Origin: a virus
Reading direction: 5' to 3' (one strand)
Virus record (IMG/VR): IMGVR_UViG_3300045921_000443
Location: 1-42,195 of that record
DNA length: 42,195 nt
Part shown: piece after piece, positions 1 through 42,195 of the stretch
Position numbering within the stretch: the first letter of the stretch is position 1
Layout: every line of letters starts with the position of its first letter
Translations under genes and position numbers: made by a program
Notes under the pieces: model-generated
Databases searched by the model: none
What the model saw: only the letters and a program-made list of their open reading frames with translations
What the model was told of the DNA's origin: nothing

Positions 1-5
1 TGATT

Positions 6-485
6 ATGGCTTTAGAAATTGAAAGGAGATTTTTGTTAAAAACAATACCTGTATTATCTCCGATAGAACAGAAGGAAATAATACAATATTATAATAATAG
101 TAAAGAGAGGTTTCGAGCTGAAACAAACAGATATGAGCAAAATATGAAAACAACTTATTTTAAAACCATTAAGCAAGAAATCTCACCAGGGGTTATTAAA
201 GAGAGTGAAAGTGAAATTACTTTTGAAGAATGGAACAAAGCAATCAAAAGCTGTAATAAATACATACATAAAACTAGAATTGTTTACAATGATGAATATA
301 ACAAATTCGAAATTGACAAATTTCACCATATAGCTTTAATTATTTTAGAAGTAGAGTTTACAAATGAAGAAGAGATGAAAAAATTCCAATTGCCTGAAAA
401 ATGGTTGCCTTATTTAATTAAAGAAATTACGGGTGAGAAAGAATTTTCTAATTATAACTTAGCGTATGAAAAAAGTGAAATCTAA
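6..485 (+). CDS. CYTH-domain (triphosphate tunnel) protein
   Basis: The 159-aa product carries the CYTH-fold signature in the right order: EIERRFLL (residues 4-11, the ExExK-type start), RFR (35-37), KTIK (53-56), an acidic ESESE stretch (66-70), KTR (89-91), FEIDKF (101-106) and LEVEF (114-118). Known members line a tunnel with these charged residues and hydrolyse inorganic or organic triphosphates with a divalent metal; class IV adenylyl cyclases share the fold. The family is clear, the substrate is not. The ATG gives the usual M-x-x-EIER start. The gene overlaps the next one by 20 nt, and a run of small paralogous genes follows, so it is probably the first gene of that set visible here. 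A TGA at positions 1-3 may end a preceding gene. Confidence 0.8.
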   Translation: MALEIERRFLLKTIPVLSPIEQKEIIQYYNNSKERFRAETNRYEQNMKTTYFKTIKQEISPGVIKESESEITFEEWNKAIKSCNKYIHKTRIVYNDEYNKFEIDKFHHIALIILEVEFTNEEEMKKFQLPEKWLPYLIKEITGEKEFSNYNLAYEKSEI

Positions 486-819
486 TTCTTTTTCAGAAGA
501 AACAACAACTTCTATTTTTGATTTAACACTACATAGATATGATTATAATAATCATACTCTATATTTTTTATCTCATAGACAGTTTTACTTTGATCATGTT
601 AATTTACTAATTACTGGATTTACATCTAAGGAAATTATAAATGATTTTGTAGATGATGTTGATAGAGATGTAGATATGGAAAACTGTACCTTAGAAGAGA
701 TTCTAGAAAAAATAAATAATAGTGATTATACAATAAAAAAAACATCGGGTTTAACTTTAGAAGATAAATCTTACTTAAATCTGTATAAAGTTTTAAAAAT
801 TATTAAAGAAGAATTGTAA
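466..819 (+). CDS. Small hypothetical protein, possible distant NELI-family member
   Basis: A 117-aa acidic protein (an aspartate-rich DFVDDVDRDVD stretch near the middle) ending in a predicted helix KIIKEEL. It overlaps the CYTH gene by 20 nt and its last base is the first base of the next ATG, so translation is probably coupled. It has exactly the same length as the next two proteins and a similar C-terminal helix, which suggests, weakly, membership of the paralogous small-protein family ending in NELI. I do not recognise a domain and no function can be assigned. Confidence 0.7.
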   Translation: MKKVKSNSFSEETTTSIFDLTLHRYDYNNHTLYFLSHRQFYFDHVNLLITGFTSKEIINDFVDDVDRDVDMENCTLEEILEKINNSDYTIKKTSGLTLEDKSYLNLYKVLKIIKEEL

Positions 820-1172
820 TGTATAATATTAATGATATTATTGGACAAAAATTATTTTGTAAAAAAACCGGAATTACTTTAACTGTTGTTCCCATTACTC
901 ATAAATACAAAGAACATATTGCTTTAGAAATTCCTTTAAAAGAGCGTGATACTTTTTTAAAAGCATATCATAATTTCATTCATCCTGTCTCATATAACTA
1001 TAGAGAAAATTCATTACTTATAAAATCTGATCAATATGAAACAAAAGGATATCGTATAGAAAAAGGCAAATGTGTTTTAATGTTTACTTTCGATAATTTT
1101 AAAAAATATAACTTAATTTTTATGTCTTCTATTGAATATTTTACTTACTTAATATCAAAAGAATTAATTTAA
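819..1172 (+). CDS. NELI-family small protein (paralogue A2)
   Basis: A 117-aa protein with a beta-rich N-terminal half (alternating hydrophobic residues in KLFCKKTGITLTVVPI and similar stretches) and the C-terminal helix YLISKELI. That ending matches the (I)xxNELI ending of seven minus-strand proteins at 18769-23181. The start codon overlaps the upstream stop by one base. No known domain is recognised. I infer a compact barrel followed by a short conserved C-terminal helix, as in its paralogues. Confidence 0.75.
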   Translation: MYNINDIIGQKLFCKKTGITLTVVPITHKYKEHIALEIPLKERDTFLKAYHNFIHPVSYNYRENSLLIKSDQYETKGYRIEKGKCVLMFTFDNFKKYNLIFMSSIEYFTYLISKELI

Positions 1173-1177
1173 AAATT

Positions 1178-1531
1178 ATGATAGAAACAAAAAATATATC
1201 AAGTTATTTCGTTCTCAAACATAAAACCACTGGAGATAAAATTGTTTGCTATCAAATAGATGATAATTATAGAGAAGAGTATCAAATACCTCGTTCATGT
1301 AATTTTGTTGCTTTATTTACTCCCAATGATATACTCGCATGTACATATAAATTAATTACTTCAATAACACCCTGGCCTCTCTTTGATACAGGTAAAGAAC
1401 AAGAATTTAAAAAATTAGGTTTTACTAAAGGGTTTTACTTTGGATTTTCTGATGAAGAAATAAACGATTTCGAAATCATTTCTCATTCATTAGCTAATGT
1501 TATTGGGCAAATAGAAAATGAATTAGTTTAA
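1178..1531 (+). CDS. NELI-family small protein (paralogue A3)
   Basis: A 117-aa protein ending IGQIENELV, close to the QIQNELI ending of the minus-strand cluster. It also carries GFYFGFSDEEINDF near residue 87, which aligns with the (Y)xYYxYxSLSDxxN segment of the paralogues at 19703, 20135 and 21045. The N-terminal half (VLKHKTTGDKIVCYQID) is beta-rich like theirs. It lies 5 nt downstream of A2 in an operon-like run. Function unknown. Confidence 0.75.
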   Translation: MIETKNISSYFVLKHKTTGDKIVCYQIDDNYREEYQIPRSCNFVALFTPNDILACTYKLITSITPWPLFDTGKEQEFKKLGFTKGFYFGFSDEEINDFEIISHSLANVIGQIENELV

Positions 1532-1558
1532 TATATTTAAGGTTGAAAGAGTTATTAA

Positions 1559-1837
1559 ATGACCAATAGACAAATACGTATAAACAATATTATTAATGAA
1601 TCTTTATTGAAAGAATATAATCTTTCACAGAAGAAAGAATTATTAACTATAATAAATAAAATCGTATTAGCTTTGCCTGATTCTAATAATTCAAAAGCAA
1701 TTGAAAGAAAATTAAACGGGATATTAGAATTTTATCGTTTTTACAAAAACACAAATTTTACAGAAGATAAGTTTGTAGTAGACGAATTTAAAACAAAACT
1801 TAATAATCTCGCTAAACAATATAATATTCAACTCTAA
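1559..1837 (+). CDS. Small helical hypothetical protein
   Basis: A 92-aa, lysine- and asparagine-rich protein predicted to be mostly helical, with no membrane segment and no recognised domain. It lies 27 nt after the paralogue run and just before the tail block. Its end is followed by a short gap holding a hairpin that reaches into the next start codon. It lacks the NELI ending of its upstream neighbours. Confidence 0.7.
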   Translation: MTNRQIRINNIINESLLKEYNLSQKKELLTIINKIVLALPDSNNSKAIERKLNGILEFYRFYKNTNFTEDKFVVDEFKTKLNNLAKQYNIQL

Positions 1838-1857
1838 TTAAAGTTAAGTTTTTCATA

Positions 1858-1888
1858 TTTAACTATAAAACAATAATATAGTTAAATG
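1858..1888 (+). promoter_or_regulatory. Hairpin overlapping the start codon of the tail-block gene
   Basis: TTTAACTATA (1858-1867) and TATAGTTAAA (1877-1886) form a perfect 10-bp inverted repeat with a 9-nt loop. The last base of the right arm is the A of the ATG at 1886. The stem has only one G-C pair, so it would be weak. Since translation in this genome seems to rely on unstructured A-rich leaders, it could modulate access to this start. Confidence 0.4.
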
Positions 1889-3211
1889 TATATAAGAATA
1901 TATCCTTCAAGAAATACGACTATAACTAAATCAAACAACGGTTCTCTACAAGAAGTTAATGGTTTAATTAATACGGGTAAAAATACAATTTTTGAATTAC
2001 AAGATGGAAATAGTTACTCTACTATTTTAATGTCTTTTGATATTAGTAGTATTAAACCTTTATTAGAAGAATATCCTTTTACTTGTAATTTAAAACTATT
2101 TGATGCGGGTACTATATTTGAACCTAGTATTACCCTTAAAACTATTGATTTGGTTTATTTTGAAGAAGAATTTATTGAAGGTGATGGTTGGTTTTATTTT
2201 GGAGAAAAAACACTTACACAAGCAGCTAATTGGCAAGAAAGAGTTACAGGTGTACCTTGGATTCCTGCACAACCCAATACATTCTCACAAGGCTTATTTC
2301 CTGCATATCAATTAAACGATGCAAACGAAGATATTGTTATTAATAATATACAAAACTTTATTAATACAGCTATAAATAATAATGTTAATACTCCTAACTT
2401 CGGAATTAGAATTTCTAATAACACACCAGATAATCAAACATATACTAAGTTTATTCACTCAAGACATACACGAACAATATTTAAACCATACTTAGAGTTC
2501 TATATTGATAATAATATATTAGATAATAGACATAATTGTGTTGCTACGCAGAATTCTAATTTTTATCTTATAAACGAAACTGGTAGTAATTTTGTAGGCA
2601 GTGTATCAGTAGATATTTTAGATGTAGATAATAATATTATTGCTTCTCCGATAGTTAATAACCCTTCTCCAGGAATATATTACGTTAGTTTTAACCCAAA
2701 TATTTCATATGCTGATAATATTATTTTTGATTCTTGGAAAATAGATGGAAAAGAAATTATAAGAAATTTAATACAAGTTAAGAGCCCTAATCAAATATCA
2801 AGTAATAAATTAGATAATTTATTTTTTTATCCTACAACAACTTATCTATATCCTATAATTCGCAAAGGGGATATAATTAGTTGTGAATTAATATCTGAAA
2901 TTAGAGGGAAAGGAAAAGTTCTTTTATCTAATTATGAATTTAAAGTTGTCTCAACTAGTTTATTTGAAATGCAACCTTGGCAGCCGATTAATATCTATAA
3001 TAATAGATTATTTTTTACTATTAATACTTCTTTTTATTTCCCAGATTTAGAATATGAGATTTTAGTTAGATTAAATCAAGGTGTTAAAGGAATTAAAACA
3101 TCTAATATGACATATAAATTTAAACTGGTTGAAGATACAGCATCTCATTTAAGAGATAAAGCAGCGAGTCCTTATAATAACAGAGATTATCTATTTTTTA
3201 ATAAAAGATAA
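1886..3211 (+). CDS. Tail-associated structural protein (putative)
   Basis: A 441-aa, beta-rich protein with many aspartate, asparagine and aromatic residues. The first ~210 residues contain LKLFDAGTIFEP, DLVYFEEEFIEGDGW and a W-rich loop, in the style of jelly-roll domains on phage tail and surface proteins. The rest looks like one or two beta-sandwich domains. It abuts the next gene exactly (stop 3211, start 3212), and two more structural-looking genes follow, so I infer a tail or baseplate component. No catalytic motif is seen. The family is not firmly recognised. Confidence 0.65.
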   Translation: MYIRIYPSRNTTITKSNNGSLQEVNGLINTGKNTIFELQDGNSYSTILMSFDISSIKPLLEEYPFTCNLKLFDAGTIFEPSITLKTIDLVYFEEEFIEGDGWFYFGEKTLTQAANWQERVTGVPWIPAQPNTFSQGLFPAYQLNDANEDIVINNIQNFINTAINNNVNTPNFGIRISNNTPDNQTYTKFIHSRHTRTIFKPYLEFYIDNNILDNRHNCVATQNSNFYLINETGSNFVGSVSVDILDVDNNIIASPIVNNPSPGIYYVSFNPNISYADNIIFDSWKIDGKEIIRNLIQVKSPNQISSNKLDNLFFYPTTTYLYPIIRKGDIISCELISEIRGKGKVLLSNYEFKVVSTSLFEMQPWQPINIYNNRLFFTINTSFYFPDLEYEILVRLNQGVKGIKTSNMTYKFKLVEDTASHLRDKAASPYNNRDYLFFNKR

Positions 3212-4345
3212 ATGGAAAAGTATAATTTAACAAATAATAATATAGAAAACTATATCCCGATTAATATTACTAAACCAGTTTGGGGATACGTTCCTAAAGA
3301 AGAAAGTGTTCAATTCCAATTAAGAGAACATACATATGATGGTATTAATAATATAGCTAATACTCAAACTGTATTTACTCCAGATGAAGTAAATGAGCGA
3401 AGAAATTACGGCGGAGGTATTCAAAATATCCCAGTTAATACAGCAAATTATGCAACAGATTATGTTGGGGTAGGTGGGTATAATGTTCCTTTTAACCCAG
3501 AAGATAATAAAGTTGATTTTAAATTAATAGATTTACAAACAACTACTTTCCAAACTATACAAAATAGTAATATAGAACAATATGCTATTGATTTATATCT
3601 TCCCGGTGATGCAAATAAAAAATTAATTAATTTATTTAATGGGGCACAAGCATTAAGAATACCTGTTAATCGTTTTGATGATACTAGTGGAGGTGATCCA
3701 GTTCCCAAATATGGTAAATATTTTATCAAAATTAGTCCTAAATATATTGAAGCTACAGTAAGTAGTTTAGTTTGGAGAAAACATGTTAAATGGTCTATAA
3801 TGGATACTTCCGATCCTCAAGGGCGTAGAATGCTTGTTAAAGCAAACAATAATGCTTTTTTAAATACTGTATGGCAATTTGAACAATTTCCTTTACAAAG
3901 AGGAAGATTACATGCTTCTATAGTCGAAATTTGGAATAATACTAAAACAATAAAAAAACAAACTAAAATTATGATGGAAGATGCTTTAAATCTAAATATA
4001 ACTAACGGAGAAGCAGCGTTTGTTTTATCTCCAGATCATATGGGATATGATCCTGCTAGTCAAATAGTCGCACCAGGAGATATATTAAGAATATATCCAA
4101 GAGAAAGTTATTTTAATCCTGTATATATTGAAGTAGATTATTCTAATAATATTAATACGATTGAAGCATTATCGCGTTATTTAAGAAACGATGCAGTAAG
4201 AAATTTAAACAATGGTATTATAGAAATCTATGATGATGCAGGAGTACAAACAGATAGTCAAGGAAATATTAGCGGTCAAGTTATAGAAGCTTATCAAATT
4301 TCTTTAGAAGGAGAAAAAGAAGTAAAACGCAAATTAAACATTTAA
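3212..4345 (+). CDS. Structural protein of the tail/baseplate block (putative)
   Basis: A 377-aa soluble protein without signal peptide or membrane segment, translated directly after the previous gene with no spacer and 9 nt before the 1517-aa tail protein. Its asparagine- and proline-rich N-terminal ~80 residues look extended; the centre (YFIKISPKYIEATVSSLVWRK) is beta-rich. The C-terminus is highly charged. Function is inferred only from position between two tail-like genes; a baseplate or tail-connector role is plausible. Confidence 0.6.
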   Translation: MEKYNLTNNNIENYIPINITKPVWGYVPKEESVQFQLREHTYDGINNIANTQTVFTPDEVNERRNYGGGIQNIPVNTANYATDYVGVGGYNVPFNPEDNKVDFKLIDLQTTTFQTIQNSNIEQYAIDLYLPGDANKKLINLFNGAQALRIPVNRFDDTSGGDPVPKYGKYFIKISPKYIEATVSSLVWRKHVKWSIMDTSDPQGRRMLVKANNNAFLNTVWQFEQFPLQRGRLHASIVEIWNNTKTIKKQTKIMMEDALNLNITNGEAAFVLSPDHMGYDPASQIVAPGDILRIYPRESYFNPVYIEVDYSNNINTIEALSRYLRNDAVRNLNNGIIEIYDDAGVQTDSQGNISGQVIEAYQISLEGEKEVKRKLNI

Positions 4346-4354
4346 AAAATATAA

Positions 4355-7300
4355 ATGTCTAAAAAAAATATTCCTAATATTCCTACAGGCCAAGATGCTA
4401 TTAAAGGAGGTATCTTTTTTGGTAGTGCATTAACCCCTGGTGGTGCTTTTTCAAATGTTCCTAAAACTACTACAGTTGATGTTGTCCCTACAACTGCTCA
4501 AAAAGAAAAAATGATCTTAACCTTGGAAAGGGTTAAAGAAGCATTAAAACTTAATGCTAAATTAGAAAAACGAGCTACTGATGATGTTTTATCAGAAGAG
4601 GTAATTAATACTTTCTTAAACAATTATGTTCAATTATTAATTGATTATTCTGATTTGCGCAATTATGTTTTTTTCGGAAGTGCTTATAATGAATTAGTAT
4701 ATCATATTAATTATTTAATATTAAATTATCCTTATAAAGTATATTTTGCGAAAAATGCTGGACCAAATTCAGTAAACCCTTTAAATCAAATTAGTATTAC
4801 TTATCCTGGTGGAAATACATCTATTATTACGTTAGAGTATAATAATGTAATATTCCCTGCTAGTTACGATTATACTTTATCAGGAGAAACACAATGGTTA
4901 GATTTTGAAATTGTAGATTCTTTAAATAATAGATTTAAAATAACTAATATTAATTTTATAGATACAGTTTTAAATATTAGTAATGCAACTAACACTTCTC
5001 CTATTATAATTACAACAACAACAAATCATGGTTTAAAATCAGGTGATATAGTAACTATTGAAGGGGTATCAGGAAACACTGCAGCTAATGGCCGTCACCA
5101 AATACAAACTATTGATATTGGTCCAGGAATCGGAGTATTAACTTCAGGGCAAACTTATGTAGTTATATCTGCTTCTGCTACTTATGATTCTAATAATTAT
5201 TTACAAGGGCAAACTTTTACTGCAAACATAAACACCGATTTAAATGCAGGAATTGTAGCGCCAGCCAATCAATTTAGATTAGTAGGTACTACAGGCAATG
5301 GAACATATACTACTGGGGGAATTATTAAATTAAAAGAAATTAATATTACTGTTGATGGTATAATTGGTTTAAATAATTTAATAGATTATTCTCCTAACGT
5401 GGGTGATTTATATAAAGGACTAATTATATCTCCGACACTAAAAGCAATAACAGATTTTGAATTAAAATTAGAAGGTCCACAAAAAGAATTACTTAATCCC
5501 AATAATCCTACCCCTTGGCCTAGAGAGCCAATTACAAATAATATAATTATAAAAGGGCAAACTTTTGAAACTTGGATTGAAGCTCCAACTAATTTAGTAT
5601 CTAATTATGATCCTGAAACATTAGGTCTCGATTCAATAGAAGGAGAAGGTTTAAATCTAACAGGTGCAATAACTTTAGATTCAACTGGTACAACAAATCA
5701 ATTATTAGTTCGTTCTCTGCCACATAGAGTTGTAGATGAACTAAGAGATACAGATGATAAGTTGTTTACAAGATTTGTTTATTTAGCAGGTAAATTATTT
5801 GATTCTATCAAAGTATATATTGATTTTTTAAAATATACTAAATCATTAAATTATACTCCATTTAATCAATTATCTCCTGAGTTTTATAAATTATATGCCG
5901 AACACTATGGATTTGATTTATTTGATGAAGATAATATTGATCTTGCTAAATCTATTATTCGAACAGAACCAGGCATTAAATATAATAATAATCAAATAGT
6001 TTTTAGTGACACTACTAATAGTAAAACATTAAAAGAATTACAATATGAAAAACAAAAAAGATTATTGATAAATTTATTTTATTTATATCAAACTAAAGGT
6101 ACTTTAAAATGTGTTGAACAATTAGTTAAATTAATTGGGTCTCCTGAAGGATTAGTGTTATTTAATGAATATGTATTAAACACAAATCTTTCTCAAAGAG
6201 AAATAGATAATGATAAAGTTAAAATACCTAAACTAGGTTATGAAATTGACCCGGATTATTTATTAGATAAAGTTAATATTTCTAACCCTATAAATTTACC
6301 ATATGTTTATAGATTAAAATTAGATAATGATGATATTGTTAACCTTAGAGAATTAGATGCAGTTACTGACCCGCAAGGTGCTGTTCAATCACAAGTTATT
6401 AAGTGGGGAAAACAATTACACCAATATGGATATTTTAGTCATAATCATTTCGCTAATTTACAATCAAATGATCCAAATGGTTATTATTTATTACCTCTTA
6501 CTTTCCCAGATAAATATTGTGGTATAACAACAGAATATGTTATTCCTCGCGGTGGTTATAAACAACTAATCGGACAAGGATTTGATGAGGCGTCTATACA
6601 CATTGGAAGTTTATTCGATGTAGATGCAATTAGTTATGATACTAATGGACAACCTATTAAGATAAACACTAACTCAAATTATGTTTATGAATTACCACAA
6701 GTATTTGCAGAAAGTATTACTGGTAATAATAATGCTATCCCTATCCAAGGTAAAGGAGAATTTGAAATAATAGGTGTAGAGACTGGTTTATTAGAAATAA
6801 CTGTTAATAACATTACAATTGGTTCTACTAACTGGTTGACTACTCCTAAAGACACTGCTTTAGCATTAGTTAAAGATATTAATTTAAACAATCCTAATTT
6901 TGAAGCTTCTTTAAGAATTAACCCTTCTTCAGTAAGTGTAATTATTCAATCTAATAAAAATTATACTTTACCAAATAATTCTGTTTTAGAAATATTAACA
7001 AACTCAAATTATTCAAATGTAGTTAATATTGATCCTGCCGTTCAAATTGGAGGCGATGCAGCACTTACTATGTCTAATCAAAATACAAGTACTAATTCTA
7101 GACAATATATTATTGCTAAATTAGAAGGAAAAGATTTAGTAGTAAGATTAAAAATGGTTACAGAAAACCCATCTATTACACCTACTATCCAACATAGAGT
7201 AGCAATATTTGAAAACTTATTTGATGACGATGGATTAAATCATCAATTACGCTTAATTTATAGACCAGAAGGGGTAGAAGTATATCAAGATTTAAAATAT

Positions 7301-8908
7301 TTAGGGTTAGCACGTTGGAGAAATCCAAATACGATTTTAGGTGGTTATAACTCTTTAACTTTACCTCATTCTAAAATATTAAATTGTACTCCACAACCAT
7401 TACCTGATATTTTTGCATATCCTAACAATAATAATATACAAGATAATTTTAGATGGTGGGATTTATTAATTGGGTTACCGGTTAATATAGATTTATTTTT
7501 TAAACGAGTAAGTGTTTGGGAAAGTTTAACTATTGATCATCCAGATAGTATTGATAAAGGATTCGATGCTAGCGGATTAGAGGTAGAAAAATATAATTTT
7601 AGTTTTTCTAATCAGCAAAAAATTAATAATATATATGTTAAACAGAATTGTAAAGTCCCTGCACTTTATAAAGCTCCTTTTCCTGATCCTGCTTTAACAA
7701 CTATTACAACAGATCTATTTACTAATTTATTTTTAACCTATCCTAATAATATCATAACTGATATTAATTTAGTTAATCAAAATAGATTAGGTGGTAATTT
7801 TATTTTTACTGAAGATATACAAAACTTTTTTAAACTACCTAATAATCAAATTATAACTATTGATAGTTTATTTACATTCAATGGATGGACAAATACTATT
7901 CATAAAGATTATGAATATGATAGGTTTAATAAAGTATATGAAAATTATCAATTATATTCTGAACAAGTATTAACTTATTTAGCGCTTCTACCTTTTATGG
8001 AATTAGTAGAAGATAAGTTTAAACAATTAGTTAGACAATTTATTCCAATAGTTATTAACATTACTCGCTTTGGAAGATTAATAAGAAGTTTAGAAAGAAG
8101 AAAAGTTAGATATGTCAATATACACAAACAATGTTTAGCAAACATTGAAGGAGTATTTGGGATTGGGGGATTTAGAATTACACATGGAACAAATAATCAT
8201 TATTTACAAAATAATAATTATTTTAATTTATACTTTGTAACTAATTATGATATAGTTAATGCTTCTAATACTCCTACAATTACTATTACTACAGCACAAC
8301 CTCATAACCTATCTTCAGGATATCAAGTTAATATTAGTGGCGTAATAGGTAATACAAATGCTAATGGTACACATATTATAACAGTTACAGGACCTAATAC
8401 CTTTACAATTCCTGTTTCTGGTAATGGTAATTATTTAGCAGGGGGAACTGTAGAATATGAAGTAGTATGGTTAAATGGTAATTATGGAAGTATAGAATGG
8501 CAATTTTCTAATATATACACCGCTGATTTAACAGCAAGTGTTTTAACGTCTGAATGGGATTCTAATTTTATGCACCCTATTCCTTTGTTAACTGCAGAAT
8601 ATGAAAATAATGCAGTTAAATTAATAGTTAATCCAAATGAGTTTTTAGATCGTTTTAATTTTGAATTAAATGATTGTAAACTTAAAATTGTAACTTCTGG
8701 AGAAGTAATAATTGATAGTATTATTTCACCTAATAATAGTGTGAGAAGTAATAACGTTCCTAATAGCTGCGTATCTATAACCTATAGTGCTCCTAATATA
8801 ATTTTAAACTCAAATACTAATACTTACATATATTTTCAATCAGAAAACCAACCTAATACATTTATTTATTTGAATAGTGAAGGTTTAAATCCAACTTATA
8901 TTTATTAG
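4355..8908 (+). CDS. Large tail/baseplate protein with gpI-like and FCCH-like modules
   Basis: The largest protein here, 1517 aa. Residues ~470-600 hold an alpha-helical segment (RFVYLAGKLFDSIKVYIDFL, then LYAEHYGFDLFDED, then KRLLINLFYLYQTKGTLKCV) resembling the P2 gpI-type tail-protein module, in which a helical bundle is followed by a short 'TKGT' turn. Two beta-modules of the type often annotated as E1 FCCH-like in phage tails lie at ~207-320 (ITTTTNHGLKSGDIVTIEGV) and ~1300-1368 (ITTAQPHNLSSGYQVNISGV). The first copy carries an insertion of roughly 45 residues. A long helical stretch lies at ~1190-1250. I infer a baseplate or tail-tip scaffold that anchors receptor-contacting parts. Confidence 0.75.
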   Translation: MSKKNIPNIPTGQDAIKGGIFFGSALTPGGAFSNVPKTTTVDVVPTTAQKEKMILTLERVKEALKLNAKLEKRATDDVLSEEVINTFLNNYVQLLIDYSDLRNYVFFGSAYNELVYHINYLILNYPYKVYFAKNAGPNSVNPLNQISITYPGGNTSIITLEYNNVIFPASYDYTLSGETQWLDFEIVDSLNNRFKITNINFIDTVLNISNATNTSPIIITTTTNHGLKSGDIVTIEGVSGNTAANGRHQIQTIDIGPGIGVLTSGQTYVVISASATYDSNNYLQGQTFTANINTDLNAGIVAPANQFRLVGTTGNGTYTTGGIIKLKEINITVDGIIGLNNLIDYSPNVGDLYKGLIISPTLKAITDFELKLEGPQKELLNPNNPTPWPREPITNNIIIKGQTFETWIEAPTNLVSNYDPETLGLDSIEGEGLNLTGAITLDSTGTTNQLLVRSLPHRVVDELRDTDDKLFTRFVYLAGKLFDSIKVYIDFLKYTKSLNYTPFNQLSPEFYKLYAEHYGFDLFDEDNIDLAKSIIRTEPGIKYNNNQIVFSDTTNSKTLKELQYEKQKRLLINLFYLYQTKGTLKCVEQLVKLIGSPEGLVLFNEYVLNTNLSQREIDNDKVKIPKLGYEIDPDYLLDKVNISNPINLPYVYRLKLDNDDIVNLRELDAVTDPQGAVQSQVIKWGKQLHQYGYFSHNHFANLQSNDPNGYYLLPLTFPDKYCGITTEYVIPRGGYKQLIGQGFDEASIHIGSLFDVDAISYDTNGQPIKINTNSNYVYELPQVFAESITGNNNAIPIQGKGEFEIIGVETGLLEITVNNITIGSTNWLTTPKDTALALVKDINLNNPNFEASLRINPSSVSVIIQSNKNYTLPNNSVLEILTNSNYSNVVNIDPAVQIGGDAALTMSNQNTSTNSRQYIIAKLEGKDLVVRLKMVTENPSITPTIQHRVAIFENLFDDDGLNHQLRLIYRPEGVEVYQDLKYLGLARWRNPNTILGGYNSLTLPHSKILNCTPQPLPDIFAYPNNNNIQDNFRWWDLLIGLPVNIDLFFKRVSVWESLTIDHPDSIDKGFDASGLEVEKYNFSFSNQQKINNIYVKQNCKVPALYKAPFPDPALTTITTDLFTNLFLTYPNNIITDINLVNQNRLGGNFIFTEDIQNFFKLPNNQIITIDSLFTFNGWTNTIHKDYEYDRFNKVYENYQLYSEQVLTYLALLPFMELVEDKFKQLVRQFIPIVINITRFGRLIRSLERRKVRYVNIHKQCLANIEGVFGIGGFRITHGTNNHYLQNNNYFNLYFVTNYDIVNASNTPTITITTAQPHNLSSGYQVNISGVIGNTNANGTHIITVTGPNTFTIPVSGNGNYLAGGTVEYEVVWLNGNYGSIEWQFSNIYTADLTASVLTSEWDSNFMHPIPLLTAEYENNAVKLIVNPNEFLDRFNFELNDCKLKIVTSGEVIIDSIISPNNSVRSNNVPNSCVSITYSAPNIILNSNTNTYIYFQSENQPNTFIYLNSEGLNPTYIY

Positions 8909-8929
8909 TGAATTAAATTCCTAAACTTA

Positions 8930-9397
8930 ATGAAAAATAATTTTAAATCACCAATTACTGAATCAGCTTCAACTAAAAACTATATGTTCTTTCAAAATTT
9001 AGAAACAATGAAAGAAGCAATAGATAATATGTTAAAAATGGACAAAGAATTAGTTGATAAAATTTTAGAAAATGGTCATGATTGGGCAAATGATCATATC
9101 TCAACCTCTAAAGATGATATAGAAGAAGTATATAATTTTTTAAAAACAAAAGTTAATTCTAAAGATATTATTAATCTATTAGATAAACAGCAATTTAAAC
9201 TGACTTATGCCGAAGTAACCGAAATGTTAAATTACTTAAATGATAACGGAGAATATAAATTCGTAAAAAAATATAAAAATAATATTCCCGATAATATTAT
9301 TAAAGGTATTATTGAAATTTGGGCTACTTCCCCAACTGATTCAATTGAAAAAATAGCAGATAAATATTTTACAAGATATCAAAAAAATATACAATAA
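8930..9397 (+). CDS. N-terminal part of a gene interrupted by a frameshift
   Basis: A 155-aa soluble, helical, charged protein (NGHDWANDHISTSKDDIEE near residues 48-66) ending KYFTRYQKNIQ. Its stop falls just after an A7 run (9381-9387). Directly beyond, another frame is open with convincing coding content for about 130 more codons and lacks its own ATG. The real product may therefore be a ~285-aa protein made by +1 slippage, or the gene may carry a one-base insertion. No domain is recognised. It follows the large tail gene by 21 nt and may belong to the virion block. Confidence 0.6.
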   Translation: MKNNFKSPITESASTKNYMFFQNLETMKEAIDNMLKMDKELVDKILENGHDWANDHISTSKDDIEEVYNFLKTKVNSKDIINLLDKQQFKLTYAEVTEMLNYLNDNGEYKFVKKYKNNIPDNIIKGIIEIWATSPTDSIEKIADKYFTRYQKNIQ

Positions 9398-9785
9398 ATT
9401 AAAAAAAGAATCTAATAATATAAATAAAGATACTAACGAATCTAAAAGCTTTAATATTAAAGAGGTTTTAATATTAGCTTCTGATAAAAAACCAAGCTCA
9501 TGGCAGGAAGTACTTCCACAAACAACAAAAGATATTGTAAAAAATTATCAACGAAAAAAAGGCTTATATTCTTGGGGAGTAAAAGGATTAATTGCGCAAA
9601 TACAAAATTATTTAAAAACATTACCTAAGTTAGATATTACACCTATGGAAGAACCAATAGATAGTTATATTCACATTGATGGAGAACCTTTTATAGGGGT
9701 TAGAAAGTTAGGAAATCAAAAACAAATCTATTATATAGATCCGCAAGGATTTGACTATGCTAGATTTGTGTTGCGTTTAAAATAA
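9357..9785 (+). pseudogene. C-terminal continuation in a shifted frame, no start codon
   Basis: The frame ending with TAA at 9783-9785 is open back to a TAG at 9354 and contains no ATG, GTG or TTG before an internal ATG at 9645. It encodes protein-like sequence, including WQEVLPQTTKDIVKNYQRKK, YSWGVKGLIAQIQNYL and FIGVRKLGNQKQIYYIDPQG. It overlaps the 3' end of the 8930 gene in the +1 frame. Moving from one frame to the other at the A7 run 9381-9387 would join both parts. Programmed slippage, a recent indel or a sequencing error are all possible. Confidence 0.6.
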
Positions 9786-9812
9786 ATAATAAAAATAAAA
9801 TAACATAAATTA

Positions 9813-10322
9813 ATGGATAAATTAAAAAAATTACAAATAGCTTTGTTAGAAACTAAACTTGAAAAGTTAACAGGTAAGAAAATTGTTTATAAAGAAAATA
9901 AAAACCCATTTAACGGTAAATTGTTATATCATTCAACCAATATTATGAATGCTATTAGCATATTACGAAGTGGCGAAATTAAAACATATGAAAATATCTT
10001 AAAAGCAGTAAACCAAAACCCCGAAGATTGGTATGATGATCCTAATTGCGGCAAGTTTGTATATGTTTCGGATTTCCCACACGACAAAACTAACTATTAT
10101 GGCTTATCTGATTTGGATGTTACCTTTGTAATTGATAGTAGCAAAATTAAACATAAAATGTATCAAGCAGATAGAAGCTATGAAGGTGGAACAATTTCTG
10201 TAAAAGGAAATATACCATTAAGCGCAGTAGTAAATGTTTTACTCCATAAATCAGATGAGAATTTAATTAAATTACTAGAAGATAAAAAAATAAAATATTC
10301 AATCCAAACACAAACTAATTAA
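9813..10322 (+). CDS. ADP-ribosyltransferase-like protein with N-terminal leader
   Basis: This 169-aa protein shows the pattern of small ART-fold enzymes: LYHST (38-42), ILRSGEI (50-56), VYVSDFP (83-89), VTFVIDSSKI (103-112) and YEGGTISVKGNIPL (123-136). The last resembles the E-containing strand followed by 'xGxIP' seen in many ARTs. Phage ARTs such as T4 Alt and ModA modify host proteins; the target here is unknown. The first ~28 residues (LEKLTGKKIVYKEN) match the leader of the two LRR proteins at 17106 and 17772 (LEKLTNKKVRLIE), although the bodies are unrelated. The gene closes the virion block, which fits a co-injected protein. The fold assignment is by eye and tentative. Confidence 0.55.
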   Translation: MDKLKKLQIALLETKLEKLTGKKIVYKENKNPFNGKLLYHSTNIMNAISILRSGEIKTYENILKAVNQNPEDWYDDPNCGKFVYVSDFPHDKTNYYGLSDLDVTFVIDSSKIKHKMYQADRSYEGGTISVKGNIPLSAVVNVLLHKSDENLIKLLEDKKIKYSIQTQTN

Positions 10323-10333
10323 TATAAAAAAAA

Positions 10334-10561
10334 ATGACATTTATTAAAAATAATATTGCACTTATTATCTTATTATTATTATTAATATCTTTCACTACTA
10401 TCAATATATTAATTAATAACTACAATAATTATAAATTAAAAAAACAAAATCTTAAATTAGATAATACAATACAATTAAATAATAATAAACAAATAATAAA
10501 AGATACAATCATAACAACTATTAAACCCCATCCCGTAGACTATCTCTTTTTGGAAAATTAA
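10334..10561 (+). CDS. Small membrane-anchored protein
   Basis: A 75-aa protein with an N-terminal transmembrane segment (IALIILLLLLISFTTINILI, about residues 8-27) and a charged, asparagine-rich tail that could form a coiled coil. A single N-terminal anchor with an outside helix is the layout of inner-membrane spanins, but no lysis gene is visible nearby, so this is only one option. It is the last plus-strand gene before the convergent non-coding region, 11 nt after the ART-like gene. Confidence 0.6.
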   Translation: MTFIKNNIALIILLLLLISFTTINILINNYNNYKLKKQNLKLDNTIQLNNNKQIIKDTIITTIKPHPVDYLFLEN

Positions 10562-10631
10562 AATTATTAAACAAAAATAATAACAATATTACTATTAATA
10601 ATTAATACCTATATTATTATTCTGTGAAGCG

Positions 10632-10668
10632 CCTAAAAGCTAAAGACTTTTAGGTTTTCTTTGAGAAC
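10632..10668 (+). terminator. Dispersed hairpin element, copy 1
   Basis: CCTAAAAG (10632-10639) and CTTTTAGG (10647-10654) form a perfect 8-bp stem with a 7-nt loop, followed by TTTTCTTTGAGAAC. It lies 3' of the last plus-strand gene in this block. The hairpin followed by a T-rich tract is terminator-like on the plus strand. The same element recurs at 15510, 15886, 16667, 16968 and 30394 (degenerate forms elsewhere). Confidence 0.5.
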
Positions 10669-10705
10669 TTTATAAAATATTCACAAAATATTATATACCT
10701 TTTTT

Positions 10706-10744
10706 AAAAGAAGATAAAATTAGTTTTTATCTTCTTTTTTTTTT
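10706..10744 (+). terminator. Rho-independent terminator
   Basis: AAAAGAAGATAAAA (10706-10719) pairs perfectly with TTTTATCTTCTTTT (10725-10738) around a 5-nt loop and runs into a T tract to 10744. It closes the plus-strand block ending at 10561. The AT-rich stem and flanking A/T runs may make it work in both directions. Confidence 0.75.
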
Positions 10745-10760
10745 GATATTAATTTGTCGT

Positions 10761-10809
10761 GAAAATCTATAAAACTTATAATTGGGGAATCTATAGAGCT
10801 TATAATTGC
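10761..10809. repeat. Two degenerate iteron-like units
   Basis: Two units of the pattern A/T-rich arm, TATA, five variable bases, TATAATTG: centres AAACT (first) and GAGCT (second), each ending TTATAATTG. They lie ~160 bp before the regular array at 10970-11092 and share its consensus. Confidence 0.55.
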
Positions 10810-10969
10810 TATTAGAAAACAAAAAAGGAAGTAAATGAATATTATTTACATTCATTCAAAGCCTGATAAACCGTTCTCTTCTTTTCATTGCAAGTGATAA
10901 TTAATTAAAAAAGAATTTCTATCAAGAAAGAGTAATTTCTTTATTTGTAAACTCAATTTTAAAACTCAT

Positions 10970-11092
10970 AAAATTTTATAGGTTTTATAATTGGAAATTT
11001 TTATAAACCTATAATTGTAAAATTTTATAGGTTTTATAATTGGAAATTTTTATAAACCTATAATTGTAAAATTTTATAGGTTTTATAATTAG
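10970..11092. repeat. Tandem iteron-like array, five units of 24-25 bp
   Basis: Five back-to-back units alternate between two forms: a 25-mer with TATAGGTTTTATAATTG in its centre (10970, 11019, 11068) and a 24-mer with TATAAACCTATAATTG (10995, 11044). The two forms are near inverted complements in the core, so the array can also be read as a 49-bp repeat, 2.5 copies, able to fold into hairpins. It lies between convergent gene blocks, where promoters are not expected; an origin, a recombination site or a protein-binding array are options. A shorter copy is at 14027-14095. Confidence 0.75.
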
Positions 11093-11374
11093 TTGAATAA
11101 AAGATATGAGAAAAAGTTGTTTATATAAACACATTCAAAAAAAACTCGGGGTGTGTTTATGTATAATGTAGTATATGCACAATGTAATAATAGTTTTTTT
11201 TTAATCAACAATGAATTTGTAAAATAGTTTTTCTTTGTTATTGTTAATGGTTATTATCGGTTGCTATAAATGACAATGTAAAAGAGTTATAAATATTAAT
11301 ATGAATTATTTTTGTATTTTTACATATAGTAAATTTGAGATTATTTTAAGGGGGGAGTAGATCAGTTATTTATT

Positions 11375-11953
11375 TTATTTAGGGGGAGTATAAAAGTTTC
11401 TCCATTCTTGTTCTGATTTAAATTTACTTTTATATTCATTTCCATTCCATATAAGTTTCCAATCTCCCCATTGTAGATTTTTATTTAAATTCAGTAAATA
11501 TGGTTTTACTCCAAATGTTTTGCAACCTAGTTCATTTGCTAGTTCAAGTGTAAATGGGAAGCACTCTAAATTAGCATCAGAAAGAATTTTCAATCCGTGT
11601 TCTAATATTTCTTTTACTTCTTGTTTTGATTTTTCCTTATCAATTATCATTGACAATCTCCCACTATGAATAAAATTATGGCAATAGTGGCAAAGCGGTT
11701 CAATAGATATTATTTCGCAAATTCCATTTTGATAATCTATTTTCCAAAATTCATGTGCTTCTAGCCATTTATGTTTTTTTGCTTTTTCTTTAGCAACGCC
11801 ACAAGCGACACAATGATAATTTGTTGAGGTATATGCTATTTTTCTTGCATTATCCCACCATTTTCTTCCCATTATTTCTCTTGGAGCAATTCCATGCAAT
11901 GGTTTCGGGATATGCGGATGTGTTAATATTTCTGGTTTTAAATTCATGTTCAT
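11375..11953 (-). CDS. HNH-like zinc-binding protein
   Basis: A 192-aa protein with two Cys pairs framing a His: C48-x2-C51, H67 in EAHEFW, C88-x2-C91 with H92, then N93 and H96 in HYCHNFIH. This is the layout of HNH/treble-clef nucleases in which the second CxxC-H binds zinc and the earlier His would be catalytic. The C-terminal 90 residues are helical, then aromatic-rich. Whether it cuts DNA is not shown. It is the last gene (3' end) of the minus block and follows the RNA ligase gene by 58 nt, so both may act on nucleic-acid ends. Ends on PPK. Confidence 0.65.
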   Translation of the reverse strand: MNMNLKPEILTHPHIPKPLHGIAPREIMGRKWWDNARKIAYTSTNYHCVACGVAKEKAKKHKWLEAHEFWKIDYQNGICEIISIEPLCHYCHNFIHSGRLSMIIDKEKSKQEVKEILEHGLKILSDANLECFPFTLELANELGCKTFGVKPYLLNLNKNLQWGDWKLIWNGNEYKSKFKSEQEWRNFYTPPK

Positions 11954-12011
11954 TAAGTTTTAAATTTGTTTAATAAACAAATCAATCAATATAAGTTTCA
12001 TTATTTTTAAT

Positions 12012-12713
12012 TTACAATTCTTTCCAATTCCAAGTTATTTGTCCGTTATTTTTTTCAGGGAAATATTTCCCATCGATCTTAGAGTGTTTTACGTATTTAG
12101 CAACAAAATCAACTTTCCCTTTTCTTTCAACTCTATATATGACACCTTCAACCTCGTCAACTGCTCCGTGTCCAGATACTTCTACTTTTTTTAACACTTT
12201 ATCAACAGAAATCGGTTGTCCAATATGAACAAGATTAGGAATAACAAAACCTAAAGGTAATACTTTAAGCAAAAAATTATGATAGGTAAGTCTTTCATTG
12301 TTTACAAACAAGTCAAAGACAACAAATGGTTCGTGTTTAAGCTTATAAATAGTACCATGCGCTTGAGCTAACCATTCACCACATACTCTTTCGTTTTCAT
12401 TTAATAATTTATCAAATCTTTTTTCATTTGCTTTTACCCACCTTGAAAATAAATGATGCTGCTCATACGGCGATGTATCAGCTAAGTACCCGCTTCGTAC
12501 AAGAGGTAATATTTGACCGTTTAATTTTACAACACAGCAATTTGAGCCGTCAAGTTTTTCTTGAACAATTATTAAATCATTTTCATCTCTTGCTTTCTTT
12601 GTCGCAATTAATGCTTGTCCTATTTCAATATGGTGGTCTCCAGGGCCTAACCTACTGTTAGGTAAGTGTGGTATTGAGCCATATGCTTTTTGGCCAAGCG
12701 GTTTTTTATTCAT
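12012..12713 (-). CDS. RNA ligase (nucleotidyltransferase, Rnl2-like)
   Basis: The 233-aa product has the covalent nucleotidyltransferase motifs in order: motif I EKLDGSN with nucleophile K53, RSGY (73-76), motif III CGEW (111-114), motif IIIa FVVFDLF (130-136), motif IV VEGVIYR (188-194) and motif V FVAKYVK (203-209). Such enzymes form an enzyme-AMP adduct at the lysine and seal nicked RNA; phages use them to repair tRNAs cut by host defence nucleases. An ATG 36 nt upstream (12749) is also in frame, but the chosen start has the A-rich leader usual here. No partner kinase gene is visible in the window. Confidence 0.8.
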   Translation of the reverse strand: MNKKPLGQKAYGSIPHLPNSRLGPGDHHIEIGQALIATKKARDENDLIIVQEKLDGSNCCVVKLNGQILPLVRSGYLADTSPYEQHHLFSRWVKANEKRFDKLLNENERVCGEWLAQAHGTIYKLKHEPFVVFDLFVNNERLTYHNFLLKVLPLGFVIPNLVHIGQPISVDKVLKKVEVSGHGAVDEVEGVIYRVERKGKVDFVAKYVKHSKIDGKYFPEKNNGQITWNWKEL

Positions 12714-12872
12714 GTTTTTTATTTTAGATTTTTTGCATAAAAATATCAATAATTAAGAATAAAAGCAAATCACAAAATAGTCTTTAATTTTAAAGTTATT
12801 GATTAAACGTTTGAAAGTAGAAAATACACGTTCAATTGTTTTTTTTGTATTTTCGCTTTTGTTTCTATTGTT

Positions 12873-13475
12873 TTAAATTTTAACCTCAATTACTTCTCCT
12901 TCTGGGGTGGGTTTTGTTCTTAATTTTCCACCGTCCATTTCTAAATTAATTACATCAGGTAGTTTAGGTTGGTTTAGTGATTGAATGATTTTATTTTTAT
13001 ATTTATCTCTTTCCGAGTTGAATATTCTATATTCAGCTATATCAAATGCCATTGTAATAGCATTTTCTAAATCTTCTTCTGTATAACTTTTACTAAACTT
13101 ATTGTGTTTTATAAAATTTTCTCTTTTTTGTTTGTTTATGTCAATAGAATTGTGTAACTCTATTGGGTATAAAGTTAAAGCTATTTCTTCAACACTCTGC
13201 TCAACAAACTTAATCACTGGAATAGATTTGTCAATAAGTTTAGTTGAGGCTATGATATATGCAATATCACCATTTGATGAATTAATAAATGAATTGTTTA
13301 ATATAACATTATATTTAATATCGTAATAATAATTAGATTTTAACCTATTAGATTTATCTACAATAATCCAATAATCATCTACTTTTACTTTAATAGGTTT
13401 TAAACTATCTACTATTTTACCATTTACACATACCGCCGTAAATACATGGTGTTTTGGTATTTCTATTACTTTCAT
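12873..13475 (-). CDS. Hypothetical protein with C-terminal charged helix
   Basis: A 200-aa protein. The N-terminal ~75 residues look beta-rich. The C-terminal half contains KSYTEEDLENAITMAFDIAE (around 129-148) followed by a lysine-rich helix. Similar 'SYTEEDLEKAI' segments are, to my knowledge, frequent in accessory proteins of Bacteroidota phages and prophages, function unknown. It lies 19 nt downstream of the 13495-13881 gene in the same direction. Confidence 0.7.
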   Translation of the reverse strand: MKVIEIPKHHVFTAVCVNGKIVDSLKPIKVKVDDYWIIVDKSNRLKSNYYYDIKYNVILNNSFINSSNGDIAYIIASTKLIDKSIPVIKFVEQSVEEIALTLYPIELHNSIDINKQKRENFIKHNKFSKSYTEEDLENAITMAFDIAEYRIFNSERDKYKNKIIQSLNQPKLPDVINLEMDGGKLRTKPTPEGEVIEVKI

Positions 13476-13494
13476 TGTATTATTTTTTTAAAAG

Positions 13495-13881
13495 TTATTT
13501 TAAAGAATTAAGACATTCTTGCATTTCATTTGTTTGTGCAAATTTACAATATCTAATTAAATCACCCACATCATAATAGTTCGGGTTTAATGATTTGTAA
13601 TAATCTAACATATCCTGTGTCTGTGCTTTTGAACAGTAGGTAATTAACCAGCGTAAATGAGATAAGTCGTTTCCTCTCCTTCTAATTTCCTCAATAGCAT
13701 CAAACTCTTCTGGCAAATCATTATATGCCCTACAAGGAGGTTTTAATAAATCAGATTTCCTTATAATTAATTTTGGCAGTTTCTTATTGTGCTTTTGAAT
13801 AATTTTGGCAATAAAGCTACAGATTAATTTTATATATTTCCCTTCTTTTAATTCTTTAAATTTTTGATTGTTGTTTTTCAT
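13495..13881 (-). CDS. Hypothetical protein
   Basis: A 128-aa basic protein of mainly helical character with scattered cysteines (C21, C50, C83, C112, C122) that do not form a clear zinc motif. A promoter-like site lies just upstream (13914-13921), so it is probably the first gene of the operon running to 11375. No domain is recognised. Confidence 0.65.
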   Translation of the reverse strand: MKNNNQKFKELKEGKYIKLICSFIAKIIQKHNKKLPKLIIRKSDLLKPPCRAYNDLPEEFDAIEEIRRRGNDLSHLRWLITYCSKAQTQDMLDYYKSLNPNYYDVGDLIRYCKFAQTNEMQECLNSLK

Positions 13882-13913
13882 ATTAAGTTTTGTTTATTTT
13901 AATTTGTTACCCC

Positions 13914-13921
13914 TAAAGATA
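13914..13921 (-). promoter_or_regulatory. Promoter -7 box, copy A
   Basis: On the minus strand TATCTTTA is followed by GGGGTAACAAATTAAAA, shared with copies at 15467 and 16145. It lies ~33 nt before the 13881 start codon. Unlike copies B and C, no TTG is present 20 nt upstream, so the -33 element is weak or missing. Confidence 0.5.
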
Positions 13922-14026
13922 TGTTAAATTGTTTAAATTAATTAAAGGATTATTTTTTTTTGTATATAACTGGTAAATTAATTAGCCAATTTTTGAATTT
14001 AAAAACATTTTGGATAATAGTGGTTA

Positions 14027-14095
14027 AATTTATAGATCTTATAATTGAGAATTTTTATAAACCTATAATTGTAAAATTTTATAGGTTTTATTAAT
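14027..14095. repeat. Second iteron-like array, three units
   Basis: Three consecutive units of the same family as 10970-11092: centres GATCT, AAACC and GGTTT between TATA and TATAATTG-like ends (the last ends TATTAAT). It lies between the 13881 and 14111 genes. Together with 10761-11092 it brackets the HNH / RNA ligase / two-hypothetical-gene segment. Confidence 0.65.
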
Positions 14096-14110
14096 AAAAT
14101 AGTGTTGATA

Positions 14111-14338
14111 TTATGTGTCATATAATTTGATTAAATCATCATTACAGGTGTGTAATTCATCATCCAATGGTAAAATGCAACGAAGTTCATCGTGCATACC
14201 AAATTGACGGTTACAGTTTTTACATTCAATCTCTCTCAAATATGGAGTGATTTTGCGTTTTAATTTATAGTTATGTATAAAGCTACATTTCCTTTTCAAT
14301 ATAACTGACTGCTTTATCAAACGATTTATCAATACCAT
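14111..14338 (-). CDS. Small zinc-binding protein
   Basis: A 75-aa protein with C18, H22, C39 and C42 (ECKNCNRQFG), consistent with one zinc site, followed by ELRCILPLDDEL, a tail frequent in small phage proteins of this type. From the ATG at 14338 it overlaps the upstream gene by 56 nt. A TTG start 14 residues in (MKRKCSFIHNYK) would cut the overlap to about 14 nt and fits the family better, so the start is uncertain. Confidence 0.6.
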   Translation of the reverse strand: MVLINRLIKQSVILKRKCSFIHNYKLKRKITPYLREIECKNCNRQFGMHDELRCILPLDDELHTCNDDLIKLYDT

Positions 14339-14558
14339 TTTTCAAAATGCGCAAACTATCTTTATCTTTCTGTAATACGCATTTCACAAGAAACGGGTTA
14401 GCTATTATAAATTCAATAAAGTAATTATAAACATTACCATATAAATTTTGCTCATTATAATTGTCGCTAACCTTATCATTCATTATACGCATTATTTCTA
14501 TTCTACCTTTTTCGGTCTTTGCGTATTTTTTTAACATCCAAGTGAAAATCGTTTTCAT
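14283..14558 (-). CDS. Small helical hypothetical protein
   Basis: A 91-aa protein, mostly helical, no membrane segment or recognised domain. The 3' end overlaps the small zinc protein gene. An A-rich leader precedes the ATG. The 5' end overlaps a possible 41-codon ORF at 14503-14628 in another frame. Confidence 0.6.
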   Translation of the reverse strand: MKTIFTWMLKKYAKTEKGRIEIMRIMNDKVSDNYNEQNLYGNVYNYFIEFIIANPFLVKCVLQKDKDSLRILKNGIDKSFDKAVSYIEKEM

Positions 14559-14628
14559 TTTGTTTCAATTTTAAGTTTCTATTAATAATCCGTCTAGTAG
14601 GTAACGGCGGTTTGGCAAAAGTTGTCAT
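14503..14628 (-). CDS. Possible 41-aa basic peptide
   Basis: A short reading frame from ATG at 14628 to TAG at 14503. The start reads MTTFAKPPLPTRRIIN, proline- and arginine-rich, and the rest is lysine-rich. It overlaps the start of the 14283-14558 gene, and the first half lies in the only GC-richer stretch of this intergenic region. Small size makes it uncertain. Confidence 0.3.
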   Translation of the reverse strand: MTTFAKPPLPTRRIINRNLKLKQNENDFHLDVKKIRKDRKR

Positions 14629-14713
14629 AAAGTTTTGATTGTGGGACTATCCATGATAGAGATGTTAATGCAGCAAAAAATATTAAAAATATATTTTTTA
14701 ACAAATATTCACC

Positions 14714-15055
14714 TTAGGTGTTTCGCTTTAAAAATATTTCAAAATTATCGCTACAATCGTTTTCATAAAAAACACAATCAAAATATTTTGCTATTATTCT
14801 AAATGCTTCTGTTTTGTTTTTATTTGGTCTATCAGAACTGAAAGAAGAACAATGTGTTATTTTTCCATCAGAATGATATATTTTGTTATCTTTTGTAAAA
14901 TAGCAGAAAATATTTTCACCATTATAATCAAAAGAAATGCGTTTTAAATCAAAGGGACTTTCATGAATTTTTACATTATCAAATTCATTTTCTATTACAG
15001 TTCTTATTGTTTCAAAATCTATTTTTTTCGGGAATTGTATTTGTGTTGTAATCAT
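14714..15055 (-). CDS. Hypothetical protein
   Basis: A 113-aa protein of mixed alpha/beta character (ISFDYNGENIFCYFTKDNKIY in the centre is two beta strands). No recognised domain. It stands between the 15125 gene and a 155-bp gap, on the minus strand like its neighbours. Confidence 0.65.
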   Translation of the reverse strand: MITTQIQFPKKIDFETIRTVIENEFDNVKIHESPFDLKRISFDYNGENIFCYFTKDNKIYHSDGKITHCSSFSSDRPNKNKTEAFRIIAKYFDCVFYENDCSDNFEIFLKRNT

Positions 15056-15124
15056 ATTTATTTTTTTTAATTTAAAAAGTAATTAATTAATATAATTGCT
15101 TAGTAAATCGAGCAATGCAAGAAG

Positions 15125-15337
15125 TTAAACTATAATAAATCCGAGTGAATTTATAAACTCTATACATTCCTCTTCTGATTCTTTATCAATTATATAATGT
15201 GTTGCTTCTGGAGAAATATCTATAACTAAAACAACTTGCCAACCATGTGAGCTTTCGTGATCCCAATTTTCTCCGGTGTTCTTATAAGGTTTTCTAATAA
15301 ATGCTTCTACTATTTTATCTTTATTTATTGCTCTCAT
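15125..15337 (-). CDS. Small hypothetical protein
   Basis: A 70-aa protein, alpha/beta, with a WQVVLVIDISPEATHYIID core and an acidic ending ECIEFINSLGFIIV. A relic matching its last ~15 codons lies 5' of it at 15382-15441, and promoter copy B lies further upstream, so the locus has duplicated and decayed. Function unknown. Confidence 0.65.
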   Translation of the reverse strand: MRAINKDKIVEAFIRKPYKNTGENWDHESSHGWQVVLVIDISPEATHYIIDKESEEECIEFINSLGFIIV

Positions 15338-15381
15338 ATCTTGTTTATTTTAATAATTTTTATATTGTCAAATTCATTAAA

Positions 15382-15441
15382 CTAAACCGAAATAAATCTG
15401 AGTGAATTTATAAACTCTATACATTCTTTGTGGATGAATCG
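15382..15441 (-). pseudogene. Relic of the 15125 gene (C-terminal end)
   Basis: On the minus strand this stretch reads ...HKECIEFINSLRFISV then TAG, against ECIEFINSLGFIIV at the end of the intact gene. No start codon or N-terminal part remains. It sits directly downstream of promoter copy B, as if an earlier copy lost most of its coding sequence. Confidence 0.6.
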
Positions 15442-15466
15442 TAAATATTATTTTAATTTATTACTC

Positions 15467-15497
15467 TAAAGATATGTTAAAGTAAGTAACTAAACAA
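15467..15497 (-). promoter_or_regulatory. Bacteroidota-type promoter, copy B
   Basis: Minus strand: TTG (15497-15495), 20-nt spacer, TATCTTTA (15474-15467), followed by GAGTAATAAATTAAAA. The boxes and spacing match the Bacteroidota -33 TTTG / -7 TAnnTTTG pattern with the last base changed. It would drive the 15382 relic and the genes at 15125 and 14714. Confidence 0.55.
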
Positions 15498-15509
15498 CTT
15501 TTTATATAG

Positions 15510-15546
15510 CCTAAAAGCTAAAGACTTTTAGGTTTTCTTTGAGAAC
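15510..15546 (+). repeat. Dispersed hairpin element, copy 2
   Basis: Stem CCTAAAAG / CTTTTAGG with a 7-nt loop, followed by TTTTCTTTGAGAAC, identical in core to the copy at 10632. Here it lies on the plus strand inside a minus-strand gene region, so it opposes local transcription. Its reverse complement supplies the last codons and stop of the small membrane ORF at 15518-15634. Confidence 0.6.
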
Positions 15547-15634
15547 TATATAAAAACCAAGTTAATAAGCGATCTACAAAATAAGTTGTTCCACTAAATG
15601 CTAAAAAGAAAATTATTGTTAATATCAATTTCAT
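15518..15634 (-). CDS. Possible 38-aa membrane peptide
   Basis: ATG at 15634 to TAG at 15518. The first ~21 residues (MKLILTIIFFLAFSGTTYFV) form a signal-anchor-like hydrophobic segment; the end SSQRKPKSL is basic and is encoded by the hairpin element. Small single-span proteins are common in phage accessory regions. There is an A-rich leader. Moderate confidence because of size. Confidence 0.45.
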   Translation of the reverse strand: MKLILTIIFFLAFSGTTYFVDRLLTWFLYSSQRKPKSL

Positions 15635-15676
15635 ATTTATTTATTTTTAAGTTTAACTCTTTTATGTATCATTTTG

Positions 15677-15859
15677 TCAAAGACTTTTTTTATCTTCATC
15701 TTTTGTAATTTTACAAGTTTCACTGTGATAACAATCTGCATACCATTTAGCTTGTTGCAAGAAAATAGAGGTAGCACAGCCTTCACATATTGGTGTTGCC
15801 TTAAAATTTATGTTAAAAACAACTTTAGTTTTAGCTCCACAAACTTTACACTTTTTCAT
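15677..15859 (-). CDS. Small zinc-ribbon protein
   Basis: A 60-aa protein with C4-x2-C7 and C25-x2-C28, a compact zinc ribbon, followed by SIFLQQAKWYADC. Such mini zinc ribbons are frequent in Bacteroidota phages and probably bind a nucleic acid or protein partner; no function is established here. Hairpin element copy 3 lies 27 nt upstream. Confidence 0.7.
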   Translation of the reverse strand: MKKCKVCGAKTKVVFNINFKATPICEGCATSIFLQQAKWYADCYHSETCKITKDEDKKSL

Positions 15860-15885
15860 TTTTATAATTTTAAGTTTTATATGAT

Positions 15886-15921
15886 TTTCTAAAGAAAACT
15901 TAAAAGTCTTTAACTTTTAGA
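15886..15921 (-). repeat. Dispersed hairpin element, copy 3
   Basis: On the minus strand: CTAAAAG, loop, CTTTTAAG, then TTTTCTTTAGAAAA. The stem is 7 bp with mismatch at the end. It lies between the 16007-16108 ORF and the zinc-ribbon gene, in terminator orientation for minus-strand transcripts. Confidence 0.5.
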
Positions 15922-16006
15922 TACTTCACTTTTTTTCTTGATTATTGTTTTTTATAAACAATATTAGGCTTGCTAAAAACGATATTTGTGAATTCATAAG
16001 CCAAAT

Positions 16007-16108
16007 TTAGGTTTCAATATCCCTATCGTTTTCAATATCGTAAGCAAAAATTAAAAAGTATATTATTCCTAAGAGAAAACAAAGAGCTGCTTTTGATCGA
16101 TTTGTCAT
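16007..16108 (-). CDS. Possible 33-aa membrane peptide
   Basis: ATG at 16108 to TAA at 16007. It encodes a basic start (MTNRSK), one transmembrane segment (AALCFLLGIIYFLIFAY) and an acidic tail. Promoter copy C lies 37-67 nt upstream with a matching leader, which is the main support for this being a real gene. Confidence 0.55.
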   Translation of the reverse strand: MTNRSKAALCFLLGIIYFLIFAYDIENDRDIET

Positions 16109-16417
16109 AAAATTAATTTTAAAAATGTTTTTAATTTGTTACCCTAAACATATATTAAAATAAGTAACCAAACAACTTTTTTTCAATTAAATTTTTTTTC
16201 TTAATTATTTTTAGTTGAATAGTTCATTTCTTAACTACACTTTGTTACATAAAAAAGTCTAATCATGATAACCTCAATCACTATACAAGCTCTCAAAATT
16301 AGGAAGCATGGTATTATGACAAATCATAGTTAATAAGTTATTGAGAGTTTTAATTATATCATATTAAATTACAAAACCAAAGTTATTATTTTTTTTACCT
16401 TCTAATAATATGTTAGG
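16109..16417. other. Gap of about 310 bp
   Basis: Contains promoter copy C at its left end. Further right, CTCTCAA and TTGAGAG (near 16292 and 16340) form a long-range inverted repeat with no clear gene between. Only very short reading frames are present. Nothing else is recognised. Confidence 0.5.
16145..16175 (-). promoter_or_regulatory. Bacteroidota-type promoter, copy C
   Basis: Minus strand: TTG (16175-16173), 20-nt spacer, TATGTTTA (16152-16145), then GGGTAACAAATTAAAA. Same layout and leader as copy B at 15467-15497. It precedes the 33-aa membrane peptide gene by 37 nt. Confidence 0.6.
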
Positions 16418-16609
16418 TTAATTTGATAATGATACTTTAACACTTTGCCCTGTTTTTATATTTATTTCATCATTTATTGCAAGTAAAATTTGTGTTATTC
16501 CATTTATACCGTGTTTATCATACAACTCATTTATATTATCAACAGTTGTAGTTGCTGATATTTTTTGATTTGTTTTTTCGTCTTCGATTGTTAAAGTAAT
16601 TTTTCTCAT
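16418..16609 (-). CDS. Small hypothetical protein
   Basis: A 63-aa protein: two beta strands (RKITLTIEDEKTNQKISATT), a helix, and a final strand, a compact alpha/beta fold. The MRKITLTIEDE start is typical of small phage proteins built on one beta-hairpin. No function known. It stands alone between long non-coding stretches. Confidence 0.6.
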   Translation of the reverse strand: MRKITLTIEDEKTNQKISATTTVDNINELYDKHGINGITQILLAINDEINIKTGQSVKVSLSN

Positions 16610-16666
16610 TTTTAAAACTTTTTATATGTTTTTTTTGTCTTTATTTTATGTTTTGAATTTTATATA

Positions 16667-16702
16667 GTTCCCAAAGAAAACCTAAAAGTCTTTGGATTTT
16701 AA
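16667..16702 (-). repeat. Dispersed hairpin element, copy 4
   Basis: Minus strand: degenerate left arm CTTAAAA, then CTTTTAGG followed by TTTTCTTTGGGAAC. Together with ~75 bp on its right (AAATTTAGAAGTTAAATTTC and AAGTAATTTTGTTATTATTT) it repeats about 300 bp further right at 16968-17072, so the two form a duplicated unit. Confidence 0.55.
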
Positions 16703-16814
16703 GATAAATTTAGAAGTTAAATTTCTTTTTAAAAAAAAAATATAAGTAATTTTGTTATTATTTTAAAAGATACATATTTTATTATTATATTGGTTTTGTT
16801 AAATTAATATTTTG

Positions 16815-16904
16815 CAAAATAATATTTGGTTAATTTAATAATTTATTGAATATTTGTATAAGGGTGGTACAAATGTTTTCGTTATTTTACCAAATATTAT
16901 TTTG
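16815..16904. repeat. Inverted-repeat element, copy 1
   Basis: CAAAATAATATTTGG (16815-16829) and CCAAATATTATTTTG (16890-16904) are perfect inverted complements, 15 bp, separated by 60 nt. Inside, TTTGTA and TACAAA form a nested hairpin around TAAGGGTGG. Copy 2 is at 19136-19225. Confidence 0.7.
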
Positions 16905-16915
16905 TTTTATTAAAT

Positions 16916-16960
16916 TTATATTAATTCATTTTGTATTTGAGTGATATAAGGGTTAAGAGT
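16916..16960 (-). pseudogene. Relic of a NELI-family gene end
   Basis: The minus strand reads TLNPYITQIQNELI then TAA, preceded by an in-frame TAA at 16963-16961. This matches the C-terminal end of the family proteins (e.g. ITQIQNELI at 19703). It is followed by the inverted-repeat element, as at the end of the intact 19237 gene. Confidence 0.65.
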
Positions 16961-16967
16961 TTATATG

Positions 16968-17004
16968 GTTCTCAAAGAAAACCTAAAAGTCTTTAACTTT
17001 TAGG
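16968..17004 (-). terminator. Dispersed hairpin element, copy 5
   Basis: Minus strand: CCTAAAAG, 7-nt loop, CTTTTAGG, then TTTTCTTTGAGAAC. It lies 102 bp downstream of the LRR gene ending at 17106 and has the orientation expected of its terminator. Confidence 0.5.
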
Positions 17005-17105
17005 ATAAATTTAGAAGTTAAATTTCTTAAAAAAAAATATAAGTAATTTTGTTATTATTTTAACAAAATTATTTTGAATTAAGAGAATAACAAGGTAGTT
17101 GGTTA

Positions 17106-17750
17106 TTAAAAAGCAATTTTAAATTTCTTTCTATATTGATTTAATAATTCTTCATTTTTAGATAGAGGAGTATTGTCAAGATAAATTATATATCGAACTA
17201 TTAAATCATCGGGTAATTTTTCAATAAGAGTATAAGTTAAATCTAAATTTCCATCAACATATCTTAAATTATTTAAACTCTTTAAATTTTTACAGTTATA
17301 TAAATACAAACCTCCATTAACTTTAATTAAACTATCTGACAGTTTTTCAATAGAGGTGTTAGCCAAATATAAGGACTGCCCAATTTTTAAATCATTAGGC
17401 AATTCTTTAAAGTTTACAGAATCAGATAAATCTAAATAGCCTTTAACATATTTTAGATTATTTAAACTCTTTAAGTTTTTACACTCTGATAAGTCTAAGT
17501 TTCCTTTTACTTCAATTAAATCATCAGGTAACTTTTCTATAGGTGATCCATTTAAATCTAAATCTCCTTTGCTGCCATTTTTAATATATTCCTGAATTTG
17601 TTTATTAATAGCAATGAGATAGTTTTTCTCTCTTTCTTCAGGAGATCTTCTAGGTATTAATATATTATTATTATCTTCATCTTCTATTAATCTAACTTTT
17701 TTATTAGTTAACTTTTCTAATAATGTGATGTATTTATTTAGATTAGACAT
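17106..17750 (-). CDS. Leucine-rich-repeat protein with N-terminal leader (LRR-1)
   Basis: A 214-aa protein. Residues 1-30 carry the leader (MSNLNKYITLLEKLTNKK, then VRLIEDED) shared with the upstream paralogue and, in part, the ART-like protein at 9813. Residues ~35-50 are a charged helix (RRSPEEREKNYLIAINKQIQ). From ~58 onwards come repeats of about 21-23 residues built on GDLDLxxxPIEKLPDDLIEV and NLKSLNNLKYVKGYLDLS, a solenoid used for protein binding. A capping segment LSKNEELLNQYRKK ends the protein. It lies 21 nt downstream of its paralogue. Target unknown. Confidence 0.8.
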   Translation of the reverse strand: MSNLNKYITLLEKLTNKKVRLIEDEDNNNILIPRRSPEEREKNYLIAINKQIQEYIKNGSKGDLDLNGSPIEKLPDDLIEVKGNLDLSECKNLKSLNNLKYVKGYLDLSDSVNFKELPNDLKIGQSLYLANTSIEKLSDSLIKVNGGLYLYNCKNLKSLNNLRYVDGNLDLTYTLIEKLPDDLIVRYIIYLDNTPLSKNEELLNQYRKKFKIAF

Positions 17751-17771
17751 TTGTACTTAAGGTTTAGTTTA

Positions 17772-18482
17772 TTAAACAATAATATCAAGTTTCTTTCTGT
17801 ATTGATTTAATAATTTTTCATTTTTAACTAAGGGTGTATTAACAAGATAAATTATACCTCTAATTATTAAATCATCAGGTAATCTTTCAATAAGAGTATT
17901 ACTTAGATATAAACACCCCTCAACATATCTTAAATTATTTAAATCTTTTAAGTTTTTACAATTAGTTAAATCTAAATCCCCGTATAGGTTAGTTAAACTA
18001 TCAGGTAATTTTTTAATAGAAGTATTACTTAAATATAGAGAACCTCCAACACTCAAACTATCAGGCAATTCTATTAAATTAATACAGTAAGATAAATCTA
18101 AATATCCATTAACATATTTTAAATTGTTTAAACTTATTAAGTTTTTACACTCTGATAAGTCTAAATCACCTTCAACATATTTTAAATTATTTAAACTTTT
18201 TAAGTTTTTACAATTAGCTAAGTTTAACCTACCATTAACTTCTATTAAATTATCAGGTAATGTCTCGATAGGAGTATTACTTAAATCTAAATCACCTTCA
18301 TTTCCATTTTTAATATATTCTTGGATTTTTTTATTAATAGCAATAATATAATTTTTTTGTCTTTCTTCAGGAGATCTTCTTGGTATTAATATATTATTAT
18401 CACTATTTTCTTCTTCAATTAATCTAACTTTTTTATTAGTTAGTTTTTCCAATAATGTAATATATTTGCTTAAGTTAGACAT
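17772..18482 (-). CDS. Leucine-rich-repeat protein with N-terminal leader (LRR-2)
   Basis: A 236-aa paralogue of the 17106 gene with the same three parts: leader (MSNLSKYITLLEKLTNKK, VRLIEEEN), charged helix, and LRR solenoid (GDLDLSNTPIETLPDNLIEV, NLKSLNNLKYVEGDLDLSEC and so on), ending LVKNEKLLNQYRKK. It has about one more repeat than LRR-1. The pair arose by tandem duplication, with change in repeat number. Phage LRR proteins of this style are known from large genomes but their role is unclear; binding of a host protein is the natural guess. No signal peptide is seen. Confidence 0.8.
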   Translation of the reverse strand: MSNLSKYITLLEKLTNKKVRLIEEENSDNNILIPRRSPEERQKNYIIAINKKIQEYIKNGNEGDLDLSNTPIETLPDNLIEVNGRLNLANCKNLKSLNNLKYVEGDLDLSECKNLISLNNLKYVNGYLDLSYCINLIELPDSLSVGGSLYLSNTSIKKLPDSLTNLYGDLDLTNCKNLKDLNNLRYVEGCLYLSNTLIERLPDDLIIRGIIYLVNTPLVKNEKLLNQYRKKLDIIV

Positions 18483-18768
18483 TTGTGTTTTAGTTTTAGT
18501 TTAAAAGAATTTTTACAATAAATATAGAGCAAATTAAAAAAAGAAAAATGAATCCCTTCAATTGGTTTTAATTTACAAAACAATAATGTGTGTTAATGTA
18601 ATTTAATTTAGGTAATAATCTTAGATTGAATGAACTATCTAAAAATTAAAAACAGATAGATTTTACACTTTGTTTTGTAAACAACATATTGTATAATAGG
18701 TTTAACAAAGGTAAAAGAACAAAGTATAATAGTTTACAGGACAAGTAGAGAAAACTTAATATAATTAA
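18483..18768. other. Gap of 286 bp
   Basis: AT-rich with no gene. CTATCT and AGATAG (about 18637-18661) form a hairpin like a degenerate dispersed element, and TTTACA / TGTAAA (18662-18681) forms another. A promoter for the LRR pair is expected here but none is convincing. Confidence 0.4.
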
Positions 18769-19104
18769 TTATATTAGTTCATTAATAATAATATTGATAC
18801 ATTTTTTTAATTTACTGTTCTTAACAAGGGTATGTGTATCTATATATACACTAAAAATAGAGTCGCCGAGTTTAACTTCAACTCTTGCGCAAGTATTTTT
18901 TGGATCAACGAATAATACTTTTACCTTAATTGTTTGATTAAGATATCTTTTATACCATACATTATCTTTATACCATACATTAGAAGAATTTTCTTGATAT
19001 ATATCTTCTCTAATGTGGATATAGACATACTTATTAATATAGTTAGATAATTCTTTAATACTATCAACTAAAGGTATATTATCAATATCATTTATATGGC
19101 TCAT
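18769..19104 (-). CDS. NELI-family small protein (paralogue B1)
   Basis: A 111-aa protein ending INIIINELI. It has a beta-rich centre (TIKVKVLFVDPKNTCARVEV) and an unusual internal duplication NVWYKDNVWYK, encoded by two 15-nt direct repeats of ATACCATACATTA type. It is the most 3' member of the five-to-six-gene minus cluster. The inverted-repeat element copy 2 separates it from the next member. Function unknown. Confidence 0.7.
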   Translation of the reverse strand: MSHINDIDNIPLVDSIKELSNYINKYVYIHIREDIYQENSSNVWYKDNVWYKRYLNQTIKVKVLFVDPKNTCARVEVKLGDSIFSVYIDTHTLVKNSKLKKCINIIINELI

Positions 19105-19135
19105 TGTTATATTAATTTGTCAAATTAGCGTTTTG

Positions 19136-19225
19136 CAAAATAAAATTTGGCTAATTTAATAATTTATTGAATATTTGTATAAGAGGAGTACAAGTGTTTT
19201 TCTTATTTTGCCAAATATTATTTTG
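19136..19225. repeat. Inverted-repeat element, copy 2
   Basis: Arms CAAAATAAAATTTGG (19136-19150) and CCAAATATTATTTTG (19211-19225), one mismatch, separated by 60 nt, with an inner TTTGTA...TACAAG hairpin. Sequence between the arms is ~85% like copy 1 at 16815. It lies between two NELI-family genes. Confidence 0.65.
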
Positions 19226-19236
19226 TTTTATTTAAT

Positions 19237-19677
19237 TCATATTAATTCATTTTGTATTTCTTTTATTATATTACCCAAATATGATGTAAAATCAATTTTG
19301 TATATTTGTATTGGTCTTATGATTAATAAGTCAGTTAAACTAATAAAGCCATAATGAGTATATTTGGGGGAGTTAAATAATTCTGGATTAGTTATCATAG
19401 GATCTGATCCTATTAATTCTTTCAACAATTCTGTGCGCGAATTAAGTATCCTATTTTTAAGACTATCTTGTATATTTACAAAATGTAAAGGTAACCAGAG
19501 CTTAGGATCTATATTATTAGTAATTAAAAGTAAACAACTACCAGGAAATATTTTTTTTGGTGCCCCTACTATTATACATTCTTGTGAGAAGATATGAAAA
19601 GTCTTACCAACTAATTTGCTCAACGCACCATCAGTGTTCATTCGAATCAATTTTTCTATTTGTTCTTTTTGATCCAT
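19237..19677 (-). CDS. NELI-family small protein (paralogue B2)
   Basis: A 146-aa protein with an N-terminal helix (KEQIEKLIRMN), a beta-rich core (KTFHIFSQECIIVGAPKKIF), the motif YTHYGFISLTDL near 108-119 that aligns with YxYYxYxSLSD in the paralogues, and the ending IIKEIQNELI. No membrane segment. Its 3' end plus the following inverted-repeat element match the relic at 16815-16960. Confidence 0.75.
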   Translation of the reverse strand: MDQKEQIEKLIRMNTDGALSKLVGKTFHIFSQECIIVGAPKKIFPGSCLLLITNNIDPKLWLPLHFVNIQDSLKNRILNSRTELLKELIGSDPMITNPELFNSPKYTHYGFISLTDLLIIRPIQIYKIDFTSYLGNIIKEIQNELI

Positions 19678-19702
19678 ATCAACTTACTTATTAAGTTAAA
19701 TT

Positions 19703-20122
19703 TTAAATTAATTCATTTTGTATTTGAGTGATACATTGTCCAATAAGGTTAAGTGATATAACAATATCGTCATCGTTTAAATCATCCCAATCGGATAATA
19801 ACATATAACAATAGTATTTGTAATTTGGAAAGGCTAATAGATTAGGAAGACTTATTATAGTTTGGGGGTCTGATTGGAGATTGCGATTATGTATTGTAGC
19901 TTCAGGCGCATTAATTAAATCATTGCAGATAGGATGATAAGTTCCTAGACTAATATTATCAGAATAACGCTCTGTACTTATTGCTACTAAACATTGTTCG
20001 CTTATTGAATTTATCACACTTATTATGATATATTCTCCCCTTTTAGTTCGTATAGTAGCATTTAAGATTTGATGAGGATTTTTTTCACAAAGTTCTTTAA
20101 ATTTATTTATTGTTATATTCAT
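19703..20122 (-). CDS. NELI-family small protein (paralogue B3)
   Basis: A 139-aa protein closely related to the next one upstream (20135): shared start MNITIxxxKxLxExNPxxIL, shared TKxGEYxIIxVI strand pair, shared YKYYCYMLLSDWDDLNDDD and ending CITQIQNELI. These two are the most recent duplicates of the family in this window. Predicted small barrel followed by an amphipathic C-terminal helix. Function unknown. Confidence 0.8.
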   Translation of the reverse strand: MNITINKFKELCEKNPHQILNATIRTKRGEYIIISVINSISEQCLVAISTERYSDNISLGTYHPICNDLINAPEATIHNRNLQSDPQTIISLPNLLAFPNYKYYCYMLLSDWDDLNDDDIVISLNLIGQCITQIQNELI

Positions 20123-20134
20123 AAAATTTAATAA

Positions 20135-20560
20135 TTAAATTAATTCATTTTGTATTTGAATAATATATTGTTGAATAGTATTAAGTGATATAATAATATC
20201 ATCATCATTTAAATTATTATTTAAGTTAGACAATGATATATAACAATAGTGTTTATAGTTTAAAAAGGTTGATAAACTAGGGAGAGCTATTATATTTCGA
20301 GAATTTAGTAAAGGATTGCGAGCGAGTATTGTATCTTTAGGCGCATTAATTAAATTATTGCAGATAGAATGATAGTTTTTTACATTAACACAATCGTAAT
20401 AACAATCTTTGGTTAGTGCTATTAAATATCGTTGTTCTCTTAAATTTACTATAACAGCTATTATAACATATTCTCCTTTTTTAGTTTGTATAATAGTGTT
20501 TAAGATTTTGCGAGGATTTCTTTCGTAAAGTTGTTTTAGTTCTTTTATTGTTATGTTCAT
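20135..20560 (-). CDS. NELI-family small protein (paralogue B4)
   Basis: A 141-aa close paralogue of B3, with MNITIKELKQLYERNPRKIL, an N-terminal IQTKKGEYVIIAVI strand pair, YKHYCYISLSNLNNNLNDDD and ending YIIQIQNELI. It lies 12 nt upstream of B3, and 8 nt separates it from B5, so these form one operon. A few residues differ in the loop after the second strand. Function unknown. Confidence 0.8.
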   Translation of the reverse strand: MNITIKELKQLYERNPRKILNTIIQTKKGEYVIIAVIVNLREQRYLIALTKDCYYDCVNVKNYHSICNNLINAPKDTILARNPLLNSRNIIALPSLSTFLNYKHYCYISLSNLNNNLNDDDIIISLNTIQQYIIQIQNELI

Positions 20561-20568
20561 AAAATTAA

Positions 20569-21027
20569 TTAAATTAATTCGTTCACAATTTGATTAGATA
20601 TGACATTAATTTTAGGTGGATTAATCGTTAAAAGCCCAAGATAGTATGGTGTGGTTGATATTATATAATATTGATTATAATTTATTAATAACGATTCATT
20701 ATTAGTGAAGTTAACCTTTGAATTTTCAACAATAAATTCTTGGTTTACGAATTTGACATATTTTGCAAATTCTTTTTTATTTGTAAGTGTTTTTTTACTA
20801 AAAACATTAGGGATTATATGTAATGGATTTTCATTCTCTAATTGTTTTTTCTTCTCTTCGTTAAATTCATTACTACTATTAACAATTAATAATCTATAAT
20901 AGTTAGCACTAACTTTAACACAATAACCTGCAATTTTGCCATATCCTAATACTTCATGATAAACATCCCTGTCCAATATATTATCAGGATTTGTTTTTAA
21001 TATATTAATTAGCTCTTCTCTTGACAT
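20569..21027 (-). CDS. NELI-family small protein (paralogue B5)
   Basis: A 152-aa, more divergent member: helix SREELINILKTNPDNIL (as NPxxIL in B3/B4), a beta core (GYGKIAGYCVKVSANYYRLL), YNQYYIISTTPYYL where the paralogues have YxYYxYxSLSD, and ending ISNQIVNELI. The centre has a lysine-rich insertion. Same operon as B3, B4 and B6. Confidence 0.75.
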   Translation of the reverse strand: MSREELINILKTNPDNILDRDVYHEVLGYGKIAGYCVKVSANYYRLLIVNSSNEFNEEKKKQLENENPLHIIPNVFSKKTLTNKKEFAKYVKFVNQEFIVENSKVNFTNNESLLINYNQYYIISTTPYYLGLLTINPPKINVISNQIVNELI

Positions 21028-21044
21028 TTTCTTTTGATATTAAA

Positions 21045-21395
21045 TTACATTAATTCGTTTTGTATAGTTTGAATAATACGATGTAATGTTGGGGATTGAT
21101 ATATAATTCTAAATTTAAACTCATTATTAAAATCTCCAACACTATAATAAGCATAATACTCGTAATTCTCTAAGTATGAACAAATTTGTTTTTCCGATTC
21201 TGGCATATCACTAACATTCCATTTAAAAAAACGATTAAGAGTATTCGACCCAATAATATAATAGTCCATATTATTGTAATTATTACAATGATCTCTAGGT
21301 AATATCCCCAGTATTCTACATTCAATTCCCTTTCTGTTTTTTATCCTATAACAGACAGCAGAATAAATTTCAATTATATCACCAACCTTTAACAT
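21045..21395 (-). CDS. NELI-family small protein (paralogue B6)
   Basis: A 116-aa member with an SH3-like looking start (MLKVGDIIEIYSAVCYRIKN), the motif YEYYAYYSVGDFNNE (77-91) and ending IIQTIQNELM. It is the promoter-proximal gene of the minus cluster, with a promoter-like site 36 nt upstream (21431-21458). Confidence 0.75.
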   Translation of the reverse strand: MLKVGDIIEIYSAVCYRIKNRKGIECRILGILPRDHCNNYNNMDYYIIGSNTLNRFFKWNVSDMPESEKQICSYLENYEYYAYYSVGDFNNEFKFRIIYQSPTLHRIIQTIQNELM

Positions 21396-21430
21396 AAAAT
21401 AATAATAGTTTAGAAAATTGGTTAAATATA

Positions 21431-21458
21431 CAAAATAGCATATAGCTCATCTACTCAA
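21431..21458 (-). promoter_or_regulatory. Candidate promoter of the NELI-family cluster
   Basis: Minus strand: TTG (21458-21456), 18-nt spacer, TATTTTG (21437-21431), near the Bacteroidota TTTG / TAnnTTTG pattern but one base shorter in the -7 box. It lies in the divergent region between the 21395 (minus) and 21586 (plus) starts. Tentative. Confidence 0.35.
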
Positions 21459-21585
21459 TTAAGTATAAGTAGGTTAGATATTTAGAAGGATAAATATAGG
21501 AATTTTTTTCGAGAAGCCCACAAGAATAGTTATGTAGAACATATATTTATTAACAAATATTGTTAGACAAATAAAATAAAAAACA

Positions 21586-22401
21586 ATGAGTTTACTTAAT
21601 TGGGGTGGTTACCAGGTTACACAAACAACCATGTCTTTCCCCACTATAACTGAAATGTTTTCTTATTTAAGAAAAGTGCGAATAGATAAGAGTTTAGTAT
21701 TACCATCAGTTATAATAGTAGATGATAGTATATATACTTTTGATAATAATAAAGAAAGATATGTTAAACAGTCTTCAGAAAATCGAAAGGCATTTCTAGT
21801 TAACTCTCTACCGATTGAACAATCAGAGGAAATACAACAATTTCAAACCGGGAATGATATTCAAGAAGTTGAGGATTATATTGATGGTATTAGTGGTAAT
21901 AAAATACGTTTAACAATCAATACTCCTGTATCTTGGAGTGAACTAAATCTATGGGGAAATACATTAGCATATATTTACAGCAACTTTATAGGAATTATGA
22001 TTGAGAATGCTGGCTCCATTAGTGGTACGTATTATAGTTATAGTGATGGAGATAGAGGATATAATTATAACTTTCAAACAGCAAGTTATATTTATTATGA
22101 AACCATAGCGGGATTAACTGCGGAAGAATTTAATACTAATTTCACTGAAGAGTCTAATTTAATATTTTTAACTAGAGAACCTGGCAGATATGTTATTCAA
22201 CATAACCTTAATACATTACAACCTATTGTAAGGGTTTTTGATTCAGGCTCACGTGATGATGAAAGTTTAGAGTATTATGCTCCTGGTACAATGACACCTG
22301 GATTTATAGTAGAAAATAATAATACGATAACTATTTCTACAAATAGTATTTCTAACAATGATAGTAATAGCAGATATATAGCGATAATTGTAGAAAAGTG
22401 A
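21586..22401 (+). CDS. Tail-fibre-type protein with HNLN end module
   Basis: A 271-aa beta-rich protein. The C-terminal part has YVIQHNLNTLQPIVRVFD followed by VENNNTITIS, the 'HNLN...xVxVxD...NxxTIxI' pattern of phage tail-fibre ends. The centre is tyrosine- and serine-rich (GTYYSYSDGDRGYNYN), as in receptor-contacting loops. It is a monocistronic plus-strand gene, with divergent minus genes upstream and a strong terminator downstream. Role inferred: fibre or adsorption protein. No chaperone gene is seen. Confidence 0.6.
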   Translation: MSLLNWGGYQVTQTTMSFPTITEMFSYLRKVRIDKSLVLPSVIIVDDSIYTFDNNKERYVKQSSENRKAFLVNSLPIEQSEEIQQFQTGNDIQEVEDYIDGISGNKIRLTINTPVSWSELNLWGNTLAYIYSNFIGIMIENAGSISGTYYSYSDGDRGYNYNFQTASYIYYETIAGLTAEEFNTNFTEESNLIFLTREPGRYVIQHNLNTLQPIVRVFDSGSRDDESLEYYAPGTMTPGFIVENNNTITISTNSISNNDSNSRYIAIIVEK

Positions 22402-22440
22402 AGTATCTAAAAGTTAAAGGGTTTTTAAATATTTCACAAA
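22399..22440 (+). repeat. Degenerate dispersed hairpin overlapping a stop codon
   Basis: GTGAAGTATCTAAAA and TTTTTAAATATTTCAC are imperfect inverted complements flanking GTTAAAGGG; the first bases include the TGA stop of the 21586 gene. The left half GAAGTATCTAAAAGTTAAAG matches element copy 3. Confidence 0.5.
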
Positions 22441-22473
22441 AAAAAAGAGAGATAGCATGTCTCTCTTTTTTTT
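22441..22473. terminator. Bidirectional rho-independent terminator
   Basis: AAAAAAGAGAGA (22441-22452) and TCTCTCTTTTTT pair perfectly over 12 bp with a 7-nt loop (TAGCATG) and continue into T residues. A-rich on the left and T-rich on the right, it can serve both the plus gene ending at 22401 and the minus genes ending at 22479 or 22589. Confidence 0.85.
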
Positions 22474-22478
22474 ATCAC

Positions 22479-22574
22479 TCATATAATTTCATCTTCAAAC
22501 AGTTGTTGTAAACTCAGAGGTAAGCTTCTAGAGTTGTTTTTAGTGAGATTATAATAATATTCTTGACAATACAT
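22479..22574 (-). CDS. Short ORF, possible shifted C-terminus of the 22589 gene
   Basis: ATG at 22574 to TGA at 22479, 31 residues (MYCQEYYYNLTKNN ... LSLQQLFEDEII). Read further upstream in the same frame it is open to a TAG near 22614 and adds RLCFLTEEEE. The upstream gene ends at GTTTTTTAA; a -1 shift in the T6 run would fuse the two into about 135 residues. It could instead be an independent mini-gene. Confidence 0.35.
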   Translation of the reverse strand: MYCQEYYYNLTKNNSRSLPLSLQQLFEDEII

Positions 22575-22588
22575 TTCTTCTTCTTCAG

Positions 22589-22876
22589 TTAAAAAACAAA
22601 GTCTTTCACACTATCAAACATCATGCCCCATCCCCAATAATATATATTATTATCATCTTGATCGTCTAATTTAATTACCCATTTGTTTTTGTTAAAGTTA
22701 GAACCTTTAGCTCCATAATCTAAAGATGTATCAAGATTATATTTTTTTACGATATCATCTGGAGGTAATGGTAAAATTTGCACAGCATTAAGGGTTGCGT
22801 CATTTACAATAACTCTAACTAATAGATTGTGTTGAATAAGAAATCTGCCTTCGTAAAAACTAGCTATGTTTATCAT
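22589..22876 (-). CDS. Hypothetical protein, possibly frameshifted at the 3' end
   Basis: A 95-aa protein with beta-rich start (GRFLIQHNLLVRVIVND) and a tryptophan-rich end (YYWGWGMMFDSVKDFVF). It lacks the NELI tail of its operon partner. The ATG overlaps the upstream stop (ATGA, 22876-22873). The stop follows a T6 run, and a -1 shift would extend the product into 22479-22574. No domain recognised. Confidence 0.6.
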   Translation of the reverse strand: MINIASFYEGRFLIQHNLLVRVIVNDATLNAVQILPLPPDDIVKKYNLDTSLDYGAKGSNFNKNKWVIKLDDQDDNNIYYWGWGMMFDSVKDFVF

Positions 22877-23181
22877 ATTAATTCGTTTTGTATTAGTGAA
22901 ATATATTTATCAAGCGTAGAAGGATTTATAATGTATTCTCCAGGATGTAAGTATAATTTACGACCATAATCTTTCAATATTGTATCTTTAAAGACATTTT
23001 CTATTATTATTCCAAATTTTTCTGATTTATCGGACGAAAACACACTAAGTATTTTAGCACGAAAATTTAGTTTATTTTTTTCTTTTAATTTATAAACAAA
23101 ATGTTTTTCCCATTTTGTGTTTGACTTTAAACATAAATCAGTTATTTGTATGTTATAAGTACAATTTAAAATTATATTCAT
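22873..23181 (-). CDS. NELI-family small protein (paralogue C1)
   Basis: A 102-aa protein with an N-terminal NIILNCTYNIQITDLCL strand pair, a centre resembling the other paralogues (FRAKILSVFSSDKSEKFGII), GEYIINPSTLDKYISLIQNELI at the end. It sits with the 22589 gene as a minus-strand insert between two plus-strand tail-fibre genes, separate from the main cluster. Function unknown. Confidence 0.75.
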   Translation of the reverse strand: MNIILNCTYNIQITDLCLKSNTKWEKHFVYKLKEKNKLNFRAKILSVFSSDKSEKFGIIIENVFKDTILKDYGRKLYLHPGEYIINPSTLDKYISLIQNELI

Positions 23182-23317
23182 AGTTATTTAAATAATTACA
23201 ACATAAAATTAATAATAACAAATAAGTTAGTTATTATGAATTATAATAATTAATTTTACTATAGGTTACAAACGTAAAAATAAAAAAGATATATATAGAT
23301 AGAAAAATAATATTAAA

Positions 23318-24226
23318 ATGAAGCGATTAAATTTACATACAGGCGGTCACCCTTTAAGATTAGATGATATTACACATTTACAATCTGGAATAATAGATGC
23401 TTTAAAAGGTATATGTGATGGAATAGGTTTAGGTACAGGTACTTATATATTATCTGGATGTGAGACTGTTACTATTAATCAATCTACACTCAATATGACT
23501 GCTGGATATATATATCATAATGGCATTATATATCCATTTGACGGGATTAATATAATTGGCGTTCCTGTTAGTGCGGCCTATTGGTATATTCAACAACAAG
23601 TTTTATCACCCTCACCCGTAACTTATCAAGATGGTAATACACAGAATGTTCATATTAGGGAAAGATTTCAAATCGGATTTAACCTCTCACCTCCTCCTAA
23701 TTCTATTCAATTGGGACAAATTAGAAGGTTGAAACAAATTGTTGGTTTTACACCGCAACGTGGTATTATTATGTATTCAGGTTCAGTTTCTGATTTTTTT
23801 CCTAATGGATTTGGAAAACCTGGAACGCCTGTAGATGGTTGGGCATTATGTAATGGAAATACACATAGTTTGGTAGGCGGTGGAACAATTACAACCCCGG
23901 ATTTAAGAGGTAGATTTATAGTTGGTTATGATGGTAGAACTTCAAACCCAGGTAATGGGATTTGGGATCCTGTATATAATAATATAAGTCCGACAAACGT
24001 TGGTGGTTCAAAAATGCATACACTTACTATTAATGAAATGCCAGCACATACTCATGGCCAGGGAGTTAGAATTACAGGTGTTGCATCAGGAGTTTCTGGC
24101 AACGGTAGTGATGGAGCAAGAATAACAGGATCAAACACTAACCCTACTGATTCAACAGGTGGAGGACAACCCCACGAAAATAGACCACCTTTTTATGTTT
24201 TAGCGTATATAATGAAACTTTATTAA
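23318..24226 (+). CDS. Tail fibre with tail-collar domain and HxH end
   Basis: A 302-aa protein. After a ~145-residue N-terminal part (attachment and shaft) comes GIIMYSGSV and PVDGWALCNG (about 171-180) then ITTPDLRGRFIVGYDG, the phage tail-collar pattern (GW-x-xCxG ... PDLRGRF). The C-terminal section has EMPAHTHG (about 239-246), glycine- and serine-rich loops and ends ENRPPFYVLAYIMKL. In T4 gp12 and gp37 HxH sites bind iron along the trimer axis. It is the first gene of the second tail block, in a divergent region with the 23181 gene. Host-receptor binding is inferred. Confidence 0.85.
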   Translation: MKRLNLHTGGHPLRLDDITHLQSGIIDALKGICDGIGLGTGTYILSGCETVTINQSTLNMTAGYIYHNGIIYPFDGINIIGVPVSAAYWYIQQQVLSPSPVTYQDGNTQNVHIRERFQIGFNLSPPPNSIQLGQIRRLKQIVGFTPQRGIIMYSGSVSDFFPNGFGKPGTPVDGWALCNGNTHSLVGGGTITTPDLRGRFIVGYDGRTSNPGNGIWDPVYNNISPTNVGGSKMHTLTINEMPAHTHGQGVRITGVASGVSGNGSDGARITGSNTNPTDSTGGGQPHENRPPFYVLAYIMKLY

Positions 24227-24261
24227 ACTTACAATAATTATATAAATTATATATTATATAA

Positions 24262-24921
24262 ATGATATTAAATTCTAACCAATTAAAATTAGATATAAAA
24301 GCGCAAGATAGGCTTAGAAGATGGTTTGCAGAAAGGAACAATCCACATAATATACAAATTACTTGTGTAGGTTTAGGTGATTCAGATATTGATTATGAAT
24401 TGGCAGGGAGAAGTAATACAATACAAAACTTAGCAGCTCCTTATGATACACCTACTATTAAACATCATTTGGTGTATAGTGGGTTAGTTAATAATATTAC
24501 AGGTAAAATAACTTTATTTTTAAGAAGAGTAACTAGTAATGGTATTGTACAAAGTTTATATGGATATCCACCTACTTTAGCTTTTACTAGTGGAGTTATT
24601 CCTCCTACATTAGCAAATGGATATGATTTTTCAGTTATTTCTTTTGATAATTCATTAATTACAAGAGAAGGTTTTGTAGGTTTTTTACAAACATTACCAG
24701 ATAATTATTTAGATTCTAATAATGTTCAACAAAGATTAAATGAACAATATACATATGATATAGTAAATTTGCCTACAAATTGGGAATTTATTATTGATCA
24801 TGTTAATAATTCTTTTTTATTAGCTAAACCAGATAATTATGTATTTCAAAACACTTCTGGTTTAATTAAAGTTAAAGGGAACGATTCTGGTTTAAGTAAA
24901 ACAATTATTTTTAATATATAA
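24262..24921 (+). CDS. Putative structural protein
   Basis: A 219-aa soluble, beta-rich protein (SGLVNNITGKITLFLRRV, NWEFIIDHVNNSFLLAKP) with acidic N-terminal helix. It lies between the collar-fibre gene and a larger Thr/Asn-rich protein, 2 nt upstream of the latter, so co-translation is likely. It is probably a tail or baseplate component. Family not recognised. Confidence 0.65.
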   Translation: MILNSNQLKLDIKAQDRLRRWFAERNNPHNIQITCVGLGDSDIDYELAGRSNTIQNLAAPYDTPTIKHHLVYSGLVNNITGKITLFLRRVTSNGIVQSLYGYPPTLAFTSGVIPPTLANGYDFSVISFDNSLITREGFVGFLQTLPDNYLDSNNVQQRLNEQYTYDIVNLPTNWEFIIDHVNNSFLLAKPDNYVFQNTSGLIKVKGNDSGLSKTIIFNI

Positions 24922-24923
24922 AA

Positions 24924-26318
24924 ATGGGAGTTATTAGTTATAACAATTGGCCTGTAGATACAGTACATGATTTTGCCACTGGTCCGAAAACATATAATGA
25001 TTTTTATTTAAATGTTACTAGTCCGTTTAATGCAAATGGTACTACTTTAGCTAGTACAGAAGATTTGCCAGGATCAGAAAATCAAAGAGGTTTCCAAACT
25101 CGTATGATTTTAAACGGTACTTTTAAAGATGGGCCTAGTATAAATATGCCTCCTACATTTGTAAATTATTATAAAACAAATACTCCTCTTCCGACAAGTT
25201 ATCCAGTTACAAGAAAAAAAACTCAAGATCTAGATACAGTTTGGAGAGGAATCTTTGGATCGAATTATCCTTATCCTTTTACTATTAATAATGTTGGTAC
25301 ACATTATTTAGCTTTTTATTTATTTAATTTCCCTAATCAAAAAGGAGATAGACTTCCACAAAATTATGTAACTAAATTTATAAAAGGATGGAGAGTATTT
25401 CAACAAGCTATTCCTATTACTAGATTTGGCCCTTCTAATACAATTATAGCTAATAATACACAAATTGCTAATTTATCAAATTTAGACGCTTCACAAAATC
25501 ATCAGTTTAATAAAGGATTAAATAGAGGTGACGAGGTTGCTTCATCTTGGCAGATATTAGTACAAAATAATAATAATCAATATGTAACTGCTACGCCAGG
25601 AGTTGATTATAATTTAATAACAGGTAATTTATTTAACGATACTATTATTGTTCAATTTCTTTTAGGAGGTTCACAATCTAAAAATTATAGGATTATTAAT
25701 ACTGCTAGTGGATATACTAGTGCTAATAATCCTTGGGGACCTGTTATTCCTTATACACATTCTTTGCCTGAAGGGCAAGTAGATACAGGTACTATATTAC
25801 TTACAGATAATACAGTAACTAATAACACCGCCCAAGCAATAGTTAACGTTAATGTTACTCCAAATGGGACAACGACAACTGTTGAAGATACTATAGTTCT
25901 TCCAACAGTAAACCCTGTTGTTACTCCAGTTAATGCTTTTAATAATACTGTAGTATCTCTTTCTCCTTTAACTGGAATAGAAAACTTTCAAGTATCTGTT
26001 GGTCCTACATTAAATACAACATCAGCTAGTTTTAGTAGACAAACAACTGTTACAGTGGGAAACAATCCCCCAACAGTAACGACTGTAGACATGGCAGCAA
26101 ATTATACCACTAATGATTGGTTAAATGAAATTGGGAATCGTTGTTCTATAAGATGTGTGGTGCGTATAGGCAATCAAATAATACAACAATATAACGGGTT
26201 TGGTCCTCATGTATTTACATTACCCGCTGGTAATTATAATGTAGGATATGAAATAAGACCATTGATCAACTACACTGACATTGTTATGCTCGGACCTCCT
26301 GATCAATTAAGTTTTTAA
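24924..26318 (+). CDS. Putative tail structural protein
   Basis: A 464-aa protein with asparagine- and threonine-rich beta domains; residues ~205-240 read GVDYNLITGNLFNDTIIVQF, ~290-350 are Thr/Val-rich (an Ig-like or stalk segment), and the C-terminus is a compact beta domain (GPHVFTLPAGNYNVGYEI). No enzyme motif. The composition fits a surface or fibre-associated protein of the tail. Confidence 0.65.
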   Translation: MGVISYNNWPVDTVHDFATGPKTYNDFYLNVTSPFNANGTTLASTEDLPGSENQRGFQTRMILNGTFKDGPSINMPPTFVNYYKTNTPLPTSYPVTRKKTQDLDTVWRGIFGSNYPYPFTINNVGTHYLAFYLFNFPNQKGDRLPQNYVTKFIKGWRVFQQAIPITRFGPSNTIIANNTQIANLSNLDASQNHQFNKGLNRGDEVASSWQILVQNNNNQYVTATPGVDYNLITGNLFNDTIIVQFLLGGSQSKNYRIINTASGYTSANNPWGPVIPYTHSLPEGQVDTGTILLTDNTVTNNTAQAIVNVNVTPNGTTTTVEDTIVLPTVNPVVTPVNAFNNTVVSLSPLTGIENFQVSVGPTLNTTSASFSRQTTVTVGNNPPTVTTVDMAANYTTNDWLNEIGNRCSIRCVVRIGNQIIQQYNGFGPHVFTLPAGNYNVGYEIRPLINYTDIVMLGPPDQLSF

Positions 26319-26389
26319 AAAATAACTAATAAAATATTCAACAATAAAGATTTTTAGTATTTTAATAAAAAATATAGAAACTAATTATA

Positions 26390-28951
26390 ATGTCAAATAT
26401 AATAAATATTTCCAATAATAATCAAAACAATTATCAACAAGTAATTGTTAATAATGTTCCGGTTGCTAATCCAGAAGATTTGAAATTTTCATTAACTCAA
26501 AATTCAACTATTTTTGGAAATGATATAATTTTAGACCAAGTATTTCCCCCTATGTTATATCATGGTGGAAATCCAATTGTTGATCCTGGACAAATACAAA
26601 TACATTCTTGTGATATTGTTAATGTTAATGTAACAGATATAGAAACATTATCAGGAAATAGAACTAAAGGGATATATGAATTAAGAAATAGTTTAGAAGC
26701 AACATTAATTAATATTATTTCAGGATCCACTACTCAATTAGAAATAGATACTCCTTTTAATTTACCAGTAGGTAGTTATATTGAAATACATGCTCCTTCA
26801 GGTGGTAATATTAATGGAATGCCATTTGGTGTATATAAAATTGTTTCAACCGCTTCTTCTCCTACTTATACAGTTTTTGATATTGATTTTGATAGTTCAT
26901 TAACTACTTTATCTTATACTGGTATTATTAATATAAGACAATTTGAATATTTTTGGGATGAAGTATATACTACTCCTTTAAGAGTATATGCATCAGTAGA
27001 TACTACAGTTTCTAATCCAAATTTAGGAGAATTTAAAGTTATTAATAATAATTCTAATCAAATTGTTGTACCTATAAGCGATCCTAATATAGTTCCTAAA
27101 ATTGGAGATAGTTTAGTAATTCAAAGATTTTTTTCTACTTATCCAGTACAAGTAGGATCTTCTACTGACGGATTTAATAACTTTAAAAATTACAGCCAAT
27201 CAGAAACATACGTTTTTAAAATAGAAAATGTATCTGCAATTAATAATCCATTACCGTTACCAACACCTTATACAGAATACACTTTAACATTAGATAAAAG
27301 TTTTAAGCCGATATTGACAGAAACCTATATGTTAGTTTTATTAAACAGAGAAGGGTCAACGGTTAATAGAGAATTATTAACAGATACTTGGCAATTAAAA
27401 GAAGTAAATCGTCAACAATTATTAGGAGATCCGTATGAATATACAGGAGTATTAGATTTTCCAGGTAGAACTAATTATCTTAATTATAGGGGAGCTGAAT
27501 TATTAGGAGTTAAAGAATTATTAAGTGGTATTATTAATCCGGAAAAAACACCTTTTATTATTTTAGATTATTCAAAAGAAATAAAAGATAGAATATATAG
27601 TGGATTAGGGAAATTTGAAATACATTTACCTTGTGTATTAATAGATGGTGAAAAGACTCCTGTTATATTAACAAACATTGATCCGTTTAATACTGGTTCG
27701 TGGATATTGACTGATGTTAATGGAGTTAATAAATACAGCGCGTTGTATTTAAAATATTCTAATAATACAGCGCGAGTAGGTTGGGTATTTTATGATTTGC
27801 GAATTGCCGTTATAGATGATGCTGAACTAGCAACTGCTTTATCATATAATAGTAATAGAAATTATACCTTAGCACCATTGCAAATAAGCAATGCTAATAA
27901 TGCTAGTAGACCTACACCAACTAATCCAGTATTAATTTCTAATATTGATATTTCTAGTAAAATAATTACAACTGTTGGTAATCATAATTTAGAAACAGGC
28001 GATCAGGTTATTATTAATGGGGTTTTAGGTACTGCAGAAGCTAATACTTCTCCAGGAAGTTATTATTATGTTAACGTATTATCTAACAATACTTTTGAAT
28101 TATTTGTAGATAATTTATTAACAATTCCAGTTAATATAACCAATCAATATTTAGGAGGTGGTATAGTAGCTGGTACAAGATTACCATATGAATATTTTAT
28201 AACTTATAGATTAAAAGGGAAACATTATGCTACAGCTCCTTATTCTAAAGTAGTTCCTTTTAATTTTTCTTATCAAGGAGCTGTTAGTAGTAATCCTTCT
28301 GCAGATGTAACTATACAATTTAATGCATTAACTCATTTAATAGATGTAAATAATTCCGAAGGATTTGATGCCGATCATTATGAAGTAATAATAGGTAAAT
28401 ATACCCAATCACAAACAAATTTATATACTCCAGTGAGTATTGAAGATGTTGTAGTTTTAGGTAATGAAACATTAAAAGATCTTTCCGGGGTACAAAACCC
28501 AACACATTCTAAGACATATAGAAAGTCTTATTATGATTCATTAGTATCATTAGCTAATTCTTTAACTAATAATAACCCAGCTAATCCAAAATATGATTTA
28601 TATAATGTTAATAGTCAAAAAATATATCAAGTAACTAATTTGCCAGAAACATTATATACTGGTAATGGAGACTGGTTATTAGGGATTGTAAGTTATCAAG
28701 AAGCAGCCACAAAATATACTGCCACATTTGAATTTACAATTCCGGCAAATAAATGGAATAGTACTTTAAACCCAAGCTATAAACCTGGCGAACCTTTAAT
28801 ACCATATCAATTAATTTCAGAAATAGAATTATTAGTTAAAGATATGTCAGGAAGCTTAATAGATACACCTTATATTTATAGTAAAGTCAACCCACCAATT
28901 AAAAAAACTAACACTAACGATTTAATAATTAGTATACAATTAGATTTTTAA
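26390..28951 (+). CDS. Large tail protein with FCCH-like beta modules
   Basis: An 853-aa protein. Residues ~107-180 (LEIDTPFNLPVGSYIEIHAP) and ~517-600 (IITTVGNHNLETGDQVIING ... GGGIV) are beta modules of the same type as the two in the 1517-aa protein at 4355: 'HxL..GDxVxIxGVxG...Yxv...tFxLxV.....YxgGG'. The C-terminal ~250 residues carry several predicted beta domains (DADHYEVIIGKYTQSQTN). I infer a baseplate or fibre-base component. Confidence 0.7.
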   Translation: MSNIINISNNNQNNYQQVIVNNVPVANPEDLKFSLTQNSTIFGNDIILDQVFPPMLYHGGNPIVDPGQIQIHSCDIVNVNVTDIETLSGNRTKGIYELRNSLEATLINIISGSTTQLEIDTPFNLPVGSYIEIHAPSGGNINGMPFGVYKIVSTASSPTYTVFDIDFDSSLTTLSYTGIINIRQFEYFWDEVYTTPLRVYASVDTTVSNPNLGEFKVINNNSNQIVVPISDPNIVPKIGDSLVIQRFFSTYPVQVGSSTDGFNNFKNYSQSETYVFKIENVSAINNPLPLPTPYTEYTLTLDKSFKPILTETYMLVLLNREGSTVNRELLTDTWQLKEVNRQQLLGDPYEYTGVLDFPGRTNYLNYRGAELLGVKELLSGIINPEKTPFIILDYSKEIKDRIYSGLGKFEIHLPCVLIDGEKTPVILTNIDPFNTGSWILTDVNGVNKYSALYLKYSNNTARVGWVFYDLRIAVIDDAELATALSYNSNRNYTLAPLQISNANNASRPTPTNPVLISNIDISSKIITTVGNHNLETGDQVIINGVLGTAEANTSPGSYYYVNVLSNNTFELFVDNLLTIPVNITNQYLGGGIVAGTRLPYEYFITYRLKGKHYATAPYSKVVPFNFSYQGAVSSNPSADVTIQFNALTHLIDVNNSEGFDADHYEVIIGKYTQSQTNLYTPVSIEDVVVLGNETLKDLSGVQNPTHSKTYRKSYYDSLVSLANSLTNNNPANPKYDLYNVNSQKIYQVTNLPETLYTGNGDWLLGIVSYQEAATKYTATFEFTIPANKWNSTLNPSYKPGEPLIPYQLISEIELLVKDMSGSLIDTPYIYSKVNPPIKKTNTNDLIISIQLDF

Positions 28952-28955
28952 TATT

Positions 28956-29312
28956 ATGACAAAAGAGGAATTTATAGAAATATTAGCTTTAAACAACTAT
29001 ACAGTTAATCCATTATTTGGGTGTTATATAAAAAATAACACCCAAATAAGTTTTTGTTTTTTTATCAAAGGAGATAAAATAGTAGTAGGGAAAGTTAAAT
29101 GGAATAATATTAATTTAAAAGAATTTAAAGAAGTTTCTTTAAGATCTTTTAATCCTGATATGTATAGTTTAATTACTCCTTTAAAACTAAAACAACGACA
29201 ATTAGCGTTAAAACAAAATGCTTTAATTAGACAAAAAAACAAAGAATTACAATCTAAAGGATATGAACCTATAGACTTTGATAACGCTTCACATGAAACA
29301 GATCTATCTTAA
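28956..29312 (+). CDS. Small hypothetical protein
   Basis: A 118-aa alpha/beta protein with a basic C-terminal helix (LKLKQRQLALKQNALIRQ). It starts 4 nt after the 853-aa tail gene and its stop is immediately followed by the stop of the opposing 29313 gene, with no base between. It is probably a late gene of the tail block. No known domain. Confidence 0.65.
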   Translation: MTKEEFIEILALNNYTVNPLFGCYIKNNTQISFCFFIKGDKIVVGKVKWNNINLKEFKEVSLRSFNPDMYSLITPLKLKQRQLALKQNALIRQKNKELQSKGYEPIDFDNASHETDLS

Positions 29313-29687
29313 TTAACTATATTTTTGCACTTTTTTTAATAATCCTTTTTCTGTTTTATCGTGAAGGCGAATATTATCATATTCGTCTCTATAACAAAAC
29401 ATTCCTTCATCTATAGATAGATGTACTTGTCCTTGAAACAAAGGTGTTTTCAAATGAAAAGATTGTGGCAATTTGTTTTTAGATAACTTTTCTGATTTTT
29501 CAATTGAATTATTAATATTATCAGTGTTAGTATTTATAGTAGAATTGTTATTTTCAGTCCAATTATCGTTTAAAGCGTTAAGTTTATCTAATTGTTGCAA
29601 AATAACTGATAATGTATTATCATCTATTGAAATAGTTAATTTTTCTTTTAATTTGTTTAAAAGAATAAATCTATTAATTACATCCAT
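29313..29687 (-). CDS. Lone minus-strand hypothetical protein
   Basis: A 124-aa protein with an N-terminal helical part (RFILLNKLKEKLTISIDD), an asparagine/threonine-rich linker (residues 44-61) and a C-terminal part with FHLKTPLFQGQVHLSIDEGM. It is the only minus-strand gene between 23181 and the right edge. Its stop abuts the stop of the plus-strand gene ending 29312. Its start is 55 nt from the divergent 29743 gene. Function unknown. Confidence 0.65.
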   Translation of the reverse strand: MDVINRFILLNKLKEKLTISIDDNTLSVILQQLDKLNALNDNWTENNNSTINTNTDNINNSIEKSEKLSKNKLPQSFHLKTPLFQGQVHLSIDEGMFCYRDEYDNIRLHDKTEKGLLKKVQKYS

Positions 29688-29742
29688 TGTTTTTAATTTC
29701 TATTTACTTTAAATTTAATTTACAATAAAGAGAAAAACAATA

Positions 29743-30123
29743 ATGCCTATTCCTGCTAAGCCTAAAATAAGAAAAAACTGTGCAAATTGCGGAAAAGAAT
29801 TTTTCGTTAGGCCTTGTAAACATTTTAAATATAAGGCAAAGTTTTGCTCAAATAGATGTAAATGGGATTATAAAAAGAAAATCCCATCAAAAAGAAGAAC
29901 ACCAAGAGAGAAAATAATATTATGTACATGCAGTAATGTTTTTTGTAAAAAACAATTTTATTTAAAACCTTATCAATTAAATGTACGTTTGCGAAAAAGT
30001 CCTAATATATTTTGCTCACATAAATGTTTTTTATATTTCAGGACAAAAAAATATCAATTAGATATTGAAAGATTAAGACAAGTACAACAAATAAAAGAAC
30101 AAAGACGTATTTGGAGATTGTGA
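29743..30123 (+). CDS. Double zinc-finger protein
   Basis: A 126-aa strongly basic protein with two treble-clef-like fingers: C13-x2-C16 with C35-x3-C39 (FCSNRC) and C63-x4-C68 with C91-x3-C95 (FCSHKC). 'FCS' fingers of this kind occur in DNA-binding accessory parts of phage and homing-endonuclease proteins. The C-terminus is an arginine/lysine helix (ERLRQVQQIKEQRRIWRL). There is no catalytic HNH or GIY-YIG core. A DNA- or RNA-binding regulator is the best guess. Confidence 0.65.
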   Translation: MPIPAKPKIRKNCANCGKEFFVRPCKHFKYKAKFCSNRCKWDYKKKIPSKRRTPREKIILCTCSNVFCKKQFYLKPYQLNVRLRKSPNIFCSHKCFLYFRTKKYQLDIERLRQVQQIKEQRRIWRL

Positions 30124-30149
30124 ACTACCTAAAATTTAAAAAATTATAG

Positions 30150-30213
30150 GCTTCCTGCAAAATTTAATTTGCAATACATTAGTGCTTATTACTAATGGCT
30201 CGTTCACAGAAGC
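30150..30213 (+). ncRNA. Candidate three-way-junction RNA
   Basis: GCTTC (30150-30154) and GAAGC (30209-30213) would close a multibranch. Inside, TGCAAA/TTTGCA (30156-30173) and ATTAGT/ACTAAT (30178-30196) are perfect 6-bp hairpins, so the fold is a three-way junction of 64 nt. It lies between the zinc-finger gene and the 30438 gene. No family is recognised. Confidence 0.35.
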
Positions 30214-30223
30214 AAGTTGGTTG

Positions 30224-30245
30224 TATTGATAATAACTTATCAATA
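30224..30245. promoter_or_regulatory. Hairpin with 9-bp stem
   Basis: TATTGATAA (30224-30232) and TTATCAATA (30237-30245) pair perfectly around TAAC. It follows the candidate three-way junction directly. Confidence 0.5.
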
Positions 30246-30261
30246 ACTAAACCAGTATAAC

Positions 30262-30279
30262 AATTACAATATTGTAATT
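30262..30279. promoter_or_regulatory. Perfect 18-bp palindrome, possible operator
   Basis: AATTACAATATTGTAATT is a perfect 18-bp dyad without spacer, a form typical of dimeric-repressor sites rather than RNA hairpins. It lies ~160 bp upstream of the 30438 start codon. Confidence 0.4.
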
Positions 30280-30393
30280 CATATTCTATTTACCTCGAAT
30301 ATGGAAGGTTTTACATATATAAAAATAATATAATTTTAAAACAATAACTAAATTATTTATACTTTTTTTTTAAAAAAATATACCCAAATTTAT

Positions 30394-30430
30394 TCTAAAA
30401 GCTAAAGATTTTTAGGTTTTCTTTGAGAGC
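30394..30430 (+). repeat. Dispersed hairpin element, copy next to a start codon
   Basis: Stem CTAAAAG / TTTTTAG with loop CTAAAGA, then GTTTTCTTTGAGAGC. Its last base is 7 nt before the ATG at 30438, so it is a leader element here, in contrast to the terminator-like positions elsewhere. Confidence 0.6.
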
Positions 30431-30437
30431 TTTATAA

Positions 30438-30887
30438 ATGAGTATTATTAAACAACCACAAAGATATTTGGCGTTAGATTTAAAAGAAGGATCTAATGCT
30501 GTAGTACATTTTCTACCTATGAAAAAAAAACTTATAGGAATTCAATTAGAATTAGATCCTAAATTAAACATTTTAAACCCTAAAATAAGTTTAGAAAACA
30601 TTGGGGTTACCGAGCGCAAAAAAGTTGAATTATTTGTAGAAAAGATAATTGATAAAGTGATTACAAAAGGTAATATATACACTTTATATAGTTATTTATT
30701 CTTATATAAACGCGGCAAATTTTACTTATTATCTGTTAGTTATAACAATTACTCTTTAGCATATTCTACCGTGGTGGAAATTGCTAAAGAATTAGGATTA
30801 AATTATCTTTTACCACAATGGAAGGGTATTTACACTAAACAAAAACTATTCTCTTTTATAGAAGATATTTTTGTACAAAAATTATAG
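30438..30887 (+). CDS. Hypothetical protein at the head of the replication block
   Basis: A 149-aa alpha/beta protein: beta-rich first half (NAVVHFLPMKKKLIGIQLEL), helical centre (KKVELFVEKIIDKVI), an FYLLSVSYN strand and an end ELGLNYLLPQWKGIYT. No recognised domain. It stands ~125 bp before the next gene and is preceded by 314 bp of structured non-coding sequence, so it may be a regulated early gene. Confidence 0.65.
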   Translation: MSIIKQPQRYLALDLKEGSNAVVHFLPMKKKLIGIQLELDPKLNILNPKISLENIGVTERKKVELFVEKIIDKVITKGNIYTLYSYLFLYKRGKFYLLSVSYNNYSLAYSTVVEIAKELGLNYLLPQWKGIYTKQKLFSFIEDIFVQKL

Positions 30888-31011
30888 ATTTTAACTATTT
30901 ACTATTGATATTTGTATTATTATTTTACATATTTACTATAACTTTTATTATTTAATTTTTTATTTATTTTTTTTACTTTTTATTTATTATTTACTTTTTA
31001 TTTTTATTATT
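30888..31011. other. T-rich leader upstream of the 31012 gene
   Basis: On the plus strand this 124-bp stretch is almost wholly T with scattered A and few C or G, ending TTTTATTATT before the ATG. It differs from the A-rich leaders of most genes here. A similar T-rich leader precedes the ssDNA-binding gene at 31333. Confidence 0.5.
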
Positions 31012-31266
31012 ATGAATTCTACTATTAACGATCTTATAGTTTCCTATAAAAAAGAATTAGGAAATTTAACTTTCAGAGCAAACAAAGTTAATTATCGTAA
31101 CAAACCGCCTCGTTTGCCTAAAAACCCCACTGAATCGACCTTATCGGGTTATAGAAAAAGATTAGCCAATTGGACTAAAGTTTTGATTCAACTTGAAAAA
31201 GAGAGAAAGCAACTTTCTATTAAAGAAGGTGAAAATCTTTTGCAAAAAATCTCTTCTCATAATTAA
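31012..31266 (+). CDS. Small basic protein
   Basis: An 84-aa, lysine/arginine-rich protein (FRANKVNYRNKPPRLPKNP in the centre) with a C-terminal helix (LIQLEKERKQLSIKEGENLL). It lies directly before the ssDNA-binding gene in the replication operon, between T-rich leaders. It could be a nucleic-acid-binding accessory factor; no family is recognised. Confidence 0.6.
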   Translation: MNSTINDLIVSYKKELGNLTFRANKVNYRNKPPRLPKNPTESTLSGYRKRLANWTKVLIQLEKERKQLSIKEGENLLQKISSHN

Positions 31267-31332
31267 TCAATTTTTTTTTTAATTTTTTTATTTTATATTT
31301 TTTTTATTTATTAACTTTTAATTTTTTATCCA

Positions 31333-32106
31333 ATGACAAAACCAGTAAATGATTTGCAAGCAACGCTTGCGCGTTTAGCACGAATGAGTTCAGCTAACGC
31401 AAGAACAGAAAAAAAACAAACTGCAAAGTTTTTTAAACCAAAACCAGGTAAAAACAATTTATTAGTTTTACCAACGCCTTTTACCGGAGACCCTTTTAAT
31501 GAATGGGGAACACATAAAAATCTATTAGCAGAAGCTTGGCGAGATGTAGCTTGTGTAAAACACAATAAAGGTGAAGAATGTATTATTTGCTCAGTTGTAG
31601 ATGATTTAAAAGCTAAAGACTGGAGAGGTAATTTTAATATTTGGAAACCTTTAGAATTAAAAATTCGCTATTTCTCACCAGTAATTGATTTAGATAATAT
31701 TGATGAGGGTGTACAATGGTGGGGGTATGGAAAAACAGTTTTATCACAATTTGAAACTTGGTTGTTAAATTTAGAAGAAGGTGAAGTTCCATTTTATGAT
31801 ATAAATCAACCAGAAAAAGTTATTTTAAATTATAACAAAGAAGCCGATCCTATGTCTATGTATAAATTAGATAAGAAATTATTACCTAAGGCATTTACAG
31901 CTTCTCAAAATGAAATTTGGGCAGAACAAATTAAACCACTTACTGAAGTGTTTACATATGAAATGCCAGCTGATGAATTAATGAAAGCATTAGAACAATA
32001 TTTAGAGCGTGTTAATAATGATATCGCCGCTACAGATACAGACGCGGAAGAAGAAGAACCTACTACAATTATTAAAAAAGGTAAATTAGATTCATTGCGC
32101 GATTAA
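31333..32106 (+). CDS. gp32-type single-stranded DNA-binding protein
   Basis: A 257-aa protein with a zinc site H61-x12-C74-x8-C83-x2-C86, nearly the H-x12-C-x9-C-x2-C pattern of T4 gp32. The N-terminal basic segment precedes an OB-fold-like core (FFKPKPGKNNLLVLPTPFTG, RGNFNIWKPLELKIRYFSPV). The C-terminus is acidic (DTDAEEEEP), typical for recruiting partner proteins, then KKGKLDSLRD. It would coat ssDNA in replication and recombination. RecA and exonuclease genes follow, as expected for a T4-like replication set. A T-rich leader precedes the ATG. Confidence 0.8.
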   Translation: MTKPVNDLQATLARLARMSSANARTEKKQTAKFFKPKPGKNNLLVLPTPFTGDPFNEWGTHKNLLAEAWRDVACVKHNKGEECIICSVVDDLKAKDWRGNFNIWKPLELKIRYFSPVIDLDNIDEGVQWWGYGKTVLSQFETWLLNLEEGEVPFYDINQPEKVILNYNKEADPMSMYKLDKKLLPKAFTASQNEIWAEQIKPLTEVFTYEMPADELMKALEQYLERVNNDIAATDTDAEEEEPTTIIKKGKLDSLRD

Positions 32107-32160
32107 TCTTCTAATAATATTTTAACAATCTAAATATTAATCTATAAATTATTAAATCAT

Positions 32161-33327
32161 ATGTCTAAATTAAAAGATAAACTAACAGAGTCTCCTGAAA
32201 CATCTAGTAAAGGAGACTCATTAGATAGCTTGTTAAGCCAACTTGTCAAGCAACATAACGCTTTACAGCCCAAAAGCGCTATGTTTGGAGAAGAAGAATT
32301 GGGATCAACCGTAGAAATATTTATCCCAACAGGATCTATTGCATTAGACACTATTATTTCAAATAAAGAAGTAGGAGGTTGGCCATGTGGTAGAATAGTA
32401 GAATTATATGGAGAACAAGCTTATGGAAAAACTTCTATTTGTTTTCAAGCAATGGCTAATACTCAAAAAATGGGTGGTTTGGCTATTTTTATTGATGCGG
32501 AAAATGCAGCTTCAGACGAGTTAATGAAAGCGTATGGCGTAGATACTAGTAAAATACTTTATTCTAATTTAGATTTGGTAGAAGATATTTTTGATGCGTT
32601 AGAAAAAAACCTAACTGTGATTGCAAGTTCCGAAACAATGAAGAAAAAACCTACACTGGTTGTAATTGATTCGTTAGCAGCTATTAAATCTAAAAAATTA
32701 GTAGAAGGTACGTATGATTATAACATGAATACACAAGGAGAATTTGCAAAAATTCTAGGATTAGCATTAAAAAGAATTTTACCTTTTTTACATAAAGCTA
32801 ACGCCTGTTTAATAGTAATTAATCAATTGCGTGATAAACTAGGAGTAATGGGAGGTGATACTAAATATACTCCAGGGGGTAATGCGTTAAAATTTTACGC
32901 TACTCTACGCTTACGTTTATTAGGAAAAAAATTAATTACTGTTAAGGAACATGCCACTGGTGAAGATGTTGCAATTGGAGCAGAGGTTTCAATTCGTACA
33001 GATAAAAATAAACTTGGACCACCGCAACGAAGAGTAGATTTTCAATTAGATTTTAGTAGTGGAATAAATGAGTATAATGAATGGATTACTTATTTAACAA
33101 ATCTCGGTTATGTAACAAGAGGTGGTTCGTGGTATACGATTACAGAAAAATTTCCACTACCTCAATATCATAACAAAAAATTCCAAAGATCTAATTTTGA
33201 TGAAATATTAGAAGATCCAGAAGCTTACGAAACAATTAAAAAAGTAATTATTAAGGGCTTTATTCGCAATAGTGATACCAATTCAATAGATATTATTGAA
33301 GAAAAGAACCCTGAAATTACGGATTAA
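32161..33327 (+). CDS. recA: RecA/UvsX-like recombinase
   Basis: A 388-aa protein with Walker A GEQAYGKTS (84-92), an IDAENA segment (111-116, cf. RecA IDAEH), Walker B LVVID (166-170), and the DNA-binding loop region NQLRDKLGVM then TPGGNALKFYATLRL (221-251). It forms the strand-exchange filament in recombination-dependent replication and repair, working with the ssDNA-binding protein encoded just upstream. Its length is close to T4 UvsX (391 aa). The C-terminal ~100 residues look alpha/beta and divergent. A terminator follows at 33350. Confidence 0.92.
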   Translation: MSKLKDKLTESPETSSKGDSLDSLLSQLVKQHNALQPKSAMFGEEELGSTVEIFIPTGSIALDTIISNKEVGGWPCGRIVELYGEQAYGKTSICFQAMANTQKMGGLAIFIDAENAASDELMKAYGVDTSKILYSNLDLVEDIFDALEKNLTVIASSETMKKKPTLVVIDSLAAIKSKKLVEGTYDYNMNTQGEFAKILGLALKRILPFLHKANACLIVINQLRDKLGVMGGDTKYTPGGNALKFYATLRLRLLGKKLITVKEHATGEDVAIGAEVSIRTDKNKLGPPQRRVDFQLDFSSGINEYNEWITYLTNLGYVTRGGSWYTITEKFPLPQYHNKKFQRSNFDEILEDPEAYETIKKVIIKGFIRNSDTNSIDIIEEKNPEITD

Positions 33328-33349
33328 TTCAAAATAAAAGTATAATTTT

Positions 33350-33383
33350 AAAAGGGAGAGATGTTTGTTTCTCCCTTTTTTTT
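33350..33383 (+). terminator. Rho-independent terminator
   Basis: AAAAGGGAGA (33350-33359) pairs with TCTCCCTTTT (33370-33379) around a 10-nt loop, followed by a T run to 33383. It separates the recombinase gene from the exonuclease gene. Confidence 0.8.
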
Positions 33384-33395
33384 CATCTTACATAA

Positions 33396-34349
33396 ATGGA
33401 ACGTATTTTATATATTGATGGCTATAATATTTTTTATCAAATGTATAGTCGTAATACAGCTAAAGATTCTAATGCTGAGCCTATAGGAGGATATGTTGGA
33501 AGTATTAATTTTTTACAAAAAGTAATTGATAAATTTAAACCGAATAAAGTATATTATGTTTTTGATGGTTTATCAGCAGGACAGAGACGTAAATCTTTAT
33601 ATCCAGGTTATAAAGATAAAAGGGGTCGTAAACACAGAAGTGTAAATATTAAATTAGGAGCAGGGGAAATAGAAGAAACTGTCTCTAACGAAGATTATCA
33701 AATGGGGTTATTAATTAATGCTTTAAAACAACTTCCTGTTACAATATTAACTATTCCTTATTACGAAGCAGATGATATTATTACTTATCTAGTTAGTAAA
33801 AACAATGCTGCTTTAAATATTATTTGTAGTACTGATAAAGATTATTTACAGTTAGTGCGAGAAAATATATATGTATGGTCTCCTCAGCAAAAAGTTTTAT
33901 ATACTCCTGAAGAAGTAAGAATTAAATACAATGTTATTCCTGAAAACTTTCCGTATTATAGGGCAATAATTGGAGATTCTTCTGACAAATTAAAAGGAAT
34001 AAAAGGCATAGGTGATAAGACGTTACTTAAACATATAGATTTTACTACAAAACCTTTTATAGATATAGGTGATTTTTGGGAACAAATAGATTTATTAGAA
34101 GAAAATAAAACTTTGTTAAAACTAAAGGAAAATAAAAAAGAAATGCATCTAATGTATAAATTAATGGTATTAGAGCCTGATAATGTTTCTTTGTCTGCTA
34201 GAGAATTAATTCAACAACAAGAAGAAGAGCAACAAAACAAAACCTTTTCGAAATTTGCATTTAAATTTTTTTGCAGTAAAAACCAATTAGATAGTATTTT
34301 AGGTAATTTTGATTCTTGGGTAAGACCTTTTATGTTTGTAAAAAACTAA
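33396..34349 (+). CDS. 5'-3' exonuclease (FEN / T4 RNase H type)
   Basis: A 317-aa FEN-family nuclease with the acidic metal-binding residues in place: D8 (YIDGYN), D57 (VFDG), E124/D126/D127 (YEADD), D147/D149 (STDKD), D194/D197 (GDSSD), and the helix-hairpin motif GIKGIGDKTLLKH (201-213) that binds DNA. It would remove RNA primers and 5' flaps in replication. It is of similar length to T4 RNase H. It lies 14 nt upstream of the helicase gene. Confidence 0.9.
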   Translation: MERILYIDGYNIFYQMYSRNTAKDSNAEPIGGYVGSINFLQKVIDKFKPNKVYYVFDGLSAGQRRKSLYPGYKDKRGRKHRSVNIKLGAGEIEETVSNEDYQMGLLINALKQLPVTILTIPYYEADDIITYLVSKNNAALNIICSTDKDYLQLVRENIYVWSPQQKVLYTPEEVRIKYNVIPENFPYYRAIIGDSSDKLKGIKGIGDKTLLKHIDFTTKPFIDIGDFWEQIDLLEENKTLLKLKENKKEMHLMYKLMVLEPDNVSLSARELIQQQEEEQQNKTFSKFAFKFFCSKNQLDSILGNFDSWVRPFMFVKN

Positions 34350-34363
34350 TCAGATTTAAGTAA

Positions 34364-35701
34364 ATGACAGAAATTAAAGAAATACAAGAAACATTAGATA
34401 AAGATTTTAGTAAATACGGACAAAAGTTTCAATTAGCACTTTTATCTTTATTAATCCAAGATCGATCTTTTGCTAATAATATTAGACTAATATTATCTCC
34501 AGAATATTTTGATAACATTTATTGTCAAAATATTTGTAGAATGATATTAGATTATATGAATACTTATCATAGTGTGCCAGATTTTGAAACTTTAAAAATG
34601 ATTATTGAAACAGATAATGAAATAGTATCTACTAAAGTTTATTTGATGACTTTAGATTCAATTATCAAAGCTAACCTATCTAATAGAGAATTTATTCAAC
34701 AAGAAGCTCAAAAGTTTTGTTTTACTAAATTTGCTTTAAAAAAAATAGAAGAAGAAACAGCATTAATACTTAAAGGAGATTTTGAAAAAGCGCGTAATGT
34801 TTCTTTTGTAAAATATAAACCTGTAAACACAGGAGTAAAAGAATATGATTTAAAGAAGGATTACAATTTAGTATTACAAGAAAAAGTAAATATCCCCGTA
34901 CCTACTAATTTACCTTCTATTAATAAAATTTCACAAGGTGGTCCAGGTGCTGGAAATTTATGTATTGTAGTAGCTCAATCAAACTTCGGAAAAAGCAATT
35001 ATTTAGTTTCTCTAGCACAAGGGGCAGCTAAAGATGGTAAAAAGGTTGTTTATTTTAGTTTAGAAACAGACGGTGTACAATTAATGCAAAGAGCTATTGC
35101 AAATTTATCTAATTTACAACAAGAATTATTAAAAGAACACCCTTTATTAATAAAAGAAAAAATAGATAAGCTTAAAGGAAATATAAAACTTATTGAATTA
35201 AAATCAATTGACGCTTATGTAGATAAGTTAAAAATGTTAATTGATGAAATGAAAGCAGATAATTTTTTTCCTGAACTTATTATTGTTGATGGGCTTAATC
35301 AAGTTAAAGCACCATTACACTTAAAATTTACCAATTCAAATGATAAGTTTGAATATCTAGCAGAAGAACTAAGAGATTTAGCTAAGGAAGAACAGATTCC
35401 CATTTGGTGCGCTTTCCAACAAAACAGGTGTTTATCTCTTGATACTAAAGTAGAAACACCAGATGGAACTAAATTGCTTAAAGACTTAAAAGAAGGTGAG
35501 TTAATTTTAACTCACGAAGGGTTTAAAAAAGTTTTAAAAGTGTACCCGGTTGAAAAACAGCCAGTATATAAAATAAAAATGAAAAGCGGTGAAGAAATTA
35601 TATGTTCAATTAATCACGAGTTCCCTACCCCCAATGGATTAAAAAGTATTAAAAACGGACTGAAAGTTGGAGATCAGTTCTTTTTAAAAAGAAAAGATTA
35701 A
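34364..35701 (+). CDS. dnaB: Replicative helicase N-part fused to N-intein
   Basis: The 445-aa product has two parts. Residues 1-355 are the N-terminal ~75% of a DnaB/gp41-type helicase: N-terminal helical domain, Walker A AQSNFGKSN (204-212), FSLET with the catalytic Glu (231-235), Walker B IIVDG (306-310), ending in motif FQQNR. C356 starts an intein: CLSLDTKVETPDG (block A), then block B EEIICSINHEFPTPNG, ending GDQFFLKRKD before the stop. It resembles the split inteins of phage gp41 helicases (gp41-8-like), inserted after the conserved 'QxNR' of the helicase loop. Splicing with the 35761 product gives a ~464-aa helicase. Confidence 0.9.
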   Translation: MTEIKEIQETLDKDFSKYGQKFQLALLSLLIQDRSFANNIRLILSPEYFDNIYCQNICRMILDYMNTYHSVPDFETLKMIIETDNEIVSTKVYLMTLDSIIKANLSNREFIQQEAQKFCFTKFALKKIEEETALILKGDFEKARNVSFVKYKPVNTGVKEYDLKKDYNLVLQEKVNIPVPTNLPSINKISQGGPGAGNLCIVVAQSNFGKSNYLVSLAQGAAKDGKKVVYFSLETDGVQLMQRAIANLSNLQQELLKEHPLLIKEKIDKLKGNIKLIELKSIDAYVDKLKMLIDEMKADNFFPELIIVDGLNQVKAPLHLKFTNSNDKFEYLAEELRDLAKEEQIPIWCAFQQNRCLSLDTKVETPDGTKLLKDLKEGELILTHEGFKKVLKVYPVEKQPVYKIKMKSGEEIICSINHEFPTPNGLKSIKNGLKVGDQFFLKRKD

Positions 35702-35760
35702 TTTAAAGATAACTTAAGTAATAGATTTAGATTCGCAGGAAAACATATATAAACCTTAAA

Positions 35761-36228
35761 ATGAATTTTATGTTAAATTTAGAAAATCTAAGACTTGAAG
35801 AAATAGAAAGTATCGAATTACTAGGAGAACAGCCTACCGTTGATATTACTGTAGAAGATACACATATGTTTTTTGCTAATGGAATTTATACTCATAATAG
35901 TGGGTACAACAAAGAAATTGCAGATGAACAAAATATAGGTAAAGCAATCGAAGTATATCAAGTGTGTGATTTTATGCTTATGTTCACACAGTCTATTCCT
36001 CAACAGGAACAAGGTGAGTGTTATGTACAAGTTTTAAAAAATCGTTTAGGTCCTAAAGGTTTGATGTTAAAATTAAAATACGATCCTAATAGAGTATTGT
36101 TTATGGAGCTAGAAACAGTACAACGTAGTTTGTTATATGACAAACAAATGAAAGAAACTACATTACAGGGATTAGATATCGCTAGAAAAAAACTAGACGA
36201 AATTCGTAGCAAAAAACAGGATAAATAA
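35761..36228 (+). CDS. dnaB: C-intein fused to replicative helicase C-part
   Basis: A 155-aa protein. Residues 1-46 are the C-intein: EEIESIELLGEQPTVDITVE (block F), HMFFANGIYTHN (block G, with the final N46). The next residue is S47, the +1 nucleophile, then SGYNKEIADEQNIGKAIEVY and the rest of the helicase C-terminal domain (109 aa: VCDFMLMF, NRLGPKG). The start ATG gives a short N-terminal sequence, as in other C-inteins. It lies 59 nt after the N-part stop in another frame. The spliced helicase is about the length of T4 gp41. Confidence 0.9.
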   Translation: MNFMLNLENLRLEEIESIELLGEQPTVDITVEDTHMFFANGIYTHNSGYNKEIADEQNIGKAIEVYQVCDFMLMFTQSIPQQEQGECYVQVLKNRLGPKGLMLKLKYDPNRVLFMELETVQRSLLYDKQMKETTLQGLDIARKKLDEIRSKKQDK

Positions 36229-36256
36229 ATATAGAAGATTTTTTTTTTTTATAATA

Positions 36257-36282
36257 AAAAGTTTTAGTTTACTAAAACTTTT
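36257..36282. terminator. Inverted repeat / possible terminator
   Basis: AAAAGTTTTAGT (36257-36268) and ACTAAAACTTTT (36271-36282) are perfect 12-bp complements with a 2-nt spacer, a T-run (36239-36250) lies just before. In the gap between the helicase C-part and nrdA. It could end transcription in either direction or be an operator-like dyad. Confidence 0.5.
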
Positions 36283-36398
36283 GCAAATATTTTTATGCTA
36301 TTTTTTGATATATATTTTTACAACTTCACTCGCAAAAGATAATAGATTTTTAACCTTTAAGTAGTTCATATCTAAAAATAATTTTAAAAGACAAAACA

Positions 36399-38699
36399 AT
36401 GATACATGTTATTAAACGTGATGGTTCTAAAGAAGAACTTAATTATGAAAAAATTAATCAAATTTTATTATGGGCAACAGAAGGTATTTCAGGGGTATCT
36501 GCTTCAGATGTTGCAATGAATGCTAAATTACAATTATATGATAATATAACAACAGAAGAAATTCATAAAGTATTAATACAATCTGCAACTAATTTAATTA
36601 GTGTTAAAACACCTAATTATCAATATGTTGCTGCAAATTTAACAAATTATTTATTGCGTAAACAAGTATTCGGTTCGGCTATCAATTTACCTTCATTATA
36701 TGAGGTTATAAAAACAAATGTAGAATTAGGGGTATATGAAAAAGATTTATTAGAAAAATATTCTAAAGAAGAAATACAAAAAATTAATAGTTTTATAGTA
36801 CATGACCGCGATTATGATTTTACTTATGCTGGTATACAACAATTAATTGATAAGTACTTAGTAAGAGATCGTAAAACAGGTAAAATATATGAAACTCCCC
36901 AATTCATGTATATACTAATTCCTATGACTTTATATATGAATGAGCCTAATAGGATAAAGTTAATTAAGGAATTTTATAATTGTGCTTCTAAGCATAGATT
37001 AAGTCTTCCTACTCCAATTATGGCCGGCGCAAGAACTCCTATTAAACAATATTCTAGCTGTGTTCTTATTGATGTAGATGATAGTTTAGACAGTATTTTT
37101 AATTCTAATACAGCTATAGGAAAATATACAGCTAGAAGAGCGGGTATTGGTATTAATGCAGGGAGAATTAGAGCTTTAGGAGATAAAATAGGAAACGGTG
37201 AAGTAGTGCATACTGGAGTGATTCCGTTTTTACGAATGTTTCAAGATACAACAAGATCATGTACACAAAATGGTATTAGAGGAGGTAATTCTACAATTCA
37301 TTTTCCTTTCTGGCATAAAGAAATACAAGACATTATTGTATTAAAAAACAATAAAGGAACAGATGATAATAGAGTAAGACATGCTGATTATTCAATACAA
37401 TTATCTAAATTGTTTTACAAAAGAGTTATAGAAAATAAATCAATTTCATTATTTTCTCCAGCTGAAGTTCCTCTTCTAATGAGTACTTTTGGGGTTGATG
37501 ATGAAAAATTCACTCAATTATATGAGCAATATGAAAAAGATCCTAATATAAGTAAAATAACTATCTCAGCTAGAGATTTAATGTCATCAATCGCTAGAGA
37601 AAGAATAGATACAGGTAGAATTTATATTCAAAATTTAGATCATGCAAATTCTCACAGTTCTTTTCAAGATAAAATATGGATGTCTAATTTATGTCAAGAA
37701 ATTACATTACCTACTTGCCCTATTAGTGCTGTAGATGATAAAGAGGGTGAAATTGCATTATGTGTATTAGCTGCAATTAATTTAGGTGTTGTAAGAATGT
37801 CACATTTAGAAGAAGATTTAAAAGATGTTTGTGAGCAAGCAGTACGAATTTTAGATGGAGTTATTACTCACCAAGATTATCCAATCGAGGCAGCAAAAAA
37901 AATGTTACAAAGAAGATCATTAGGTATTGGAGTGACTAATTTTGCTTATTTCTTAGCAAAACATAATTTAAATTATGATTCATCTAAAGAAACACTAGAA
38001 ACGGTTAATAAATTATTTGAACATATTCAATATTATTGCTTATTAGCTTCAAACAAATTAGCTAAAGAAAAAGGCGCATGTGAATTATTTAATAAAACTA
38101 AGTATTCTTTAGGAATTTTACCTATTGATACTTACAATAAAAATGTCGATAAGTTAGTTGATAATAAATTAAATTTGGATTGGGAATCTTTAAGAAAAGA
38201 TATTAAAGAATATGGGTTAAGAAATTCTACTTTAACTGCATTAATGCCTTGTGAAAGTTCGTCTTTAGTTACAAACTCAACTAACGGAATTGAGCCAATT
38301 AGAGATTTAATTATTACTAAAAAATCTAAACAAGGTACAGTAAGAATGGTAGTTCCAGAAATGACAAAATTGAAAAATAAATATGGTTTTGCGTTTCAAG
38401 TAACTAATGATTCTATTAATAAAATTACAGCAGTAATGCAAAAATGGATTGACCAAGGTATTAGTGTTAATCATTATTATAACCCATTTAAATTTAAAGA
38501 CGGGGAAATTCCAATTGGAGAAATTACTAAAGATATTATGAGTTTTTATCAGTATGGCGGAAAACAATTATATTATGCTAACACATATGATGATAAAAAA
38601 GACACTTTTGATTTTGATTCTAAAAAAGATAATCTTAATTTTACAGAAGATAATTCATTAGTTGAAGCAGGATGTGAAGGTGGAGCATGTTCAGTATAA
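36399..38699 (+). CDS. nrdA: Ribonucleotide reductase class Ia, large subunit
   Basis: A 766-aa protein closely patterned on E. coli NrdA (761 aa). An ATP-cone lies at about 1-95 (VIKRDGSKEELNYEKINQIL). Catalytic residues: C221 (SSCVLI), C432 with N430/E434 (SNLCQEI, thiyl radical site), C455 (IALCVL) forming the disulfide pair with C221, and the C-terminal redox Cys pair C759/C764 (CEGGAC). Further motifs: RRAGIGINAGRIRALG, NGIRGGNST, HGLRNSTLTALM-like stretch GLRNSTLTALMPCESSS. It reduces ribonucleoside diphosphates to supply dNTPs. It forms an operon with nrdB 12 nt downstream. No insertion or intein seen. Confidence 0.97.
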   Translation: MIHVIKRDGSKEELNYEKINQILLWATEGISGVSASDVAMNAKLQLYDNITTEEIHKVLIQSATNLISVKTPNYQYVAANLTNYLLRKQVFGSAINLPSLYEVIKTNVELGVYEKDLLEKYSKEEIQKINSFIVHDRDYDFTYAGIQQLIDKYLVRDRKTGKIYETPQFMYILIPMTLYMNEPNRIKLIKEFYNCASKHRLSLPTPIMAGARTPIKQYSSCVLIDVDDSLDSIFNSNTAIGKYTARRAGIGINAGRIRALGDKIGNGEVVHTGVIPFLRMFQDTTRSCTQNGIRGGNSTIHFPFWHKEIQDIIVLKNNKGTDDNRVRHADYSIQLSKLFYKRVIENKSISLFSPAEVPLLMSTFGVDDEKFTQLYEQYEKDPNISKITISARDLMSSIARERIDTGRIYIQNLDHANSHSSFQDKIWMSNLCQEITLPTCPISAVDDKEGEIALCVLAAINLGVVRMSHLEEDLKDVCEQAVRILDGVITHQDYPIEAAKKMLQRRSLGIGVTNFAYFLAKHNLNYDSSKETLETVNKLFEHIQYYCLLASNKLAKEKGACELFNKTKYSLGILPIDTYNKNVDKLVDNKLNLDWESLRKDIKEYGLRNSTLTALMPCESSSLVTNSTNGIEPIRDLIITKKSKQGTVRMVVPEMTKLKNKYGFAFQVTNDSINKITAVMQKWIDQGISVNHYYNPFKFKDGEIPIGEITKDIMSFYQYGGKQLYYANTYDDKKDTFDFDSKKDNLNFTEDNSLVEAGCEGGACSV

Positions 38700-38711
38700 C
38701 TTAAAATAATT

Positions 38712-39800
38712 ATGAATAGTATGAATAGCAAATCAATTATCAATCTCAATCAAGTAGATTTTTTAAAAGAGCCTTTGTTTTTTGGGCAACCTTTAAATAT
38801 ACAAAGGTATGATTCTTTTAAGTACCCTAATATATTTGAATTGTTTAAAAAACAAATAGGTTTTTTTTGGAGACCAGAAGAAGTTAATTTAGGGTCTAAA
38901 GAAAAAGCTGATTATACTTCTTTAACGCCTCATGAACAATTTATTTTTACGAAAAATTTAGGCTATCAAATCTTATTAGATTCAGTACAATCTCGAGGGA
39001 TTTCGCATCTTTTAGAAGATTGTTCAAATCCTGAATTAGAGGCATTTGCTAAGTCTTGGGAATTTTTTGAAACAATACATTCTTATTCATATACTTATAT
39101 TATTAAAAATATTTATCCTAATCCTGGAGAAATATTTGATCAAATATTAGTAGATGAGGAAATTTTAAAAAGAACTTCTTCTGTAACTCATTATTATGAT
39201 AATTTAATTAATAGTATTCCAGAAGATAGTATTGATGCTCGTAAGAAGAAGTTATATTTGACATTAATGTCAATTAACATTTTAGAAGGAATTCGCTTTT
39301 ATGTTTCTTTTGCTTGCTCGTATTCTTTTGCGGAAAACAAAAAAATGGAGGGAAACGCTAAAATTATCTCTTTAATTAATCGAGATGAAAATCTACATTT
39401 AGGATTTACTCAATTTATTTTAAGAAAATTACAAGAAGATCCTAGTGAAGGTTTTCAACATATAGTAGAAGAATGTAAAGAAATTGTAATACAAATGTTT
39501 AAAGATGCTGCAGAAGAAGAAATGGAATGGGCAAAATACTTATTCAAAGATGGAGCTATGTTAGGTTTAAACGAAACAATATTATGTGAATATATGAAAT
39601 GGTTAACTAATACACGTATGAAAGCTTTAAAATTAGAACCAATTTTTGAAAAAGTAAATAATCCAATACCATGGATTAATAGTTGGACTGATAGTAAAAG
39701 TGTTCAAGTAGCACCACAAGAAACAGCTATTGAAAGCTATGTTGTAGGATCATATAAACAAGATATTGACGAAACAGATTTTTCAGAATTTGATATATGA
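38712..39800 (+). CDS. nrdB: Ribonucleotide reductase class Ia, small subunit
   Basis: A 362-aa protein with the di-iron ligands in order: D90 (LLDSVQSR), E120 and H123 (ETIHSYSYT), E192 (NILEG), E226 and H229 (RDENLH), and the tyrosyl radical Y127 that matches E. coli Y122. It makes the radical used by NrdA. The C-terminal 20 residues (ETDFSEFDI) are acidic, as needed for binding the large subunit. The start is ambiguous by three residues (M1 or M4). Stop codon is TGA. Confidence 0.95.
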   Translation: MNSMNSKSIINLNQVDFLKEPLFFGQPLNIQRYDSFKYPNIFELFKKQIGFFWRPEEVNLGSKEKADYTSLTPHEQFIFTKNLGYQILLDSVQSRGISHLLEDCSNPELEAFAKSWEFFETIHSYSYTYIIKNIYPNPGEIFDQILVDEEILKRTSSVTHYYDNLINSIPEDSIDARKKKLYLTLMSINILEGIRFYVSFACSYSFAENKKMEGNAKIISLINRDENLHLGFTQFILRKLQEDPSEGFQHIVEECKEIVIQMFKDAAEEEMEWAKYLFKDGAMLGLNETILCEYMKWLTNTRMKALKLEPIFEKVNNPIPWINSWTDSKSVQVAPQETAIESYVVGSYKQDIDETDFSEFDI

Positions 39801-39848
39801 ATTACTTAAAAATCTAATTAATTTTTAAAATTTTTAAAACAAATCTTT

Positions 39849-40844
39849 ATGAAAAACCCAAAAGTAATAGCAGAAATAAAAAAAATAATTAAAAATTTAA
39901 ACTTAAATTGTACTTTAAAAGAATTTAAAGATAAAGTAAATTGGAATTATATTTCAGAATATCAAAATCTATCTGAAGATTTTATAAAAGAGTTTAAAGA
40001 TAAAGTAAATTGGGATTATATTTCAATGTATCAAAAATTGTCAGAAAAATTTATTAAAGAATTTAAAAATAAAGTAAATTGGCGTTGGATTTCAATACAT
40101 CAAAAATTATCTGAAGATTTCATAAAAGAATTTCGAGATAAAGTAGATTGACATTGTATTTCAATACATCAGAAACTATCTGAAGATTTTATTAAAGAAT
40201 TTAAAGATAAAGTAAATTGGTATTATGTTTCAACATGTCAAAAACTATCTGAAAAGTTTATAAGAGAATTTCAAGATAAAATGAATTGGAATTGTATTTC
40301 AATACATCAAAACTTATCTGAAGATTTCATAAGAGAATTTAAAGACAAAGTAGATTGGATTAATATTTCAACGTATCAAAAACTATCTGAAAAGTTTATA
40401 AAAGAGTTTAAAGATTATGTAGATTGGAATTGTGTTTCAACGTATCAAAAACTATCTAAGAAATTTATCAAAGAATTTAATTTAAAAATTTCTGAAGATA
40501 ACTGGTTATATAAATCTACTAAATATAAACTAGATAAACTATTAAAACCAGGTAAATATAAATTAAATGATGAAGGTTATTTTGTAGGTTATAAAGGAAT
40601 TAGAATTGACAGATATTCTAAGTTTAGCTTTCAATATCAATATTTAAAAAATCATGTTTATGAAAGCACAGCCGATTTTACAGATAATGAAAACTCATTT
40701 GGTTTATCAGTGGGTACTTATGATTATGCTGAAAATTACTGTAATGAATTAGTTATAGAAGTATGGTTTAAACCTAAGGATATAGCTAGAATAGTAAAAG
40801 ATGGGGAAAAGATAAGAGTTACTAAATTTTTGGTTAAAAGTTAA
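39849..40844 (+). pseudogene. Repeat protein interrupted by one TGA
   Basis: The frame from 39849 to 40844 (332 codons) is open except for a TGA at 40149-40151. The stop replaces a Trp codon in the repeat unit: units of ~23 residues run LSEDFIKEFKDKVNWDYISM..., 'NW' or 'DW' being followed by a hydrophobic/aromatic stretch. About eight units are seen, alternating LSED and LSEK starts, four on each side of the stop. The C-terminal domain (YKGIRIDRYSKFSFQYQYL ... IARIVKDGEKIRVTKFLV) is that seen after such repeats in other phage proteins. As the gene stands it would give a 100-aa fragment and possibly a re-start at 40281 (187 aa). Confidence 0.7.
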
Positions 40845-40873
40845 AATTTTGCGGGTTTTCTTTAAGAAAATAT

Positions 40874-40908
40874 AAAAAAAAGGAGACAATTATATCTCCT
40901 TTTTTTTA
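40874..40908. terminator. Bidirectional rho-independent terminator
   Basis: An A8-GGAGA arm (40874-40886) pairs with TCTCC-T8 (40895-40907) around an 8-nt loop. It sits between the repeat gene and the 40921 gene. Confidence 0.85.
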
Positions 40909-40920
40909 TATTTATCAATA

Positions 40921-41412
40921 ATGAAATACCCTTCTAAAGTTAATATATATAATTTGTCAAGTTTTTTTAATTTTAAACCCATTTCTCCAGGACAAATTTA
41001 TCCTGGAAATCTTATTCAATTTAACTATCGTTCTCCAGAAGGGGTTCATGATAAAAAGCCATTAGTATATGTATTAGAAGTAGAAGGAGATCGAATTTGG
41101 GGAATAAATTTACATTATAAGTTTTTTTTATTATCAAATTTAATACAAGATAAAATTAAATTAGTTGAGGGTGTTAAACAAGCTACTAATACATCACCTG
41201 AACCTACTCCAGGACAATTAAACAAACCACACATTCCGAACTTATCTGAGATTAAAAAAGAATTAGATAGCAAATCAATTCCTAATAACAATAAAATATC
41301 TCCTCAACTATTAGAACAACATCAATTATCAACGATACCTTCTGATATATTGCGTAATTATTTATATACACGTATTTCAGGATTACAAAAATTAATTTTT
41401 AAAGTTCAATGA
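40921..41412 (+). CDS. Phage protein of unknown function, beta-rich with NLHY motif
   Basis: A 163-aa protein. The N-terminal ~80 residues (PISPGQIYPGNLIQFNYRSP, PLVYVLEVEGDRIWGINLHY) form a small beta domain with 'GxNLHY', a pattern that recurs in T4-like and other large phages, role unknown. Residues ~90-130 are a proline/serine-rich linker, then a C-terminal helix. The stop codon overlaps the start of the next gene (ATGA, 41409-41412). Confidence 0.65.
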   Translation: MKYPSKVNIYNLSSFFNFKPISPGQIYPGNLIQFNYRSPEGVHDKKPLVYVLEVEGDRIWGINLHYKFFLLSNLIQDKIKLVEGVKQATNTSPEPTPGQLNKPHIPNLSEIKKELDSKSIPNNNKISPQLLEQHQLSTIPSDILRNYLYTRISGLQKLIFKVQ

Positions 41413-42195
41413 AAAGAAAAATACTTAATATTTCTGGTGGAGCTACTAAAATAGCTGGTTTAGCAGGTGCTATTGATTATATCGTAAATGAATATAATTA
41501 TAAGCCTACTGATATAACTGGAATTAGTTCAGGGGCTATTTTAGCATTACCTGTAGCTATGAACAAATGGAATGAAATAAGAACTTTAACTACTTCTTTT
41601 ACATTAGATGATATTTTTGATAAAAAACCAATTAGTAAAAATAATAAAATAACATTTAATGCTATTTTGCGTGCATTATCAGGAAAGTTATCGTTTGGAA
41701 CACAAAATAATTTAAAAACCACACTAGGGCGAGTTATAACTCCCTTAGATTTTTTTCATTATCAAAACGATGAACAATACCCCAATTGTTATATAGGTTC
41801 AGTTGATTTTAAAACAGGAGCAAGAAAAGTTTTTAATTTAAAAAACAAAGAAATTACTTATGATAATTTTCTCGATCTAGTTAATGCTAGCGCTTCTATT
41901 CCTTTAGCAGTAGAACCGGTTCACTTCAATAATTATATATTATACGACGGAGGAGTTCGTAATCATATATTATCTACTTGGGCTTTAGAAAATATAGAAA
42001 ACATTGAATTTTCTATATCTGTATTTTCTAGACCAAAAGAGATTGTAGACATATTAGAAAACAAATGGGACCCTAAAAGTGTAATAGATGTTTTTAACAG
42101 ATATATTGCAATTACTAATATTGAAATTAGTAAAAGTGATGAAGAAAACGAAAAATTATTAGTAAAATTATTATCTAAAAAAGGACATTATGTAG
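41409..42195 (+). CDS. Patatin-like phospholipase (partial, off the window)
   Basis: The ATG at 41409 overlaps the upstream stop. About 262 residues are visible and the frame is open to the end of the window. The patatin hallmarks are present: a glycine-rich oxyanion segment SGGATKIAGLAG (9-20), the nucleophile elbow GISSG with S40, and the catalytic Asp in YDGG (D180). Patatin-like acyl hydrolases cleave fatty-acyl esters of membrane lipids. In a phage this could help membrane breakdown at release or act on host membranes. No signal peptide is present, so access to membranes from the cytosol is likely. Confidence 0.8.
   Translation, partial: MKRKILNISGGATKIAGLAGAIDYIVNEYNYKPTDITGISSGAILALPVAMNKWNEIRTLTTSFTLDDIFDKKPISKNNKITFNAILRALSGKLSFGTQNNLKTTLGRVITPLDFFHYQNDEQYPNCYIGSVDFKTGARKVFNLKNKEITYDNFLDLVNASASIPLAVEPVHFNNYILYDGGVRNHILSTWALENIENIEFSISVFSRPKEIVDILENKWDPKSVIDVFNRYIAITNIEISKSDEENEKLLVKLLSKKGHYV

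What the first reader, a model, noticed from the sequence alone, without database searches (positions are those of the whole stretch)
34364..36228. Naturally split intein in the replicative helicase, encoded by two adjacent genes
The helicase is in two pieces: residues 1-355 plus an N-intein of 90 aa, and a C-intein of 46 aa plus the last 109 residues. The splice-site residues (C356, H-N46, S47) are all present. The two genes are 59 nt apart and in different frames, so trans-splicing is needed to rebuild the ATPase. The insertion point follows FQQNR, the helicase loop motif, as in the known gp41-8-type split inteins of phages. No homing endonuclease lies between the halves. It is a new-looking sequence for a small group and might splice fast.
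Basis: partly seen in the sequence, partly recalled or inferred. Interest (0 to 1): 0.75.

Follow-up and report, generated by a model that had tools for sequence, protein, structure and literature searches.

The report
Split helicase intein, endonuclease gene lost
A phage's DNA-unwinding enzyme is encoded as two separate proteins that a split self-splicing element should stitch together; a nearly identical phage still carries a selfish DNA-cutting gene between the two halves, so this locus is most likely what remains after that gene was lost, which is a further case of a known arrangement.

Summary
Window 34364-35701 encodes helicase residues 1-355 plus a 90-aa N-intein. Window 35761-36228 encodes a 46-aa C-intein plus 109 helicase residues. 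All splice-site residues are present and the halves are homologous to the solved gp41-1 intein. The joined 464-aa exteins align without a gap to intein-free phage helicases. Trans-splicing is inferred, not shown.

The claim that no endonuclease lies between the halves is true only of this allele. L001, about 98.5% identical over 9.98 kb, has a 406-codon EDxHD (VSR-like) homing-endonuclease gene in the gap. The window keeps 39 nt in its place: a probable in-frame vestige, IDLDSQENIYKP*, of the endonuclease's first and last codons. The next closest relatives (L006, L068) also carry the endonuclease, and its tree agrees with the helicase tree, so loss in the window is the best reading.

In 58 distinct inteined loci from viral contigs every intein is split. 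Endonuclease states run from intact through broken and fragmentary to a few codons, scattered over the tree. This is a new member of the known 'fractured gene' kind. The useful parts are the matched endonuclease-plus and -minus pair and, in passing, helicases in three pieces with two split inteins.

The parts
34364..35428 (+). helicase N-extein, 355 aa (Walker A AQSNFGKS, Walker B D309, sensor loop FQQNR)
35429..35701 (+). N-intein, 90 aa, Cys1 = C356, ends at TAA 35699-35701
35662..35744 (+). tract of high divergence from sister phage L001 (24/83 differences against 126/9893 elsewhere)
35702..35760 (+). gap between the two genes; in L001 the same place holds a 1,221-bp homing-endonuclease gene
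35721..35759 (+). probable in-frame endonuclease vestige IDLDSQENIYKP*; 35721-35733 matches the endonuclease start (ATGAATTTAGATT, 11/13), 35748-35759 equals its last three codons plus stop
   Evidence: pairwise with L001 only; a general tail profile does not detect it
35761..35898 (+). C-intein, 46 aa, ends THN
35899..36228 (+). helicase C-extein, 109 aa, begins S47 (+1), carries KNRLG arginine-finger motif, plus stop

Best explanation
The gp41/DnaB-type replicative helicase of a T4-like phage is made as two polypeptides, each carrying half of a class-1 intein. The halves bind each other, probably helped by charge (basic N-intein, acidic C-intein). The protein then splices in trans (C356 acyl shift, transfer to S47, N46 cyclization) into a 464-aa helicase that unites Walker A/B with the C-terminal arginine-finger motif. 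The gene was once broken by a free-standing EDxHD (VSR-like) homing-endonuclease gene inside the intein. In the window's lineage that endonuclease was lost by an internal in-frame deletion that left 12 codons and a stop, while the split remained because both halves keep their own stop and start. Shown by sequence: the two genes, intein motifs and junctions, the allelic endonuclease in a near-identical phage, the distribution over relatives. Inferred: trans-splicing, endonuclease activity, direction and cause of the loss, and the recombination behind the diverged tract.
For: Intein and helicase family matches; invariant catalytic residues; gap-free joined extein against intein-free helicases. 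L001 is about 98.5% identical over 9.98 kb with 1,182 bp more exactly in the gap, an intact 406-codon ORF; the profile of its family matches 3r3p, a mobile-intron nuclease, E 8e-7. The vestige has the same 19-nt distance to the N-intein stop and 1-nt distance to the C-intein ATG as the L001 endonuclease, and runs in frame from start position to stop. L006 and L068, next in the helicase tree, carry the endonuclease, and the endonuclease tree joins L001, L006 and L068. Other endonuclease-less loci keep endonuclease tails: L014, L023, L029, L024, L002 0 of 1000 shuffles as good, L022 2, L027 8, L008 40 of 1000; L012 keeps a 5' piece. All 58 loci are split; N-intein net charge positive and C-intein negative in 58 of 58.
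Against: No splicing, expression or cleavage data. The window's own vestige is short; a general endonuclease-tail profile does not detect it (781 of 1000 shuffles as good), so it rests on the pairwise comparison with L001 and on parsimony. The diverged tract suggests that one of the two alleles was recombined, so L001 could have regained its endonuclease by homing. L036 lacks a significant tail as well.
Confidence: 0.85

Rival explanations
1. The window shows the empty, never-invaded state of a split intein; the endonuclease of L001 inserted into this gap later, and the sequence shared at its two ends is target-site flank.
For: The 12 nt before the C-intein start codon are identical in both alleles; the window vestige is not found by a general tail profile; the diverged tract next to the insertion fits homing with co-conversion into L001.
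Against: L006 and L068 carry the endonuclease and its tree agrees with the helicase tree; endonuclease tails of other clades (L045 FIKENIYE, L070 FIKENY, L075 FIKENI) resemble the window's QENIYKP; most other endonuclease-less loci keep detectable relics; shared ends that supply both start and stop codon by chance are unlikely.
Confidence: 0.14
2. The gap is an assembly artefact or frameshift within a contiguous intein, or the locus is a dying pseudogene.
For: Single metagenomic contig; no reads were available.
Against: Same split position in all 58 distinct loci; the contig L001 is split too; the gap sequence is unique, not a truncated copy of L001; both ORFs are intact with all catalytic residues and the helicase is 98-99% conserved against L001.
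Confidence: 0.02
3. The two proteins act as a two-subunit helicase without splicing, the intein halves serving only as a docking device.
For: Activity is untested.
Against: Cys1, block-B His, His-Asn and +1 Ser are all kept and invariant among relatives, which docking alone would not require.
Confidence: 0.04

Closest known systems
gp41-1 split intein (6qaz, 6riz), cyanophage-like helicase gp41
   Same: Same class-1 signature, same split position (about 88-90 aa plus about 37-46 aa), same host protein; E 6e-19 and 4e-5
   Different: Its site is, by the TRSGF|S loci L133 and L186 and its native SSS junction (PMC7090010), 3 residues downstream of the NR|S site used here; the intein sequences are clearly diverged
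gp41-8 split intein
   Different: No gp41-8 sequence could be compared with these tools
'Fractured genes' of Dassa et al. 2009 (doi 10.1093/nar/gkp095; not held here, content from memory)
   Same: Enzyme gene split by a split intein with a free-standing VSR-like endonuclease gene between the halves, remnants in some loci; L001 and most relatives found here are of this kind
   Different: The window allele itself has lost the endonuclease; the near-identical endonuclease-plus allele is the added value
I-Bth0305I / EDxHD homing endonucleases (3r3p)
   Same: Nuclease domain of the endonuclease in L001 and relatives matches
   Different: Long tandem KYGExxG repeats before the nuclease; absent from the window except for the vestige
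Aeromonas phage PolB1 (Aes123-type) split intein locus
   Same: Records with a VSR endonuclease related to the one in L001 and a split DNA polymerase in such phages
   Different: DNA polymerase instead of helicase; only about 25% identity in the endonuclease

Membership tests
class-1 naturally split intein (gp41 type) | two separate ORFs, each extein plus half intein, split near the usual site | tested here: met
class-1 naturally split intein (gp41 type) | Cys1, block-B S/T-x-x-H, terminal His-Asn, +1 Ser/Thr/Cys | tested here: met
   invariant in aligned relatives
class-1 naturally split intein (gp41 type) | sequence homology to a proven trans-splicing member | tested here: met
   6qaz, E 6e-19 (N half) and 4e-5 (C half)
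class-1 naturally split intein (gp41 type) | splices in trans | not testable with these tools
   needs expression
gp41-8-type insertion | same insertion site and closest kinship to gp41-8 | tested here: inconclusive
fractured gene | free-standing endonuclease gene between the halves | tested here: not met
   absent in the window; present in L001; a probable 39-nt vestige remains, so the window is described as a derivative, not a full member
EDxHD (VSR-like) homing endonuclease, for the L001 ORF | homologous nuclease domain with conserved E, D, H, D residues | tested here: met
EDxHD (VSR-like) homing endonuclease, for the L001 ORF | site-specific cleavage of the endonuclease-less allele | not testable with these tools
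   needs purified enzyme

The most novel reading that the evidence does not exclude
Endonuclease invasion of this intein works as a one-way ratchet: it fractures the helicase gene, is then lost again and again in many phage lineages (and may be regained by homing with co-conversion, as the diverged 83-nt tract suggests), but the gene does not become contiguous again. The window and L001 catch loss or regain within one phage species.
Probability: 0.5. Interest if true: 0.5.

Novelty: new member of a known kind. Interest (0 to 1): 0.38.

Why it matters
It explains how a split intein without an endonuclease can arise: the parasite breaks the gene, leaves, and the host keeps an obligatory trans-splicing step in an essential replication enzyme. 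The closely matched endonuclease-plus and -minus alleles give a ready substrate and control for testing homing into a split intein. The relatives are a large pool of untested split inteins with basic N- and acidic C-halves, including helicases that would need two different trans-splicing reactions.

Tried and rejected
A general endonuclease-tail profile does not detect the window's vestige, so that claim rests on L001 and parsimony. A profile search of GTDB genome contigs gave only one unrelated archaeal intein match, so no host was found. The primary papers on fractured genes and on gp41-8 kinetics are not held. A search of isolated phages with the window's halves found only distant inteins, the best in Shigella phage ESh36. 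Assembly artefact and pseudogene were considered and rejected. No structure prediction was run because sequence homology to a solved intein was sufficient. Direction of the recombination tract could not be settled: the outgroup L006 is only about 49% identical in the N-half.

Full report
What is there. The window is a 42,195-base virus record. Its replication block reads SSB-like protein, UvsX/RecA, 5'-3' exonuclease, helicase, NrdA, NrdB, all on the + strand. The helicase is encoded by two ORFs, 34364-35701 and 35761-36228, in different frames with 59 nt between. The first is helicase residues 1-355 followed by a 90-aa N-intein, the second a 46-aa C-intein followed by 109 helicase residues. 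Both halves match the gp41-1 intein of known structure, and the catalytic residues are invariant among aligned relatives. When the exteins are joined at FQQNR|SGY they align without a gap to intein-free phage helicases, of which 77 loci were found. The C-terminal piece holds the KNRLG motif, so neither piece alone has a complete ATPase (inference from the known helicase motifs).

The sister phage. A viral contig, L001, is 98-99% identical to the window over 9.98 kb. Between the same two intein halves it has an intact 406-codon ORF (L001:6358-7578). Its family has tandem KYGExxG repeats and a C-terminal nuclease domain that matches 3r3p, the nuclease domain of a mobile-intron protein, I-Bth0305I to my knowledge, and weakly DUF559 and REase_MTES_1575. 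It is therefore an EDxHD, VSR-like homing endonuclease by sequence; activity is untested.

The scar. The window lacks about 1,182 bp against L001. What remains at 35721-35759 reads IDLDSQENIYKP* in the endonuclease's frame, against MNLDLF...FIKENYKP* in L001. The distances to the N-intein stop (19 nt) and the C-intein start (1 nt) are the same in both. A general profile of endonuclease tails does not see this short piece, so it is called probable. The tract 35662-35744 differs from L001 at 24 of 83 positions against 126 of 9,893 elsewhere (Fisher p 6e-25). One of the two alleles has therefore been exchanged with a more distant relative, or this stretch evolves unusually fast; homing with co-conversion is a natural explanation but the direction is not settled.

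Relatives. Searches of viral contigs gave 58 distinct loci with an intein at this place of the helicase, the window included (56 right after the NR of the sensor loop and two, L133 and L186, three residues downstream at the gp41-1-type site). All are split, none contiguous. Endonuclease state: 43 one-ORF, 2 broken, 3 fragments, 10 without a detectable domain; L133 and L186, of the other site, are among the last. One search searched with the endonuclease itself, so the share of intact ones is inflated; among the distinct loci, which searched with the C-half, about 12 are intact, 2 broken and 9 reduced. Most reduced loci keep recognisable pieces: NECINFLNN* in L002, DTILNKCKNFIKKENE in L024, EFINENA in L022, whole nuclease domains in L014 and L029, one with an internal stop in L023, a 5' piece in L012. 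In the tree the endonuclease-less loci are scattered, with at least six changes forced by well-supported branches. The window pairs with L001, and next come L006 and L068, both with the endonuclease; the endonuclease tree has the same grouping. Loss in the window is the most parsimonious reading.

How it most likely works. The halves are expressed separately, bind, and splice in trans. In all 58 loci the N-intein is net basic and the C-intein net acidic, which may guide association; from general knowledge the DnaE split inteins have the opposite polarity. Splicing and speed remain to be tested.

What is known. Splitting of phage enzymes by split inteins with a VSR-like endonuclease between, with remnants in some loci, was described by Dassa et al. 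2009 (not held; content from memory, cited by PMC7090010 and PMC6892783). The cycle of endonuclease invasion, decay and loss is standard (PMC3229294, PMC7765530). The finding is therefore a new member of a known kind; the closely matched allelic pair and the breadth of the series are the additions.

Noticed in passing
L011, L024, L079, L088, L144 (and, less clearly, L117): Helicases in three pieces: an atypically split intein inside the P-loop (GVGK|C..., N-part about 54-61 aa, C-part about 125-140 aa ending HN|T/S) with its own endonuclease-like ORF, plus the usual split intein after NR. The middle polypeptide carries a C-intein and an N-intein, so two orthogonal trans-splicing reactions would be needed.
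   Followed up: partly
L003 (ON528746.1, Shigella phage ESh36, record marked UNVERIFIED), 4989-7969: A T4-like phage record with gp41 split by an intein at DIAE|SAGL, a different site, with an unclassified ORF between the halves and Lys instead of His before the terminal Asn.
   Followed up: partly
L050, L053, L056, L057, L066: The same P-loop site carries a one-ORF insertion of about 350-365 aa, long enough for an intein with an internal endonuclease; L026, L029, L038 and L072 have 171-190 aa there.
   Followed up: no
window 39849-40538: 69-nt tandem repeat (7 overlapping placements in register) encoding SxxQxLSEDFIKEFKDKVxW repeats, broken into two ORFs 39849-40151 and 40281-40844.
   Followed up: no
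window 10631-10677, 15509-15555, 30393-30439, 40832-40878; reverse strand near 16659 and 16960: Dispersed 47-nt intergenic element with a hairpin-like core CCTAAAAG...CTTTTAGG, 68-98% identical, possibly a shared terminator or promoter unit.
   Followed up: no
L008:3592-5450: Endonuclease-less locus where the N-intein ORF runs into a tail-like EIKKFLKKNK* and its stop overlaps the C-intein start codon, close to re-fusion.
   Followed up: partly
all 58 inteined helicase loci: N-intein net positive (+1 to +15) and C-intein net negative (-6 to -14) in every case, the reverse of the polarity I know for DnaE split inteins.
   Followed up: partly
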